64,000 nt of DNA from Sorangium aterium (GTDB lineage: Bacteria > Myxococcota_A > Polyangia > Polyangiales > Polyangiaceae): NCBI RefSeq assembly GCF_028368935.1, contig NZ_JAQNDK010000003.1, forward strand, positions 558,001 to 622,000, read 5' to 3'. The stretch's first letter is position 1. Each line of letters opens with the position of its first letter. The notes under the pieces were generated by a model. The model was not told the DNA's origin and made no database searches. It was given only the letters and a program-made list of their open reading frames with translations. Shown in pieces: positions 1-64,000 of the stretch. A program made the position numbers and the translations under genes.

Positions 1-1
1 C

Positions 2-523
2 GGCACCCTGACGAACTTCCGGACGATCAAGCAGGGCCTCGATCGCCTGCGCACCCTCGAGCGCATGAAGGAGGACGGCACCTACGAGCAGCTGCTCAAG
101 AAGGAGGTCGTCCGCCTCGAGAAGGAGCGCGAGCGGCTCGAGAAGTACCTCGGCGGCCTCAAGGGGATGGGCGGCCTCCCGGCGGCGATCTTCGTGATCG
201 ATCCGCACCAGGAGTCGATCGCGATCAGCGAGGCGCGCAAGCTGAACGTCCCGGTCGTGGCCATCACGGACACGAACTGCGACCCGGATCTCGTCGACTT
301 CGTGATCCCTGGCAACGACGACGCCATTCGCTCGATCCGGCTGATCACGGCCCGCGTCGCGGACGCGTGCGTCGAGGGCGCGCAGCGCCGCAAGGATCAC
401 GGCGAGGGCGCGCAGCAGGGGGCGGGCGGCGGTCGCGGCCAGCGCGACGAGATCAACGTCTACCAGGGCGGCCGCGGCGGCGGTCGCGGCGGCGGCGGCC
501 CGCGCCAGCAGCAGGCGTCGTAG
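2..523 (+). CDS. rpsB: 30S ribosomal protein S2, 3' part
   Basis: Small-subunit ribosomal protein S2; the 5' end lies outside the window and the frame is already open at base 2. Recognisable S2 blocks are [10 protein letters not shown] at the left edge, [12 protein letters not shown] and [14 protein letters not shown], followed by the domain end [10 protein letters not shown]. After that the protein has an extra tail of about 45 residues rich in Gly, Arg and Gln with RGG-like units, which the E. coli protein lacks. It is followed by tsf after about 270 bp, the usual rpsB-tsf order in bacteria, so both probably serve translation from one transcription unit. Identity is certain; the role of the tail is unknown. 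Confidence 0.97.
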
Positions 524-637
524 CGCGGCGCGAGCCGCGACGGAGCGGCCCAGCGCCCGGGCGGTGGGGTGACGACGACGTCACCGGTCGCCTGGGCGGT
601 GTGGCAGCCGCGAGAGAGCAGAGAGGGCGCAGGGACA

Positions 638-690
638 GAAATGAAAATTTCACGCCTCTGCGCCTTCTGTGCCTCTGCGGTTCGACCCGC
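638..690. repeat. AT-containing tract with three 9-10 bp degenerate repeats
   Basis: Between rpsB and tsf, a short less GC-rich tract (gaaatgaaaatttcac) is followed by three imperfect repeats of the type ctctgcgcc / ttctgtgcc / tctgcggttc. A related three-repeat arm ending in gcggttc occurs at 16,331-16,362, so this may be a copy of a dispersed intergenic element. No coding signal is seen here. The tsf promoter could lie in this gap, but no convincing -35/-10 pair stands out. Confidence 0.35.
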
Positions 691-794
691 CCTCGCTCGG
701 GCCGTTCGTGCAACAGCAGTCGGACGTGTGGTGAACGGGGGCCGCTCGGCGCGGCCTCTTCCTATCTAGGTTCCAGGTTGAAGGAGAAAGAGCC

Positions 795-1745
795 ATGGCC
801 GGCATCAATGCGCAGGCGATCAAGGAGCTTCGTGAGCGTACCCAGGCGGGGATGAGCGACTGCAAGAGCGCCCTCACGGAGGCCGAGGGCGACATGGAGA
901 AGGCGGTCGAGATCATCCTGAAGAAGGGTCTCGCGAAGAGCGCCAAGCGGGCCGGCGCGTCCGCCACCGAGGGCGAGGTCCGCGCGGTGGTCGCGGCCGA
1001 CCGGCGGAGCGCGACGATGGTCGAGGTCAACATCCAGACCGACTTCGCCGCCCGCAACGACGCGTTCCGGCAGTTCGTCGGCGACGTGCTCTCGGCGGTC
1101 GAGAAGGCCCCCGACGGCGCGGACGCGGCTCAGCTCTCGATCGGCGGCAAGTCGATCGCCGACACGGCCACCGAGCTGACCGCGCGCATCGGCGAGAAGG
1201 TCGCGGTGCGCCGGTGGGATCGCGTGTCGATCCCGGCGGGCAAGCACGGCGTCACGCACGCGTACGTGCACCTCGGCGGCAAGATCGGCGTGCTCGTCGC
1301 GGTCGAGGCGTCGAGCCAGGCGGTGGCGGAGCACCCTGCGGTGCAGAAGTTCATCGACGAGACGGCGATGCAGGCCGCCGCGATGAGCCCGCTCGTCCTC
1401 CGCCGCGAGGAGGTCACGGAGGAGCTGAAGGCCAAGCAGAAGGAGATCTTCGAGGGGCAGCTGCGCGAGGATCCGAAGCCGAAGCCGGAGGCGGCGTGGC
1501 CCAAGATCATCGAGGGCAAGTTCAACAAGTGGTACTCGGAGGTCGCGCTGCTCGAGCAGGAGTCGGTGGAGGCCGCGTCGCGCGGCGAGGCCGGCCAGAC
1601 GATCGAGAAGCTCCTCCAGGCGGCGTCGAAGGCCGCCGGCGGCGAGCTCAAGCTCACGCGCTTCGTGCGGTACGAGCGCGGCGAGGGCATCGCCAAGAAA
1701 GAGGACGACTTCGCCGCCGAGGTGGCGAAGATGGCCGCGAGCTGA
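795..1745 (+). CDS. tsf: Translation elongation factor Ts
   Basis: Guanine-nucleotide exchange factor for EF-Tu, acting in the cytoplasm during elongation. The N-terminal UBA-like domain is clear (LRERTQAGMSDCKSAL, residues 13-27), and the EF-Tu contact motif reads TDFAARND at 82-89, a mild variant of TDFVARN. Length is 316 residues, somewhat above the E. coli 283. The start has a good ribosome-binding site (aaggag, spacer about 8). It lies downstream of rpsB as expected, and a deacetylase gene begins 9 bp after its stop, so read-through expression of that gene is likely. Confidence 0.97.
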   Translation: MAGINAQAIKELRERTQAGMSDCKSALTEAEGDMEKAVEIILKKGLAKSAKRAGASATEGEVRAVVAADRRSATMVEVNIQTDFAARNDAFRQFVGDVLSAVEKAPDGADAAQLSIGGKSIADTATELTARIGEKVAVRRWDRVSIPAGKHGVTHAYVHLGGKIGVLVAVEASSQAVAEHPAVQKFIDETAMQAAAMSPLVLRREEVTEELKAKQKEIFEGQLREDPKPKPEAAWPKIIEGKFNKWYSEVALLEQESVEAASRGEAGQTIEKLLQAASKAAGGELKLTRFVRYERGEGIAKKEDDFAAEVAKMAAS

Positions 1746-1754
1746 CGCGGTCCG

Positions 1755-2699
1755 ATGCGGGGGCGCCTCGCCGCCGTCTCGATCGACCTCGACGAGGTCC
1801 CGAACTACCTCGCCATCCACGGGCTCGCCGTCCCGGATCGCTCCGGGGCGGCGGTCGCGCTGAGCGCCGTCTACGACACGGCGCTCCCCCGCATCGCTGA
1901 TTTCGCAGCTTCCCACGGCATCCCCGTCACGCTGTTCGCGATAGGTCGCGACCTCGCGCGCCCCGAGAGCGCCGCGGCCTTGCGCGCGCTGAGCGACGCT
2001 GGCCACGCGGTCGAGAACCACTCGTACGGGCACCGCTACGACCTCTCGCGGCTCCCGCGCGCCGCGATCGCGCGGGAGGTGTTGCTGGGCGCCGAGGCCA
2101 TCGCGGAGGCGGTCGGCCGGCGTCCGACGGGCTTCCGCGCGCCGGGGTACACGGTGAGCGACGCGCTGTTCGACGCGCTCGACGCCGTCGGTGTCGCGTT
2201 CGACTCCTCGGTGTTCCCGTGCCCGCCGTACTACGCCGCGAAGGCGCTCACGATGGGCGTGCAGCGCGTGAAGGGGAGGGGATCCGCTGCGATCCTGGAC
2301 ACCCCGCGCGTGCTCGCGGCGCCGCGCCGGCCGTACCGGCCGGGGCGGCCGTGGTACCGGCGCGGCGGCCGGCGCTTCATCGAGCTGCCGATCCAGGTGA
2401 CGCCCGGGCTGCGCCTGCCGGTCATCGGGACGAGCGTGGCGCTCGCGGGCGCGCCGGGTGCGCGGCTCCTGGCGCGCGCGTGCGCCGAGGAGGCGCTCGT
2501 GAACCTGGAGCTGCACGGCATGGACTTCCTCGACCGGAGCGACGGCCTCGAGGCGCTCGCGCCGCACCAGCCGGAGCTCCGGGTGCCGCTGGGCAGGCGG
2601 CTCGAGGCGCTGGGGGCGTTCGTGGAGGAGCTTGCGCGGAGGGGAGCGAGCTTCGTGCGGCTGGACGAGGCGAGCCGGGAGCGCGGGCTCGTGGAGTGA
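1755..2699 (+). CDS. Polysaccharide deacetylase family protein (NodB fold)
   Basis: Predicted metal-dependent deacetylase of the carbohydrate esterase 4 type, removing acetyl groups from an N-acetylated glycan in the envelope or a polysaccharide. The N-terminal strand SIDLDEVPNY (9-18) supplies the Asp positions, HSYGHRY (89-95) gives the two His metal ligands, and GFRAPGY (126-132) is the usual substrate-site loop. The 314-residue length fits a single catalytic domain. There is no obvious signal peptide, so site of action is uncertain. It follows tsf by 9 bp, but a functional link is not implied. Substrate cannot be read from the sequence. Confidence 0.85.
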   Translation: MRGRLAAVSIDLDEVPNYLAIHGLAVPDRSGAAVALSAVYDTALPRIADFAASHGIPVTLFAIGRDLARPESAAALRALSDAGHAVENHSYGHRYDLSRLPRAAIAREVLLGAEAIAEAVGRRPTGFRAPGYTVSDALFDALDAVGVAFDSSVFPCPPYYAAKALTMGVQRVKGRGSAAILDTPRVLAAPRRPYRPGRPWYRRGGRRFIELPIQVTPGLRLPVIGTSVALAGAPGARLLARACAEEALVNLELHGMDFLDRSDGLEALAPHQPELRVPLGRRLEALGAFVEELARRGASFVRLDEASRERGLVE

Positions 2700-2765
2700 C
2701 CGGCGGTGCCGGCGGGCGGCGCGAATTCCCTGACGAGCATGGTGCCGTCGGGTACCTTCCCGGCG

Positions 2766-4103
2766 ATGGAGTTCGAGCGCCTCCAGGAGCTCTACAACCG
2801 CTGCAACCCCGACGAGCCGCTGTCGCCGGGCGATGAGCGCAACGTGGACATCGACGTCCGCGGCGTCCGCGGGGCTCACTGGACGAACAAGCTCGCGCGT
2901 CAGATCGAGCTCTCCAGAACGCCTGTCTGCCAGCTCTTCACCGGCCTCCGCGGCACGGGGAAGAGCACCGAGATCCAGCGCCTCGCCGCCAGGCTCTCTG
3001 ATCCGAAGCGGCGCAACCTGCTCACGGTCCTGATCGACGCGGACGATGTCCTCGACCTGACCGTGGAGATCGACATCTCGGACGTGCTCGCGCTCGTGCT
3101 GCTCCACACCGAGCGTACCGTCCTGGCCGCGGAGGGCGAGGACGCGGCCGGTGCGTTGACGGACGGGCCTCACCGGCGGCTCTGGGCGTGGCTCTCGCGG
3201 ACCGACGTGGAGATCGGAAAGCTCACCGCGGGCGTGGAGGCGGGGGCGAAGACCGGGGTCGAGCTCAACCTCAAGACCAACCCCACCGTACGCCACCGGG
3301 TCCGCGAGATCGTGGCCCGGCACCTCTCCACGTTCGTCCGCTTCGTGCACGACGAGCTCCGGGAGCTCGACTGGCGCGCGCGCAAGCTCGGGCGCTCCGG
3401 CGTCGTGATCCTCTTCGACTCGCTGGAGAAGCTCCGGGGCACGAGCCTCACGTGGAAGCCGGTGCTCGAGAGCGCCGAGCGCATCTTCTCGACCGGCGCG
3501 CCCTACCTCCAGCTCCCGGTGCACGTGCTCTACACGATCCCGCCGGCGCTCGCGCGCCGCATGGTCGAGCCGCCGGTGTCGTTCCTGCCGATGATCAAGG
3601 TCCGGGACGCCGAGGGCAGGCTCCACCCCGAGGGCGTCGAGGTCATCGCGGAGCTCGTGAAGAGGCGCATCGACGAGGACGCGCTCCGCGAGATCTTCGG
3701 CGAATCCGCGCTCCGGGACCGGCTCCGCGCCATCGCGCTGTGGTCGGGCGGCTACCCGCGCGAGATCGTGCGGCTGCTCCAGACGCTGCTCGAGCTCGAG
3801 ACGTTCCCCGTGGACGCGAAGACGCTCGAGCGGGAGCTCCACCGCGCGGGGAACGCCTACCGGAGCATCGTCTACGACAGCGGCGCGATCCCGTGGCTCG
3901 CCACGGTGAACCGCACGAAGCGGCTCATCACGAACAACGAGCAGGAGCGCGAGGCCGCCGACCACCTGCTTCAGAACAACGTCATCCTGCGTTACCTCAA
4001 CGACGACGAGTGGGTCGACGTCCACCCATCGGTGGCGGGGATGCAGGAGCTCGCCGGTCCCTTCCCCGACGTGAAGGACGCCGCGCCGGAGCAGGGCGCA
4101 TGA
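2766..4103 (+). CDS. P-loop ATPase, first gene of an ATPase/TPR pair
   Basis: AAA/STAND-like ATPase of 445 residues, function unknown. A Walker A motif GLRGTGKST lies at about 60-68, and the segment VVILFDSLEKL near 215-225 is a plausible Walker B. I chose ATG 2766 (MEFERLQELY); an in-frame GTG at 2706 would add 20 residues lacking character. Its last four bases (ATGA) overlap the start of the next gene, so the two proteins are translationally coupled and probably made in fixed ratio. The partner is a TPR protein. Such ATPase-TPR pairs are often signalling or defence modules, but nothing here identifies a trigger or effector domain. Confidence 0.75.
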   Translation: MEFERLQELYNRCNPDEPLSPGDERNVDIDVRGVRGAHWTNKLARQIELSRTPVCQLFTGLRGTGKSTEIQRLAARLSDPKRRNLLTVLIDADDVLDLTVEIDISDVLALVLLHTERTVLAAEGEDAAGALTDGPHRRLWAWLSRTDVEIGKLTAGVEAGAKTGVELNLKTNPTVRHRVREIVARHLSTFVRFVHDELRELDWRARKLGRSGVVILFDSLEKLRGTSLTWKPVLESAERIFSTGAPYLQLPVHVLYTIPPALARRMVEPPVSFLPMIKVRDAEGRLHPEGVEVIAELVKRRIDEDALREIFGESALRDRLRAIALWSGGYPREIVRLLQTLLELETFPVDAKTLERELHRAGNAYRSIVYDSGAIPWLATVNRTKRLITNNEQEREAADHLLQNNVILRYLNDDEWVDVHPSVAGMQELAGPFPDVKDAAPEQGA

Positions 4104-6133
4104 CCGGCGCCGCGGGCGGGGAGCGCTCGCGGCTCATCCGGGCGCTCGCGCTCTCGCGGCGGTTCCACCTGTACCTTGCGCGGTGCGCGAGCCCTCGCGC
4201 GGCGGATCAGCTGGTCGCCGAGATCGCCGCGGAGCTCCCGCGGCTCGGGCGCGCCGACGTCCGCCTCGTGCGGCTGGAGCCGTACAGCGGCCGGCCTTCG
4301 GACGCGCCGCTCGCCGACGGCGAGCTGGCGGATCGCGTCCTGGTCCCGCTCCTCGACGCGCCCGAGGAGCTCCGCAGCGCGATCCACCTCGTCGACGCGT
4401 CGCGCGCGGCGTACGCGGACACGGAGGCGTGGGCGCGGTTCCTCTCGCTCTGGAACGAGAAGCGCAACGTCCTCGGCCCGTCTCACGGCGAGGTCGTGGT
4501 GATGCTGCCAGCCGCGCTCGCGCCGGTGTTTGCGGCAGTGGCGCCGGATGTCTGGTCGATCCGGAGCGGGGAGTACGTCATCGACGAGGACGCGAGCGAG
4601 CGCGAGGCCGGTCTCGATGTCCGCGAGTCGGGGCCGATGCCCATGGCGGCGAAGAGGAGGAGCGACGATGGGCTCTTCGTGCTGCCCGAGCGCCTCTTGG
4701 AGGCCCACGTGGCGGCGCCGACGGCGCTGGCGAGCGCGAGCGGGCGCACCGACGATGCGCTGTTGCTCGTGCGCGCCGTCTCGCCGCTTGCGCTCTTCGG
4801 CGGCGATCTCGTGGTCGGGCCGTGGGTCGGTGATTTCCTCTTCCAGAGCGGGGCCGGCGCTCTGTTGAGCGAGCTGCATGCGCTGGAGCAGCGCGGCCTC
4901 GCCGAGGTCGCGCCGCCCCTCCGGGCGCGGCGGATGCTGCGCGTCGCCAATGCGCTGCTCGCTGAGCGGCGCTTCGGCGAGGCCGAGGCGCTCTACTCCG
5001 ACCTCCTGGCCCTCATCGAGGCCGACGATGCGGAGCTGACCGCCGTCGCGCTCTCGCACCTCGCCATCGCGGTGGCCGCGCAGGATCGCGCCGATGCCGC
5101 CGCTGTCCATGCCAACCGGGCGTACTGGCTCGTCGGGGCCGAGTCCGGCCGACGGGGCGTCGGCGCGCTCAAGTTACCGGACGTGCGGCAGGCGAGCGCG
5201 CTCGTGCAGTGGTGCCTCGGTCACCTCGAGCACGCGGACCTGCTCGACCAGATGCTCGTGATCGCGCCGAAGGGAGGGATCTATCGATGGCGCCCTTACG
5301 TGCCATTCGGCAACGTTCTGTCGCGCGTTCTCCGGCTGGTTGAGCGCGGCCGCGTCGCCAGAGCGCTGGCGCAGAGCCGCGCGCTGGCCTCTCTCGATCT
5401 GCACGAGGAGCAAATCGAGGGAGTGCATGAGGTCTGGCGCATCGCCCGTGCGGACATCGAGTTCCTCTCCGGCAACATCGATTCGTCGCTCCGGGAGCTC
5501 GAGCAAGCCGCTGTCGAGGACGCTGCCTGGCCGGCGGAGCACGCGAGCCTCGCTGGCCGCCGCGAGATCGCCGTGGCGCTCATCGAGATCGTTCGGGGAA
5601 ACGAGGATCGGGCCTCGAAGATCCTCAGGCGAGCGAGGCATGCAGCGGTTCAATCGCGCTCGGAGCTCGATCTAGAAGGCGGTTGCCGGGCAGCGGCCTT
5701 TCATGCGGTGACGTCCGGGCTCCTCGCGATGGTCACGGGGGATCCTGGAGGCGCCGCCACGTGGTTTGACAACGCGCGTGCTCGGATCGCCGACTGGGGG
5801 CGATTGGGCCTGGACCGGCGATCACGCCTTCGCGCGCAGCTCTTCGTCGAGCTGCTTCGAGCCGCGCTCCAGCCGGAGGATGACGGCGCTGTCGCGGCCG
5901 CGCGCGACCTCACCCGCCAGGCCGAGGCGCTCCTCGGCGACACCGCGGAGGATCACATGAGCCGCGCGCTCGCGGTCGCGGCGCACCGGGAGCTCGCGCG
6001 GCGCCTCGCGGGGGCAGGGGGCGGGGACGCTCGCGCCGCCGCGCAGCGGGCCGCGGCGCTCGCCCAACCCCTCGGCAACCTCGGTGTGCCCGCGTGGGAC
6101 GAGCTGCTTCGCGCTGCAGAGCGCGCGCGCTGA
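4100..6133 (+). CDS. TPR-type protein coupled to the upstream ATPase
   Basis: Protein of 677 residues starting at ATG 4100, which overlaps the ATPase stop. The N-terminal 150-170 residues look like a NTPase-fold domain without a P-loop: alternating strands and helices (FHLYLARCASP, GEVVVMLPAALAP) ending in DVWSIRSGEY. That ending matches the DLW-x-x-RSG-x-F pattern I associate with STAND-like TPR proteins. From about residue 270 onward the sequence is helical and TPR-like (RMLRVANALLAERRFGEAEALY and similar). No transmembrane segment or signal peptide is visible. It probably forms a cytoplasmic complex with the ATPase. The role is inferred only from architecture. Confidence 0.72.
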   Translation: MTGAAGGERSRLIRALALSRRFHLYLARCASPRAADQLVAEIAAELPRLGRADVRLVRLEPYSGRPSDAPLADGELADRVLVPLLDAPEELRSAIHLVDASRAAYADTEAWARFLSLWNEKRNVLGPSHGEVVVMLPAALAPVFAAVAPDVWSIRSGEYVIDEDASEREAGLDVRESGPMPMAAKRRSDDGLFVLPERLLEAHVAAPTALASASGRTDDALLLVRAVSPLALFGGDLVVGPWVGDFLFQSGAGALLSELHALEQRGLAEVAPPLRARRMLRVANALLAERRFGEAEALYSDLLALIEADDAELTAVALSHLAIAVAAQDRADAAAVHANRAYWLVGAESGRRGVGALKLPDVRQASALVQWCLGHLEHADLLDQMLVIAPKGGIYRWRPYVPFGNVLSRVLRLVERGRVARALAQSRALASLDLHEEQIEGVHEVWRIARADIEFLSGNIDSSLRELEQAAVEDAAWPAEHASLAGRREIAVALIEIVRGNEDRASKILRRARHAAVQSRSELDLEGGCRAAAFHAVTSGLLAMVTGDPGGAATWFDNARARIADWGRLGLDRRSRLRAQLFVELLRAALQPEDDGAVAAARDLTRQAEALLGDTAEDHMSRALAVAAHRELARRLAGAGGGDARAAAQRAAALAQPLGNLGVPAWDELLRAAERAR

Positions 6134-6744
6134 GCTTCGCCCGCAGGCGACCTCCATGAGGAAGCGCAGCCGGCTGAGTAGGGAGGGGGAGTGGAACAGA
6201 CGCGATGCGTCATGCGCGTGCTCCTCGTGCGTCATGTTCGCGTTCCTGGCGTGTGGTGCGCGCGCTCCCGGCGCGTCGTGCGCTGGGTCCTGCCGTGTCT
6301 GGCGGGTGGCGTGCAATGGCCCCCGCGTGTTGTTTGCGCGGTGTGCGCGCGCTCGCCCCGCCTGCGCGCGACGTTGTTCCGCGTGGTGCGCGCGTCCCGG
6401 TGCGTGGTGCGCGCGTTCCGGCGCGTGGTGCGCGCGTCCCGGTGCGTGGTGCGCGCGTTCCGGCGCGTGGTGCGCGCGTCCCGGCGCGTGGTGCGCTGGT
6501 GCGACCGCCGTCCCGCGCTTTCGCCCGCCGGCCTCGCGCGCGATCCCCGGCCGTCGTGGCGCTGCTCATCCTGCGCTTCGCGCGCGCCGCATCCTGCCAT
6601 GCGCGTCCCCGCCGGCGGCTGTGTGCCGTGTCCCGGGCGTGGTGCGCCCCTGCGCCTCATCGGATCGGGCTGTCGCGACGTGATCCTGCCCAGCAGAGGC
6701 GCCCGCTTTCCTTTCGTTGGCGCCCTCCCGTAGCCTCTCTTCTC
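6134..6744. other. Repeat-rich intergenic region
   Basis: About 610 bp with no credible gene. Frames run open through it only because it is built of cgtggtgcgcgcg-type units. A compact 21-bp tandem array lies at 6381-6495, and looser related copies start around 6220. Open frames covering it read as Arg/Val/Ala-rich low complexity in every phase. The promoter of the gene at 6745 should be near the right end, but I see no clear motif. Confidence 0.6.
6381..6495. repeat. 21-bp tandem repeat, about 5.5 copies
   Basis: Five complete 21-bp units of gcgtggtgcgcgcgt followed by cccggt, ttccggc or cccggc, then a partial sixth. The variable end alternates between the first two types in the first four units, giving a 42-bp higher-order period. 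That suggests duplication of a dimer. No spacer sequences exist, so this is not CRISPR. Confidence 0.85.
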
Positions 6745-7770
6745 ATGGCCACTTCCAAGACCAAGAAGCCCGCGCCGGCGGCATCGCCGGCCGAGGTACC
6801 GATCGTCTCATCGACCACCATCACCCTCGACGCGCTCGCGAGGGAGCTCGGCCCCGCGGATGGCGCGTTCGCCGCGCGCACCTACGCGGGCATCCCCGAG
6901 GAGGACCTCGTCACCGAGGGGACGCGCATCGACTCGCAGAGCCTCATCGATGACGTCCCGCACTTCGTCGCCTCGGCGCGGCGGATCCTGGGCTCGCTGT
7001 CCGAGGCGCAGCGCGCCAAGGTGCGCATGCCCGCGGCGCTCTTGCCGCTGCTCGTCGCTGAGGCGGGCCGGCTCCAGGCGATGAAGCGGTCGCACGACGC
7101 CGCGGCGACCGAGGCCGCAGGCGCGAGGGCCGCGCTGGAGGTGCAGGGGCGGAGCGCGATGCGCGACGGCATCGGCGAGCGCGATCTCTGCTACGACGGC
7201 CTGCGCAACGCGCTCGGCGCTCGCCGCATGGCGCGGGTCGACGCCGTCGTGGGGCGCGCAGACTCCCCCGAGAGCCTCGCCAAGGGCCTCGAGGCGCTCG
7301 CGAGCTTCATCGACGAGACCCGACGGGCCGATCCCGCGCAGGACGCGAAGCTCCTCGAGGACTACGGCGTCGGCGCCGAGTGCGCGGCCGCGCTCCGGGC
7401 CACGGCGCAGCGGGTGCGCGGCGTCGCCAGCGTCCAGATCGCCGCGGGGCGGCGGGTGACGCAGCGCGCGCTCGACCTGCAGGACGGGCGGGTCGCGGTC
7501 GTGATCGAGAAGATCCTCCGCGCCTTCCGCGCGGCGCGCCGGGTCGATGGAACGATCCTGGTCCCCGAGCTGAACAAGGCCGCATGGATGTTCGAGGCCC
7601 GCTCCGGCAGCTCCGCCAAGAAGCCCCCGCCCGCCGGAGAGAAGCCCTCGTCCGGCGGAGAGAAACCCTCGTCCGCCGGAGAGACTCTCCCGCCGGCCGC
7701 CGGCGGCGCCCCGGGCGCCGTACCGTCGGCGCAGGGAGAGACGACGCCGATCCTCGGCGCCGACGGCTGA
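6745..7770 (+). CDS. Hypothetical protein with low-complexity C-terminal repeats
   Basis: Unrecognised 341-residue cytoplasmic protein. ATG 6745 (MATSKTKKPAPAAS) is preferred because the frame upstream runs through tandem repeats. The central part is predicted helical and Ala/Arg/Glu-rich (about 60-280). The tail carries near-repeats of AGEKPSS/GGEKPSS/AGETLPP at about 295-320, a disordered linker-like end. No membrane segment, signal or catalytic motif is visible. It converges on crcB, whose stop is about 70 bp away on the other strand. It may be a lineage-specific myxobacterial protein; that is a guess. Confidence 0.7.
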   Translation: MATSKTKKPAPAASPAEVPIVSSTTITLDALARELGPADGAFAARTYAGIPEEDLVTEGTRIDSQSLIDDVPHFVASARRILGSLSEAQRAKVRMPAALLPLLVAEAGRLQAMKRSHDAAATEAAGARAALEVQGRSAMRDGIGERDLCYDGLRNALGARRMARVDAVVGRADSPESLAKGLEALASFIDETRRADPAQDAKLLEDYGVGAECAAALRATAQRVRGVASVQIAAGRRVTQRALDLQDGRVAVVIEKILRAFRAARRVDGTILVPELNKAAWMFEARSGSSAKKPPPAGEKPSSGGEKPSSAGETLPPAAGGAPGAVPSAQGETTPILGADG

Positions 7771-7839
7771 GCCTCGTCCCCCTGGACCACGGGCGGCGCC
7801 GCGTGCCGCCCGCGCCCTCCACGGCCCGTCTCGACGCCT

Positions 7840-8223
7840 TCAGCCCGCGATGAGCCGCCTCGCGACGACCATCCCGAGGACGCCGGCGAGCAAGCAAGCG
7901 ACCAGCGTGATCGCGATGTTGGCGAGCCCCGCCGCCCACGACTTGTACTCGATGAGCCGGATCGTCTCGTTGTTGAAGCTCGAGTACGTGGTGAAGCCGC
8001 CCATGACGCCGGTGCTCAGGCTGAGGCGGAGCGTCGGCGACAGGAGCTCCGTCGTCGCGGCGACCTCTCCGATGGCGCCGAGCAAGAACGATCCGATCAC
8101 GTTGACCGCGAGCGTCCCATACGGAAACTCGGCGCCGAAGCGCTGCTGGCACCACGTCGACAGCCCGTACCGGGCGAGCGTTCCCGCTGCGCCACCGAGA
8201 CCGATCCAGAACCACCGCTCCAT
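7840..8223 (-). CDS. crcB: CrcB/Fluc-type fluoride channel
   Basis: Small membrane protein of 127 residues exporting fluoride as a dual-topology dimer. It has four hydrophobic segments. Family signatures include GGAAGTLARYGLS near the N-terminus, PYGTLAVNVIGSFLLG in the second segment and STGVMGGFTTYSSFN, the loop that lines the fluoride pore. The start MERWFWIGLG (8223) fits family length and has an AGGTG-like site about 6 bp upstream; an upstream extension to 8301 is unlikely. It is divergent from the ATPase gene at 8313. No fluoride (crcB-motif) riboswitch is recognisable in the 89-bp gap. Confidence 0.93.
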   Translation of the reverse strand: MERWFWIGLGGAAGTLARYGLSTWCQQRFGAEFPYGTLAVNVIGSFLLGAIGEVAATTELLSPTLRLSLSTGVMGGFTTYSSFNNETIRLIEYKSWAAGLANIAITLVACLLAGVLGMVVARRLIAG

Positions 8224-8312
8224 TCGTTTCACCTTCTCGCTCGAGTCGCGAAGATCGTGAACGGCGGCCGCGCACTTGCGTCCTATCCGCTGCTGGCCCA
8301 ACGCTGGCGCGA

Positions 8313-9887
8313 GTGAAGCGCCGCTTCAACACGACCGGGCCGTGCCGCCCCGATCTGCACTACATGATCCCGGCCGAGAGCCGCCTGCCCGAGGCCCCGG
8401 GGCTCGTGGAGCAGATGGGGTACTTCGTCGTCCACGCCCCCCGGCAGACGGGCAAGACCACCGCCCTGCGCGTCGTCGCCGAGCGGCTCACGGCCTCGGG
8501 TCGCCACGCCGCGGTCCTCTTCTCCTGCGAGGAGGGCAGCGCCGCGGGCGACGACTACGGCTCTGCCCAGCGCGCCGTCCTGCGCGAGCTCACGCGTGCG
8601 GCCCAGATCGCGCTGCCGCCGGAGCTCCAGCCGCCGCCGTTCTCCCTCGAGGGCGACGAGGGCCTCCTCTCCGCGGCCCTCACCTCCTGGGCGCGCGTCT
8701 GCCCGCGCCCGCTCGCCCTCATCTTCGACGAGATCGACTCGCTGCGCGGCCAGGGCCTTCTCAGCATCCTGCGCCAGCTCCGCGCTGGCTTCCCCAGCCG
8801 TCCCGACCACTTCCCCGCTTCGGTGATCCTCTGCGGGCTGCGCGATGTACGCGACTACAAGGCCGCGAGCGGCGGCGATCCCGGACGCCTCGGCACCGCG
8901 AGCCCGTTCAACATCAAGCTCGAGTCCCTGCGGCTCGGAGACTTCTCGGAGGAAGAGCTCCGCGCGCTCTATGCCCAGCACACGGAGGACACCGGCCAGG
9001 TCTTCGTCGATGCGGCGCTCTCCCGGGCCTTCGAGCTCACCGCCGGCCAGCCATGGCTCGTCAACGCCCTCGGCCGCGAGATCGTCGAAAAGATAGCCGT
9101 CCCACACGGCGAGCCCATCACGCGGGCGCACGTCGAGCAGGCCAAGGAGCGCCTCATCCTGGCCCGTGCGACCCACCTCGACTCGCTCGTCAGCAAGCTC
9201 GCCGAGCCCCGCGTCCGGCGCGTGCTCGAGCCCTTGCTCGCCGGGACGTACGAGGGCGGCGGTGACACGTACGACGACGACGCCTCCTACGTCCGCGATC
9301 TCGGCCTCGTGGCCCAGGGCAAGCCGCTGCGCGTCGCGAACCCCATGTACCGCGAGGTGATCGCCCGTGTCCTGTCCTCTTCGGCCGAGGAGCGGATCGA
9401 CGCCCCGCCCGAGCGCTTCCGCCTGCCCGACGGCCGCCTCGCGTTCCGGCGCCTTCTCCGCGCGTTCGCCGCTTTCTGGCACGAGCACGGCGAGGTGCTC
9501 GCCTCCGGGATGCCGTACCCAGAGGTCGCTCCGCAGCTCGTCCTGATGGCCTTCCTCCAGCGCGCGGTCAACGGCGGCGGCTTCATCGATCGCGAGTACG
9601 GCGTCGGCCGCGGGCGCATCGATCTGCTCGTCCGCTTCCCCTACCAGAAGCCCGACGGTTCCCGGGGCGTCCAGCGGCGTGCCGTCGAGCTCAAGGTGTG
9701 GCGCAAGGGTCAGAAGGATCCGCTCCGCGAAGGCCTCGCGCAGCTCGACGACTACCTCGCGCGCCTGCGCCAGAAGCGCGGGACGCTCGTGATCTTCGAC
9801 GCCCGCGGGCGCCTCGCTCGAACGGCACCCCTGTTCTCCGAGGCGACGACGCCCCGCGGCCGCCGCGCCGCGCTGCTCCGCTTGTAG
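8313..9887 (+). CDS. AAA ATPase with C-terminal PD-(D/E)XK-like domain
   Basis: Protein of 524 residues starting at GTG 8313. The N-terminal motif TTGPCRPDLHYMIP and the Walker A HAPRQTGKTT (41-50) are typical of AAA-like ATPases found in accessory regions; LALIFDEIDSL near 134-144 is Walker B. The C-terminal third contains GRIDLLVRF (about 433-441) and, some 20 residues later, AVELKVW. This gives the D...ExK spacing of a PD-(D/E)XK nuclease core, with a following LDDYLARL helix. Family members are of unknown function, sometimes suspected of nucleic-acid-directed or defence roles. It stands alone, divergent from crcB. Confidence 0.78.
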   Translation: MKRRFNTTGPCRPDLHYMIPAESRLPEAPGLVEQMGYFVVHAPRQTGKTTALRVVAERLTASGRHAAVLFSCEEGSAAGDDYGSAQRAVLRELTRAAQIALPPELQPPPFSLEGDEGLLSAALTSWARVCPRPLALIFDEIDSLRGQGLLSILRQLRAGFPSRPDHFPASVILCGLRDVRDYKAASGGDPGRLGTASPFNIKLESLRLGDFSEEELRALYAQHTEDTGQVFVDAALSRAFELTAGQPWLVNALGREIVEKIAVPHGEPITRAHVEQAKERLILARATHLDSLVSKLAEPRVRRVLEPLLAGTYEGGGDTYDDDASYVRDLGLVAQGKPLRVANPMYREVIARVLSSSAEERIDAPPERFRLPDGRLAFRRLLRAFAAFWHEHGEVLASGMPYPEVAPQLVLMAFLQRAVNGGGFIDREYGVGRGRIDLLVRFPYQKPDGSRGVQRRAVELKVWRKGQKDPLREGLAQLDDYLARLRQKRGTLVIFDARGRLARTAPLFSEATTPRGRRAALLRL

Positions 9888-9926
9888 AGCGCCGCTCGAG
9901 CTCCGGTTCCAGGAACGAAGAGCGTA

Positions 9927-10076
9927 GGCCCGAGCCGAGGGTGTTCGTCGCGCGGCGCGGGGAGGGCCGATGTTTGAGCCTGGGACAGAGCTCTTCCGGC
10001 GTAGCCGGAGGAGCTCTGTCCCAGGCGAGTCCGGCGGGGTCCCCGCGCCGCGCGACGAACACCCTCGGCTCGGGCC
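9927..10076. repeat. 150-bp nested palindrome
   Basis: Outer arms 9927-9963 and 10040-10076 are perfect 37-bp inverted copies. Inside them, 9979-10000 and 10004-10025 form a second 22-bp inverted repeat with one mismatch and a 3-nt loop. It lies between the converging ends of the ATPase gene and the ABC gene, so it could act as a bidirectional terminator. It is much longer than an ordinary terminator and has no T-run, which suggests a cruciform-forming or mobile palindromic element. Confidence 0.9.
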
Positions 10077-10114
10077 GGGCAGCCCGGCAGGACCTCTCGT
10101 CCCGCGCTCCCCGG

Positions 10115-11035
10115 CTACTCCGCCGCCTTCCTGAACTCGATCACCCGCCCGCTCGTGCCGTCCGCCAGCGCAGGCCGGTTCACCCGCGACACCTCGTCCG
10201 TCGCGACCCCCGACGCCGCGATGAACTGGCGCGCCTGCTCGTTGTCGCCGTGCGCCAGCTCGTCCGGCGTCCCCGACGCGACGACGCGCCCCTGGATCAC
10301 GAGGAACGCCTGGTGCGCGATGCGGAACGTGCTCGCCATGTCGTGCGAGATCACCACGCTCGTCACCTTGAAGCGCGCCCGCGTCTCCTCGATCAGGTCG
10401 TCGACCAGCCGGCTCGTCAGCGGATCGAGCCCGCTGGTCGGCTCGTCGTAGATGAGGATCTCGGGCTCCAGCATCAGCGCGCGCGCCAGGCCCACCCGCT
10501 TGCGCTGCCCGCCGGACAGCTCCGACGGCATCCGGTCCTCCTTGTTCTCGAGGCCGAGCGAGTTCAGCATGCCCACGACCTTGTCGCGGATGTCCCGCTT
10601 CGACATGTGCTTCCGGTGCTCGCGCAGCGGGAACGCCACGTTGTCGAAGATCGTGAGCGAGTCGAGCAGCGCCGCGTACTGGAACACCATGCCGAACCGC
10701 TGGCGCATCCGGTTCATCTCGAAATCGCCGAGCGCGCCCATGTCCACGCCGTCGACCCAGATGTGGCCGGTGGTCGGCCGCTCCAGCCCGATGAGCAGCC
10801 GGAGCAGCGTCGTCTTGCCAGCGCCCGACCCGCCGATGATCACCGCCGTCTCGGTCCGCCGGAGGTGCATGGTGATGCCGTGCAGCACCTTCGTCGCCCC
10901 GAACGATTTCTTGATGTCGTCGACGAAGAGGTGATCCCCCGGCTGCCACCCCGGCGGCATGTTGCCCACCTGCTGCGCCTCCGGGGGGCCCGCGTGCGGG
11001 GAGGGGGAGACCTGGCTGGGCGGCCTTCTCGACAT
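10115..11035 (-). CDS. MlaF-type ABC transporter ATPase
   Basis: ATP-binding subunit of an Mce/Mla-type lipid transporter, which moves phospholipids between the inner and outer membranes. Walker A is GGSGAGKTT, the signature is LSGGQRKRVGLARAL, Walker B is LIYDEPTSGLDP and the switch His is in VVISHDM. The family-typical phrase RFGMVFQYAALLDSL strongly matches MlaF. ATG 11035 (MSRRPPSQV) gives 306 residues with a Pro-rich leader; a GTG at 11107 is possible. The usual permease (MlaE) and MCE (MlaD) partners are not adjacent on either side, so it may work with subunits encoded elsewhere. Confidence 0.85.
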   Translation of the reverse strand: MSRRPPSQVSPSPHAGPPEAQQVGNMPPGWQPGDHLFVDDIKKSFGATKVLHGITMHLRRTETAVIIGGSGAGKTTLLRLLIGLERPTTGHIWVDGVDMGALGDFEMNRMRQRFGMVFQYAALLDSLTIFDNVAFPLREHRKHMSKRDIRDKVVGMLNSLGLENKEDRMPSELSGGQRKRVGLARALMLEPEILIYDEPTSGLDPLTSRLVDDLIEETRARFKVTSVVISHDMASTFRIAHQAFLVIQGRVVASGTPDELAHGDNEQARQFIAASGVATDEVSRVNRPALADGTSGRVIEFRKAAE

Positions 11036-11146
11036 CCGCGCCGTACGGTACCACGGAGGAGGCCCCGCAGGACGCCGATCGCCTTGCATCACGGTAAGGG
11101 CGAGCACGTGCTTGACGCGGCAGGGCGCGGGACGGAAACGTTGCTC

Positions 11147-11434
11147 ATGACCGACGACCTACTCAAGGCAGCCCTCGAGACAGCAGAGGCGAAGACCGAC
11201 AAGGATGGCTGGGCCGAGCTCCCCGAAGGGCGCATGCTCACGCTCTACGCCGCGCACGACGGCGTGTCGCTCCCGGTGACCAAGATCGAGGCCGTGTCGA
11301 GCGCGGGCGGGCTCCTCAAGGCGCGCAGCACCAAGGGCGAGACGTTCGTGCTCGCGCTGAAGGACGTGTTCGCCATCGCCCTCGACGGCGGCGGCAAGGG
11401 AGCCCAGGCCAGGAAAGCCGGCTTCCTCGGCTGA
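11147..11434 (+). CDS. Small conserved-looking hypothetical protein
   Basis: A 95-residue soluble protein with balanced composition and proper codon bias. It begins MTDDLLKAALETAE, and its centre reads LYAAHDGVSLPVTKIE and GETFVLALKDVFAIAL, suggesting a small mixed alpha/beta fold. It is divergent from the MlaF-type gene (111 bp apart), and a CheR-like methyltransferase follows 15 bp downstream, so the two may be co-transcribed. No family is recognised. Confidence 0.65.
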   Translation: MTDDLLKAALETAEAKTDKDGWAELPEGRMLTLYAAHDGVSLPVTKIEAVSSAGGLLKARSTKGETFVLALKDVFAIALDGGGKGAQARKAGFLG

Positions 11435-11449
11435 TCGCGACGACCTTCC

Positions 11450-12283
11450 ATGGCCCGATCGTCGAGAGCGGGAGGAGGTCCTGCGGCGCGGTCCGCTCAG
11501 CGGGCCGTCGACCTCGCGCTCGCCGAGCTGCAGCGCCGGTTCGGCCTGGGCCGCAGCCTCGCCGCCCCAGGCTGGGTGCGCGAGCGGGTCCTCGCCGTGC
11601 TCAGCGCCGTGGCCGCGCGCCACGGCGTCTCGCCGCTCGCGGCCGCCGAGCGGCTGCGGGACGACAGGGAGGCCATCGAGGAGATCGTCAGCGCGCTGCG
11701 CGTCGGCGAGACGCGCTTCTACCGCGACCCCATCATCTGGGAGGCCATCGCGACCTCGGTGCTGCCCAGGCTCCCGCCCGACCTGCCGATCGCCGGCCTC
11801 TCCGCCGGGTGCAGCACCGGCGAGGAGGCCTATACCCTGGCGATGGTGCTCGCGAGCGCGGGCCGCCGCTTCAGCGTGCTCGGGGTCGACCGCGCCGCTC
11901 CGGCGATCGAGGCGGCGCGCGATGCCGTCTACTCCGCCGAGGCCGTCGACCAGCTCCCCCCGTCCTTCGTTCAGCGCTACTGTGAAGAGAAGGGCGGAGC
12001 GCTGCACGTCGGCCAGCAGCTGCGCGACGTCGTTTCCTTCGAGGTCTGCGATCTGGTGCACGCCGTGCCGAGCGGCGGGTTCCAGATCATCTTCTTCAAG
12101 AACGTGCTCCTGTACCTCGCAGAGCCCGCCGGCGACGCGGTGGCGCGCCGCCTCGCGGCCGAGCTCGGCCCAGGCGGGCTCCTGTTCTCTGCCGCGAGCG
12201 AGGCGCCGCGCCTCTGCGGCGCCGGCCTCACGCCGATCAAGGTGAACGCGCACGTCACCGCCTTCCGCGCCCCGGGCGCCTGA
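11450..12283 (+). CDS. CheR-type protein-glutamate methyltransferase
   Basis: SAM-dependent methyltransferase of the CheR family, which methylates glutamates of chemoreceptors or related sensory proteins. Signatures are RVGETRFYRDP (CheR N-domain junction) and LSAGCSTGEEAYTLAM, the SAM-binding motif. Later, FQIIFFKNVLLYL matches the CheR segment that usually reads ..CRNVLIYF. Length is 277 residues. No receptor, CheA or CheB is nearby, so it is an orphan; myxobacteria commonly carry such genes outside chemosensory clusters. glnD follows 20 bp downstream on the same strand. Confidence 0.85.
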   Translation: MARSSRAGGGPAARSAQRAVDLALAELQRRFGLGRSLAAPGWVRERVLAVLSAVAARHGVSPLAAAERLRDDREAIEEIVSALRVGETRFYRDPIIWEAIATSVLPRLPPDLPIAGLSAGCSTGEEAYTLAMVLASAGRRFSVLGVDRAAPAIEAARDAVYSAEAVDQLPPSFVQRYCEEKGGALHVGQQLRDVVSFEVCDLVHAVPSGGFQIIFFKNVLLYLAEPAGDAVARRLAAELGPGGLLFSAASEAPRLCGAGLTPIKVNAHVTAFRAPGA

Positions 12284-12302
12284 GAAAGCAGAACGACACC
12301 GC

Positions 12303-15164
12303 ATGAGCGTCGACCTCTCCCCCACGTCCAGGCCCAGCGGGCTCGCCGAGCTCCGCGCCGCCTACGCGCGCGAGCGCGCCGAGCTCGATCGCACGGCGCC
12401 GAGCGGCTCCACGCCGGCCGCGGATCCGGCCGCCGTCGGGGTCGCCCTGGGGCGGCGCCACGCGCGCCTGCTCGACGATCTCCTGGCGCGCCTCTTCCAC
12501 CTGCTGCGCGAGTCCGGCGGGCCCGGCCGCAAGGAGTGGGACTCGGTCGCGATCGCCGGGGTCGGAGGCTACGGCCGCGGCGCGGCCGCGCTGCGGAGCG
12601 ATCTCGACCTGCGCATCCTCGCCCGCGACGCCCAGCGCGCCAGCGCCATCGCGGACGCGCTGCTCTACCCGCTCTGGGACATGGGGGTCGCCGTGGGGCA
12701 CCAGGTCGTCACCATCGACGACCTCATCGACGGCGCGCGCGAGGACCTGCCCACCGCGACGAGCCTGCTCGACTGGCGGCACGTCGTCGGCGACGCGTCG
12801 CTGTCGGAGTCGCTCTGGCAGCGCGCCTCGTCGGGCATCTTCGCGCACTCGGAGCTGCCCCGCTTCATCGAGCGGCTCGGGAAGGAGATCGCGCAGCGGC
12901 ACGAGCGCTTCGGCGGCTCGGTCTACCTCCTGGAGCCGGACGTGAAGAACGGCGCGGGCGGGCTGCGCGATCTCGACGTCGCCCGCTGGGCCGCGAAGGC
13001 GCGCTACGGCGTCGGCGAGTTCGACGCGCTCGTCCGCTTCGGCGCGCTCGTCGCGCGCGAGGCGGAGGAGATCCGGAGCGCCTCGGAGATGCTCTGGCGC
13101 ATCCGCAACCTGCTCCACGCCCACTCCGGGCGGAGGACCGACCGGCTGACGTTCGACGAGCAGGAGCTGTGCGCCGGCGCGCTCGGCTACAGCAAGGGCG
13201 CCGGTCCGGCCGACGCCGGCCGGAAGGGCGCGCCGCCCCCTGACGAGGCCGCCGTATCGCCCGAGGCGATCGAGCGGATGATGAGCGACTACTACCGGAG
13301 CGCCCGGACCATCTCGCGCTCCCTCGACATGATCGTCTCGCGCGCCACGCCGACGCTGACGCGGCGCCGCCGCCGCGACGAGGACCTCGGCGCCGGGGTC
13401 CGCCTCTTCGACGGCTGCATCACGATGAGCGATCCGGATCTGCTGAGGACCGATCCGGCGATCGCGCTGCGCCTCGTCTCCGAGGCCGTCGAGCGCGGCG
13501 TGCCGCTCTTGCCCTACGCGCGCGGCGCGATCGTCCGCGCGGCCGGCGATCCGGCGTTCTGCGCGGCGCTCCGCGAGAGCCCCGAGGCCGCCGAGCGGTT
13601 CAGGACCCTCGTCGCCACGTGCAAGGAGACGGAGCTGCAGAGCGGGTCGGTCGTCCGCGAGCTGCACGACCTCGGCCTCCTGCTCGCGATGATCCCGGAG
13701 TTCTTGCCGGTCGTCGGGCGCGTCCACCACGACGTCTACCACGTGTACACGGTCGACGTTCACTCGGTCGCCGCGGTCGACCGGCTGGCGTCGCTCGTGC
13801 GGGGCGAGCTCGCGGGCGAGTTCGGGCTCGCGTGCCGGCTCGCCGCCGAGGCGACGCGGCCGACGATGCTGTTCTTCGCCACGCTCCTGCACGACGTGGG
13901 CAAGGCGATCGGGGGCACCGATCACAGCGGGCGCGGCGCCGAGATGGCCCGGAAGATCCTGGCGCGGCTCGGCTTCCCTCAGGAGGACATCGACGAGGCG
14001 TGCCACCTCGTGCTGAAGCACCTCGTGATGTACCTCATCGCGACCCGGCGCGATCTCGACGACCCCGCGACGATCTCCGAGTTCTGCCAGGAGGTCCACG
14101 GCCGCGAGGGGCTGCGCGATCTCTACCTGCTCACGGTCGCCGACCTCTCGACCACGAGCCCCACGTCGATGACGTCGTGGAAGGCGCGCATGCTCGACGA
14201 GCTGTACCTCTCCGCGGACAGGGCCCTGCGCGGCGCGCGCGAGGACGCGGGGCCGTTCGGCATCGATGACCAGCGGATGGCCCGCGCGATCAGCGGTACG
14301 GTGGGCGCCCTCGAGGACCTCCCGGCCGCGAGCGAGGCCGAGCGGCGCGCGCAGCGGGACTTCCTGGCCCGCTATCTGGCGTCGATGCCCGAGCGCTACC
14401 TGCTCGCGAACAGCCCGGCCGCGATCGCCGCGCACTCGGAGCTCGCCCGGCAGCAGCAGTCGAACGGCAACAGCGTCTCGGTCGCGCTCGTCCCGTCGCG
14501 CCACCCGGAGGCCGCGGAGGTCTGCGTGGTGGCGCCGGATCGCCCCGGCTTGCTCGCGGCGATCACGGCCGCGCTCGCGGCCTCGCGCCTCGAGGTCCAC
14601 GCGGCGCAGATCCACTCGCGCGCGTGCGACGACGAGGGGATGGACGACGGCGGCGTGATCCGCGCGAGGGCAGGCTCGTCCCCGCCGGCGGGCGTGCGCC
14701 TGCAGGCCGTCGACCTGTTCTGGGTGCGCGACCGCGGCGAAGGGGTAGGGGGGGTGGCCCGCGCCATCCCGAAGCTCGTGACCGACATCCAGGGGGTGCT
14801 CTCGGGGCAGCTCTCCGGCGCCGAGCTCGCCAAGAAGCGCCGGGGCGGCGCGCTGCGCGAGCGGCCGACGCCGAAGGTCCGGACGCAGATATCCATCGAC
14901 GATCGCGCCTCGCACCACACGGTGATCGAGGTCCTCACGCGCGACCGCCCCGGCCTCCTGTTCGCGATCTCGGACGCGCTCTACCGGCTCGGCCTCTCGA
15001 TCTCGGTCGCCAAGATCAACACGGAGGGCACGCGCGTGGCCGACGTGTTCTACGTGAGCGACGCGGACGGGACGAAGATCGCGAACGGCAAGCGGACGCA
15101 AGAGGTCGAGGAGCGGCTGCACGCCGTCCTCCAGGGTCTGGACGGCGAAGGGAGTGTCGGATGA
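12303..15164 (+). CDS. glnD: PII uridylyltransferase/uridylyl-removing enzyme
   Basis: Nitrogen sensor that adds and removes UMP on PII proteins according to glutamine level. Domain order over 953 residues is complete. A nucleotidyltransferase domain carries GVGGYGRG and RSDLDL (86-103). A helical PII-UTase region contains GGLRDLDVARW. An HD domain has LLHDVGKAIGGTDHSGRGA near 527-545 and catalyses UMP removal. Two C-terminal ACT domains begin near 740 (VAPDRPGLLAAI) and 873 (TRDRPGLLFAIS) and sense glutamine. The stop overlaps the start of the next gene by 4 bp, so a TPR lipoprotein is translationally coupled to it. Confidence 0.95.
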   Translation: MSVDLSPTSRPSGLAELRAAYARERAELDRTAPSGSTPAADPAAVGVALGRRHARLLDDLLARLFHLLRESGGPGRKEWDSVAIAGVGGYGRGAAALRSDLDLRILARDAQRASAIADALLYPLWDMGVAVGHQVVTIDDLIDGAREDLPTATSLLDWRHVVGDASLSESLWQRASSGIFAHSELPRFIERLGKEIAQRHERFGGSVYLLEPDVKNGAGGLRDLDVARWAAKARYGVGEFDALVRFGALVAREAEEIRSASEMLWRIRNLLHAHSGRRTDRLTFDEQELCAGALGYSKGAGPADAGRKGAPPPDEAAVSPEAIERMMSDYYRSARTISRSLDMIVSRATPTLTRRRRRDEDLGAGVRLFDGCITMSDPDLLRTDPAIALRLVSEAVERGVPLLPYARGAIVRAAGDPAFCAALRESPEAAERFRTLVATCKETELQSGSVVRELHDLGLLLAMIPEFLPVVGRVHHDVYHVYTVDVHSVAAVDRLASLVRGELAGEFGLACRLAAEATRPTMLFFATLLHDVGKAIGGTDHSGRGAEMARKILARLGFPQEDIDEACHLVLKHLVMYLIATRRDLDDPATISEFCQEVHGREGLRDLYLLTVADLSTTSPTSMTSWKARMLDELYLSADRALRGAREDAGPFGIDDQRMARAISGTVGALEDLPAASEAERRAQRDFLARYLASMPERYLLANSPAAIAAHSELARQQQSNGNSVSVALVPSRHPEAAEVCVVAPDRPGLLAAITAALAASRLEVHAAQIHSRACDDEGMDDGGVIRARAGSSPPAGVRLQAVDLFWVRDRGEGVGGVARAIPKLVTDIQGVLSGQLSGAELAKKRRGGALRERPTPKVRTQISIDDRASHHTVIEVLTRDRPGLLFAISDALYRLGLSISVAKINTEGTRVADVFYVSDADGTKIANGKRTQEVEERLHAVLQGLDGEGSVG

Positions 15165-16237
15165 ACGAGAGGTGGTTTACGCGCGCGGTGTGGACGGCGG
15201 CGGCGACGGCGATGACGACGACGGCGAGGCCCGCCGCGCAGCGGGTCCTGGCGGCGGCGGCGCTCGCCGCGTGCGTCGCGGCGTGCGGGGGGGCGCAGGA
15301 GCCGCAGCGCGACCCGCTCCTGGCCGATCCGCCCGAAGGCAGCGACGCGGCGGCCTCGAAGGGCGCCTCGTCGACGGCGCTGGATCGGGGCATCGCGTAC
15401 ATCAAGAACGAGAAGTACGAGGAGGCGAAGCAGCACCTCCTCCAGGCGATCGAGCACGAGCCGGGCAGCGCCGAGGCGCATTACTACCTCGGCCTCGCGA
15501 ACGAGAAGACGAACGATCGCGCCGGCGCCGAGGCGTCGTACAAGAAGGCGCTCGCGAGCGATCCAAAGCTCGAGGCCGCCGCGCTGAACTTGGCCGCGCT
15601 CTACCTGGACGAGCCGCCTCGGCCGGACGACGCGATCGCGGTCCTCTCGAAGGCGATCGAGCAGGCGCCGGACCGGGCCGCGCTCCACCAGAACCTGGCC
15701 TACGCGTACGGGCTGAAGGGCGACGTGGCGAACGCGAGCAAGCACTACGAGGCGGCGCTCAAGGCCGAGGACACGGCCGCCACGCGCTTCGCCTACGGCG
15801 CGATGCTGTTCGAGGCGAAGGTGCTCGACCGGGCCGCGGCCGAGCTCAAGAAGGCGCTCGCGGCGACCGGCGACGACGTGGCGACGATCGCGACGATCGG
15901 GCGGATGCTTGGGCCGGCGAAGGCCTACGCCGACTGCGTGGCGGCGTTCGACCGCGCCATCAAGCTGAAGCCGGAGGCCGAGTTCCACGTGCGCCGCGGC
16001 ACGTGCCGCCACGAGCTCGGCGACGAGCCGGGGGCGCGCGCCGACTACCAGGCGGCGATCAAGGTGGACCCGCGGTTCGCGGCCGCGCACTACTACCTCG
16101 GCCTGTCGTTCCTGGCCGAACGCAAGCCGCAGAGCGCGATCGCCGCGCTCACGGAGGCCGGGAAGCACGGGGGTGACACCGAGATCGGCAAGCGCGCCCG
16201 CGCCAAGGTGAAGGAGCTCAGCGCCAGGCTGAAGTAG
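15161..16237 (+). CDS. TPR-repeat lipoprotein coupled to glnD
   Basis: Predicted lipoprotein of 358 residues. The start ATG 15161 overlaps the glnD stop (ATGA). A twin-Arg-free basic/hydrophobic leader ends in ACVAAC, so Cys42 would be lipidated. After a linker come at least six to seven TPR units from about residue 70 (for example AEAHYYLGLANEKTNDRAGA and AAHYYLGLSFLAERKPQSA), covering almost the whole mature protein. It is likely a periplasmic or outer-membrane scaffold. The link with GlnD is positional only; myxobacterial genomes carry many such proteins. Confidence 0.85.
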   Translation: MNERWFTRAVWTAAATAMTTTARPAAQRVLAAAALAACVAACGGAQEPQRDPLLADPPEGSDAAASKGASSTALDRGIAYIKNEKYEEAKQHLLQAIEHEPGSAEAHYYLGLANEKTNDRAGAEASYKKALASDPKLEAAALNLAALYLDEPPRPDDAIAVLSKAIEQAPDRAALHQNLAYAYGLKGDVANASKHYEAALKAEDTAATRFAYGAMLFEAKVLDRAAAELKKALAATGDDVATIATIGRMLGPAKAYADCVAAFDRAIKLKPEAEFHVRRGTCRHELGDEPGARADYQAAIKVDPRFAAAHYYLGLSFLAERKPQSAIAALTEAGKHGGDTEIGKRARAKVKELSARLK

Positions 16238-16290
16238 CGCCCGGCCGCGCGCCTGGACGGTGGCGGAGCTCCGTCACCCGGCGGAAGGGT

Positions 16291-16363
16291 CGAACCGCCA
16301 AGGCGCCATAAGACGCCAAGATTTTTATGTTTTCTTGGCGTCCTTGGCGCCCTTGGCGGTTCA
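16291..16363. terminator. Long imperfect hairpin between converging genes
   Basis: Inverted repeat with arms gaaccgccaaggcgc and agacgccaaga on the left mirrored by tcttggcgtc, ttggcgc and ccttggcggttc on the right, around an AT-rich centre (tttttatgttt). It sits between the end of the TPR lipoprotein gene and the end of parB, which converge. A bidirectional terminator is plausible. The right arm resembles the tract at 638-690, hinting at a dispersed repeat. Confidence 0.6.
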
Positions 16364-16419
16364 AAAGATCCCGCCTTCAGCCGCAGCACCCCACCGCCCG
16401 CGGTCCCGACCGAGCAGGC

Positions 16420-17331
16420 TCACGCGCCGAGCAGCGCGATGATCCTGTCGAGCTCGTCGAGCGAGCCATAGGTGATGCCGAGCTCGCCGTGGCCGCCCTG
16501 GTCGCGCACCTCGACGCGGGTCCCGAGCCGCCGCGCGAGCCGCGCCTCCAGGTCCTTGATCGCAGGCGACTTCCCCCCGCGCTTCTTCTCGCCCGCCTCC
16601 TCGCCCTCGCCCTCGGCGGCCCGGATCTCCCTCTCCTTCGCCGCCTTGATCAGCGCCTCGACCTTGCGGACGGGGAGCTTGCCGTGGACGGTCCGCTCCG
16701 CGACGTCGGCCATCACCTTGTCGCTGGGCGCGCCGAGCAGCGCGCGCGCGTGGCCCTCGCTGAGCTCGCGCGAGATGACCATGGTGCGGATCCGCGGCGG
16801 CAGCCGGAGCAGCCGGAGCGAGTTGACGATCGTCGTGCGGTCCTTGCCGACGCGCTCGGCGAGGGTCTGGTGCGTGTAGCTGTGCTCGCGCAGCAGCCGG
16901 TCGAACGCCTCGGCGATCTCGATCGGGTTGAGGTCGGCCCGCTGCACGTTCTCGACGAGCGCGAGCTCGAACGCCTCCTTGGGGGAGACGTCCTTGACGA
17001 CGACGAGCACCTCCCTGAGCCCCGCGCGCTGCGCGGCGCGCCACCGCCGCTCGCCCGCGATGAGCTCGAAGGCGTCGTTCCCCGCCTGCGTCCGGCGCAC
17101 GATGAGCGGCTCGATGAGCCCGTGCTCGCGGATGCTGCCGGTGAGCTCCTCCAGCTCCGTCTCGTCGAAGTGCTGCCGCGGCTGCCCCTTCTGCGGGACG
17201 ATCTTCTCGATCGCGCACACGAACACGCTGCGCCCTTCGGCCGCCGTCGCTGTCGCCGGCGGCGCCGCCGGGAGCAGGGCGTCGAGCCCCCGTCCGAGCG
17301 CGCGCCGCGCCCCTTTCTGATCGGCATTCAT
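16420..17331 (-). CDS. parB: Chromosome partitioning protein ParB
   Basis: parS-binding, CTP-dependent clamp protein for chromosome segregation, 303 residues. The N-domain contains GERRWRAAQRAG (93-104), the CTP-binding arginine patch, then ENVQRADLNPIE. The helix-turn-helix is HQTLAERVGKDRTTIVNSL, and a C-terminal dimerisation domain follows a charged insert (EGEGEEAGEKKRGGK). An N-terminal LGRGLDALL motif is the conserved ParA-stimulating peptide. The start ATG 17331 overlaps the parA stop by 4 bp. No parS site was found in the window outside weak half-sites. Confidence 0.96.
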   Translation of the reverse strand: MNADQKGARRALGRGLDALLPAAPPATATAAEGRSVFVCAIEKIVPQKGQPRQHFDETELEELTGSIREHGLIEPLIVRRTQAGNDAFELIAGERRWRAAQRAGLREVLVVVKDVSPKEAFELALVENVQRADLNPIEIAEAFDRLLREHSYTHQTLAERVGKDRTTIVNSLRLLRLPPRIRTMVISRELSEGHARALLGAPSDKVMADVAERTVHGKLPVRKVEALIKAAKEREIRAAEGEGEEAGEKKRGGKSPAIKDLEARLARRLGTRVEVRDQGGHGELGITYGSLDELDRIIALLGA

Positions 17332-18263
17332 GATCTGGGTCGTGCGTCCCTCGCGCGCTCTCCGGGGTTCTGCGGGGGCGAAGGCTCGGCCGGCGGCTCC
17401 GCCTCGACGGCGTCCCCGCGCGGCTTCTTCTTCGTGTCTGCCGCGGCGGCGGGCGGGCCGTCCAGGATCTCGCGCGCGAGGCTCAGGTAGCCCTGCGCCC
17501 CCTTCGACTGCGCGTCGTAGAGCAGCGCCGGCTTGCCGTGCGACGGCGCCTCGCTGAGCTTCACGTTGCGCGGGATGATCGCGTCGAAGACGCGGAAGTG
17601 CGCCTTCACCTCGTCGGCCACCTGGTGGGTGAGCGAGTTGCGCCCGTCGTACATCGTGAGGACGACGCCCTCGACCGTGAGCTCCGCGTTGAAGACGCTC
17701 CGCACCCGGTCGATGGTCGCCATCAGGTGCGTCAGCCCCTCGAGCGCGTAGTACTCGCACTGGAGCGGCACCAGCACCCGGTGCGCCGCGGTGAGCGCGT
17801 TCAGCGTCAGGAGCCCGAGCGACGGCGGGCAATCGAGCACGACGTAGTCGTAGCCCGCGAGCTGCGGGCGCAGCGCGTTGCGAAGCCGCACAGCGCGATC
17901 GTCCGCGTCGACCAGCTCGAGCTCCGCCGCGACGAGGTCCTGGGTCGCGGGCACCACGCCGAGGAGCGGCACCTCGGTCGGCACGATCGCGTCCGTCAGC
18001 GCCGCTCGCCCGATCAGGACGTCGTAGAGGGACAGCTCGAAGCTCCCGCGCCGCACGCCGACGCCGCTCGACGCGTTCCCCTGCGGATCGCAGTCGACGA
18101 GCAGCGTGCGGTACTCTGCCGCGGCGAAGCTCGCGGCCAGGTTGACCGAGGTCGTGGTCTTGCCGACGCCCCCCTTCTGGTTGGCGACGGCGAAGATGAC
18201 AGGCGAAGGCTTGGGGGCGGCGCCGGGCTTGCCGGGCGCGCCCCCCTCGTTGGGCGATGGCAT
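17328..18263 (-). CDS. parA: Chromosome partitioning ATPase ParA (Soj)
   Basis: Deviant-Walker ATPase that drives origin segregation with ParB. The motif NQKGGVGKTTTSVNLAA (28-44) is the signature Walker A with the second Lys; LLVDCDPQGNAS and YVVLDCPPSLG are the A' and B motifs. Length 311 includes a Pro-rich 20-residue leader and a C-terminal disordered tail (AAADTKKKPRGDAVEAEPP). ATG 18263 is preferred over upstream codons because the hydrophobic core starts soon after. It is the first gene of a parA-parB operon reading leftward. A second, unusual ParA homologue is encoded at 27.9-29.3 kb. Confidence 0.95.
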   Translation of the reverse strand: MPSPNEGGAPGKPGAAPKPSPVIFAVANQKGGVGKTTTSVNLAASFAAAEYRTLLVDCDPQGNASSGVGVRRGSFELSLYDVLIGRAALTDAIVPTEVPLLGVVPATQDLVAAELELVDADDRAVRLRNALRPQLAGYDYVVLDCPPSLGLLTLNALTAAHRVLVPLQCEYYALEGLTHLMATIDRVRSVFNAELTVEGVVLTMYDGRNSLTHQVADEVKAHFRVFDAIIPRNVKLSEAPSHGKPALLYDAQSKGAQGYLSLAREILDGPPAAAADTKKKPRGDAVEAEPPAEPSPPQNPGERARDARPRS

Positions 18264-18959
18264 CGTGCTGTGTCGCGTCCGACCAGGCTGCTTACACGAC
18301 CCCCATCGGCACGTCGAGAGAAGCGGGCGCCTCGACACAAACGTTCGACCGAGCGTGCGGGTCGGTCCAGCGCGGTCGGTCCGGCGCGCGGGCCCAGCGC
18401 GCTGCCGCCGCGGGCGTCCTGAGACGCCCTGGACGCTGGGCTGCGGCACCCAGGACGCGCCCTGGACGCTGTGTTGGGGCCCCCCGGGAGGGCGCGGACC
18501 CGCGCGGGGCGTCGTCCTCCGCTCGCCGTCATCCCCACCCTTCGCGTGCCGGATTGTTGGCCTGAACGGCAGGCGTATCTACAGTGCCCACATGTCGCTT
18601 GATGTAGGCAAAGGTGGCCGAACGGCGAAGGCATGGGCGCGCGGGCGAGCCTCGAGGCGAGGCCGCTGCTTCGGCCTCGGCGGGGCGCTGCTGGCCTGCT
18701 GCGACCCGGGGCCCGTCGATCGGGTCCTCGCGCGCGCCTTCTGGTGCGACGGGCGCGGCGCTGCGCCGCTCGCGCCTGCGCAGGTCCTTGTGCTTTCGCC
18801 TTCGCTTCAACGCAGGTCGGCGCTCGGTTCGCGCCGTCGTCCGCCTTCGACCTCGAGTCGCGGGCCGACGCCGACCGCCCCTTGATCACGGACGTGGTGC
18901 CCAGCTTCGCCGAGCAGACCGACGCACCGACGTCGCCTCGGCACATGTGAGGAGGACAG
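18264..18959. other. Gene-poor gap between parA and a small gene
   Basis: About 700 bp holding divergent control regions for parA (leftward) and the 53-residue gene at 18,960 (rightward). A direct repeat cgccctggacgctg occurs twice around 18,430-18,470. A frame at 18,633-18,950 ends 9 bp before the next ATG, and its last 45 codons look protein-like, but the N-terminal part is Arg/Ala noise. I do not call it a gene. No recognisable parS was found. Confidence 0.45.
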
Positions 18960-19121
18960 ATGCCGCTTCCCAGGTCGTATCAGAACTTTGCAGAGTTCGA
19001 GCGGGAGATTCTCCGCCCGAACCGCGTGGGCTTCTCGCTCGAGGACATCGTCGAGGAGGAGGGGTCCTTCGACGCCGAGCTCGACTTCGAAAAGGACCCG
19101 TTCGACGCCTCGGACGACTGA
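18960..19121 (+). CDS. Small acidic protein, 53 residues
   Basis: Very likely a genuine small gene. A strong ribosome-binding site (tgaggagga) sits just upstream of ATG 18960. The product begins MPLPRSYQNFAEFEREILRP and ends in an acidic stretch (EDIVEEEGSFDAELDFEKD, then PFDASDD). It has 16 Asp/Glu against few basic residues, no membrane segment and no known family. It stands alone between a gap and a strong terminator (19,271-19,312), so it is probably a monocistronic transcript. An acidic adaptor, DNA mimic or regulator is possible, but this is speculation. Confidence 0.75.
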   Translation: MPLPRSYQNFAEFEREILRPNRVGFSLEDIVEEEGSFDAELDFEKDPFDASDD

Positions 19122-19270
19122 GCGCGGCGGCGCGGCGCGCGGGAGGTCTTTTCAACGTCCTCGCACGTGCTCGCACGTCCTCGCGGTTGCGCTCGGCGCT
19201 GCTGCCCCGTGACGTCGCGTCGCCAGCGCCAGCGCTGCACATCAGCTTGCACGATCCCTCCCGGGATCCG

Positions 19271-19312
19271 AGCCCCGGCGGCCGCCTCTCCGCCGGGGCT
19301 CCTTTTTTTTTT
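19271..19312 (+). terminator. Rho-independent terminator
   Basis: Perfect 11-bp stem agccccggcgg / ccgccggggct with an 8-nt loop, followed after two C by an uninterrupted run of ten T. It would end the transcript of the small acidic gene and insulate tig, which starts 76 bp later. Confidence 0.92.
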
Positions 19313-19387
19313 AAAGCAGCGTCCTGTCGCTCGTCTTGACCCCCCCAGCGACGCGTGGCACGAGTGCCGCCCTTCGAAAAAACCGCC

Positions 19388-20656
19388 ATGCAAGTCAACG
19401 TCGAAAAGCTTTCTCCCGTGCTGATGGAGTTTCAGGTGGAGGTCCCCGCGGACCGGGTCCGGAGCGAGGTCGACAAGGCCTATACGGCGCTCCAGCGGAC
19501 GGCCCGGGTCCGGGGCTACCGGCCTGGCAAGGCGCCGCGCCAGGTGCTCGCGCACCTCTACGGCGGCCGCATCCATGCCGATGTCGCCCAGCGGCTCGTC
19601 GACGCCACGCTGAACCAGGCGCTCGCCGACAAGCAGGTGCAGCCCCTGTCCCAGCCGGCGATCGCGCCCACCGAGCTCCGCCCTGACGACACGTTCTCGT
19701 ACAAGGCCCGCTTCGAGGTCCGCCCCGACATCGCCGAGGTGAAGTGGGAGGGCTTCGAGGTGAAGCGCCCCTCGACCACGCCGACGGACGAGATGATCGA
19801 CGCCGAGATCACCGCCCTCCGGCGCGAGCACTCGACGCTGCAGGCGCCCGATCCGGAGCGCCCCGCGGCCAAGGGGGATGTCGCGACGATCGCGTTCACC
19901 CTCGAGGTCGGCGGCGCGCTGCGCGACACGAAGGAGCAGGAGATCGAGACCGAGCTCGGCAGCGGCCAGGTCTTCAAGGAGATCGAGGACGCCCTCGCCG
20001 GGATGACGCCCGGCCAGTCGAAGGACGTCCAGGTCACGTTCTCCGAGCAGCACTCCAACGCGGATCTGCGGGGCAAGCAGGCGACCTTCCACATCACGCT
20101 GAAGGATCTGCGGGAGCGCATCTTCCCGGAGGTGGACGACGAGTTCGCGAAGGACTGCGGCGACGAGAGCCTGTCCGCGCTCCGCGAGTCGCTCCGCAAG
20201 AAGATCGAGAAGGAGCTGACGCAGCGGGCGAGCGACGCCGTCGCCGAGCAGCTCGTCGTGGAGCTCTGCAAGGCGAACCCGATCCCGGTCCCGCCGTCGC
20301 TCGTCGACCAGCAGGCGCAGCTCGCCGAGCGCGAGCTGCTCGCGACGGCGCGGAGGCAGGGGCAGCGCGTCGATCCGACGCCTGAGTTCCGCGCCCGCGT
20401 GCGGCTCGACGCCGAGATGAAGGTGCGCGCGGGCCTGGTCATGGCCGAGATCGCGAAGGCGAAGGCGGTCAAGATCACCGAGGCCGATCTCGAGAAGGGC
20501 TACGAAGAGCTCGCCGAGCAGACCGGCAAGAACGTGGCGAAGATCAAGGCGGAGTACCGCGAGCCCCAGAAGCGCGAGCTCTTCGCCGGGATGATCCTCG
20601 AGGACAAGATCCTCGACATCATCGAGGCTGCGGCGAAGGTCGCGGACGCGAGCTAG
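19388..20656 (+). CDS. tig: Trigger factor chaperone
   Basis: Ribosome-associated chaperone and peptidyl-prolyl isomerase that meets nascent chains at the exit tunnel. The N-terminal ribosome-binding domain has the tail GYRPGKAPRQVL (GFRxGKxP signature). The FKBP-like middle domain begins at GDVATIAFTLEVGG, and a long helical C-terminal domain follows. ATG 19388 (MQVNVEKLSP) matches the family start; an in-frame upstream codon at 19,355 would add 11 poor residues. Length is 422. It opens the quality-control block with clpP, clpX and lon, the arrangement common in proteobacteria. Confidence 0.95.
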   Translation: MQVNVEKLSPVLMEFQVEVPADRVRSEVDKAYTALQRTARVRGYRPGKAPRQVLAHLYGGRIHADVAQRLVDATLNQALADKQVQPLSQPAIAPTELRPDDTFSYKARFEVRPDIAEVKWEGFEVKRPSTTPTDEMIDAEITALRREHSTLQAPDPERPAAKGDVATIAFTLEVGGALRDTKEQEIETELGSGQVFKEIEDALAGMTPGQSKDVQVTFSEQHSNADLRGKQATFHITLKDLRERIFPEVDDEFAKDCGDESLSALRESLRKKIEKELTQRASDAVAEQLVVELCKANPIPVPPSLVDQQAQLAERELLATARRQGQRVDPTPEFRARVRLDAEMKVRAGLVMAEIAKAKAVKITEADLEKGYEELAEQTGKNVAKIKAEYREPQKRELFAGMILEDKILDIIEAAAKVADAS

Positions 20657-20671
20657 CCCCGCCCAGCAAAA

Positions 20672-20738
20672 GTCCGGCGCGGAATGGCCGGACCTCTGCT
20701 CCGCACGCCGGCGCCTCAGCTCTGCTGCGCCGGCGTGC
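20672..20738 (+). terminator. Two stem-loops after tig
   Basis: A 7-bp stem gtccggc/gccggac (20,672-20,693) is followed by a perfect 12-bp stem gcacgccggcgc/gcgccggcgtgc (20,703-20,738). There is no T-run, so factor-independent termination would be weak; attenuation between tig and clpP is equally possible. Confidence 0.45.
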
Positions 20739-20953
20739 GCCGTTTGTCCAGGTCGCGCCTCTCGCGCTCTCGATCGACATCGGGTGCGCGCGCCTGGATC
20801 GAGCGAGCCGCAGCGCGCCGCGTGTTCCGTGCGCCGCGCGGCGAGCGGCCGATATTTCCGGTAACCTTGGGCGCGTTCGGTCTTGCGATCGGACGCAGTC
20901 TGGCCCAGGAGTAGAGCCCCTGCCGCGCGGCAGCGAACCCCCCGGAGCACCGG

Positions 20954-21598
20954 ATGACCCGACGAGTCGAAACCCGCACCCAAGCCATCGAGTTTCTCGA
21001 ACGCGAGAAGGCCTACATCCTCCCGACGGTCACCGAGGTGACCCACCGCGGCGAGCGGGAGTGGAACATCTTCAGCCGTCTCCTCAAGGATCGCATCGTC
21101 TTCATCGGCACGGAAATCGACGACTTCGTCGCGAACGCCGTGATCGCGCAGTTCCTCTTCCTGGAGAGCGAGGATCCCGAGAAGGAGATCCAGGTCTACA
21201 TCAACAGCCCGGGCGGCGTCGTGACGTCGGGGCTCGCCATGTACGACACGATGCAGTACGTGCGTTGCCCGGTGTCGACGATGTGCATCGGCCAGGCCGC
21301 GTCGATGGGCGCCGTGCTGCTCGGCGCCGGCCGCAAGGGTCGGCGCTTCGCGCTGCCGCACGCGCGGATGATGATCCACCAGCCGCTCGGCGGCGCGCGC
21401 GGTCAGGCGACGGACATCGAGATCCAGGCGCGCGAGATCAAGAAGATCAAGGAGACGCTGATCGACATCCTCGTCGACGCGACCGGCAAGAACCGGGACG
21501 AGCTGGCGAAGGACATCGAGCGCGACTTCTACCTGAGCGCGACGCAGGCCAAGGAGTATGGCCTGATCGACGAGGTCTTCCCGAAGCGGAACAAGTAG
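20954..21598 (+). CDS. clpP: ATP-dependent Clp protease proteolytic subunit
   Basis: Serine peptidase that forms the tetradecameric chamber fed by ClpX or ClpA. The triad is visible: Ser117 in GQAASMGA, His142 in MIHQPLGG and Asp191 in ERDFYLSA. Oligomer-forming and strand motifs YINSPGG and [11 protein letters not shown] are standard. Length is 214. The start [10 protein letters not shown] has an ggagcacc-type site. clpX lies 482 bp downstream, an unusually wide gap for this pair, so clpX may have its own promoter. Confidence 0.96.
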
Positions 21599-22080
21599 GT
21601 GGCCGCGCCGCCGCGTCCGGCGGGCGTGCTGGGGCCGAAGCTCGGCGCGGCGTCGCACCGGGCCGCGGCGCGCCGTCGCGCGGCGTCACGATGCCACGCC
21701 CCGCCGCTGTGGCGGGCGGGGCATTGCGCGCGGGCGCGCGGGAGCGGAGCACGCGGGAGCGGCTCCTTGCGCGCCGCGCTGTGCTCGCTCGATCCGCTGT
21801 TTTTCGCGCTTTTCGTGCGACGTGCGGCCTCGTCGGCGGCCGACAGCGGGGCGCCATCGGGTGATTCCCTGACTTCGGCCACAGGCTGGAGACCACCCCC
21901 GTTAGCTTGCGACGGTACGGGCACCGCACTAGAATCCGAGCGCGGCGTTTGGCTGCGCATCGCTGAAAATCCAGGGAACGGTGGAAGCCGTTCCCGGCGC
22001 AAGTTGGAGGGGCCGCCGCCGCGGCGGGACCCCACCTCTCATTGAAGCGGTAGCGTCGGCAGACCGCACTGAGGGTCGAA
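21599..22080. other. clpP-clpX intergenic region
   Basis: About 480 bp without a credible gene. It contains a GC-rich imperfect hairpin near 21,690-21,726 (gccacgccccgccgctgtggcgggcg), which may terminate clpP. A second, perfect 8-bp stem gggaacgg/ccgttccc lies at 21,974-21,995. The right half is less repetitive and may carry the clpX promoter or a structured leader; no riboswitch class is recognised. Confidence 0.45.
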
Positions 22081-23337
<1,257 letters not shown>

Positions 23338-23543
23338 CGCTCGCCCCCGGGGGGCCGCGGGCCGGGGCGCAAGGCTCGGCCCGAGCCGAGCCCTCGCCCC
23401 CCGGAGGCTCCTTTGAGCGTGCCGGCGCCGCGTGTCCCTGGAGGGCAGCGGGACGAGCCGGCGGAAGTTCAGCATCAAACCAAGGCATTTGACAACCGAG
23501 GCGGGGGTGCCCCGACCTCCCGACACTCCCGGAAAGACGGCGG

Positions 23544-26036
23544 ATGTTCTTCAAGAACGACAGTGATCGCGGCAAGAACGCACCCGAGCGCGGGATCGTC
23601 CCGTTGCTCCCGCTTCGCGACATCATCGTCTTTCCACACATGGTCTCGCAGCTGTTCGTCGGGCGCGAGCGCAGCATCGCCGCGCTCGACGAGGCGATGA
23701 ACCGCGGCAAGGAGATCTTCCTCGCCGCGCAGCGCAACGCGAAGACGAACGATCCGACGCCGGACGACATCTTCGGCGTCGGCTCGGTCGGCGCCATCAT
23801 GCAGCTGCTCCGCCTCCCGGACGGCACCGTCAAGGTGCTCATCGAGGGCAAGCGCCGGGCGCGCATCCGCCGCTACGTCCAGAGCGATGCGTACTTCCTG
23901 ATCGAGTACGACGAGATCGTCGAGAGCTCGGTCGCGAGCGTCGAGGTCGAGGCGCTGATGCGCTCGGTCCAGTCGACGTTCGAGATGTACGTCAAGCTCA
24001 ACAAGAAGATCCAGCCCGAGGTCCTGATGGCGGTGCAGGCCATCGACGAGGCCTCGCGGCTGGCCGACACCATCATCGCCAACCTGCCGACCATCAAACT
24101 GACCGACCGGCAGGCGCTGCTCGAAATGGAGGAGCCGCAGAAGCGGCTCGAGCGTCTCATCGAGTTGATGCAGGCCGAGATCGAGATTCTCCAAGTGGAG
24201 AAGAAGATCCGGAGTCGCGTCAAGAAGCAGATGGAGAAGACGCAGAAGGAGTACTACCTCAACGAGCAGATGCAGGCCATCCAGAAGGAGCTGGGCGGCG
24301 GCGAGCGCGACGAGTTCAAGAACGAGATCCAGGAGATCGAAGAGGCCCTCAAGACCAAGCGGATGAGCAAGGAGGCCGCCGCGAAGGTCAAGAAGGAGCT
24401 CAAGAAGCTGAAGATGATGCACCCCACGAGCGCCGAGGCGACCGTGGTGCGCAACTACATCGATTGGATCCTGGAGCTCCCCTGGTACGACAAGAGCGAG
24501 GAGCGTTATGACCTCGTCGAGGCCGAGCGGATCCTCGATGAGGATCACTACGGCCTCAAGAAGATCAAGGAGCGGATCCTCGAGTACCTGGCGGTCCAGG
24601 CGCTCACGAAGAAGCTCAAGGGCCCGGTGCTCTGCTTCGTCGGGCCGCCCGGCGTCGGCAAGACGAGCCTGGCGAAGTCGATCGCGCGGGCGACGGGGCG
24701 CAAGTTCGTGAGGCTGTCGCTCGGCGGCGTGCGCGACGAGGCGGAGATCCGCGGCCACCGGCGGACGTACATCGGCGCGCTGCCCGGCAAGCTGATCCAG
24801 TCGCTCAAGAAGGTCGGGACGAACAACCCCGTGTTCCTGCTCGACGAGGTCGACAAGATGTCGACCGACTTCCGCGGGGATCCGGCGGCTGCGCTGCTCG
24901 AGGTGCTCGATCCGGAGCAGAACCACACGTTCAACGACCATTACCTGGATCTCGATTACGATCTCTCCGACGTGATGTTCATCACAACGGCGAACACGCT
25001 CTCTGGCATCCCGGTGCCGCTCCAGGACCGCATGGAGGTCATTCAGCTCTCGGGCTACACGGAGTTCGAGAAGCTGAACATCGCGGTGAAGTACCTCGTG
25101 CCCCGGCAGCGGAAGGAGTGCGGCCTCGAGGACGTGTCGCTCGACTTCACGGAGGGCGCGCTCCGGACGATCATCCACCACTACACGAAGGAGAGCGGCG
25201 TGCGCTCGCTGGAGCGCGAGATCGCGAGCGTCTGCCGCAAGGTGGCCAGGCGGGTGGTGTCCGACGGCAAGGAGAAGCCGATCGAGGTCGTCGCGAAGAG
25301 CATCCCGAAGTACCTCGGCGTCCCCAAGTACCGGCTCGGCCGGCGCGAGGAGCGCGACGAGGTGGGCCTCGTGAACGGCCTCGCCGTGACCAACGTCGGG
25401 GGCGATCTGCTCCCGGCCGAGGCGACGGTGGTGCCGGGCAAGGGCAAGCTCGTGATCACCGGGCTGCTGGAGAAGGGGATGGAGGAGAGCGGGCACGCGG
25501 CGATGAGCTATGTCCGCTCGCGCCTCGATCGCCTCGGGCTTGACGCGGATGTCTATCAGAAGGTCGACGTCCACATTCACTTCCCCGATTTCGTCCGCAA
25601 GGACGGGCCCAGCGCCGGCGTCACGATGGTGACCGCGCTCGTGAGCGCGCTGATGAAGGTGCCTGTCCGGAGGGATCTCGCGATGACGGGCGAGATCACC
25701 CTGCGCGGCCGCGTGATGCCGATCGGCGGGCTCAAGGAGAAGCTGCTGGCGGCCCATCGCGGCGGCATCGCGACCGTCATCCTGCCGAAGGAGAACCGGA
25801 AGGATCTCCGGGACGTGCCGCGGCGGGTGCTGAAGGCGCTGCGGCTCGTGCTCGTCGAGCACGTCGACGACGTGCTCCGTGAGGCGCTGATCCTGCCCGA
25901 CTCCTATGCGGTCTTCGGGCCGCCCAAGGGCGTCCTGGAGTACCGGGACGGCGAGCTCGTCACCGAGGCGGCGTCGGTCAAGGCGCCGCCGGCCGCGGCG
26001 GGCGAGCCGACGCCGGCCGCGCCGCCCGGCGCGTGA
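23544..26036 (+). CDS. lon: ATP-dependent protease Lon
   Basis: Cytoplasmic AAA+ serine protease for misfolded and regulatory proteins. A LAN substrate-binding domain ([20 protein letters not shown]) is followed by a coiled helical region ([20 protein letters not shown]). Walker [10 protein letters not shown] lies near 368 and Walker [11 protein letters not shown] near 430. The peptidase domain has Ser in KDGPSAGV near 686 and Lys in GGLKEKL near 729. Length 830 is normal. A disordered Ala/Pro tail ends the protein. Myxobacteria often carry two lon genes with separate stress and developmental roles; which one this is cannot be told. Confidence 0.96.
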
Positions 26037-26099
26037 GCGCGGCGGCGCCCGTCGGATAGGCTGGCGGTCGCCGCAGAGACGCACTAGCTGTGCGTCGCA

Positions 26100-27668
26100 A
26101 TGATTCGACGCGCACTGATTTCGGTATCCGACAAGACGGGACTGCTCCCGCTGGCCAGGCGGCTCGCGGAGAAGGGCGTGGAGATCCTCTCGACCGGGGG
26201 GACGCAGCGGGCGCTCGCGGACGCCGGCGTGCCGGTCATCGGGGTGGAGGCCTATACCGGCTCTCCCGAGGTGATGGATGGCCGGGTGAAGACGCTCCAT
26301 CCTCGCGTGCACGGCGGCATCCTGATGCGCGGCGCAATCGACGACGAGGACCTCGCGCGGCTCGGCGGGGCGCCGATCGATCTCGTGGTGTGCAATCTCT
26401 ATCCCTTCGAGGCGACCGTCCGGAAGCCAGGGGTCACGCACCCCGAGATCATCGAGAACATCGATATCGGCGGGCCGTCGATGGTGCGGAGCGCGGCCAA
26501 GAACCACGCGCGCGTCGCGGTGGTGGTCGATCCGGCCGACTACGATGCTGTGCTCGCCGAGATCGACAGGCAAGGTGAGGTGTCGAGCGCCACCCGCCGC
26601 CGGCTCGCCACCAAGGCGTTTGCGCACACGGCGGCCTACGACGGGATGGTGTCCGGTTACCTGTCCTCGCTGCCCGAGGACGGTGAGCCGAACGCCGCGC
26701 AGCGCGAGGCCTATCCGCGCTTCCTCACGCTCGCTCTCGAGCGGGCCTATCCGCTCCGGTACGGCGAGAACCCGCACCAGTCCGGCGCCTTCTATCGTGA
26801 GCGGGGCGCGGCCGCGGGGTCGCTGGCGCTGGCGGAGTCGCTGGGCGCGGGCGGCAAGGAGCTCTCGTTCAACAACCTCGTCGACGTGGACGCCGCGTTC
26901 GAGGCGGTGCGCGAGTTCACGCAGCCTGCCGCGGTCGTCGTGAAGCACACGAACCCGTGCGGCGTCGCGACAGGCGACAGCCTCGCGGCCGCCTACAGGA
27001 CGGCGCGCGAGGCGGACGCCGTCAGCGCCTTCGGCGGGATCGTCGCCCTGAACCGCGAGGTCGACCGCGCGGCCGCCGAGGTGCTCGTCGAGACGTTCCT
27101 GGAGTGCGTGGTGGCGCCCGCCTATGCGCCCGAGGCGCTGGAGGTGCTCCGGACCAAGAAGAACCTCCGGCTGCTGGCGACCGGCGCGCTCCTGCCCGCG
27201 GATCACCGGGAGCTGACGTTCAAGCGTGTCGGCGGGGGCCTGGTGGTCCAGGAGCGGGACGCCTCGGCGGCCGGCGAGGTGCGCGGCGGCCGGGTCGTGA
27301 CGAAGCGCGCGCCCACGGAGGAGGAGATCGAGGCGCTCGATCTCGGCTGGCGCGTCTGCAAGCACGTGAAATCCAACGCGATCGTGCTCGCGATTCCCGG
27401 GAGGACGGTCGGTATCGGCGCCGGACAGATGTCGCGGGTCGAGAGCGTGCGCATCGCCTGCAGCAAGGCGGGCGAGCGGGCTCGCGGGAGCGTCCTCGCG
27501 TCGGACGCGTTCTTCCCGTTTCCGGACAACGTGGTGCTCGCCGCGGAGCACGGGATCACGGCGGTCGCGCAGCCTGGAGGCAGCGTCAAGGACGCGGAGG
27601 TCATCGCCGCGGCCGACGCGGCGGGGATCGCGATGGTGTTCACAGGGGCCCGGCACTTCCGTCACTGA
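26100..27668 (+). CDS. purH: Bifunctional AICAR transformylase/IMP cyclohydrolase
   Basis: Catalyses the last two steps of purine synthesis, formylation of AICAR and ring closure to IMP. The N-terminal MGS-like cyclohydrolase domain contains EVMDGRVKTLHPRVHGG, and the transformylase domain carries FNNLVDVDAA and the active KHTNPCGVA. It ends in MVFTGARHFRH, the usual RHFRH-like terminus. Length 522 is canonical. The start ATG 26100 is 63 bp after lon. It is not known to be functionally tied to its neighbours. Confidence 0.97.
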   Translation: MIRRALISVSDKTGLLPLARRLAEKGVEILSTGGTQRALADAGVPVIGVEAYTGSPEVMDGRVKTLHPRVHGGILMRGAIDDEDLARLGGAPIDLVVCNLYPFEATVRKPGVTHPEIIENIDIGGPSMVRSAAKNHARVAVVVDPADYDAVLAEIDRQGEVSSATRRRLATKAFAHTAAYDGMVSGYLSSLPEDGEPNAAQREAYPRFLTLALERAYPLRYGENPHQSGAFYRERGAAAGSLALAESLGAGGKELSFNNLVDVDAAFEAVREFTQPAAVVVKHTNPCGVATGDSLAAAYRTAREADAVSAFGGIVALNREVDRAAAEVLVETFLECVVAPAYAPEALEVLRTKKNLRLLATGALLPADHRELTFKRVGGGLVVQERDASAAGEVRGGRVVTKRAPTEEEIEALDLGWRVCKHVKSNAIVLAIPGRTVGIGAGQMSRVESVRIACSKAGERARGSVLASDAFFPFPDNVVLAAEHGITAVAQPGGSVKDAEVIAAADAAGIAMVFTGARHFRH

Positions 27669-27859
27669 GCTGGCCAGGCGCCGCGGTCCCGCCACGGACC
27701 GGCCTGGCGCCTCCCCATCCCGGGGCGCGCGCGCTCCCTCTCCCTTGCGCCGGAGGGGTGGGTCACGCTCGCAGAAAAGTTGACCTTTGCGCCTTGACTG
27801 TGATGATGGTCAACGCTGCGCCTGGGCAAAGCGCTGTGCGCGGCGCGAAGGAGCGAGCT

Positions 27860-29305
27860 GTGGGCGGAATCAGCGAGACGTGCAGCGTGTGCGGGACCGG
27901 ATTCGAGGTCCAGTTCCGGTACCAGATGGAGGAGAAGGACGGCGGCTTCTCCTTCTTCTGCTCGCAGAAATGCCTGGAAAAGAGCCATCTCGGCGGGCAG
28001 GACGGCGCCGCGCTCGCCACGTGCGACGCGTGCGCGAAGCGGTTTCCGCCGGATCTCGTGTCCCAGGTGCTCTACGTCGCCGGGCGCCGGCACTACGCGT
28101 GCTCGCTGGGGTGCCGGACGCAGCTGGTCCGTGAGGCGAAGGGGGCAAGGCTCGGCGACATCGCGGCGGCGGCCGCGGCGCCGGCCGAGGGGGCAACGCC
28201 GACCGGCGGCGAGGCGCCGCTGGCAGGAGGCGCCTCGCGCGCCGCCACGGAGGCAGCTGAGCCGGCGCCGCCGGCGGCTCGCGCGAGCGCACACGGCGAG
28301 GCGACGGGGCCGGCCGCGCCGGCCGTTGCGCAGGTCGCGTCTGCTGCTCGGCCGGCGGAGCTCAAGGGGCAGGGCGCGGTCGCGGTGCCCCTGTCGCCGG
28401 CGGGGGGCGCGAAGCGGCCCGCGCAGCCGCCGCAGCGGCCCGCCGGGGTGCCCCGCTGCCTGGCCGTGTTCAACCACAAGGGCGGTACGGGCAAGACGAC
28501 GACGGCCGTGAGCGTGGCGGCCGGGCTCGCGGCGCGCGACAAGCGGGTGCTCCTCGTCGACACCGACGCGCAGGGGAACGTCTCTGTCTCGCTCGGCGCG
28601 GGCGCGGAGCGGTCGCTCTATCACGTGCTCGTGATGGGGCTCCGGGTCGCGGACGCGACCAAGACGGTGCGCCCGAACCTGGATCTGCTGCCGTCCAACG
28701 AGACGCTCGCCGCGGCAGAGCTCTACCTGGCAGGGCGCCAGAACCGCGACCGCGTGCTCTCGGATCGCCTCTCCGCCGCGGCGGCCGAGTACGATTACGT
28801 GGTGCTCGACTGCTCGCCGAGCCTGTCGTTGATGAACCAGAACGCGCTGGTGTTCGCCGACAGCGTGCTCGTCCCGGTCGCGTGCGACTACCTGTCGCTC
28901 GTCGGCGTCCGGCAGGTGATCAAGACGGTGAAGAACGTGAACGCGCTGCTGCATCACCCGGTGCAGATCTGGGGCGTGCTGCCGACCTTCTACGACGGCC
29001 GCGCGAAGATCGCGCGCGAGGCGGTGAGCACGATGAAGCAGCACTTCGGAGAGCGCTGCCTCGCGCCGATCCGGCAGGCGATCAAGGTCAAGGAGGCGCC
29101 CGCGCAAGGGCAGACGATCTTCGAGTATGCGTCGGGAACCCCCGCCGCGGACGACTACCTCGCGGTGGTCGATCGCATCATCGAGAGCCGCGAGCGCGGC
29201 ACGGCGGGCTCCGAGGCAGGGGCGGCGCGCGACGGGACGGCGTGGAGCGTCGACCGGGTGGACGCGGGTACGGAGCGGCCGGGTGCTGCGGCGGCGGGTG
29301 CGTGA
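27860..29305 (+). CDS. ParA-family ATPase fused to an N-terminal zinc-finger region
   Basis: An orphan ParA homologue of 481 residues. The first 95 residues carry four Cys pairs: CSVC (8-11), FFCSQKC, CDAC and ACSLGC. This suggests two zinc ribbons or a TRASH-like treble clef. An Ala/Pro-rich linker (to about 205) leads to the ATPase: FNHKGGTGKTTTAVSVAAG (Walker A with the ParA Lys), LLVDTDAQGNVSVS and YVVLDCSPSL. I chose GTG 27860 because aaggag lies 6 bp upstream; ATG 27803 would add 19 residues. It precedes a repeat array of mini-ORFs and a ribbon-helix-helix-like gene. It probably positions some cargo other than the chromosome origin. Confidence 0.8.
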   Translation: MGGISETCSVCGTGFEVQFRYQMEEKDGGFSFFCSQKCLEKSHLGGQDGAALATCDACAKRFPPDLVSQVLYVAGRRHYACSLGCRTQLVREAKGARLGDIAAAAAAPAEGATPTGGEAPLAGGASRAATEAAEPAPPAARASAHGEATGPAAPAVAQVASAARPAELKGQGAVAVPLSPAGGAKRPAQPPQRPAGVPRCLAVFNHKGGTGKTTTAVSVAAGLAARDKRVLLVDTDAQGNVSVSLGAGAERSLYHVLVMGLRVADATKTVRPNLDLLPSNETLAAAELYLAGRQNRDRVLSDRLSAAAAEYDYVVLDCSPSLSLMNQNALVFADSVLVPVACDYLSLVGVRQVIKTVKNVNALLHHPVQIWGVLPTFYDGRAKIAREAVSTMKQHFGERCLAPIRQAIKVKEAPAQGQTIFEYASGTPAADDYLAVVDRIIESRERGTAGSEAGAARDGTAWSVDRVDAGTERPGAAAAGA

Positions 29306-29490
29306 AGGACCCGCGGACGCGGGGTTTCGCTGAATGAAGGGACCCGCGGACGCGGAGTCCCGCTGAATGAAGGGCCCGCACTCGCGGAGTCCCGCTGAAT
29401 GAAGGGACCCGCGGACGCGGGGTCCCGCTGAATGAAGGGACCCGCGGACGCGGGGTCCCGCTGAATGAAGGGCCCGCACTCGCGGAGCCT
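29302..29490 (+). repeat. 32-33 bp tandem repeat encoding a relay of mini-ORFs
   Basis: Six units (the last partial) of ctgaatgaagggacccgcg-type sequence lie between the ParA-like gene and the RHH-like gene. GTG 29302 overlaps the ParA stop and opens an 11-codon frame ending at 29337. ATG 29334, 29367, 29399, 29432 and 29465 follow at 33, 32, 33 and 33 bp. Each is overlapped by (ATGA) or directly preceded by (TGAATG) the previous stop. The short products read [21 protein letters not shown] and MKGPADAGSR (twice). The last ATG opens into the RHH-like gene. There are no spacers, so it is not CRISPR. Confidence 0.9.
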
Positions 29491-29518
29491 CGACCGGGCA
29501 GGGGAGCTGGAGGAAGCA

Positions 29519-29863
29519 ATGAAAAGCGAAGGCGATCTCGGGGGCGCCGCGCGGGCGCTGCTCGATCGCGACGAAGTGGAAGGTGTTTTGTCCGGGGCGT
29601 TCTATACGTCCACGGAAGTGCCTCGCGTGCGCGCAAAGGCCCGGACGACCGGCGCCGCATCCGAGCCGGGTGCTGCGCCGGCTCCCGAGAGACCGCAGCA
29701 CTACAAGGTCATCTGTATCTCGATGTACACCGAGGATCTCGAGCGGCTGGACGAGATGGTCAGCTCGCTCAAGGCGCGCGGGATGACCAAGGCCAACAGG
29801 AGCGCGCTGATCCGGCATGCGCTCTCCCAGGTCGATCTCGACAAGATCCCGAAGGGGATTTAA
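29519..29863 (+). CDS. Small ribbon-helix-helix-like protein, partner of ParA-like gene
   Basis: A 114-residue protein. ATG 29519 is chosen because ggagg lies 5 bp upstream; the alternative ATG 29465 comes from the last tandem repeat and adds 18 repeat-coded residues. Residues 61-105 ([20 protein letters not shown], then [20 protein letters not shown]) fit a beta strand plus two helices, as in CopG/ParG-type DNA-binding proteins. The first 35 residues are amphipathic and could contact the ATPase. Together with the upstream ParA it resembles a ParA/RHH partition pair. DNA binding is inferred from pattern only. Confidence 0.65.
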
Positions 29864-30134
29864 TCCCTTCTTTCAGGGAGACCTCGACAGGACGCAGGGC
29901 GCGACGTCCCCATTTCCATCATCGTGCGGCGGGCGCCGCGGGCTCCCAGGGGCCCCCGCGTCGCCGGTGGGGGCTGGCAGCCCGGCTTTCCCGGGAGCCG
30001 GCGAGCGGCGGAGGGCCCGTGCACAGGCGCCGGCGCTCACGACGTCGTGGCGCTGCGCCTCGTCCCCTGGCCGCCGCGCCGCGGGCATGCGGCGTGCTTC
30101 ACGTGCTAGAGTCGAGGCCTACCAGAGAGGGAAC

Positions 30135-30839
30135 ATGGACCACAACTACGTAGGATACGGGACCCGCTCGTCGGTGCACCGTGCCGGTGCCGAGTCGCGC
30201 GAGCGCTTCCTCGTGCGAACGTACAACCACCTGTTCGGTGCGATCGTGCTCTTCGCTGCGATCGAGGTCGCGCTGTTCAAGACCGGCGTCGCCTCGGTCA
30301 TCGCCAGGGCGATGATGGGCAGGAGCTGGCTGCTGGTTCTCGGGGCGTTCATGCTCGTGAGCTGGCTGGCCAGCCGCGCGGCGCACACGTCGGTGTCGAA
30401 GCCGGCGCAGTACGCCGCGCTCGGCGGCTACGTGCTCGCCCAGGCGATCGTCTTCGTGCCGCTCCTCTACATCGCGGACATGGTCGCTCCCGGCGCGATC
30501 CAGAGCGCTGGGCTCGCCACGATGGCCGGCTTCGCAGGGCTCACCGCGATCGCGTTCGTGACCCGCAAGGATTTCTCGTTCCTCGGGGCTCTCCTGCGCT
30601 GGGGCGGCATCTGCGCGCTCGTCCTCATCGCGGCCGGGGCGCTGTTCGGCTTCCAGCTCGGCACCTTCTTCAGCGTCGCCATGGTCGCGTTCGCCGGGGC
30701 CGCCATCCTGTACGACACGTCGAACGTCCTGCACCACTTCCCCGAGGACCGGTACGTCGGCGCCGCGCTCCAGCTCTTCGCGTCGGTCGCCCTGCTGTTC
30801 TGGTACGTACTCCGCCTCTTCACCACCTCCCGCAACTGA
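30135..30839 (+). CDS. Bax inhibitor-1/YccA family membrane protein
   Basis: Integral inner-membrane protein of 234 residues with seven hydrophobic segments. Family signatures are FLVRTYNHLFGAIVLF in the first helix, the GLTAIAFVTRKDFSFLG loop and the closing ILYDTSNVLHHF motif with conserved Asp, typical of BI-1/TMBIM proteins. Members act as pH-sensitive calcium leak channels or interact with FtsH; the role here is unknown. ATG 30135 has agaggga upstream. A large palindrome starts inside its stop codon. Confidence 0.9.
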   Translation: MDHNYVGYGTRSSVHRAGAESRERFLVRTYNHLFGAIVLFAAIEVALFKTGVASVIARAMMGRSWLLVLGAFMLVSWLASRAAHTSVSKPAQYAALGGYVLAQAIVFVPLLYIADMVAPGAIQSAGLATMAGFAGLTAIAFVTRKDFSFLGALLRWGGICALVLIAAGALFGFQLGTFFSVAMVAFAGAAILYDTSNVLHHFPEDRYVGAALQLFASVALLFWYVLRLFTTSRN

Positions 30840-30962
30840 GCGGGGGGCACCCGCGGCGGATACGGGCCCATCTCGACGTTTTCGGTGCTCAGCGCACTGG
30901 AGTGCGCTTCCGCGCCGAAAACGCCGATCTGGGCCCGTCTCCTGTGCGGGTGCCCCCCGCTC
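30838..30962. repeat. 125-bp nested palindrome after the BI-1 gene
   Basis: Perfect 17-bp arms (30,838-30,854 and 30,946-30,962) enclose further mirrored blocks: cgggccca/tgggcccg and cgacgttttcgg/ccgaaaacgccg, with a short centre. The left arm begins within the stop codon of the BI-1 gene, and the element separates it from the converging DUF4112 gene. It could serve as a two-way terminator. Its sequence differs from the palindrome at 9.9-10.1 kb. Confidence 0.88.
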
Positions 30963-30997
30963 GGGCGGCGTCCGTTGTCGAGAAGACTCGGGGGGCG

Positions 30998-31537
30998 TCA
31001 CGGAGAGAAGAGGGACTGTAGCGCTCTTGTGAGTGAGAAGAGCATGAGGGCCGTCAGGGCGAGGATGCCTGCCAGCGCTAGGGATAGGCCGGCGTAGAAA
31101 CGAAGATTGGAGGGGGGCGCGCTGCCTTGCGTGCGCGCGGCGAGGTGCGCGCGCAGCAGGTCGAGGTTGCGCGCGTTCGCCTTGTAGGTCGCGTCGAAGA
31201 GATCGCCTACGAGAGGAACCGTGCCGAGCAGCGTCTCTAGGCCGACGTTGAGCACCATGCGCAGCACCGCCGAGGCGGGGAGACGGTAACGCGTCGCCGC
31301 GAGCACGATGTAGATCGAGAGCGCGAAACCGATGAGATCGCCGATGCCAGGGATCAACCCGATCACGGCGTCATAGCCGACCCGATAGTCGAGTCCAGGG
31401 ATACGGATGGAGTTGTCCAGAAAGTGCCCGAGTGCGTTCAAGCGCCTGAGCCGCTCGTCCTCGAGATCAATGGGCTTCAGCGGGGCGAGGGGCGGCACGG
31501 GCATGGCGGACCCATCTCGGCGAAGCGGGTGAGACAT
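30998..31537 (-). CDS. DUF4112 membrane protein
   Basis: Clear DUF4112 member of 179 residues: IRIPGLDYRVGYDAVIGLIP, then GIGDLIGFALSIYIVLAATR, and the second half ETLLGTVPLVGDLFDATYKA. Two re-entrant or transmembrane hairpins in the domain and a C-terminal hydrophobic helix (LSLALAGILALTALMLFSL) suggest an inner-membrane protein. The function of the family is unknown. ATG 31537 is taken; ATG 31504 (MPVPPLAPL) is also possible and loses 11 residues. It is divergent from the barrel gene at 31,676. Confidence 0.9.
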   Translation of the reverse strand: MSHPLRRDGSAMPVPPLAPLKPIDLEDERLRRLNALGHFLDNSIRIPGLDYRVGYDAVIGLIPGIGDLIGFALSIYIVLAATRYRLPASAVLRMVLNVGLETLLGTVPLVGDLFDATYKANARNLDLLRAHLAARTQGSAPPSNLRFYAGLSLALAGILALTALMLFSLTRALQSLFSP

Positions 31538-31675
31538 CCCTCGTAGTCTACTTCTCGCCCCCTTCGACGGCGACTCAAGAGAGACCGCAGGGCGGCGGGC
31601 GAGGGGCGGGCAGGAGCACGCGCCTCCGGAGGGCGGGCGGGCGCTGCCGCCGTTGCGGCGGCGGCGCTGCGATCC

Positions 31676-33274
31676 ATGCTGGCGCTTACCATGCCGAGCC
31701 CGCGCGCCCTGGTTCGCCGCTACGGAGCGCGGAGAGCGCTGCTCGGCCTCGCCAGCGCGCTGCTCGGGACGCTCGACGGGGCCGCGGCGCTCGCGCAGGG
31801 ACGGTACGAATCCGCGCTCCTGGGCGGGCGATCGGCGCTCCTGGGGGGGACGGGGGTCGTGCTGGGCGTCGACGGGGCCGCGCCCTTCCTGAACCCGGCC
31901 ACGATCATCCGCATCGAGGACCGGAACATCGCGTTCTCGTCGGCGTTCTTCCGCTATGCGCACCGCACACTGCAACGGTGGCACCAGCCAGGTCCGGTCG
32001 ACCCCGCCCTGTACGGCGATCTCCGGCTCGATCGCACGACGGTGAGCGATCAAGGGCTCGACAGCCTCCCTGACGCGACTTGCTATTTCTTCAACTGGAA
32101 GAGCGGCGTACGAGGCGCGGATTCGGCGCGGGTTCCGGTCGGCCGCCAGGTCGTCGCCGCCTGCCTCGGCAAGACGGAGGAGAACGAGTTCGGGTTCGAC
32201 GCGCTCCGATTCTCGGGGGAGTCCGCCTCCCGGCGCGTGAGCCAGGCGCAGACGCTCCGCTACGCATGGGGTCGCTTCAGCGCCGGTCCATCGTGGAGCT
32301 ACAGCGCCACCCCGCGCCTCGCCCTGGGCGCCTCGCTCTCGCTCGTGCGCACGCGCTACACGAGCTCGCTCGGCGTCGCCAGCCTCGTGGAGGACACCGG
32401 CGCGGGCTCGGCGAGCAGCGCGACCTACCAGGCCGCGCTCTCGGGCGATTCATGGGACCTGCTCGCGCACCTCGGCGTGACGTACCGGCTGAACCGGGTG
32501 TTCTCGGCCGGGATCAGCCTGCGGACGCCCAGCGTTCACGCCGTCGACTCCCTGGATGTGAGCTACGTGGACACGCGCGGCGACGGGACGGCGGCGGCGC
32601 GCTACTGGGCCGGTGAGGGGGAGTTCGTGGCCCCCTCTCCGGCCCGCGTCGCGATCGGCGCGAGCGCGGAGTGGAGCAGGCTGCGGCTGGAGCTCGACGG
32701 CTTCTTCTACATGGGCCAGCCAGAGTTCGCGCGGATCGCCGCCGATCGTGAGGAGATCGCGATCGCGGGGGGCGCGGTGACGAGCCGGACGCGGGGCCGC
32801 CTCGACATCGTCGAGGCGGCGGCGCCCATCGTCAACGTCGGGCTCGGCGCCGAGGTGTTCCTCACGCGCGACCTCAGCCTCGTGGGCGGAGTCGCCTCCG
32901 ATTTCAACGCGCTGTCCAGCCTGCGAGGCCCCATGTCCGCCGAGTCGAAGCTCTTCTTCGAGCGGTTGAGCGGCGCCCACGCGTCGCTCGGGTTGGTCTC
33001 CTATACCCGCTACGGCGATCTCGTGTTCGGCGCGCGCCTCGATTACGCCGCGGGGCAGATGGCGGCCGTCAACGCGTTCGCGTCGCCGGTGCGGCTCGAC
33101 CCCATCGACTGCCGCGAGATCGGCGCGACCCTGGTGCTCGCCGGGAGGATCAGCCTGCGCACCGTGGAGGACGTGGCGCGCGAGATCGGCGACGCCGTGG
33201 AAGGCTCGGCCGCCGCGCCGCCCGAGCGGACCAGGCCGAGGGAGCCGATGCGGGCGCCTGCTCGAGAAGACTGA
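31676..33274 (+). CDS. Predicted outer-membrane beta-barrel protein
   Basis: Protein of 532 residues with a signal-like N-terminus (LLGLASALLGTLDGAAALAQ) after an Arg-rich start. The first mature stretch, GGRSALLGGTGVVLGVDGAAPFLNPATI, is typical of FadL/OmpP1-like transporters and related barrels, where NPA follows the hatch region. The rest alternates short amphipathic strands (ASLSLVRTRYTSS, RLRLELDGFFYMG). The C-terminal 25 residues are a charged Pro/Arg tail, unusual for a barrel that normally ends in an aromatic residue. Ligand is unknown. ATG 31691 is an alternative start. Confidence 0.72.
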   Translation: MLALTMPSPRALVRRYGARRALLGLASALLGTLDGAAALAQGRYESALLGGRSALLGGTGVVLGVDGAAPFLNPATIIRIEDRNIAFSSAFFRYAHRTLQRWHQPGPVDPALYGDLRLDRTTVSDQGLDSLPDATCYFFNWKSGVRGADSARVPVGRQVVAACLGKTEENEFGFDALRFSGESASRRVSQAQTLRYAWGRFSAGPSWSYSATPRLALGASLSLVRTRYTSSLGVASLVEDTGAGSASSATYQAALSGDSWDLLAHLGVTYRLNRVFSAGISLRTPSVHAVDSLDVSYVDTRGDGTAAARYWAGEGEFVAPSPARVAIGASAEWSRLRLELDGFFYMGQPEFARIAADREEIAIAGGAVTSRTRGRLDIVEAAAPIVNVGLGAEVFLTRDLSLVGGVASDFNALSSLRGPMSAESKLFFERLSGAHASLGLVSYTRYGDLVFGARLDYAAGQMAAVNAFASPVRLDPIDCREIGATLVLAGRISLRTVEDVAREIGDAVEGSAAAPPERTRPREPMRAPARED

Positions 33275-33379
33275 GCGGCGACGCGCGCCGTCGATCGAGC
33301 GGGCGCCGCGCGCGTCCGGCGCGAGGCTCGACGCCCGTCGACGCGCCGGAGGCCGCTCCCACGCCGCGGCGCCGCACGC

Positions 33380-35296
33380 TCACGCCACGTCGGCGTTCCG
33401 CGGACGCACCCCAGCGCGCTCCGCGAGCGCCTCGGCCTCCGCGAGCGCCTCCGTCTCCGCCAGGGCCTCGGCCTCGGCGTCGCCTTGCTCCCTCAGGCGC
33501 TCGAACGCCGCGAGCGCCGCCGGCGCGATCGCCGAGAGCCAGCGCCGGCTCGCGGCGTCGAGCCGGAGCTCCTCGCGGAGCCGCTCCACCTCGCCAGCGC
33601 CCGCGGCGCCCGGGTTCGCCGCCGCGCGGCACACGTCGGCGAGCAGCTCGTCGCGCGCGTTCAGCGGCAGATCCGCGTCCCGCTCGGTGAGGCGCGCCGC
33701 CCCGGCGATGTCGCCCTCTCGCGCCCGCAGCGCCAGCGCCACCCGCAGCCTGGCCCTCTCCAGGAACGGGTACGACGCATACCGCTCGGCGAGCAGCGCC
33801 ATCTCGGCGCGCGCGTCGGCGCTCCGGCCCATCGCCGCAAACACGAACGCGCGCTCGGCCAGGAGCGCAGGCAGCAGGATGTCCGCCGCCATCGCGCGCG
33901 CCGCCTCGGTGTTCAGCCGCGCGAGCCCCGCCTCGCACGCCGCGAGCGCCGCGAGCAGCTCCCCTTGCCGGTCCGACAGCTCGGCGAGCGCGAGGTACGC
34001 CTGCGCCGCGGCCGCGGGCGCCTTGGTCCGCGTGAGGGCCTCGAGCTCAGCCTTCCCGCGCTGCGGCTCGCCCTTCGCGATCGCGACCCTGGCGGCCACG
34101 AAGCGCTGCGAGAGCTTGCGCGTGCGCACCGCGTTCACCAGCACCCCACCGACGAGCATCACGATGAAGAAGATCGGAAACGCCAGGACGATCGCGAGCG
34201 GTCCGAAGATCGGCTCCGCTGGCAGACGCTCGACCGTGGGCGCCACCGGCGGCGCCTGATTGGAGTTCAAGAGCTGCCACACCCCCAGGAACACCATCAC
34301 CAGGACCACCCACAGGAGCAGCATGCGGCGTGCCGCCTTCGCCACCGGCTGGCGGTTGCTCCCGGCGCGCCCCTCCGCAGCGGCGCGGGCGGAGGCGTCG
34401 GCGCGGTCCACCTCCGCGCGCGACAGCTCCTCCACCCCGCCCGCCGCCAGCGCGGGGGCGCGCATGAACGGCGCCGCGTCGGGCGAGATGCGCGCCGCCC
34501 AGTCCGCCGCCGAGAGCTCGCCTCCAGCCTCAGGCTCCCGCTTCGCGCCGGTGCGGTAGACCGAGCTCGCCTTCGCCTTCAGCATGCGCTGGTACGCGCG
34601 GACGAGGGCGCGCTCGCGCGGGCGCGTGTGCTCGACGAGGAGGCTGCGCTCGCGGAGCAGGTGCGCCCGCAGCGCCTCCCTGTCGCCCGAGCGCTCCAGG
34701 AGCACCGCGGCCGCGAGCTCCGCGCGGGCGAGCACCTCGGGCGACGCGAGGGCGCTCGCGCGCACGATCTCGATGTCCGCCGCGGCGCCGTCGCGATCGC
34801 TCGTCGACGCGCGGAGCAGGGCCCTCAGCGAGCGCGCCGCGGCGATCGTCACGTGATCCAGGTGAAAGGAGAGCGGGTCGGTGCGGCGGGTCACCGCGGC
34901 GTCGGCGCGGACGAGCGCGCCCGCGAGATCGCCGCGCTGCATGGCGGCGAGCGCGCGCTGGACGTCGACGACGCGCAGGACGTAGCGCGAGCGGCACGTC
35001 TCTTCCGCGTAGTCGAGCAGCTCGGCGGCGTCCTCGCGCTGGCCGGAAGCCGCGAGGTTGTACGCCTTGTTGACGACCTGCACGGCGACGCCCATCGAGC
35101 GGGTGCGGAGCCCGATCGCGATCATGAGCGCGCCGGCCATCCCGAACGGCAGCCCGCCCGCGACGCTGCCGAACCCCGCCACGCTCACCCCCGCGCCGAT
35201 CAGCGCCATCGCCCCGCCGATCGCGATCTGCCGGTTCGCCATGCGGCGCGCCGCGTGCGGTTTGATCCCGAACCTTGCAGGCAGCTCTCTCGCCAT
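33380..35296 (-). CDS. Membrane-anchored TPR-like protein
   Basis: A 638-residue protein, not assignable to a named family. An N-terminal hydrophobic hairpin (AIGGAMALIGAGVSVAGF and PFGMAGALMIAIGL, about 24-64) is followed by TPR-like helices (VNKAYNLAASGQREDAAELL). Two further membrane segments lie near 310-385 (MLLLWVVLVMVFLGVWQLL and IVLAFPIFFIVMLVGGVLV), and a second TPR-like block follows. The C-terminus repeats EAEALAE/TEALAE units. So two soluble repeat domains sit on the same side of the membrane. A scaffold role is likely; partners are unknown. Confidence 0.75.
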   Translation of the reverse strand: MARELPARFGIKPHAARRMANRQIAIGGAMALIGAGVSVAGFGSVAGGLPFGMAGALMIAIGLRTRSMGVAVQVVNKAYNLAASGQREDAAELLDYAEETCRSRYVLRVVDVQRALAAMQRGDLAGALVRADAAVTRRTDPLSFHLDHVTIAAARSLRALLRASTSDRDGAAADIEIVRASALASPEVLARAELAAAVLLERSGDREALRAHLLRERSLLVEHTRPRERALVRAYQRMLKAKASSVYRTGAKREPEAGGELSAADWAARISPDAAPFMRAPALAAGGVEELSRAEVDRADASARAAAEGRAGSNRQPVAKAARRMLLLWVVLVMVFLGVWQLLNSNQAPPVAPTVERLPAEPIFGPLAIVLAFPIFFIVMLVGGVLVNAVRTRKLSQRFVAARVAIAKGEPQRGKAELEALTRTKAPAAAAQAYLALAELSDRQGELLAALAACEAGLARLNTEAARAMAADILLPALLAERAFVFAAMGRSADARAEMALLAERYASYPFLERARLRVALALRAREGDIAGAARLTERDADLPLNARDELLADVCRAAANPGAAGAGEVERLREELRLDAASRRWLSAIAPAALAAFERLREQGDAEAEALAETEALAEAEALAERAGVRPRNADVA

Positions 35297-35425
35297 CCCG
35301 CGAGCGTAAGAGACCGCCGGCCGCGCGGGCCAGGGGATCTCGCGGGTACGGCGTGGCCCGACCGGAGCCCACGCCCCGTCGCGCCGTGAGCCCCGTCCAC
35401 CGCGCGGCCGGCGGCGCGCCGCGGG

Positions 35426-37375
35426 CTAGGGCAGGGGATCCGGCTGCCCGATCGGCTCGACGCGCACCCGCTCCTCGTAGAGCGCGCCGCCCTCGCCGAT
35501 GTCCGTGATGCGCGCGGTGATCAGCGCGTTGGCGCAGCGGCCGTCCCGGAGGTGGCCTCCCTTCGGGATGAGCGCGACGTCGCGGCGCTGGGCAGGATCG
35601 TGGCGGATCACCGCCGTCATGGCGCCGACGCGCGACGTGATCCGGCAGGCGCCGCCGTCGGGCACGCCGCCGGCCGCGTCCGGGTGGACCGTGACGACGG
35701 CCGGACCGCGCTGGGGGCGCGCCCACTGCGACGACTGGGACTTCTCGGTGGAGAGCGCCATGAGCAGCAGCGGGAACTCGCTCGCATCGGGATCCACGCG
35801 CTCCTCCGGCGCCTCGGTGATGAGGTTGACCCGGCCGCTCGGGGTCGGGAACTTGCGGTCCTCGAACAGCACCTTCGGCGCCAGCGGGTTGCGCACCGGC
35901 CCGCGCTCCAGCGTCTCGAGGGTGACGCCGAGAGGCGCGAGCTTCGGCTCCGTGACCCGCCGCTTCCAGTCGCGCGCGCTGCCGTCGAGCGCGTCGCCGA
36001 GGCCCACGCGCCGCGCGAGCGCCTGCATGATCTCGAGATCGCTCTTCACCCCGGGCGGGGGCGGGACCACGGGCGTGGAGACGCCGAGGTAATGGTGGCC
36101 GTAGGCGCCGACCACGTCGTCCGCCTCGAGGAGCGTCGTCGTGGGCAGCACGAGGTGGGCGACCCGCGCCGTGTCCGTGAGGAAGGAGTCGACAACGACG
36201 ACGAACTCGCGCGTCCGGAGCGCCTCCGCGACCGTGTCCGACTCGGGCAGCATCGCGACCGGGTTGCCGGCGGTCACCCAGACGGCGCGGATCGGCGGGT
36301 CGCTCATCTCGAGCACCTCGCGTCCGAGCAGGGGCTCGCAGACGGTGCGCGGCGCAGGGCGCTCGCCCTGGAACGGCGAGAGGTCGAACGCGCCGCGCCG
36401 CTTGAAATAGAACGAGACGCCGCCGCCGGGGATGCCGAGGTTCCCGCTCACGGCCCCGAGCGCGTCGAGGGCGCGCACGATCGCCCCGCCCGAGGTGCGC
36501 CGGCCCATGCCCCAGCCCACGAGGATCGCCGTGGGCCTCTCGGCGAGGCGGCGCGCGAGGTCCAGGGCCGCGCGCTCGGGCACGTCGGCCTCGCGGCACC
36601 ACGCGGCGACCGAGCTCCGCCGGGCGAGCGCGCGGAAGGCGTCGAGGTGATCGCAGTAGTCCGCGGCGCGCGGGTCGGCCCACCCCTCGTCGAAGAGCAC
36701 GCGGGCGACGGCCATCGCGAGCGCGAAGTCGCCACCGGGGCGCGGCTGGTAGAACGCCCCGCAGAGCGACGCCGTCCTGTGGTGCACCGGATCGATGAGC
36801 ACGAGCTCCGCGCCGCGCGCCTTCGCCTCGCGCAGCACCGGGAGCGTGTGAGGGCTCGAGGTGAAGACGTTCTTGCCCCAGAGGAGGATGTGCCGAGCGC
36901 TCCGCAGATCGGCGAGGTCATGGCTTTCCTCCTCCCCGAAATCGGTGAGCTGCGCGGCGTCGCCCGCGCCGGAGCAGATGTCGCCGCGCTTGACCGTGAC
37001 CGGCCCGAACCGCGCGAAGAACGCGTCGGCGATCCCCGTGAGGATCCCGAGCGAGCCGCCGCTCCGGTAATGGAAGATCGCGGCCGGGCCCGACTCGCGC
37101 CGGATCGCGAGGAGCCGCTCGGCCGCGGTGTCGAGCGCCTCCTCCCAGGAGACGGGCGTCAGCTCGCCGCCCTTGCGGAGCAGCGGCGTCGTCAGCCGCT
37201 CGGGCGAGTACTGGGTCTCCAGGAAGCGCGATGTGCGGTAGCAGAGGAAGCCCCGCGTGATCGGGTGGTCCGGGTCGCCGCCGAGGCGCACGACGCGGCC
37301 GTCCTCCACGGTGGCCACGATGCCGCAGGCGTCGGGGCAGTCGCGGTTACAGAGGGTCTTGCGGAGCTCCTGCAT
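35426..37375 (-). CDS. Molybdopterin-dependent oxidoreductase, catalytic subunit
   Basis: Mo/W-bisPGD enzyme of the DMSO-reductase superfamily, 649 residues. The N-terminal Fe4S4 motif CNRDCPDACG with Cys9, Cys13 and Cys17 and a fourth Cys45 (GFLCYR) is complete. RSGGSLGI, RSARHILLWGKN and VWVTAGNPVAM are cofactor-binding segments, and PSGRVNLITEAPEE starts the C-terminal MopB domain. GDICSGAGDA may hold the metal-ligating Cys. There is no Tat signal, so it is probably cytoplasmic. No electron-transfer or FdhD-type subunit lies next to it. ATG 37375 is chosen over an upstream codon. Substrate is unknown. Confidence 0.88.
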   Translation of the reverse strand: MQELRKTLCNRDCPDACGIVATVEDGRVVRLGGDPDHPITRGFLCYRTSRFLETQYSPERLTTPLLRKGGELTPVSWEEALDTAAERLLAIRRESGPAAIFHYRSGGSLGILTGIADAFFARFGPVTVKRGDICSGAGDAAQLTDFGEEESHDLADLRSARHILLWGKNVFTSSPHTLPVLREAKARGAELVLIDPVHHRTASLCGAFYQPRPGGDFALAMAVARVLFDEGWADPRAADYCDHLDAFRALARRSSVAAWCREADVPERAALDLARRLAERPTAILVGWGMGRRTSGGAIVRALDALGAVSGNLGIPGGGVSFYFKRRGAFDLSPFQGERPAPRTVCEPLLGREVLEMSDPPIRAVWVTAGNPVAMLPESDTVAEALRTREFVVVVDSFLTDTARVAHLVLPTTTLLEADDVVGAYGHHYLGVSTPVVPPPPGVKSDLEIMQALARRVGLGDALDGSARDWKRRVTEPKLAPLGVTLETLERGPVRNPLAPKVLFEDRKFPTPSGRVNLITEAPEERVDPDASEFPLLLMALSTEKSQSSQWARPQRGPAVVTVHPDAAGGVPDGGACRITSRVGAMTAVIRHDPAQRRDVALIPKGGHLRDGRCANALITARITDIGEGGALYEERVRVEPIGQPDPLP

Positions 37376-37486
37376 GGCAGCAGCGTAGATCGGGCGTGCA
37401 GGGCGGTACACCCGCTCTGCCCCCAGGAAATCCGTCCGGACCTGGCCGGCCTTCCACGCCGCTCCGCGGCGGCCCCGCGCGCCGGA

Positions 37487-38437
37487 TCAGTCGGCCGCGA
37501 GCCGCTCGGGCGCGTAGTCGCGCGAGTCGTCGCCCGAGACCTCTTGGGCGATGGCCCGCAGCTGCTCGTAGCGCTCGCGCAGGAGCGACCACAGCCGATC
37601 GCGGATGTCCCTCGAGTCGAGCCGCTCCGGCGGGCGGGTGTTGCTGAGCAGCCACTTCGCGGTGCCGTTCAGCTGGGCCAGCTCCTCCCTGGTGATCGGG
37701 ATCCGGCTCTGCACATGGCTCCACCGGTCCAGGATGAGGTTCGTGATGGTGGCCGTCGCGCTCGCGGGATCGCCGGCGACGAGCGCGCGCCGGACGATGC
37801 CGAAGGTCTCGGGCACGATGCTGCGCGGGAAGTACACCTCGGCCGTGGCGAGCGTCGGGCGCAGCGCCCCGTAGAGCAGATCGAGCTTCTCCACGACCTC
37901 GGGCGGCGGCGCGCTCTCGGGCTGCATGCGCGTCACCGCGTAGTCGAGCGCCATCGCGAGCTCCGGCAAGCTGCGGATCGCGTCGAAGCGGGACTTCGGC
38001 AGCCGGCGCCGGTGGCGCGCCGGATCGCGCGTGACGGACTGCACGGCGCGCCGGACGATCGCGAGCACCCCGCTCGCGTCGCCGCGAAAGGCCTGCACGT
38101 TGGCCGCGGGCAGATCGCTCGCCGGCATCGCGTACCGCTCGTAGCGCTCCCGATCCAGGCTCTCGTCGCCCCGGGACCGCGGGTCGACCTGCAGCGGCGC
38201 GGCGCCGGCCGATGAGGCCGGTGCGGATCGCTCCGGGCCCGCCTGCCGCGGTTCTCGGGCGCCGGCAGGCTCTCCTGGAGAGGGCGCCGCCGCCGCGTCC
38301 TGCCTCGTCTCTCCCGGATCAGGCACCGGCCCGGATGTCGTGCTCTGGGCGGTGCTCTCGGCCTCGAGCGGTGTGGACCGGAGCGCTGGATCCCGCAGCG
38401 CCTCGAGGTCGTCTCGCGCACGCGTCATCTCGGCCAT
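37487..38437 (-). CDS. Hypothetical protein
   Basis: A 316-residue protein without recognised domains. The first 110 residues are a disordered Pro/Ala/Ser/Gly-rich leader. The rest is helical (AFRGDASGVLAIVRRAVQSV and EKLDLLYGALRPTLATAEVY) and contains a DRWSHVQSRIPITREELAQL stretch typical of a folded domain. There is no signal or membrane segment. It is transcribed in the same direction as the molybdopterin gene 111 bp downstream. ATG 38437 is preferred over GTG 38464; ATG 38428 is another option. Confidence 0.7.
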   Translation of the reverse strand: MAEMTRARDDLEALRDPALRSTPLEAESTAQSTTSGPVPDPGETRQDAAAAPSPGEPAGAREPRQAGPERSAPASSAGAAPLQVDPRSRGDESLDRERYERYAMPASDLPAANVQAFRGDASGVLAIVRRAVQSVTRDPARHRRRLPKSRFDAIRSLPELAMALDYAVTRMQPESAPPPEVVEKLDLLYGALRPTLATAEVYFPRSIVPETFGIVRRALVAGDPASATATITNLILDRWSHVQSRIPITREELAQLNGTAKWLLSNTRPPERLDSRDIRDRLWSLLRERYEQLRAIAQEVSGDDSRDYAPERLAAD

Positions 38438-38502
38438 CGTACGTAAGTCGGTACTTCGGCACAAGATCCGCCGCCGCTCGATCTCGCCGTCGTTCTCTTC
38501 CT

Positions 38503-38531
38503 TCTCTGCCTTCTCTGCCTTCTCTGCCTTC
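38503..38531. repeat. 9-bp tandem repeat
   Basis: Roughly three copies of ttctctgcc in the 244-bp gap upstream of the hypothetical gene. It is a pyrimidine-rich slippage tract, possibly polymorphic between strains, with no coding role. Confidence 0.7.
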
Positions 38532-38681
38532 CGCCTCGCGGGGGACCTCGGCTTCCAGCGTCCATTGCGCGCCCGTGGGCGCCGCCTCGTCCGCAGGTGT
38601 CATCGCTGCGCAAGCGTCACCCCGCACACACACACGAGCGGAGGGGTGGCCCGCGATGGGGGCGTCCACCTCCTGCGTGGA

Positions 38682-39734
38682 TCACGCGTCGAGCGCGTCC
38701 CAGAAGGTGCGCAGATCGTCCGAGAGCGGCGCCTCGATGCGCACGCGTTCGCCTGTCATCGGGTGCGTGAGCTCCAAGAGCGCGGCGTGGAGGGCGTGGC
38801 GGTCGAGCTCGAGCGCGCGGCGGTCGTCGTCGGTGAGCACGCCGTCGGCGCCGCGCGCGAACATGCCCTCGTCCGGGCCGTAGAGCTTGTCGCCGACGAG
38901 CGGGAGGCCGCTCGTCGCGAGGTGGACCCGGATCTGGTGCTGCCGGCCGGTCTCGAGCGTGCAGCGGACGAGCGCGTAGCGCCGGCCGGTGAGCGGATCG
39001 GCGCGGCGGCCCAGCACCTCGCACGCGGTGGCCGACGCGAGGCCGCGGCCCGGCGGCGCGACCCGCATCTTGACCTTGTAGCGGCTCGCGCCGTCGAGCT
39101 CGAGCGGCAGCTCGACCCGGAACGTATCGTGCTCGGGCCAGCCCCAGGCGATCGCCGCGTAGCGCTTGACGACGCCGGTGCGCTCCTCGAACTGCGCCTT
39201 CACGGTCCGATCGGCGTCGGGCGTGCGGCAGAGCAGCAGCACGCCGCTCGTCTCCCGATCGAGCCGGTGGGCCAGGAACAGCCGCTCGCCGGGGCGCGCG
39301 GCCTCCATCATCTTGATCACGGTGCTCTTGTGGTACCGCGCCGTGGGGTGCACCGGCAGGCCCGCCGGCTTGTCGATGGCGAGCAGCGCGTCGTCCTCGT
39401 GGAGGACCGGGATCGGGGTGTCGGGCGCCTGCTCGTCCCACGGCTCGCGCCAGAGGAGGATGCACTGCTCCGGCCGGACGCGATCGCTGCCGCGCAGGCG
39501 CCGCGCCTCGGGCGAGTAGGCGCCGCGCGCGACGATCTCGGCGGCGCGCGTGCGGCTCGTCCGCTTGAGCTGGGTCTGTACGAACCGGTCGAGCCGCATC
39601 CCGGCCGACTCCGGCGGCACGCGCAGCACGGTGACGACCGACCCCTCCGGCACCTCGGCGGGGCGCACCACCGGCGTGCCGCGGCCGAAGGGGCCGCTCG
39701 TGCCGGCGAGCTCTCGCGCGCTGATCCTGGTCAT
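38682..39734 (-). CDS. RluD/RluA-family RNA pseudouridine synthase
   Basis: Isomerises uridine in ribosomal or transfer RNA. An N-terminal S4-like RNA-binding region (GMRLDRFVQTQLKRTSRT) precedes the catalytic domain with the diagnostic HRLDRETSGVLLLCR, whose Asp is the nucleophile. IDKPAGLPVHPT and GRQHQIRVHLA are further family motifs. Length is 350. ATG 39734 gives a plausible N-terminus, though the first 40 residues are family-atypical. The target uridine cannot be decided from sequence. It is divergent from glgA across 330 bp. Confidence 0.9.
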   Translation of the reverse strand: MTRISARELAGTSGPFGRGTPVVRPAEVPEGSVVTVLRVPPESAGMRLDRFVQTQLKRTSRTRAAEIVARGAYSPEARRLRGSDRVRPEQCILLWREPWDEQAPDTPIPVLHEDDALLAIDKPAGLPVHPTARYHKSTVIKMMEAARPGERLFLAHRLDRETSGVLLLCRTPDADRTVKAQFEERTGVVKRYAAIAWGWPEHDTFRVELPLELDGASRYKVKMRVAPPGRGLASATACEVLGRRADPLTGRRYALVRCTLETGRQHQIRVHLATSGLPLVGDKLYGPDEGMFARGADGVLTDDDRRALELDRHALHAALLELTHPMTGERVRIEAPLSDDLRTFWDALDA

Positions 39735-40064
39735 GAGTGGAGCCTTGGCCTTTAGCAAAAGCGCTGGCCCTGTGGGACCGCGCAAAAGGTAAGTAATATT
39801 ACAAAATCGCGTGTGAGACGACCGCGTGGGTAAGGGCGAGCCACCAGAGCTGCCCGCGGCGGCAGTGCGCGGTGCGCCGCGGGCATGGCGCTGGGGCTCG
39901 CAGCGGTCTTTCATCGCGCGTCCCGTGGACAGGGAGGTCGTGCACGGCGGCGAGGGGACCTCGGAGGGGATCGCGAGGACGCCTCGCCGGCCGTGCGAGC
40001 GCGCGCCTGTGGGTTCGGAAGCCGCGCTGTACGCGCCCCGGTTCGTGCTACACACGGCGCCCGC
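39735..40064. other. Divergent promoter region between pseudouridine synthase and glgA
   Basis: 330 bp without a gene. An AT-rich island at about 39,790-39,808 (aagtaatattacaaaa) stands out from the GC-rich surroundings and is the likeliest promoter core, probably for the leftward gene. The glgA side is GC-rich and shows no clear motif. Confidence 0.4.
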
Positions 40065-41519
40065 ATGGACATCCTCTTCGCTGCGTCCGAGATCGCGCCC
40101 ATCGTCAAGGTCGGCGGCCTGGCCGACGTCGTGTCGTCGCTCTCGAAGGCGCTCCGGCTGCTCGGGCACAAGGTGACGATCGCGCTGCCGCGCTACCAGG
40201 CGCTCGACTCGAGCGGGCTGATGATGGCGCGCCGCCTCACCCCGATGCCGCTCGAGGTCGATGCGAAGGTGTCGCCGGGCGGGCCGATCCAGGTGACGCT
40301 CTTCGACGGGCGGCTCAGCACGGGCGTGGAGCTCGTCGTCCTCGATGTGCCAGGCTTCCACGATCGTCCGGGCATCTACGGCGAGGAAGGGCGCGATTAC
40401 GAGGACAACGCGCGCCGGTTCTCGCTGTTCTCCCGCGCCGTCGTGGAGCTCGTCCGCCAGCGCGCCCGGTCAGGCTCGCCGTTCGATATCGTCCACGCCC
40501 ACGACTGGCCCACCGCCATCGTGCCGTACCTGCTCCGCCACCAGCAGGCCGTGCCCGGCCGGACCGTGCTGACGCTCCACAACGCCGCGCACCAGGGCCT
40601 CTTCCCGAAGGACGCGCTCGCGTACCTCGGCCTCGACGACGACCACTTCCGACCCGAGCGGCTCGAGTTCTACGGCCAGCTCAATTTCCTCAAGGGCGGC
40701 ATCCTGGCGGCGGACGCGCTGACCACCGTCTCGACCACCTACGCGAACGAGATCCTCACGCCGAAGCAAGGCGAGCGCCTCGACGGCGTGCTCCGCACCC
40801 GGGCGAACCAGCTGTCCGGCATCGTCAACGGCATCGACTACGCCGTCTGGAACCCGATGACCGATCCGGCCATCATCGCCCGCTACGACGCGGAGGACGT
40901 GGGCAACAAGGGCCGCTGCAAGAGCGCGCTCCTCCAGGAGCTCGGGCTCGAGATCCGGCCGGATCGCCCGCTCCTCGTGTCCATCGGCAGGGTGGTCGCC
41001 CAGAAGGGCAGCGACCTGCTCGCGAACGCGATGCCGAAGATCCTGAAGGGCGACGTCAGCGTCGTCGTGGCCGGCGAGGGCGACCCCGAGCTCATGGAGA
41101 AGCTCGCCGCCGCCGCGGCCAAGGCGCCCGAGCGGGCGAAGTTCCTCGGCGGAGTGAGCGAGGCCGTCGTGCACCGGCTCATGGCGGCGGCCGACCTCGT
41201 CGTCGTGCCGTCGCGCTTCGAGCCGTGCGGCCTCGTGCAGCTCTACGCGCAGCGCTACGGCGCCGCCCCGGTGGCGTGCAGGACCGGAGGCCTCGTCGAC
41301 ACGATCGTCGACGTCGACGCCGCCCTGGAGACCGGCACGGGGTTCCTGTTCGACAAGCCGACGGCCACCTCGCTGCTCGGCGGCGTGCAGCGCGCCCTCG
41401 CGGCCCTCACGTCGCCCCGCTGGCCCGCGGTCCAGCGCCGCATCATGCGCCTCGACCTCGGCTGGGACCGCCCCGCGCGCCGCTACGTCCAGGTCTACCG
41501 CCAGGCCCTCGCCAGCTGA
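40065..41519 (+). CDS. glgA: Glycogen synthase (ADP-glucose type)
   Basis: GT5 glycosyltransferase elongating alpha-1,4-glucan from ADP-glucose. The N-terminal KVGGLADVVSSLSKAL is the ADP-glucose-binding signature. HAHDWPTAIVPYLL, NGIDYAVWNP and SRFEPCGLVQLYAQRYG (with the catalytic Glu region) complete the GT-B fold. Length 484 is typical. ATG 40065 matches the family start MDILFAASE. Myxobacteria store glycogen-like reserve before development; no other glg gene lies in the window. Confidence 0.96.
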   Translation: MDILFAASEIAPIVKVGGLADVVSSLSKALRLLGHKVTIALPRYQALDSSGLMMARRLTPMPLEVDAKVSPGGPIQVTLFDGRLSTGVELVVLDVPGFHDRPGIYGEEGRDYEDNARRFSLFSRAVVELVRQRARSGSPFDIVHAHDWPTAIVPYLLRHQQAVPGRTVLTLHNAAHQGLFPKDALAYLGLDDDHFRPERLEFYGQLNFLKGGILAADALTTVSTTYANEILTPKQGERLDGVLRTRANQLSGIVNGIDYAVWNPMTDPAIIARYDAEDVGNKGRCKSALLQELGLEIRPDRPLLVSIGRVVAQKGSDLLANAMPKILKGDVSVVVAGEGDPELMEKLAAAAAKAPERAKFLGGVSEAVVHRLMAAADLVVVPSRFEPCGLVQLYAQRYGAAPVACRTGGLVDTIVDVDAALETGTGFLFDKPTATSLLGGVQRALAALTSPRWPAVQRRIMRLDLGWDRPARRYVQVYRQALAS

Positions 41520-41640
41520 GCACCGCGCCGTCGCCGAGCCCCGCGCGCGGTCGCCTGGCTCTGCGCGCGGAACGGAAGCGGCTCGGGACACCGCGTGAAG
41601 GTGCGGCCCGACCGAGGTCAGGGGCCCTCCGCGCGACAAC

Positions 41641-42681
41641 GTGTCGCATTGGCGCGGGGCAGGAGCCTCGCCTATAGCAGCGGCCGTGCTGGCCAGAGCC
41701 GTTGCCGGTGTGGTGCTCCTGCTGTCGCTCGCGGTGCACCCGAGGGAGGCGCGGGCGTCGGCCTGCTGCGGCGCGGGCCACGGCATGGCCCAGTGGCTCG
41801 CTCCCTCGGAGCGCGCCGCGGCGAGCTTCTCCGTCCGGCTCACGGAGCAGCTCGGGGCGTGGGCGGTGGACGGAGGCTTCGATACGTCCGATGAGGGCGT
41901 CTACCACCGCGAGCTGAGGGCCGAGGCCGGGTGGCTGGTGCGGGCCGGAGAGCGCCTCCAGCTCGGCATCTCCGTCCCGATGATGGTCACCTGGAGCGGG
42001 GTGGGGCTCGGCGATGCGTCGTCCGGCGGCGGGCCGGGCGACCTCGGCGCGGCAGCCAGGATCGCGCTCATCGAGGGCGCGGCGTCGCCGTGGATCCCGT
42101 CCGCCGCGTTCACGCTCGGCGTGACGCTCCCGACCGGGCGCGGCCCGAGCACCGGGACGGCGCCGTTCGACGCGGGCGTGGGCGGCGTGACCGGCGCCCG
42201 CGCGATGGGCGTCGACATGACGGGCGCCGACACGACCGGCCTCGGGGTGGCCGAGATCCGGCCGGGGATGGTCCTCGAGAAGTCGTGGGGCTCGTTCCAC
42301 GCGCTGCTCTCCGCCTCGACCAGCTTCCGCACCAGCCACCGTCTCCCCGACGGCGACGCGGTGCGGTCCGCGCCCCGCGTGCAGCTCCTCGCCGCGGCGG
42401 GGCCCGCGTGGCCCTCCGGCGCGTCGCTCACCGTGGGCGTGCTCCACGAGCGCGAGGGCGCGCCGCGCGAGGTCGAGCCGGGCCCGGGCCCCCGCATGCC
42501 CATGGGAGAGGAGCGCGTGCGGACGGCGCTGCTCGCCGTGCTGGCCCACGACATCGGCGCGCGCTGGACCGCCGTCGGCAACCTCCAGGTGGACGTGCCG
42601 ATCTCCGGGATCGGCCGCAACGAGGGCGCGTTCGCCGCCCTGTCCGCAGGCCTTCGCTACGTGTGGGGAAGACGTGATTGA
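41641..42681 (+). CDS. Secreted beta-rich envelope protein, first of three
   Basis: Exported protein of 346 residues, starting at GTG 41641 or 41686. A signal peptide (VAGVVLLLSLAVHPREARAS) is followed by a mature end with ACCGAGHGMAQWL. The rest alternates amphipathic strands (GWLVRAGERLQLGISVPMMV, AAFTLGVTLPTG, NLQVDVPISGIGR) and ends in ALSAGLRYVWGRRD, consistent with a small outer-membrane barrel. The first mature CCGxGH could bind metal, which is speculative. Its stop overlaps the next start by 8 bp, so it is coupled to the lipoprotein downstream. Confidence 0.75.
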   Translation: MSHWRGAGASPIAAAVLARAVAGVVLLLSLAVHPREARASACCGAGHGMAQWLAPSERAAASFSVRLTEQLGAWAVDGGFDTSDEGVYHRELRAEAGWLVRAGERLQLGISVPMMVTWSGVGLGDASSGGGPGDLGAAARIALIEGAASPWIPSAAFTLGVTLPTGRGPSTGTAPFDAGVGGVTGARAMGVDMTGADTTGLGVAEIRPGMVLEKSWGSFHALLSASTSFRTSHRLPDGDAVRSAPRVQLLAAAGPAWPSGASLTVGVLHEREGAPREVEPGPGPRMPMGEERVRTALLAVLAHDIGARWTAVGNLQVDVPISGIGRNEGAFAALSAGLRYVWGRRD

Positions 42682-43135
42682 ACCTCGTGAACAGCCTTCG
42701 CTGAAGTCACCCGCCAGGCGCCGCGCGGCGAGCGCCTGCGCCGCGCTGATCGCGGCGCTCGCCGTCCTCTCGCCGGTTGGCTGCGGCTCCCGGGACGTGG
42801 AGCCGGATGCCGGCAACCGGCTCGACGTCGGCGTGAACGGGCGCATCGAGTTCGCGGTGGAGTCGATCGAGCCGATCAAGCGAGGCTTCAACACCTTCCA
42901 CGTGCGGCTCACGTGGACCGACTCGGGGAACCCGGTGCAGCGGATCAAGCTCCGCGTCTACGCGAGCATGACGAGCATGGGGCACGGGTCCGTGCACGAG
43001 GGCAAGGAGATCGAGCCCGGCCTGTACGAGGTCGCCGACGTGCCCTTCGGGATGGGGGGCCTCTGGGACGTGCAATACAGGGCCCTGGCCTCGTCCCTCA
43101 TCGACGAGGCGGCATTCGAGTTCGACGTCCACTAG
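42674..43135 (+). CDS. Predicted lipoprotein with YtkA/FixH-like domain
   Basis: A 153-residue exported protein starting at GTG 42674, overlapping the previous gene by 8 bp. A hydrophobic leader ends in LSPVGC, so Cys37 may be lipidated, although the -3 residue is atypical. The mature part, FHVRLTWTDSGNPVQRIKLR, then VYASMTSMGHGSVHEGKEIE and LYEVADVPFGMGGLWDVQY, matches the immunoglobulin-like YtkA/FixH fold with its MPxMGH-type motif. Such proteins are often tied to copper or oxidase biogenesis. The next gene begins 11 bp on. Confidence 0.75.
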   Translation: MIEPREQPSLKSPARRRAASACAALIAALAVLSPVGCGSRDVEPDAGNRLDVGVNGRIEFAVESIEPIKRGFNTFHVRLTWTDSGNPVQRIKLRVYASMTSMGHGSVHEGKEIEPGLYEVADVPFGMGGLWDVQYRALASSLIDEAAFEFDVH

Positions 43136-43146
43136 GCTGACGCCTC

Positions 43147-44607
43147 GTGCGAGCCCCTACAGAACGCTCCGAGCGAGCCCGTACCGAACGCTCCGTGCGA
43201 GCCCTCCCAGCGCCGACGCATCACCCGCGCAGCGGGCCGGGCGCGCGGCGGCGCGGCCCCCTCTCGTCCTGCGCGGCGGCGCTGCTCTCGGTCGCGACGC
43301 TGCTCTCGGTCGCCGCGTTCCCGGCGCCGGCCTCGGCCAACGGCCGCTTCCCGGCCGCAGGCCTGATCGCGTCTCACCCGAGCGATCCGTCGCGCCTCAT
43401 GGTCCGCGCGACCTACGGCCTGCTCGCCTCGCACGACGGCGGCGAGCGCTGGCGCTGGATCTGCGAGCCGGTCGTCGGCTTCGACGGGAACGAGGATCCG
43501 ATGATCTCCTTCCTCGCCGACGGGACGATCATCGCCGGGGTCTTCGACGGCCTCAGCGCGTCGAAGAACGGCGGCTGCGACTGGTCGTTCGCCCAGGGCG
43601 ATCTGATGAACCGCTACGTCATCGATCTTTCGGCCGATCGTGAGGACCCCTCCCGCGCCGTGCTCGTCGTCAGCATGGGGCTCGGGGCGGGTCAGTTCCT
43701 GACCCAGCTCTGGGAGACGAGCGACAACGCGGACAGCTGGACGAAGGCCGCCGTCGATCTGCCCGACGATTTCCTCGCCCACACGGTCGACGCAGCCCCC
43801 TCGGACCGCGCTCGCGTCTACGTGAGCGGCCGCTACGGCGCGCCCGACTACGCCGGGGCCCTCCAGCGCACCGACGATCGCGGCGCGACCTGGGAGCGGC
43901 TCGACATCCCGGGGAGCGACGACATGCGCCTGCCGTTCCTGGGCGCGATCGATCCCGTCGACCCCGACATCGTCTACGTGCGGCTCGACGGCGATCCGAC
44001 CGATGCGCTGCTCGTCTCGAAGGACGGAGGGCGCAGCTTCACCACCGCCTTCGAGAGCGCCGGCGACCTCCTCGGGTTCGCGCTCTCGCCGGACGGCGCG
44101 ACCGTGATCGTGGGCGGGCCGCAGGACGGGATCTGGCGCGCGCCGGCCGCGTCGCTCGAGTTCGAGAAGATCTCGGACGTCGGCGCGCGGTGCTTGACCT
44201 GGACCGCCGAGGCGCTCTTCGCGTGCGGCGACGAGTTCGCCGACGGCTTCACGGTGGGCCGATCGATCGACGACGGCGAGAGCTTCTCGGCGCTGCTGCA
44301 CCTCGACGGGCTCTGCGGGCCGATCGAGTGCGCGCCGGAGAGCGGCGCGACCTCGACCTGCGCTCCGCTGTGGGGTGCGACGGAGCTGACCATCGGCTCC
44401 CAGCAGTGCGACGGCGCCGCAGCGACCGGCAGTAGCGGCGGGGGATCCGAGCCGCCGCCAGCGGAGGCGTCGGACGGGTGCGGGTGCAAGATCGGCGCGG
44501 CAGGCGCGACGAGGGGCGAGGGCGCCGCGCCGTTCGCCAGCAGCGCGATCGGGTTCGCGCTCGCGGCGGGCGTCGCGAGCGCGCGGCGGCGCAGGCGCGC
44601 TCGCTAG
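43147..44607 (+). CDS. MYXO-CTERM surface protein with sortilin/BNR-like propeller
   Basis: Exported 486-residue protein from GTG 43147. A basic leader and hydrophobic stretch (LLSVATLLSVAAFPAPASA) form the signal. The body has repeated Asp-box style motifs (ASHDGGERW, ASKNGGCDW, TDDRGATWERL, VSKDGGRSF) typical of a VPS10/BNR beta-propeller. The C-terminus has a Cys cluster (GCGCKIG), a short hydrophobic helix (SAIGFALAAGVASA) and RRRRRAR, the MYXO-CTERM sorting pattern for surface attachment. It is the last gene of the three-gene unit. The ligand is unknown. The first 25 codons include a 24-bp direct repeat, so the true start might be later. Confidence 0.85.
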   Translation: MRAPTERSERARTERSVRALPAPTHHPRSGPGARRRGPLSSCAAALLSVATLLSVAAFPAPASANGRFPAAGLIASHPSDPSRLMVRATYGLLASHDGGERWRWICEPVVGFDGNEDPMISFLADGTIIAGVFDGLSASKNGGCDWSFAQGDLMNRYVIDLSADREDPSRAVLVVSMGLGAGQFLTQLWETSDNADSWTKAAVDLPDDFLAHTVDAAPSDRARVYVSGRYGAPDYAGALQRTDDRGATWERLDIPGSDDMRLPFLGAIDPVDPDIVYVRLDGDPTDALLVSKDGGRSFTTAFESAGDLLGFALSPDGATVIVGGPQDGIWRAPAASLEFEKISDVGARCLTWTAEALFACGDEFADGFTVGRSIDDGESFSALLHLDGLCGPIECAPESGATSTCAPLWGATELTIGSQQCDGAAATGSSGGGSEPPPAEASDGCGCKIGAAGATRGEGAAPFASSAIGFALAAGVASARRRRRAR

Positions 44608-44914
44608 CGCGGCGACACGAGCGAGCGAGCGCGCCGGCGGCCGGGAGCGCGAGCGCGACGGCACACGAGCGAGCGCGACGGCGCAGGCGCGCTGGCGAGC
44701 GAGACGGCGCTCGTGTGCAGGCGAGCGCCACATAACCGCTTATGGAAGCGCGCTCGCATGGCCCAGGAAGAAGGGTACGGACGGAGAGGCCGGACCGACT
44801 CGGCGCCGTCCGCGGGAGAGCCGGACGGGCAAGCCGTCGCCTGGTTCGTTTCTGGATCTACGTCCTCGTGGGCTGGCGTAGACTGAGGGTGCCTCGGCTC
44901 CGGCCAGCGCGTGA
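44608..44914. other. Low-complexity intergenic region
   Basis: 307 bp between the MYXO-CTERM gene and the sensor gene. The left half consists of degenerate gcgagcgcgacggc repeats; the right half is unique. No gene or clear promoter is visible. Confidence 0.45.
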
Positions 44915-46837
44915 ATGGCCCCTAGAGACCCTCCCAGATCGCCGCTCGCCGTCTTCCTGCGCGCTCACAGCGCGGAGATCCTGGAGGCATGGGAGCGCGC
45001 CGAGCGTCGCCGCGCGCCGGGCGAGCAGTCCCCCGGCTACATCGCGCTGCGCGCCGAGCTCCCCTCCATCTTCGCGCGCCTCGCCGAGCGCCTCGAGGCG
45101 GCCGTGGCCGCCGCGGCGGCGCCGCCGGGCGGCGACGAGCCGGACGCGTGGGGCGGCGTCGAGTCCGTGTCGGTCGAGTTCCCCGAGCCGCTGCTCGGCT
45201 TCCGCGTGCTCGACAAGCTCCGCGACGGGTTCGAGCTGGAAGACGTCGCCGCTCACTACTCGGTGCTGCGCCGCTGCGTGCTCCGGATGCTCGAGCGGAC
45301 GGGCACGCAGCCGTCGTGGGTCGAGATGACGATCCTGCACGAGGTGCTCGATCAGGTGATCATCGATCCGGCGACGCGGAGCGCCGCGCTCCGCGAGCGC
45401 GCGCTCGGCGCGCTCGATCGCGTCTCGGCCGAGGGTATGGGCAACGTGCACATCGATCGGCTGCTGCGGCGGCTGGTCGAGGTGCTCGTCGAATCGGCGC
45501 GGTCGGTCGACTGGGCGGTGATGCTGCTGCTCGAGGGTGAGGTGCTGCGGATCCGCGCCGGCATCGGCGTCGACGAGGCGCTGTGGGGCCTGCGCGCGTA
45601 CAGGCTGGCGGAGGGCTTCGTCGGGCGCGTGGTCCGCGAGCGGCGCCCGGTGGCGCTGCGCTCGGCGGCGCCGGATCCGCTGGCCACCGACGCCGGGGGC
45701 GGCGCGGCGGGGCCCGAGTCGGGGGCGCAGAGCGAGCGCCCGAGCGACGCGCTCCACGCGCTCTACGGCGTGCCGATGCTCTCGGAGGGCCGCCTCGTCG
45801 GCGTCACGGTCGTGAGCTCCCGCCGCGTGGCGGAGTTCTCCGAGGGAGACCGGCTGCTCTTCAAGAAGGCGGCCGAGCGCGCGGCCGCGCTCGCGACCCA
45901 GGCCCAGCTGCGCGAGCAGCTCGCCGCGGAGCGCGGCCGGTTCGAGGCGGCGATCCAGAGGCTCCCGGTCGGCGTGGTCGTCGCGGAGGGAGCGTCGGGC
46001 GCCATCGCGCTCAACAACCGCAGGTTCGCGGAGATCGTCCGCGGCCCCGAGGAGACCCCGAGCCACGCGCCGCTGCGGACGCTGCTGAGCGAGACCGACG
46101 ACGACCAGCGCGCGCGCTGGCTGCTCCACCGGGCGCTGCACGGCGGCGAGACGGTCTCCCGCGACGAGATGGAGTTCATCCGCGCGGACGGAGAGCGCCG
46201 CCTCGGGAGCTTCAGCGTGGCCCCCGTGCGCGACGCCGACGGGCGCATCACCGCGGCGGTGATGACGCTCGAGGACGTGACCGAGCTCAGGAAGGCAGAG
46301 CGCGCGCGGCAGCTCCTGCTCGAGGCGAGCGCGCTGATGGCGGAGCCGCTCGACCACGACGGGACGATCGAGCAGGTGGTGCGCCTCGGGGGCGAGCGCT
46401 TCGCTGACCTCTGCGCGCTCGATCTCGACGACGGCGGCGGCGCCCCGCGGCTCGTCGCGTCCGCGCGCCTGCCCGAGGCGCGGGCGCTCCTGCCGAGGCT
46501 GCTCAAGCACCCGCCGCTGCTGCTCGGCGACGCCGCCTCGCTGGCCGAGGCGACGGCGCGCAGGGAGGCGACGCTGATCCCGCTGGTCACCGATCCGTGG
46601 CTGCAGCGGATCGCCCGCGGGCCGGAGCACCTCTCGGCGCTGCGAGAGCTCGGCGCCCGCTCGGCGATCCTCGTCCCGCTCGTGGCGCGCGGCCGCAGGC
46701 TCGGCCTGCTGAGCCTCTGGACCGTGGATCGCGAGCTCCGGCAAGACGATACGGGCGTGGCCGCGGAGCTCGGGCGCTTCGCGTCGCTGGCCATCGAGAG
46801 CGCGCGGCTGCACGGCGAGGCGGCGCGATCGAGGTGA
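44915..46837 (+). CDS. GAF-PAS-GAF sensory protein without an output domain
   Basis: A 640-residue cytoplasmic sensor. Residues 1-165 resemble the RsbR/RsbRD N-domain seen in myxobacterial kinases (LRAHSAEILEAWERAERRRA, LDKLRDGFELEDVAAHYSVL). A GAF domain follows (about 175-330, LVESARSVDWAVMLLL). A PAS domain comes next (about 345-455, RLPVGVVVAEGASGAIALNN). A second GAF (about 465-635) ends in RFASLAIESARLHGEAARSR. No histidine kinase, GGDEF or other effector follows, and no displaced kinase frame is found downstream. It may act on a separate partner. Confidence 0.85.
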   Translation: MAPRDPPRSPLAVFLRAHSAEILEAWERAERRRAPGEQSPGYIALRAELPSIFARLAERLEAAVAAAAAPPGGDEPDAWGGVESVSVEFPEPLLGFRVLDKLRDGFELEDVAAHYSVLRRCVLRMLERTGTQPSWVEMTILHEVLDQVIIDPATRSAALRERALGALDRVSAEGMGNVHIDRLLRRLVEVLVESARSVDWAVMLLLEGEVLRIRAGIGVDEALWGLRAYRLAEGFVGRVVRERRPVALRSAAPDPLATDAGGGAAGPESGAQSERPSDALHALYGVPMLSEGRLVGVTVVSSRRVAEFSEGDRLLFKKAAERAAALATQAQLREQLAAERGRFEAAIQRLPVGVVVAEGASGAIALNNRRFAEIVRGPEETPSHAPLRTLLSETDDDQRARWLLHRALHGGETVSRDEMEFIRADGERRLGSFSVAPVRDADGRITAAVMTLEDVTELRKAERARQLLLEASALMAEPLDHDGTIEQVVRLGGERFADLCALDLDDGGGAPRLVASARLPEARALLPRLLKHPPLLLGDAASLAEATARREATLIPLVTDPWLQRIARGPEHLSALRELGARSAILVPLVARGRRLGLLSLWTVDRELRQDDTGVAAELGRFASLAIESARLHGEAARSR

Positions 46838-47056
46838 CGCCGCTCGTGCCTCGGGCGTGATCGGACGGCAACGCCCGCTGGCGGCGTCGGGCTATCCCTG
46901 CCCGCCCTCGTGGTCCGCGTCGGGGTGAGCTCGGCGGTTCGCCGGAGCGACCCCGGCGGGTTCGTCCGAGGCGACGCCGGGCGGCGCGGGCGAGCGCGCC
47001 GCGGCTTGCGTCGCGGGGATAGATGAGGCGAAGCTCCCGCCCTCGCACACGACCGT

Positions 47057-48487
47057 ATGACAAACACCAACCAAGAACGTCCCCTCGCTGTGCTCGTCGG
47101 GGTGCAGCTCCCCGGCGTCGACGATGTCGAGCACGCCGCCGATCTGGCCGAGCTCGGCCGCCTCGTGCACACGCTCGGCTTCGATGTGATCGCGACCGTG
47201 TCGCAGCGGCGCGGCGCGCTCGCGGCGGCCGCGGTGCTCGGGGAGGGCAAGCTCAGGGAGCTCGCGGAGCTCACGGGCGGCAGCGGCGTCGTGCCCTCGG
47301 GCGCGCCGGAGCGAAAGAACAAGGCGCGCGCGCGCCGAGCCGCGGAGAGCGGCGACGGCGACGAGGACGACGTCGAGCTCGGCGGAGACGACGGCGACGA
47401 CGCGGGCGACGACGGCGGCGCGGAGCCGCGCGCGGGCGGCGCCGGGCAGGCGGCGCGCCTGGCGACGGTCGTGGCGGTCGATCACGACATCTCGCCGAGC
47501 CAGGCGCGCAACCTGGAGCGGGCGACGGGCGCGCAGGTGCTCGACCGGGCGGGCGTGATCATCGAGATCTTCCACCGCCACGCGCGGAGCCGGGAGGCGA
47601 AGCTCGAGGTCGAGATCGCGCGGCTCAACTACGTCGCGCCGCGGCTCCGGGAGACGGGCGGCGGCGGGGACCGGCAGCGCGGCGGGATCGGCGGCAAGGG
47701 CGCCGGCGAGAGCGCGCTCGAGCTCGATCGGCGCAAGATCCGCGACCGCATCGCGGAGCTGAAGGAGGAGCTCACGGCGGTCCAGCGCGAGCAGTCGACG
47801 CGCCGCGCGCTCCGGCAAGGGCAGCGCCGCGTCGCGCTGGTCGGCTACACGAACGCGGGGAAGTCGTCGCTGATGCGGGCGCTGACGGGCAGCGAGGTGC
47901 TCGTCGCCGACAAGCTCTTCGCGACGCTCGACACGACGGTGCGCGCGCTCCACCCGGAGGTGCGACCGCGGATCCTCGTCTCGGATACGGTCGGCTTCAT
48001 CAAGAAGCTGCCGCACGATCTCGTGGCGAGCTTCCGCTCGACGCTGGACGAGGCGCTCGAGGCGTCGCTCCTGCTCTACGTGGCCGACGCGTCGGACCCG
48101 ACCTTCCGCGATCAGCTCGCGGTGACGCGCGGCGTGCTCTCCGAGATCGGCGCGAGCGAGGTGCCGAGCCGGCTCCTGCTGAACAAGGTGGACCGGCTCT
48201 CCGAGGAGGAGCGGGACGCGCTGCGCCTCGAGTTCCCCGAGGCGACGCTGCTTTCGGCGAAGACCTCGGCCGACGTGGCGGCGCTGCGGGAGGCGATCAT
48301 CGCGTTCTTCGAGCAGTCGATGGTGGAGGCCGAGCTGCTCTTGCCGTACGCGAAGCAGGGGCTCATCGGGGAGATCTACGAGAACGCGCGCGTGCTCTCG
48401 GAGGAGTACGACGACGCCGGCGGCCGGCTCTCGGTGCGGGCGCACGCGGCGGCGCTCGATCGGCTGCGCAGCCTGCTCGCGCGCTGA
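47057..48487 (+). CDS. hflX: GTPase HflX
   Basis: Ribosome-associated GTPase that splits stalled or hibernating ribosomes under stress. The N-terminal HflX domain is visible (LVHTLGFDVIATVSQRRG). Its later part (DHDISPSQARNLERATGAQV, DRAGVIIEIFHRHARSREAK) is canonical. The G domain has GYTNAGKSSLMRAL near 262, DTVGFI and NKVD. Length 476 is larger than usual because about 45 residues of acidic Gly/Asp-rich sequence (EDDVELGGDDGDDAGDDGG) interrupt the N-domain near 95-140. The ATG is 219 bp after the sensor gene. Confidence 0.95.
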   Translation: MTNTNQERPLAVLVGVQLPGVDDVEHAADLAELGRLVHTLGFDVIATVSQRRGALAAAAVLGEGKLRELAELTGGSGVVPSGAPERKNKARARRAAESGDGDEDDVELGGDDGDDAGDDGGAEPRAGGAGQAARLATVVAVDHDISPSQARNLERATGAQVLDRAGVIIEIFHRHARSREAKLEVEIARLNYVAPRLRETGGGGDRQRGGIGGKGAGESALELDRRKIRDRIAELKEELTAVQREQSTRRALRQGQRRVALVGYTNAGKSSLMRALTGSEVLVADKLFATLDTTVRALHPEVRPRILVSDTVGFIKKLPHDLVASFRSTLDEALEASLLLYVADASDPTFRDQLAVTRGVLSEIGASEVPSRLLLNKVDRLSEEERDALRLEFPEATLLSAKTSADVAALREAIIAFFEQSMVEAELLLPYAKQGLIGEIYENARVLSEEYDDAGGRLSVRAHAAALDRLRSLLAR

Positions 48488-48549
48488 GGGCGCGGCGGGC
48501 GGCGCTGGCGCGAGCGGCGTCGGCGCGCGCAGCGCTGGCGCGCACGGCG

Positions 48550-48720
48550 TCAGCGCGGGCGGGCGGCGCGGGCGCGCACGGCGTCGGCGTGGGCGGCGAT
48601 GGCGCGCGCCTCGTCAGCCTGCAGGCGTCGCCGCCGGCGGCGGCGGCGCAGGACGATGCCGATCGCGAACGCCAGGAGGTGGAGCCCAGCAATCACCGCG
48701 ACGAGGAGCCACCGCTGCAC
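48550..48720 (-). CDS. Possible small single-span membrane protein
   Basis: A 56-residue frame from GTG 48720. It has one convincing transmembrane helix at the N-terminus (LLVAVIAGLHLLAFAIGIVL), a run of eight Arg after it, and a basic Ala-rich tail. The topology rule (positive residues following the helix) is satisfied. It fills the otherwise empty 315-bp gap between hflX and the DUF309 gene, divergent from the latter. The Arg/Ala tail could be repeat-derived, so confidence is moderate. Confidence 0.45.
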   Translation of the reverse strand: MQRWLLVAVIAGLHLLAFAIGIVLRRRRRRRRLQADEARAIAAHADAVRARAARPR

Positions 48721-48802
48721 GCGCGGAGCGTAGCACCGGAGCGCCGGAGCGCGGGCGTCCGGGGCGCGTGGTACGCTCCGCTGTCCACCGTCGCTCCGCG
48801 CC

Positions 48803-49237
48803 ATGAGCTCCTCCACCGACGCAGCGCTCGAAGCGATCGTCCAACGCGGGCTGGAAGCTTACCGCGCGGGGCGGTTCTTCGAGGCCCACGAGCTGTGGGA
48901 GTCCGGATGGCGCGACGAGCCGGACCCCGTGAGGAAGACGTTTCTCCAGGGGCTCATCCTCGTCGCCGCGGCCCTGCACAAGCTCACGAGGATGCAGAGC
49001 CCACCGGGGGCGTTGCGCCTGCTCGACAAGGCGCGCGCTCGGCTCGCGGGAACGCCTGACGGCATGGGCGGGCTGGCGATCCGGCTGCTCGTCGACGACA
49101 TCACCCGCGCAGCGGTCGCGATCGAGCAGCTCGTGAGCGGAGAGAGAACCGAGATCGACGCCTCGCTTCTGCCCAGGATGGAGATCGCGGACGACGTCGC
49201 GCCGCCATCGCCGTCCGGGGCGCGTCCGCGGCCGTGA
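48803..49237 (+). CDS. DUF309 family protein
   Basis: A 144-residue helical protein with the DUF309 signature GRFFEAHELWESGWRDEPDP followed by KTFLQGLILVAAALHKL. These give the family its paired His/Glu residues, possibly a metal or phosphate site. The domain covers residues 8-120; the remaining tail is Pro-rich. The function of the family is unknown. A lone response regulator lies 208 bp downstream. Confidence 0.9.
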   Translation: MSSSTDAALEAIVQRGLEAYRAGRFFEAHELWESGWRDEPDPVRKTFLQGLILVAAALHKLTRMQSPPGALRLLDKARARLAGTPDGMGGLAIRLLVDDITRAAVAIEQLVSGERTEIDASLLPRMEIADDVAPPSPSGARPRP

Positions 49238-49445
49238 GCTTCTGACCCGAACGGGCTCCGCAGTCGATTCTGCGCTCGTCGCGTGCGACATGGGACGCTG
49301 GCGTGACATCGTTTGCCTGAGTGGTGTTCGCGCATGGGAAGCGCCCGTGTGGGGGGATATCGTGGCAGACGGGTACTGTGGAACCGGAGTGGAGGGGACG
49401 GCGAGCGCCGAGCCTCGAGCCAAGCTGCAAACCGAAAGGAGCCGC

Positions 49446-49838
49446 GTGACACGGCGCAAGCAGATCCTGATCGTCGACGACGACCAGGAGATCCGGGAAA
49501 TGCTCGAGATCACGCTGGAGGAGGAGGGCTATGACGTCCTCTCGGCGAGCGATGGCGAGGCCGCGCTCGCGCTGCTGGAGCGCAACCGGCCGAATCTCAT
49601 CCTGCTCGACATGCGCATGCCGGTGATGGACGGTTGGGGGTTCGCCCGCGCGTACGCGTCGTGTCCTGGTCCGCGCGCGCCCATCCTCGTGATGACGGCC
49701 GCGGTGGACGCCGGCACCTGGGCCCGCGAGGTGGGCGCGTGCGCGTCGGTCGCAAAGCCGTTCGATCTGAACCGCCTGCTCGATTCGATCGCGGCGCACG
49801 CGGGGTGCCCGCCCGGCCCGAGCCCGGCCTCCGCCTGA
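49446..49838 (+). CDS. Single-domain response regulator
   Basis: A CheY-like receiver of 130 residues with no output domain. Acidic pocket Asp11 and Asp12 (IVDDDQEI), phosphoacceptor Asp55 (LILLDMRMP), Thr84 (VMTAAV) and Lys104 (SVAKPF) are all present, so it should be phosphorylatable. GTG 49446 is chosen: aaggag lies about 6 bp upstream and the receiver begins at once, whereas the open frame upstream to 49,290 has no receiver character. No cognate kinase is adjacent. The C-terminus is a short Pro-rich tail. Confidence 0.92.
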   Translation: MTRRKQILIVDDDQEIREMLEITLEEEGYDVLSASDGEAALALLERNRPNLILLDMRMPVMDGWGFARAYASCPGPRAPILVMTAAVDAGTWAREVGACASVAKPFDLNRLLDSIAAHAGCPPGPSPASA

Positions 49839-49849
49839 GCAGGCCCGGG

Positions 49850-49995
49850 CCGGGCGCGGGCCCGGCGCGCTGCCTGAGCGAGGGGCCATGCCAGGCGCGA
49901 GCCGGGCGCTGAGCGACTTATCTGAGCGGGGTCATGCCGGGCGCGAGCCCGGCGCGCTGCGTGAGGGGGTTATCCGAGCGGGGTCATCCGTGGCA
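49850..49995. repeat. About 45-bp direct repeats with internal palindromes
   Basis: Three imperfect copies of a unit built from gggcgcgagcccggcgcgctg, a tgagcg-type spacer and ggggtcatgcc. Each contains the small palindrome cgggcnnnnnnnnccg. The array fills the gap after the response regulator and ends near the converging hypothetical gene. It could provide termination, but the repetition suggests local duplication. Confidence 0.6.
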
Positions 49996-50044
49996 TGAGC
50001 CCGGCCGAGGCCGCGGCGGATCCGCCGCGGCGCCAGGCGGTGGA

Positions 50045-50797
50045 TCAGCCGCCCGTGGCGCGGCGCATCGCGCAGAGGAGGTCGCCGCGGCACGGGTCGG
50101 TGGGAGCGCGGCGGTCGGTCGTGTCTGGCGCCGCTGGGCCAGGCTTGGCGCGCGTCGCCGCGGCTGCGCCCGTGGCCCGCGCGCGGTTCTCGGGCGCGCG
50201 CCGCGAGGCGACTGCGTCGTCGGGCGCGTCGCCGGCGCTGTTGCGCTCGACAGGAGGCGCGGCCAGCGCGCGCTCGGCGGGCGCCTCGATGCGCGGGAGC
50301 CGCGCCTCGACCGCGCGCGCGGCGGCGGCGAGGCCGGCCGTCGCGCGAGGGCCGGTGGCGGCGGCATCCGGGGCAGAGATGCCCGCCGTGAGGGCCGCGA
50401 TCGCGCCGGCGCCTGCGAGCAGGATGGCGATCGAGCGGGCGCGCCATGCGCGCGCCGGCGCGTCGAGCGCCGGCGCCTCAGGCACGGGTGCGGACGCGGG
50501 CGGCTCGCCGAACGGGAAGATCGGCAAGAGGTCGAGGACCTGGGGGCGGGCGCCCTCCTCGCCGGCCTTCAGCGCGGTCAGGTCGATCTGTCCCGAGGAC
50601 GCGTCGCGCTCCTCGCTCGCGGCGCGCGCCGCGGGCGGGGCCGTGACGGCGGCATCCTCCGTGGTCGCCGGCGTATCCAGCGAGGGCATGTCCAGCGAGG
50701 GCGCGTCCACCGAGAACGAGACGGATGTGTCCTCTCCGGGGCTGGTGACGGCGGCTCGCGGTTCGTTCCACCACTCCTCGTGCTGCGTGTACTTCAT
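50045..50797 (-). CDS. Hypothetical single-span membrane protein
   Basis: A 250-residue protein without recognised domains. It starts at ATG 50797 with gggag 6 bp upstream (MKYTQHEEWWNEPRA). A 115-residue acidic, disordered N-terminal part leads to one membrane helix (AIALLLAGAGAIAALTAG-like, about 120-140) preceded by RAWRAR. An Ala/Arg/Pro-rich outer part follows and ends in CRGDLLCAMRRATGG with two Cys that could pair. The topology suggests a cytoplasmic tail and an external low-complexity stalk. It resembles anti-sigma-like layouts, but no such domain is seen. Confidence 0.65.
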   Translation of the reverse strand: MKYTQHEEWWNEPRAAVTSPGEDTSVSFSVDAPSLDMPSLDTPATTEDAAVTAPPAARAASEERDASSGQIDLTALKAGEEGARPQVLDLLPIFPFGEPPASAPVPEAPALDAPARAWRARSIAILLAGAGAIAALTAGISAPDAAATGPRATAGLAAAARAVEARLPRIEAPAERALAAPPVERNSAGDAPDDAVASRRAPENRARATGAAAATRAKPGPAAPDTTDRRAPTDPCRGDLLCAMRRATGG

Positions 50798-51281
50798 GGT
50801 TGCTCCCGCTTCAGCCGTATCGGTCGAGCGCTGGAGTCGCGCGCCTGCGCCGGCCGGTCGGCATGTCCTTTCGAGATTTGGACATGCACACGCGCGCGCG
50901 CTTGGGCCCGTCGCGCGCCCAGGCCCACGCTCATCGACCGCGATCGCGGGGCGTTGCGATCGATTCCGCCCCGTGCGCGCGCCGGTGTTCGCCGCGTTCG
51001 CCGCGTTCGCCGCGTGCCTCGCGTTCGCCGAGCTCGCCGCGTTCGCCGTGACGCACGCGCCTGCTACCGAGGTCGGGGAGCACCTGAAGCGGGCCCGTCG
51101 GCGGCGTTCGCGATCTTGCGAGCGGGCTCGTGACGCCCATACTTCGACCGCTCGGATCGCCGAGGGCGTGCAGCCGGCGGGGCCTCATGACCGCGTGCGC
51201 TCGGGGAAGTTGGTTGCGATCGGGGCGTTCCTCGTCGAACAGAAGTTCCCACGCAAACGCGAATCGGATACTTGAGGTGAG
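50798..51281. other. Intergenic region with 9-bp tandem repeats
   Basis: 484 bp between divergent genes (hypothetical leftward, lipoprotein rightward). At about 50,986-51,050 a 9-bp unit (ccgcgttcg and variants) is repeated six to seven times. The right end holds the lipoprotein leader with a gaggtga ribosome-binding site. No gene is called in the middle. Confidence 0.5.
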
Positions 51282-51731
51282 ATGAAATCTACACGGCTCT
51301 TCACGGTTCTGGGGGCGCTGATGTTCCCCCTTGCAGTGGCTCTGGTCACCAGCGGGTGCCCCAAGAAGGAAGAGGACGACGTTCCGCCGGTGCCCTCGGC
51401 TCCGCCCGTCGTCCCGACGCCGGCCCCGACGCCGACCCCCACGACGCAGATCGTGCCCGAAGAGGACGCCGGGGCGGACGCGGCAGACGCCGACACGGCG
51501 GACGCGGACGCTGGAAAGAAGGTGGTCGGCACGGGCGATCCCAGCGGGATCCGCAAGTGCTGCGCGGCGCTGCGCCAGAACGCGAAGTCGGCTCCGCCCG
51601 AGCAGCAGGGCGGCTACCTCGCGGCCGCCTCGGCGTGTGACGGCCTGGCGAACTCGCCGCAGGGACGGCAAGCGCTCTCGACCTTGCGCGGCCTCCTGGT
51701 CGGCGCGCAGATGCCGGCGTCCTGCCAGTAA
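51282..51731 (+). CDS. Small lipoprotein of unknown function
   Basis: A 149-residue predicted lipoprotein. A hydrophobic leader (LFTVLGALMFPLAVALVTSG) ends at Cys26. A Pro/Thr-rich then acidic linker (PTPAPTPTPT; ADAADADTADADAG) leads to a helical module with CCAALRQNAK, ASACDGLAN and a final SCQ. The four Cys are possibly disulfide-bonded in the periplasm. ATG 51282 has gaggtga 3-4 bp before it. No family is recognised; similar short Cys-rich lipoproteins are common in myxobacteria. Confidence 0.8.
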   Translation: MKSTRLFTVLGALMFPLAVALVTSGCPKKEEDDVPPVPSAPPVVPTPAPTPTPTTQIVPEEDAGADAADADTADADAGKKVVGTGDPSGIRKCCAALRQNAKSAPPEQQGGYLAAASACDGLANSPQGRQALSTLRGLLVGAQMPASCQ

Positions 51732-51846
51732 AGGGACGGACGGGAGGGCCAGCAGCGGTCGGGGGAGCGGCTCCCCGCCCAGCTTGCCGGACGCATCTGG
51801 CGAGCTGGGCCGGTCGTCCGGCTGTCCTGAGGGCGTCGGGGCAGCC

Positions 51847-51903
51847 GGAGCCATCAGCCGTGCACGGAGCCATCAGCCGTGCACGGAGCCATCAGCCGTG
51901 CAC
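51847..51903. repeat. 19-bp tandem repeat over the 3' end of the L,D-transpeptidase gene
   Basis: Three exact 19-bp copies of ggagccatcagccgtgcac. On the minus strand the rightmost copy encodes the last codons VHG and the stop of the L,D-transpeptidase. The other two are untranslated duplicates of that end, so loss of the stop would be backed up by in-phase-dependent copies. Confidence 0.9.
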
Positions 51904-53847
51904 GTAAACGAGCGTGCCGCCGCCCTCGAGGTTCAGCGCTCCATGCCACTCGGGCGGGACGGCGGGCTCGGTCCACTCGAAGAGCCAGGCCGCGTCGGCA
52001 GGGGCCAGGTTGATGCAGCCGTGGCTGCGCGCCTTGCCGAACTCGTCGTGCCAGTACGCGCCGTGGAGCGCGTAACCCCCGTGGAAGTACTGGGTGTAGG
52101 GCACGTCACGCAGGTCGAACGCCGCCTCGGACGCCTCATTGTCGCCGTCCATCGTGGTCGAGACGTGCTTCGCGTGGATGTAGAACGAGCCGCGGACGGT
52201 GGCGTCGGTCTCCTCGGGATCGGCCATGCCGCTGCGACCGCTGGAGATGAGCGCCGCGAACACGGGGCGCGTGCCCTCGTACGCGACGAGCATCTGGCGG
52301 CGGATCGAGATGTCGATCCACTTCTTGCCGTCGCGCGCGAACCCCTGAGGGTCCTTGCGCAGCTCGGCGATGACGAGGTGGTCGGCGGCGAGCCATGAGC
52401 CTTCGGTGGTCTCGAGCAGCCCCTTGGCGCCGCCACGCGTGCGGCCGGTGAGCACCCAGCCCGAGCGGTGCGGCGCGAGGCCCGCGTCGACGAGCGCGCG
52501 GCCCGACGCGGAGGGGCGCTGCCGGGTCGCGCCATGGACGCGGACGAAGGCAGGGGCGCCCTTCAAGGCGGGATCGGGGCGGGGATCGGTGCCGGGCGGC
52601 GCGGGAGGGAGCTCGTCGGCAGGCAGCTCGGCGACGGAGAAGCTCGCGGTGTCGGCCGGCGGAGCGGCGGCGGGCGTCGGAGCGGCCGACGACGTGGGGG
52701 ATGCCGACGACGTCGCGGCGGCCGGGGATGCCGTGTCGGAGGGGCCCGCGGGGGCCTCGGCGCCGTCGGCGTCGAGATCCTTGATGATCACGCCGCGCAT
52801 CGCGCTGAGGCGCGCGGGGCGGGTGCGATCGAGCGGGATGAGGTCGAGCTCGGTCGTGAGGCCGAAGCGGCGATTGGTCCACTCGAAGGTCGTGATCAGG
52901 CCGAACGCAGAGCTCTCCTTGGTGCGGCCCGTATGCACGGAGTAGTGGAGCTTCTCCTCGGCGCCGTACGGCTTGGGGAGATCCCGGCCGGCGAGGAGGA
53001 ATTCCGGCACGGGATCGAGCGGCAACGACGAGGGCGCGACAGCCGCGCGGGCGAGGTGGGCGCTGAGCGTGGACCCCTCGACGCGGCGCTGATCCTCGAC
53101 TGTCGGGAGCCGGAAGTAGAGGTGCGGCGGGGGCGAGCCCGACATGACGTAGTAGTAAGGCATGGGCGCACCACGGCGCGGACCGCGCACGGCCGCGGCG
53201 ACCACCTGGTGCTCGAGCGCGAGCGAGGCGCCCTTGCCCACGCAGACGTAGCCGCGCGGCGCGATCCGGTACCAGCCGCCAGCACATCCGTCGGTGCCCG
53301 CAGGGAGCTCGGCCCGATCGACGACCGCGCCGGCGCGCAGGTAGCCGAGCTTCGTCGAGCGCTCGTCGGGAGCGACGTAGATCCAGGTGCGCATCGCGAT
53401 GCTGGCGATCTTCGCGCCCCGGCCCGGCAGCGTGGTCTCTTTCGAGGAGGGCGATGCGGCGGCCGACGACGCGAGCGACGCAGGCGACACGGCGTCCGGC
53501 GCGGCGGACCCAGGAGAGGGGGCCAGCGGCTCGGCCGAGGGGAGACCCGGGGCCGCGGGGGCGGCACCGGTGGCGAGCGGGGCGGTCGCGTGAGCGGCGC
53601 CGGAGCGGTGATCGTCGGTGGCCCTGCCGGGCGGATCCTGGGACGGAGAGCAGGCCGCGGTCGAGAGGACGAGCGGGGATGCGCCGGCGAAGGCGACGGC
53701 GAGAGCGCCAGCGCGGACCAGGGCGCCGGAGAGCGAGCGGGAAGGCGCCGTGGCGCGAGGGCCGACGCGGGGGCGAGCGCGAGTGCGCGGGGAGCGCTGC
53801 GGTGCGGGCAGCGACGCGGGGGCGGGGTCTCGAGCGAGGGAAGGCAT
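51892..53847 (-). CDS. YkuD-type L,D-transpeptidase, probable lipoprotein
   Basis: Cell-wall enzyme making 3-3 cross-links or anchoring proteins to peptidoglycan. The catalytic motif HGAYWHDEFGKARSHGCINL near 595-614 is complete, with nucleophile Cys611. The 651-residue protein starts with about 45 basic/disordered residues, then a hydrophobic stretch and STAAC (Cys66), a plausible lipobox. An SH3-like segment (SIAMRTWIYVAPDERSTKLG) and two Pro/Ala-rich linkers come before the YkuD domain. The start is uncertain because the N-terminal leader is unusually long. It converges on the small lipoprotein gene. Confidence 0.88.
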   Translation of the reverse strand: MPSLARDPAPASLPAPQRSPRTRARPRVGPRATAPSRSLSGALVRAGALAVAFAGASPLVLSTAACSPSQDPPGRATDDHRSGAAHATAPLATGAAPAAPGLPSAEPLAPSPGSAAPDAVSPASLASSAAASPSSKETTLPGRGAKIASIAMRTWIYVAPDERSTKLGYLRAGAVVDRAELPAGTDGCAGGWYRIAPRGYVCVGKGASLALEHQVVAAAVRGPRRGAPMPYYYVMSGSPPPHLYFRLPTVEDQRRVEGSTLSAHLARAAVAPSSLPLDPVPEFLLAGRDLPKPYGAEEKLHYSVHTGRTKESSAFGLITTFEWTNRRFGLTTELDLIPLDRTRPARLSAMRGVIIKDLDADGAEAPAGPSDTASPAAATSSASPTSSAAPTPAAAPPADTASFSVAELPADELPPAPPGTDPRPDPALKGAPAFVRVHGATRQRPSASGRALVDAGLAPHRSGWVLTGRTRGGAKGLLETTEGSWLAADHLVIAELRKDPQGFARDGKKWIDISIRRQMLVAYEGTRPVFAALISSGRSGMADPEETDATVRGSFYIHAKHVSTTMDGDNEASEAAFDLRDVPYTQYFHGGYALHGAYWHDEFGKARSHGCINLAPADAAWLFEWTEPAVPPEWHGALNLEGGGTLVYVHG

Positions 53848-54066
53848 CGACGCGAAGGCGGAGGCAGGGAGACCCAGGCCCGAGGTGCGAAGGCGCGCGG
53901 GGCCAGCGAGCCAGCGGGAGACGAGGAGCCGAAGCTGGAGCCGCGAGGGGCTGAGCGGGCGAGGTGTATGCTGAACCGAGGGGGAGATGCAATCTCCTGC
54001 CGGCGGCGTCAGGACGGGGAAGGAGAGGAGGGAGAGGGAGACGGGAGGGGGAGACAGGACGAGGCG

Positions 54067-54822
54067 CTAGCGCTTGACCTTCTTCGCGAGCAGGTCACCC
54101 AGCGTGCCGAAGTTGCGAGGCGCGGGCTTGGCGCCCTTGTCGTTGCCGCCGCCGGAGCGCTCGGCCTTGGCGTACGACTCGAACTGGCCGCGCTCCTCGT
54201 CGACGCGGAGCGCGGAGATCGACAGGCGGATCTTGCCGGACTCGTCCACGTTGAGGATCTTCGCCTCGACGTCCTGCCCCACCGTGAAGTGCTTCTTCAG
54301 ATCGGCGGAGCGAGGCGTCGCCGTCTCGGCCGTCGGGACGAGCCCGCGGCCCGAGCGGCCGGACGTGCCCGCGATCTGGACGAAGACGCCGTAACGCTCG
54401 ATGCCCGTCACCTTGCCCTTGACCCGCGCTCCCTCGACGAGCAGCGGCGCGCCGCCCGCCGCAGGCGCGGAGACCGCGAGCGACGTCGCGCCGTCGCCGC
54501 CGTCGCTCGCGCGCACGACGACCGGCGTGAGGCGCACCTGGCCGGTGCCAGAGTCGACGCCGGCGACCACGGCCGAGACGCGCGAGCCGACCTCGACGCG
54601 GAGCTTGCCGTCGCCGTCGGCGAGCGCGACGCGCTCGAACATGCCCTCCTGCTTGCCGCCAAGATCCGCGAAGACCGCCTCGCGAGCGATCGCGACCACG
54701 GTCACCTCGACGGTCTCACCCGTGTGGTACTGGCGGCGGCGCTGCTTGCCAGCTCCTTCGGACTGCTCGAAGAGCGAAGCGAACGATTCCTTGGAGGCGG
54801 CGGAAGGGCGTGACGACGACAT
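54067..54822 (-). CDS. Protein with two S1 RNA-binding domains
   Basis: A 251-residue cytoplasmic protein. The first S1-like domain (about 33-105, GETVEVTVVAIAREAVFADL) is degenerate in its second half. The second (about 132-208, GARVKGKVTGIERYGVFVQI, then VGQDVEAKILNVDESGKIRL) is a good match, including SISAL at the end. A disordered basic tail ends in LAKKVKR. It probably binds RNA on or near ribosomes, but the target is unknown. It is transcribed away from the tRNA-Lys gene. Confidence 0.85.
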   Translation of the reverse strand: MSSSRPSAASKESFASLFEQSEGAGKQRRRQYHTGETVEVTVVAIAREAVFADLGGKQEGMFERVALADGDGKLRVEVGSRVSAVVAGVDSGTGQVRLTPVVVRASDGGDGATSLAVSAPAAGGAPLLVEGARVKGKVTGIERYGVFVQIAGTSGRSGRGLVPTAETATPRSADLKKHFTVGQDVEAKILNVDESGKIRLSISALRVDEERGQFESYAKAERSGGGNDKGAKPAPRNFGTLGDLLAKKVKR

Positions 54823-55045
54823 GGCGCGACCTCATAGCGCGAGGCGAGGGCGCGAGGAAGGCGGCGGTGAGCGGGAAGCGAGGGGGAGGCGGGAGGACGG
54901 GGAGGGAGAAGGGGGGCGGAAGCGGAAGGAGGGGGAGACGGGGAGGGGCTGCGGAGAGGACGGGAGGGCGGAGAGCAGGGAGGCGGCGGGAACGGAAAGG
55001 TGGAACCTGGCGGGGGCTTCTGCTAGCTTCGCCGGCCGCTGAATC

Positions 55046-55121
<76 letters not shown>

Positions 55122-55126
55122 AATAA

Positions 55127-56041
55127 CTACGCGGAACTGCTGACCTTTCCGACCAGCACCCCCGCCTGTTCCAGGTTTTCTCCACGGACCGCCCCGGCAG
55201 GCGACCCGTCGAGCAACGCGATCGTGCTCGGCGACGGGTGCATGTGGCCCATGGTCTCGTCGAGACGTCGCGGTGCCCGGCGAGCTCCTTGAGCGGCATC
55301 ACACGCGCCCCCCCGCATCGCGAGGTGCGAGCAGACCGTGTGGCGGAGGGGGTGCGGGCCCTCGAGCACGGCGAGCCCGGCGCGGCGCGTCGCCTGCCGC
55401 ATCCAGCGCGCGACCGTCCACCCCGTGATGGGCGAGCCGGCATCCTGCTCGGCCAGTAGCAGACCGGACATGTGGTTGGCCCTGCTCGGCCGAATAGACC
55501 TCCGCCGGTGCACGGCGAGGTGATCGAGCTCGACCTCGGCGCAGTCGTCCAGCCACGTGGCGGCGCGGAGCACGCGGGTGACCGCGATCCGGCGCCGGTC
55601 GGAGACGACGATCCCGTTGGCCTTGAGCTCGTTCCGGATCCGGAGGAGCTCCTGCACGATGCGCTCGGGCAGCGTCACCCGGTCGACGTCCGCCCGCGCC
55701 GCGTCCCACTCAGCGAGCTTGATCTGGGCCGAGGCCGAGCCGGACCCCTTGAACACCTCATCGAGGAAGGCGCACTCGACCCCGGTGAGCCGGCCGTCGA
55801 GGTTGCGCTCGCAGGGATCGTTCTTCAGGGAGCTGAGCTCCACCGGCCCGAAATACTCGTCTTCGGATCCGAACTTGCTCACCAGCGTCTGGAACTTCCG
55901 CGCCTCTGGGAAGCGCGACAGGAACCCGAAGAACAAGGCGCTCTTCGTCGTACCGGGAGGGCCCACCAGCAGCGCGTGATCGCCAGACAGGACAGCGAGC
56001 AGGATGCACTGGACGGCTCTCGCGCTCCCGGAAAGCGGCAA
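55127..56041 (-). pseudogene. MoxR/RavA-type ATPase fused to a decayed tyrosine integrase
   Basis: An open frame of 304 codons that is a mosaic. Residues 10-100 are a RavA/MoxR AAA+ start (LLVGPPGTTKSALFF, SKFGSEDEYFGPVE, AFLDEVFKGS). The segment that should follow (sensor 1, Arg finger) is missing, and the text jumps to the family C-terminal piece NGIVVSDRRRIAVTRVLRAA (143-162). From about 190 it becomes an integrase C-terminus: GPHPLRHTVCSHLAMRGG. The next motif, LKELAGHRDVST, lies in another frame at about 55,265-55,293, and the text returns to this frame at MGHMHPSPS. An internal deletion, a fusion and two frameshifts make function very unlikely. No normal ATG start exists. Confidence 0.85.
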
Positions 56042-56780
56042 GCTGACTGTCGCGCACGGTCCCGAACCTGCGCCGCACAGACGTCATATCAACCGCGTTA
56101 CTGGTCGTGGACTTCATCATCACCTCATGTGTCTGCGCAGCGGGCATGCTGCGCCGGTGCCTCGCCGCGGTGTCACCCACGGTGAGGCGTCTATGAGGGC
56201 AACCCCGACCTCCTCAGTCGTTGACCACGGGGATCGTGAACGACACGCCATCACCGCGGTCGAGCTGGAGCTGGAAGCTGTGCCGGAGCTCATTGACGCG
56301 CTCCGCGATCCGGTCAGCGGAGGTGGTTTCCGTGTGCGGCCATGGCCTCGGCGTGCGCGAGTTGCAAGCGCAATGCCGGTGTCACCAACATGGGGGCTCT
56401 CCACTGCTGCACCTCGCTGGGGCGACCTTTCCGCCGGTGCCGCCCCGCCCCCGACACCACGACGGGAGGGGCTGAAATGTGCGGATCGTGTCGGTCTTCA
56501 ACACCGGGCGGAAGGCGGACGCAGCGGCGCGCGCGGGCTGCCCCGGCTGGTGAGCGTGACGGGCGCCAGGCCAAGTGCGTCGCCGCGTGCGCGCCCACGA
56601 GCGTCGCCTCCCACGGCCTTCATGAACAGGGCACGGCGAAAACGTACAGTTAACCTGGAAACCGCTCAAATTAGATTTCATTTGAAGCGTCGGGCGGGCG
56701 CCGAGCGGCGACACCTGCTCATCATCCCTCGCGACGATCGCGCTTTACAGGCGCGTCCAGAGCGCTAAAGAAGGCAAATC
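56042..56780. other. Gene-poor region with possible gene remnant
   Basis: About 740 bp without an intact gene. A long plus-strand frame (56,004-56,768) reads as noise. On the minus strand, about 56,220-56,370, one frame encodes ADRIAERVNELRHSFQLQLD followed by RGDGVSFTIPVVND and a stop. This looks like the C-terminal end of a real protein but has no intact upstream part. The sequence near 56,640-56,780 is less GC-rich and may hold the promoter of the DUF6178 gene. Confidence 0.5.
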
Positions 56781-58517
56781 ATGAAAACACCGCTCACCAC
56801 ATCGACCCGTCCTCGCCACCTCGTGACGCGACTCCTTGAACAGCCGGATCTCGTCCACCTCGTGCAGGGCCTACCGGCCCCGGTGCTCACCAAGCTTATT
56901 CATCACATCGGCCTGGAAGACGCGGGCGAGATCGTCGCGCTCGCGACGACCGCGCAGCTCGAGGGAATCTTCGACGAGGATTTGTGGCGCAGCGAGCGCC
57001 CCGGCAAGGACGAGACGTTCGACGCAGATCGATTCGCCCTCTGGATCGAGGTCATGCTCGAGGCCGGTGAGGCGTTCGCGGCGCAGAAGATCGCCGAGCT
57101 CGACGAAGACTTCGTCACGCTGGCCCTGTGCAAGCACGTCCTGGTGATCGACATCGACGGGCTCTGCGTGCAGATGTCGAGCTCGGCGCATTCGGACGAT
57201 GACGATCTCGTGGAGAAGGCGCTCGAGGGCTGTCTGTACCAAGAGTTCGAGGAGTTCCGGGTCATCGCCAAGAACCACCGGAGCTGGGAGCCCATTCTCT
57301 CGGTTCTGGTCGAGCTGGACAAGGAGCATCACACCCTCCTACGAACGCTGCTCGATAGGTGCTGCGCCATCTCCTCCGAGTACATTGAAGAATCCGGCGG
57401 TCTGTACGACGTCCTCACCTCCGAGGAAATGCTGGAGTCCGACGTGGCCGGTGAGCGGGAAGATCGGCGCGAGCAAGAGGGATTCGTCGCCCCTTCGGCG
57501 GCGGCGAGCTTCCTCAATCTGTCGAGGGTCACACCCCTGGAAGAGACACTGCAGTCCCGAACGTACGACGCCGTCACGCGCGCCCATTTCCGAGCGGCGG
57601 CGGTGAAGGATCGACCCACCGCAGCGGCGGCTCGGCGGTCGGACGCGCTCGAGGCGAAGAATGCGGCGAATCAGCAGAACCTCAAGGGCTTCCTCGAGGT
57701 TTTGCGCGAAGCGGACGTCCTGCCGCCTGCGACCGAGCCGGGGCTCCTCACGGCCGGCACGAAGCACGGGGAAGACCTCCCGTTCACGTCGGCAATCCGC
57801 GAGGTGAAGACGCGCGACGCGGAGATCTATGGGAAGCGCCTGATGGAGCTGAGCTACCTCGTGAACGTCCTCATCTCCGGATGCAGCTACAACGGCGGTG
57901 CGTTCCGGCCGTTCGAGGCAGTCGAAGCCGCCATCTGCACGTGCAACCTCGGACTCGAACAACTCCTCGGAGAGCGATCGACGCGCAAGAAGCCGAGCCC
58001 GGACGAGCTCGTGTCGGTGATCATCGAGCACGACGCGGTAAAGATTTTCATGGCCGGGTGGAACATCCTGCATCACCGGGTGTCGCTCTTCGCCGCCGAC
58101 GCGATACGGAAAACGCTGACAAAGCTGGCCGCCGACCAGTCCGACGCGCAGACGGCCCGGGAGATCGAGCGCGTGGCCCTCGGGCTCGGGGCGGATGCCG
58201 ACGCGGGCAAGCCGTGGCGCTCGCGCGGCAAGCTCGACCGGCTCGAGGGCGTGCTCGGGGCCGAGACGACATCGACATTTCGGGCGCTTCTGGACGAGTA
58301 CCCGACGCTGCCTCACGGCGTGGGCGAAGGATCGCGGACCACTGCGGGCCGGCCTTTGCGCTTCATCTCCACGGCCGCGCAGGTTCTGGCCATACAGACG
58401 TTGCTGAAACGGCCGGAGGTGATCGGTGCAAAGGGCCCAGAGCGCGCAGCGCGCACCGACGCCCCCGCCAAGCCTCGACTCAAGCGCACTCGACCTGGAC
58501 CGGGCCGCCAGAAGTAG
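56781..58517 (+). CDS. DUF6178 family protein
   Basis: A 578-residue protein of unknown function. The N-terminal 200 residues have the family pattern: LLEQPDLVHLVQGLPAPVLT, then IHHIGLEDAGEIVALATTAQ and FDADRFALWIEVMLEAGEAF. Central and C-terminal parts are helical (ELSYLVNVLISGCSYNGGAF, DAVKIFMAGWNILHHRVSLF). A disordered basic tail (KPRLKRTRPGPGRQK) follows. There is no signal or membrane span. It is the only intact gene between the integrase remnant and the PKS locus, so it may be island cargo. ATG 56781 has aagaagg 6 bp upstream. Confidence 0.8.
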   Translation: MKTPLTTSTRPRHLVTRLLEQPDLVHLVQGLPAPVLTKLIHHIGLEDAGEIVALATTAQLEGIFDEDLWRSERPGKDETFDADRFALWIEVMLEAGEAFAAQKIAELDEDFVTLALCKHVLVIDIDGLCVQMSSSAHSDDDDLVEKALEGCLYQEFEEFRVIAKNHRSWEPILSVLVELDKEHHTLLRTLLDRCCAISSEYIEESGGLYDVLTSEEMLESDVAGEREDRREQEGFVAPSAAASFLNLSRVTPLEETLQSRTYDAVTRAHFRAAAVKDRPTAAAARRSDALEAKNAANQQNLKGFLEVLREADVLPPATEPGLLTAGTKHGEDLPFTSAIREVKTRDAEIYGKRLMELSYLVNVLISGCSYNGGAFRPFEAVEAAICTCNLGLEQLLGERSTRKKPSPDELVSVIIEHDAVKIFMAGWNILHHRVSLFAADAIRKTLTKLAADQSDAQTAREIERVALGLGADADAGKPWRSRGKLDRLEGVLGAETTSTFRALLDEYPTLPHGVGEGSRTTAGRPLRFISTAAQVLAIQTLLKRPEVIGAKGPERAARTDAPAKPRLKRTRPGPGRQK

Positions 58518-58682
58518 AATTTGAATTTCATCACTCCCGAAGCGGGTTTGCGGGGACAACGGAAGCGGTACCGCCTGTGGCGGTGCCGCTTCTCGCCCTT
58601 GGCGAGCCGCGAGCGACGGGGAGTGTCAAGAGTGTTGGCTGTTGAGTCTGCGGGCTTCTTGGGGCGGAGACGGCCGATCGCT

Positions 58683-58886
58683 CACCCGGCGCAGAGGATC
58701 GGGACCGCCCGGATGGCCGCGCTCCTTGAGCATGCCGAGGAGGCGACTCGAGCGCAGCGAGGGATACTTGCCGAGCTGCTCGACGATGAAGGGCACGAAC
58801 GGGTCGACCATCGACGGGCGCGGCGCGACGACCTTCTGCGGTGACGCGGCCTCGGGATCGGGTTCGGCACAACACTTTCGGCGCAG
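58683..58886 (-). pseudogene. IS21-family transposase (IstA) remnant
   Basis: About 68 codons resembling the region between the HTH and the catalytic core of Ist[21 protein letters not shown] followed by [22 protein letters not shown]21 transposases have a P-S-K/M-L/V-DPF...YP.L...RL...L..RGY pattern here. No DDE core, IstB or terminal repeats are visible. It is a decayed fragment marking past insertion. Confidence 0.65.
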
Positions 58887-59323
58887 TGTAAAGCATGGTT
58901 CGCTCGTGCTCGCTTCGCGCGGCTCATGAGCCGGTAAAGCGGTAAAGCGGCCGGGTCTTGCCCTGGCGCCAAGCATGCGCCTGCCTGGCCTGCGGGTGAA
59001 GTACCGATGCTCGGCCCCATACGCGTTTCATTGTCGACGCAAATTTCCGTCATGCGCGGAAGTAATGCGGCTTGCAGATACCTATTGCTCAATCTGTCGG
59101 CAGTGTTATATGTGGCCTGGCGGACAGAACCATACCGCGCCAGCCAAAGAGACGCGAGCACTCCAAGGCACGACGACGAAATCGTGCTCTTGCATGCTGA
59201 AACGCGAGCAACTCAGGCGCACGATGCGTCTTTGTTGGCCGGCGACGGGAGGTTTTGAGGGGTACTTGCCGCTGCGACTGCTCTTGGCGACACGTGTGTC
59301 GCACAGGCTTGCAGGTGTGCCAG

Positions 59324-59343
59324 CCATTGAACGATTTCAATGG
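59324..59343. promoter_or_regulatory. Inverted repeat upstream of the HMGS gene
   Basis: Perfect 8-bp arms ccattgaa/ttcaatgg separated by 4 bp, followed at once by another ttcaatg half-site. The size and spacing suit a dimeric regulator; it lies about 295 bp before the gene. Confidence 0.4.
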
Positions 59344-59407
59344 TTTCAATGAGATTGCGAAGCGGCGACGCCAGAGCGTCGAACAGGTTAATTTTGTAAG
59401 AAGTTAG

Positions 59408-59444
59408 GGACCTTCGATGCAATGTTCGAAGGTCCGGCCGGACC
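59408..59444. promoter_or_regulatory. Overlapping palindromes upstream of the HMGS gene
   Basis: Perfect 10-bp arms ggaccttcga/tcgaaggtcc with an 8-nt spacer (59,408-59,435) overlap a perfect 14-bp palindrome ggtccggccggacc (59,431-59,444). They sit just downstream of an AT-rich stretch (ggttaattttgtaag) that could be a promoter, so an operator or an attenuator hairpin is plausible. Confidence 0.45.
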
Positions 59445-59637
59445 GCGATCTCATCCGCGTCCGGAGGTGCATGGCTGGAACGATGGTCGCCGCCGGTGGG
59501 GATGTCGCGGCAGGAGCAGGCGCTCATGAGGGGGCTGACAGGCGTGAGAGCGCTGTTCGGCTCTCTCGGGCTGCGCCATTGTGTTTGCCGTTCTAGGTCG
59601 TAAAAAATCGTGACGGGTCGATTGCGGGAGAGGGTCG

Positions 59638-60873
59638 ATGGACGTCGGAATCGAGCGCATTAACGCTTATCTCGGGCAGGCATGTATCGACGTGCGGATG
59701 ATATTCGAGCACCGAGGCCTCGAATTGAAACGTTTCGGAAACCTGTTGATGGACAAGAAGTCCGTATGTCTGCCGTGCGAGGATTCGGTAACGAATGGTG
59801 TGAACGCGGCAAAGCCGCTCATTGATTCGCTCGATCGGTCTTCTGTTGAGAAGATCGAGCTATTGATCACATCCACCGAATCCGGGCTCGATTTCGGCAA
59901 ATCGCTCAGCAACTACCTCCACGACTACTTGGGGCTCAGCCGCCGCTGCCGAATGTTCGAAGTGAAGCAGGCCTGCTACGGCGGTACGGCGGCCCTACAG
60001 ATGGCTGCCAATTTTGTGAGGTCCAACGCGGCGCCAGGCGCGAAGGCGCTCGTCGTGGCGACGGACATCACGAGCGCGACAGCGAAGCACACATACGCGG
60101 AGCCGTCCCAGGGGACGGGCGCCGTGGCCATGATCGTCGGCGACGAGCCGCACGTCCTGGAGCTGGATTTCGGCGCGAACGGCTATCACGGTTACGAGGT
60201 CATGGACACCTGCCGGCCGGACGTGCACGTCGAGGCCGGCGATCCGGATCTGTCTCTTCTCTCCTATCTCGACTGTCTGGAACAGAGCTTTCGAAGCTAC
60301 GTGGAGCGGGTCGAAGGTGCGGATTTTCAGTCTGCATTTGACTACCTCGTGTTCCACACGCCGTTCGGTGGAATGGTGAAGGGTGCTCACCGCAACATGC
60401 TTCGCAACATGAAGGTCCCGCCGGAGAGCATCGAGCGTGACTTCAAACAGCGCGTGACGCCGTCGCTCAAGTATTGCGCGGAGGTCGGTAACATCTACTC
60501 CGCATCCATCTTCCTCGCCCTGATCGGGCTGATCGATTCCGTGCCGCTCGATTCCGCCAAGCGCGTCGGGCTCTTTTCGTACGGTTCGGGCTGCTCTTCG
60601 GAGTTCTATAGCGGAATCATCTCTCGACGCGGACAGGAGCTGGTGCGGGCCCTCGGCCCGGCAGAGGCCCTTCGAAAGCGCTATCGGCTCAACATGGCCG
60701 AGTATGAGAACCTGCTGACGCTGAACTCGGAGTGGACGTTCGGCGTGCGCGATCGGCGGGTCGACGTCTCCGGATACCGAGACATCTACGACCGACAGTT
60801 CACGAACAGCGGCTTGCTCGTGCTGGAGAGCGTCGGGTCGAACTATCATCGAAAATACAACTGGGCTCACTAG
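59638..60873 (+). CDS. HMG-CoA-synthase-like beta-branching enzyme
   Basis: Aldol-type enzyme that adds an acetyl unit to a beta-keto group on a PKS carrier protein, the first step of beta-branching in trans-AT pathways. The triad is visible: Glu81 (TSTESGLD), Cys113 (KQACYGGTAAL) and His240 (VFHTPFGGMVKGAHR). Length 411 and overall text match PksG/MupH-type enzymes rather than mevalonate HMGS. ATG 59638 follows gggagaggg. It should work with a donor ACP, a decarboxylating KS and ECH1/ECH2, none of which is in the window. It is the first gene of the locus. Confidence 0.92.
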   Translation: MDVGIERINAYLGQACIDVRMIFEHRGLELKRFGNLLMDKKSVCLPCEDSVTNGVNAAKPLIDSLDRSSVEKIELLITSTESGLDFGKSLSNYLHDYLGLSRRCRMFEVKQACYGGTAALQMAANFVRSNAAPGAKALVVATDITSATAKHTYAEPSQGTGAVAMIVGDEPHVLELDFGANGYHGYEVMDTCRPDVHVEAGDPDLSLLSYLDCLEQSFRSYVERVEGADFQSAFDYLVFHTPFGGMVKGAHRNMLRNMKVPPESIERDFKQRVTPSLKYCAEVGNIYSASIFLALIGLIDSVPLDSAKRVGLFSYGSGCSSEFYSGIISRRGQELVRALGPAEALRKRYRLNMAEYENLLTLNSEWTFGVRDRRVDVSGYRDIYDRQFTNSGLLVLESVGSNYHRKYNWAH

Positions 60874-60947
60874 CTGGCCCGTTTGGTGGACTCGCGCGTT
60901 CCAGGGCGGAATAGACGCGTTCGCGTTCGGTGAGCGGGTAAAGAACC

Positions 60948-61025
60948 ATGACTGATGGTCGTCGGGTCATTTCGAGAATGGACGTCGCCGCTTCGGCCTG
61001 TCCCGGTGACTGGTACGTGCCATGA
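60948..61025 (+). CDS. Possible 25-codon leader ORF coupled to the PKS gene
   Basis: ATG 60948 opens a 25-codon frame (MTDGRRVISRMDVAASACPG, then DWYVP) whose TGA overlaps the ATG of the PKS gene as ATGA. It could couple or regulate PKS translation. The coding signal is too short to judge and the overlap may be chance. The PKS ATG itself has no clear ribosome-binding site, which makes coupling more attractive. Confidence 0.3.
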   Translation: MTDGRRVISRMDVAASACPGDWYVP

Positions 61026-63871
61026 ACGTTGACCTCCTCGGGCAAGCCGACTCGGCCGATGGCGATCGCGGCCGTGTCGCCGTCGGACAGAGCTGGATCG
61101 TCGCGCTCTCGGCTCGAAATGAGCAAGAGCTTCGGCGCCTCGCCGGATCGATGCGCGAGTGGCTGTCGCGTGGGCGCAACGGGATCTCAATGGGAGATTT
61201 GAGTCGAGCGTTGAACGTGGGACGCACCCATTTCGGCGTGCGATTCTGCGGGCTCTTCGACTCGCTCGACGACCTCTCGGCCGCGCTCGAGCGGCGGGCG
61301 GCCGGGGAGGCGCCGCGACGTGCCGATGTCGAGGGTCCGCGGCTGTCGCTCGAGACCGCGACGAGCGCTTTGGAAGAGAGCGGCACGGGGCCGGAGGCGC
61401 GCAGGGCGGCGCTGGAAGCCGTCTGCGACTGGTACCGGCAGGGAGCCGATATTGATTGGCGACGTGTGTGCGGCGACCCGTCGGAGGGGGCCCCATTCGA
61501 CCTGCCGGCCTACCCATTCACGGATGTCGACTTCTGGTTTCAGGCCGAAAGGCCCCATTCGGCCCTATCGGGCGCGCGGCCCTGGACGCTGGATTCATTC
61601 TGGGATGCGGACCTATCCAGGTTGGGTCGTCAAGGCTTCGCGAAGCTCTTGGGTGACGATGATGCGAGCGTCCTTCAGCATCGCGTCGAGGGGGCGCCCC
61701 TGGTCCATGCTGCGTTCTATTTCGAGCTCGCTTTTGCCGGCCTGAAGGCGTTGCGATGCCGGTTTGACGGCTTGCGATGGCGTTCTTGCGTTTGGGCGAA
61801 CCACCTCGTGCTCGGCCGGCGCGTGCCCGTGTGCCTATGGCTGCGGGACGACGGCGACACGGCCTCGTTCGAGATAGGGCTCGGGAGCGAGACGACGGAA
61901 GAGATCGTCATGCAGGGGCAATGGGAAACAGATAGCCGCGGCCCGGTTCCACCGTTTCCGGACACGTTCCCCTCCGGAGCGGCGCGCGAGCGCGCCACGG
62001 CGGCGGCGGTCTACGACACGCTGGCGGATCGGGGGGTGGAGTATGCGCTGAACGCGCGGCTCATCGAATCGATCAACCTGTGGGCGGCGGACGAGGCGTG
62101 GGTCGAGCTCTCGTCCCTGGCACCCGAGAGCGACCGGCAAGAGCCGGTGAGGCGAGCGTTCTTCGCGGCGCTCCAGGCGGCGGAGTTCTTGATCGCCCGA
62201 TCCTCGGAGGCTCCGGCCGTGGTGGAGAGAATCGAATCTATCGCCATCGCGGACGCCACGCGCGAGCCGCGGTTCGCGCGTGTCCGATCGACGGCGAGCG
62301 AGCATGGGGCGCCGACCTACGATATTGTCGTTTTCGACGTGAATCGCGAAGTCGTTGTCGTCATCGAGCAGGTGCTCTTTCAGCTGGTGGGCGGGGCGCG
62401 CGGCGCCGGGGGCCGACTCGATCAGGTCACGCGCGGTCCGATGCTGGCGCGCCCGCGCCTCGTGGCGTGCCCTCCCGACGTGAGAGCCCCTTCGACCATC
62501 GGCGAGAGCGTGTTGATCTTCGACACCGACGATCGCCTCGCTCGACGAGTTCGGGAGAGCGAGCGCGACGCGGGCGTCGCCCTCGTCTTACCCGGAGCGG
62601 AGTTCCGCCGGTGTGACGCGCTGACGTACACGATCGACGTCACCCGAGGCGAGCACTACACCGCGCTGCTCGAAGCGCTGCGCGGCGAGAGCTTCGTACC
62701 TGGACACATCGTCCATCGTTGGGCCAAAGGTGACTTCGGCTACCGGCCCAATCAGATCGACTCGCAGCTCGACCACGGCGTGCGCTCGCTCTACTGGATG
62801 GCCCGTGCTCTCGTCGCCGCGCGGTGGGATCGCCCGTTGCAATTCCTGGTTTGGTACGGCGGGCGTCCGGAGCTCGTGCAGCCCCTCGGCGCGTCGGCGA
62901 CCGGCTTGCTGCGAGCGTTCGCCTTGGAGCAAGCACGCACCACCGTGCGCGCGGTGGAAGACGCCTGGTCGGAAGACGATCCGGTCAAAGCCGAGGTCAT
63001 GCTCCGAGCGGAGCTCGCCGTCTGGTCGGGCGACATCGAGGTTCGCTACGATAGCGGCGGACGTTGGGCGAAGACGTGGGAGCTCGTGTCGCCCTTGCCG
63101 GCGCCGGCCCCGCATCCGGTGCGCGCGCACGGTACGTACGTGCTCACGGGCGGCCTCGGTGGCCTCGGGCTGTTGTTCGCGGAGCGCTTCGCGCGGCTCG
63201 CGCCGGTGAACCTCGTGCTCGCTGGACGATCGGCGCCCACGCCGCGGCAGGAAGACGTCATGGCGCGCTGCCGCGCCTTGGGGAGCCGAGTCACGTTCGT
63301 GCGATGCGACGTCACCCGTCAGGATGAGGCGGACGAGCTCGTGGCGCGGGTGCGCGCGGAGTACGGGCCGATCCACGGCGTTGTTCATGCGGCAGGCGTG
63401 CTGCGTGATGGTCTCGTGGCGACCAAAGGGCTCGATGCCCTGAACGAGGTCATCGCTCCGAAGATCGCGGGGACCGTTCACCTCGACATTGCCACGCGTC
63501 GCGAGCCGCTCGACTTCTTCGTGATGTTCTCGTCGCTCGTCGGCGCCGTGGGCAACGTGGGTCAAGCGGACTTCGCGGCGGCCAACGCGTTCCAGCTGGC
63601 GTTCGCCGAGTTGCGAGAGGCGCAGCGGGTGACCTCCGAGCGTGCGGGGGTGACTCGCGCGATCGCTTGGGGCCATTGGCACGAAGGCGGTATGCGAGTG
63701 ACCGATGACGTGGACTCGGCGCTCGCTGCGCGCGGGATGGTTTCACTGTCGAACGAGGTGGGCTTCGCGCTGTTCGACGAGGCGCTCCGCGCGGAGGCTC
63801 CGGCCCTGATCGCCGCGCAGGGTGACTCGTCGAAGCTGCTGTCGCTGCTCACGAAAGCTGGCCGAGGCTGA
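61022..63871 (+). CDS. Trans-AT PKS protein: KS-flanking domain, degenerate DH, KR
   Basis: PKS subunit of 949 residues with no KS and no ACP. Residues 25-180 are the post-KS flanking/linker domain (WIVALSARNEQELRRLAGSM, and FDLPAYPFTDVDFWF at its end). A DH-like double hotdog follows (about 190-470). Its first motif reads HRVEGAPLVH at 220, where HxxxGxxxxP is expected, and the second reads FAALQ instead of DxxxQ. The KR starts at TGGLGGLGLLF near 706 and keeps Lys (PKIAGT), Ser (FSSLVG) and Asn (AANAF). Its catalytic Tyr is Phe851 (GQADFAAAN). The next gene begins 4 bp on with an ACP. Both reductive-loop domains are probably inactive. Confidence 0.88.
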   Translation: MNVDLLGQADSADGDRGRVAVGQSWIVALSARNEQELRRLAGSMREWLSRGRNGISMGDLSRALNVGRTHFGVRFCGLFDSLDDLSAALERRAAGEAPRRADVEGPRLSLETATSALEESGTGPEARRAALEAVCDWYRQGADIDWRRVCGDPSEGAPFDLPAYPFTDVDFWFQAERPHSALSGARPWTLDSFWDADLSRLGRQGFAKLLGDDDASVLQHRVEGAPLVHAAFYFELAFAGLKALRCRFDGLRWRSCVWANHLVLGRRVPVCLWLRDDGDTASFEIGLGSETTEEIVMQGQWETDSRGPVPPFPDTFPSGAARERATAAAVYDTLADRGVEYALNARLIESINLWAADEAWVELSSLAPESDRQEPVRRAFFAALQAAEFLIARSSEAPAVVERIESIAIADATREPRFARVRSTASEHGAPTYDIVVFDVNREVVVVIEQVLFQLVGGARGAGGRLDQVTRGPMLARPRLVACPPDVRAPSTIGESVLIFDTDDRLARRVRESERDAGVALVLPGAEFRRCDALTYTIDVTRGEHYTALLEALRGESFVPGHIVHRWAKGDFGYRPNQIDSQLDHGVRSLYWMARALVAARWDRPLQFLVWYGGRPELVQPLGASATGLLRAFALEQARTTVRAVEDAWSEDDPVKAEVMLRAELAVWSGDIEVRYDSGGRWAKTWELVSPLPAPAPHPVRAHGTYVLTGGLGGLGLLFAERFARLAPVNLVLAGRSAPTPRQEDVMARCRALGSRVTFVRCDVTRQDEADELVARVRAEYGPIHGVVHAAGVLRDGLVATKGLDALNEVIAPKIAGTVHLDIATRREPLDFFVMFSSLVGAVGNVGQADFAAANAFQLAFAELREAQRVTSERAGVTRAIAWGHWHEGGMRVTDDVDSALAARGMVSLSNEVGFALFDEALRAEAPALIAAQGDSSKLLSLLTKAGRG

Positions 63872-63874
63872 CCC

Positions 63875-64000
63875 ATGCAGGAGACGCGAGATCAAACGTT
63901 CGTGCGCGTTCAGGCGGTGCTCTGTCGGATCGCCGATGCGCTCCTCAAGCGGGGGCAGGGCGCCGCTGATCCAGAGCGCACGTTGCCCGAGCACGGCTTC
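63875..64000 (+). CDS. PKS protein starting with an acyl carrier domain, 5' part
   Basis: Only 42 codons are in the window. The ATG lies 3 bp after the preceding stop. The text VRVQAVLCRIADALLKRGQG followed by DPERTLPEHGF is the first helix and loop of an acyl carrier protein; the Ser-bearing GxDS motif should come just past the edge. It presumably supplies the ACP missing from the previous protein and continues the assembly line. Confidence 0.75.
   Translation, partial: MQETRDQTFVRVQAVLCRIADALLKRGQGAADPERTLPEHGF

Follow-up and report, generated by a model that had tools for sequence, protein, structure and literature searches.

Results

A tandem repeat array between genes for a ParA-like and an RHH-like protein

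The window analysed here is a stretch of 64 kb from a Sorangium genome of 13.5 Mb, and all positions are given on its forward strand (positions in the extracted locus L021 convert as window = L021 + 28018). Within the window, the genes for a ParA-like ATPase and an RHH-like protein are separated by a gap of 213 bp, most of which is occupied by six tandem units of 32 or 33 bp. The features of this locus, and a second copy of the repeat elsewhere in the window, are listed below with their scores under R2, a covariance model described further on.

27860..29305, +, gene for a ParA-like ATPase, with a Cys domain at the N-terminus; exact start uncertain; Pfam AAA_31, 4.2e-50
29302..29464, +, chain of five mini-ORFs coupled stop to start, interpreted as incidental to the TGAATGA junction
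29303..29334, +, repeat unit 1, 32 bp, stem partly decayed; R2 23.7 bits
29335..29367, +, repeat unit 2, 33 bp, 9/9 stem pairs; R2 45.9 bits, fold -17.1 kcal/mol
29368..29399, +, repeat unit 3, 32 bp, ACTC loop variant; R2 18.9 bits, E 0.0057
29400..29432, +, repeat unit 4, 33 bp; R2 43.9 bits
29433..29465, +, repeat unit 5, 33 bp, identical to unit 4; R2 43.9 bits
29466..29497, +, repeat unit 6, the last, ACTC loop variant; R2 23.9 bits
29509..29513, +, GGAGG, the Shine-Dalgarno sequence preceding the RHH-like gene; found in each of the five Sorangium species that have the locus
29519..29863, +, RHH-like gene, so labelled from its appearance; a further ATG lies in frame at 29465
49390..49422, +, lone dispersed copy, the element's second occurrence in the window; lies upstream of an ORF that resembles a response regulator by eye; R2 34.8 bits

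The array is a repeat far beyond chance, and TRF calls it independently with a period of 33 and 5.4 copies. Successive unit starts are spaced by 32, 33, 32, 33 and 33 bp, which agrees with the original prediction that unit length alternates between 33 and 32 bp. The span given there, 29302-29490, begins correctly and ends slightly short, as the last unit reaches about 29497. The TGA stop of the ParA-like gene (29303-29305) falls within unit 1. At its other end, the ParA-like protein carries an N-terminal, Cys-rich, zf-FCS-like domain (window 27860-28000) that scores 20.6 bits, slightly below the Pfam cut-off. The RHH-like protein has no Pfam match and a weak, unrelated PDB match, and its structure model has a mean pLDDT of 51. 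Orthology to CdbA was considered and dropped, with no CdbA among the PDB sequence matches. As for the single copy at 49390-49422, a near-identical neighbourhood is present in another Sorangium genome (G005, locus L229).

A unit-by-unit chain of mini-ORFs, seen in one of five genomes

The original prediction described five mini-ORFs of 10-11 codons, each coupled to the next through its stop and start codons, and the positions bear this out. The starts lie at 29302 (GTG) and at 29334, 29367, 29399 and 29432 (all ATG), the frames run for 11, 10, 11, 10 and 10 codons before a TGA, and a sixth ATG at 29465 continues in frame into the RHH-like gene. The first junction is a GTGA overlap with the ParA stop, and it is followed by two ATGA overlaps and three abutting TGA-ATG junctions. 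The string TGAATGA occurs six times in the 64-kb window, five of these in the array, where every junction reads this way. When unit size was varied at random in simulation from 24 to 42, coupling was kept at all lengths that are 0 or 2 mod 3 and lost at all that are 1 mod 3. Because coupling held for all lengths in these two classes, the alternation of 32 and 33 bp needs no selection, and the coupling amounts to a single junction present in five copies.

A functional translational relay would have ribosomes leaving parA re-initiate along the mini-ORFs, such that a set fraction reaches the RHH-like gene and the copy number of the repeat tunes the ratio of the two proteins. All five junctions are coupled in the window's strain, in keeping with this idea, and the excerpted text of PMC10666635 describes termination-reinitiation at short overlaps of the same junction type as common and as working with the last 15 nt of the upstream gene. 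However, that text concerns real gene pairs, whereas the ORFs here are repeat units whose chain is not conserved. In addition, the RHH-like gene has a Shine-Dalgarno sequence of its own, and coupling arises automatically in two of the three unit-length classes.

Comparison across the genus bears directly on the relay. Six Sorangium genomes were compared, the window's own (G000) and five others (G001-G005), and the RHH-like gene is found in five of them; it was not found in G002, an assembly that is 89% complete. All five genomes with the gene have a hairpin array at the same place, in each case starting on the parA stop codon, and in each a start codon (GTGA or ATGA) overlaps the ParA stop, which is a point in favour of the relay. 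The ParA stop and the RHH start lie 213 bp apart in G000, 146 bp in G001, 277 bp in G003, 147 bp in G004 and 521 bp in G005. Despite this shared layout, the unit-by-unit relay is present in G000 only, and the four sister species retain the array and lose the coupling of each unit to the next. In G005 the array forms an open frame of up to 360 codons with one coupled junction near its start, and this frame runs past the RHH start to overlap the RHH-like gene out of frame. G003 has ORFs of 65 and 15 codons, both of which stop before the RHH-like gene, with one coupled junction within the array, and no stop-start chain was found in the G004 spacer. Only G001 offers something comparable, two ORFs of 19 and 30 codons in an irregular chain that extends to the RHH start, and this too speaks for a relay.

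A chain from ParA to RHH, defined by ATG or GTG starts within -4 to +3 nt of a stop, is thus seen in two of the five real spacers (G000 and G001) and missing from G003, G004 and G005. Shuffled spacers have such chains as often or more: out of 400 shuffles each, 122 for G000, 242 for G001, 299 for G003, 94 for G004 and 248 for G005, a rate of 23-75% in which long read-through frames are counted as chains. About 2.5 of five would be expected and two are seen. The chain as such is ordinary, and what is peculiar to G000 is the number of its steps, which is due to the repeats. The original prediction had named, as an observation that would tell against it, relatives whose repeats break the stop-start phase without effect; the broken phase, the first half of that statement, is what the sister species have. 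Its functional relay therefore goes unsupported, and we regard a selected relay as very improbable, although in this strain coupled translation may still take place as a physical event. The other course that it had considered, a chance junction followed by amplification, is favoured by the automatic phase of the simulated coupling and by the absence of the unit-by-unit relay from the sisters.

The repeat unit is a structured palindrome dispersed through the genus

The unit of the array is a palindromic element with a 9-bp stem (5 + 4, with a 1-nt bulge), a 4-nt loop and a conserved flank, and it repeats every 33 or 36 bp. Its structure is conserved. Across 45 units (42 of them distinct), 97.1% of stem cells are paired, compared with 39-52% in slid-alignment controls, and compensatory double changes affect five pairs and 38 cells, a level that none of 500 shuffles attained. 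The arms interchange as whole pairs (GGGAC/GTCCC, GGGGA/TCCCC, GGGGG/CCCCC, GGGGC/GCCCC and GGCGC/GCGCC), and at the two outermost stem positions G-C pairs occur in 38 and 40 of the 42 distinct units. The tail has the consensus GACCCACGTYG over 55 copies. An earlier covariation test, which used 22 units taken largely from the parA arrays, had given no more double changes than shuffles and is superseded by the 45-unit set. Most units are free of stops: 26 of the 45 have no stop in any of the six frames, whereas 15 are open in five frames and four in four. An Rfam search returned two sub-threshold matches only (E 0.52 and 0.56), and no description of the element was found in the titles and abstract starts of the open-licence papers listed on Sorangium and on myxobacterial palindromic repeats.

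Covariance models were built from 22 units (R1) and then from 45 units of the genus genomes (R2). At E<=0.001, R2 finds at least 160 matches in all six genus genomes (27, 19, 22, 31, 27 and 34), counts that are lower bounds, as 150 of tens of thousands of candidates were scored per genome. Across 28 genomes outside the genus, which serve as a fair control because R2 was trained on genus genomes, it finds one match in total among the 150 candidates scored per genome. The earlier R1 at E<=1 gave weak matches in nine of nine outside genomes, the best with an E of 8.6e-4. Among the matches listed, 150 of the 160 R2 matches fall into 91 loci, with 14-17 loci per genome. Arrays make up 22 of the 91 listed loci, and 55 of the 59 steps within them are 33 or 36 bp. 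Opposite-strand pairs within 1 kb are nearly absent, with one pair, 436 bp apart, among the 91 loci taken at one coordinate each. Two genes of the window's genome that Pfam identifies have relatives of the unit: a MutS-domain gene, at its end, and a sigma-70 gene, in its N-terminal part. Two further arrays of the same element, with a 36-bp period and a similar neighbourhood, were noted at G000:C1:2554711-2554887 (L117, 5 units) and G004:C1:9723487-9723843 (L122, 10 units). A separate scan with a loose pattern of up to two mismatches was rejected as evidence of dispersal: it exceeded its reversed control in G000 (10 vs 3), G003 (8 vs 5) and G005 (22 vs 1) and stayed at control level in G001 (8 vs 11) and G004 (10 vs 13).

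These dispersed copies bear on another account of the array, namely a plain local minisatellite outside any wider family. In G003 and G005 the units are nearly identical (mean 0.33 and 0.65 differences per 23-nt core), as a minisatellite would lead one to expect, and concerted evolution is clear in these two species. It is not a general pattern, as the units of G000, G001 and G004 (6, 4 and 3 units used) vary within species about as much as between them. A purely local repeat is contradicted by relatives that conserve the structure at the 91 listed loci and by the clean filled and empty sites described below, and we consider it extremely improbable.

Filled and empty sites inside protein genes

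Four genes with a clean coding context, chosen as cases and not as a sample, were compared with their orthologues in the genus. Three are identified by Pfam, as ETF alpha (etfA), a HEAT-repeat gene and an aminotransferase of class I/II; the fourth looks flavoenzyme- or halogenase-like by eye and has no Pfam match in the stretch given. They hold six sites at which the copies appear as in-frame differences of 33-39 nt, all multiples of three, against empty orthologous sites.

HEAT-repeat gene, site 1: filled in G002 and G003; empty in G000, G001, G004 and G005
HEAT-repeat gene, site 2: 39 nt as aligned; filled in G001 and G004; empty in the other four
Aminotransferase gene: 33 or 36 nt depending on alignment; filled in G004 and G005; empty in G000-G003
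Fourth, flavoenzyme-like gene: filled in G005; empty in G000, G001, G003 and G004; a partial match in G002 left out
etfA, site A: 36 nt; filled in G003 and G005; empty in G000, G001, G004 and four aligned outgroups
etfA, site B: 33 nt; filled in G000 only

The etfA gene also gives a direction to the change. Four of seven outgroup loci were aligned, and these are empty at site A and without the element at site B, where two of them have 6 extra nt; insertion is for this reason favoured over deletion. A further element match lies near the HEAT-repeat gene (L172, 6939-6971), in a stretch whose length varies among genomes.

Residence within genes is the less common state. A strict two-sided test places 19 of the 84 classifiable loci within a gene, compared with 296 of 500 random windows from the same loci (of the 91 loci, six were too short to classify and one had no sequence). 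Copies are rarer within genes than random windows are, as expected if many insertions harm. The 19 gene-internal loci are split in direction, ten having the gene in the element's orientation and nine in the opposite one.

The RHH-like gene outside the genus

The RHH-like gene extends well beyond Sorangium, to 52 of the 59 genomes searched, the window's own included. All 25 of its outside-genus loci have a ParA-type P-loop frame by motif, which in a few of them (L043 and L044, for example) is possibly another gene. The RHH motif could be placed in 18 of the 25, at 149-312 nt downstream of the ParA stop, and four outside spacers (L028, L029, L032 and L033) measure 75, 59, 17 and 27 nt up to the start of the match. 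An R2 search of the 25 outside-genus loci gave no element match at E<=0.1.

The breadth of the gene weighs on the possibility that the array is a centromere or operator. The RHH-like protein would then bind it as part of a ParA/RHH partition system or a nucleoid-protein system, and the dispersed copies would be additional targets. The array is indeed flanked by ParA-like and RHH-like genes, and the excerpted text of PMC7156744 has RHH proteins typically binding direct or inverted repeats and Myxococcus CdbA binding hundreds of sites. However, the gene is in 52 of 59 genomes, yet among the candidates scored the element gave one match across the 28 outside genomes, and with no match at any of the 25 outside loci the repeat site is not conserved with the gene pair. 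The RHH fold itself is putative, the Pfam and PDB searches having given no match to it, and so is kinship with CdbA. We judge a binding site of this kind to be quite improbable.

A role at the level of RNA is unlikely, though less so. By this account, which is compatible with a dispersed insertion element, the run of hairpins in the operon mRNA might stabilise the parA message or lower downstream expression. The strand at 29296-29540 is predicted to fold better than its shuffles (z -3.81, 0 of 200), two single units from the window are predicted to fold at -17.1 and -17.7 kcal/mol, and hairpin arrays are retained in all five species. Against a role tied to this operon, the same element is found at 14-17 loci per genome among the matches listed, and the 25 outside-genus loci have the RHH-like gene without the element.

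Discussion

Our analysis indicates that the array between the ParA-like and RHH-like genes very probably arose when a short palindromic insertion element, dispersed through Sorangium, was amplified locally in tandem. The element is best read as genus-specific and as similar to the REP and RPE families. Its movement would account for its dispersal, with copies settling both between and inside genes; in the latter case a gene would gain 33-39 bp (11-13 codons) with the frame kept, and the protein would acquire a short peptide. At the locus studied here, a copy probably inserted on the parA stop codon, and the element's own A would complete the TGA, leaving the end of parA unchanged. Because the array begins on the stop codon in all five species, the element would supply the last base of the parA stop if insertion took place at TG. 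The copy may then have expanded to about 3-15 units depending on the species, probably via replication slippage or unequal exchange, and in the window's strain the unit junction TGAATGA gives the look of a ribosome relay. A candidate target-site duplication, the YG dinucleotide that flanks the element, recurs at +36 in 20 of 55 copies and at +33 in 18 of 55, and some copies counted as single have degenerate neighbours.

Short palindromes living within protein genes occur in Rickettsia, Wolbachia and some REP-rich bacteria. To our knowledge, how such gene-dwelling palindromes spread without a dedicated enzyme is an open question in the field. For the Sorangium element, the RAYT transposase was considered as mobiliser and rejected: its family (PF01797, Y1_Tnp), the one covered by the transposase search, has no match in any of the six genus genomes, and a control search matched 5 of 14 well-known genomes. 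We give an even chance to the fuller proposal that Sorangium holds a family of very short palindromic insertion elements, as yet undescribed, which moves without a known transposase, and whose size of 33 or 36 bp and mostly stop-free frames would let it invade working genes and add peptides of 11-13 residues. Such a family would be a source of protein and operon variation, and the five-step relay of this strain an accident.

One of the closest known systems is the CGTC-tagged REP superfamily, as treated in the excerpted text of PMC3733652, a paper in which the terms Sorangium and myxo do not appear. CGTC-tagged REPs are defined by a stem of 8-9 bp, a loop of 4-5 nt and a short unpaired tail that is mostly CCA, and the 9-bp stem and 4-nt loop of the Sorangium element lie within this range. 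Both kinds of repeat are found between genes and in frame within genes. The same excerpt describes REPs inside genes and CGTC repeats without a dedicated transposase; for the Sorangium element the search for a transposase covered PF01797 and gave no match. The differences are nonetheless several. The first and second stem positions are complementary A-T in the CGTC-tagged repeats and G-C in the Sorangium element, which has an added 1-nt bulge. The CGTC tag lies at one end of the former; its putative counterpart in the latter is a set of CGTC-like letters that stand some 7 nt away from the stem, within the tail. Finally, head-to-head dimers predominate among the CGTC-tagged repeats as excerpted, whereas the Sorangium element forms head-to-tail, same-strand arrays (22).

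The GTAG REPs associated with RAYT are likewise short dispersed palindromes near gene ends, and according to the excerpt of PMC3733652 they often provide stop codons to neighbouring genes, much as the Sorangium element seems to supply a TGA. In contrast to them, the Sorangium consensus has no GTAG tag, and the genus genomes have no Y1_Tnp. The Rickettsia palindromic elements are also in-frame palindromes within conserved protein genes (PMC2229807, in the part that treats Ogata et al. 2000). They are described there as 105-146 bp long with 12-bp terminal inverted repeats, whereas the Sorangium element adds 33-39 bp, resides in a GC-rich myxobacterium and forms tandem arrays.

The large myxobacterial genomes provide a compact case, in that six related species differ cleanly in whether sites in genes such as etfA are filled or empty, and the Sorangium element makes the insertion mechanism, the choice of target and the tolerance of proteins directly testable. 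The locus also carries a caution, in that stop-start chains in repeat arrays should not be taken for regulation. Elsewhere in the window, at 6380-6496, lies a tandem array with a period of 42 bp (98% matches), for which ARAGORN gives a doubtful tRNA call that has no clear anticodon.
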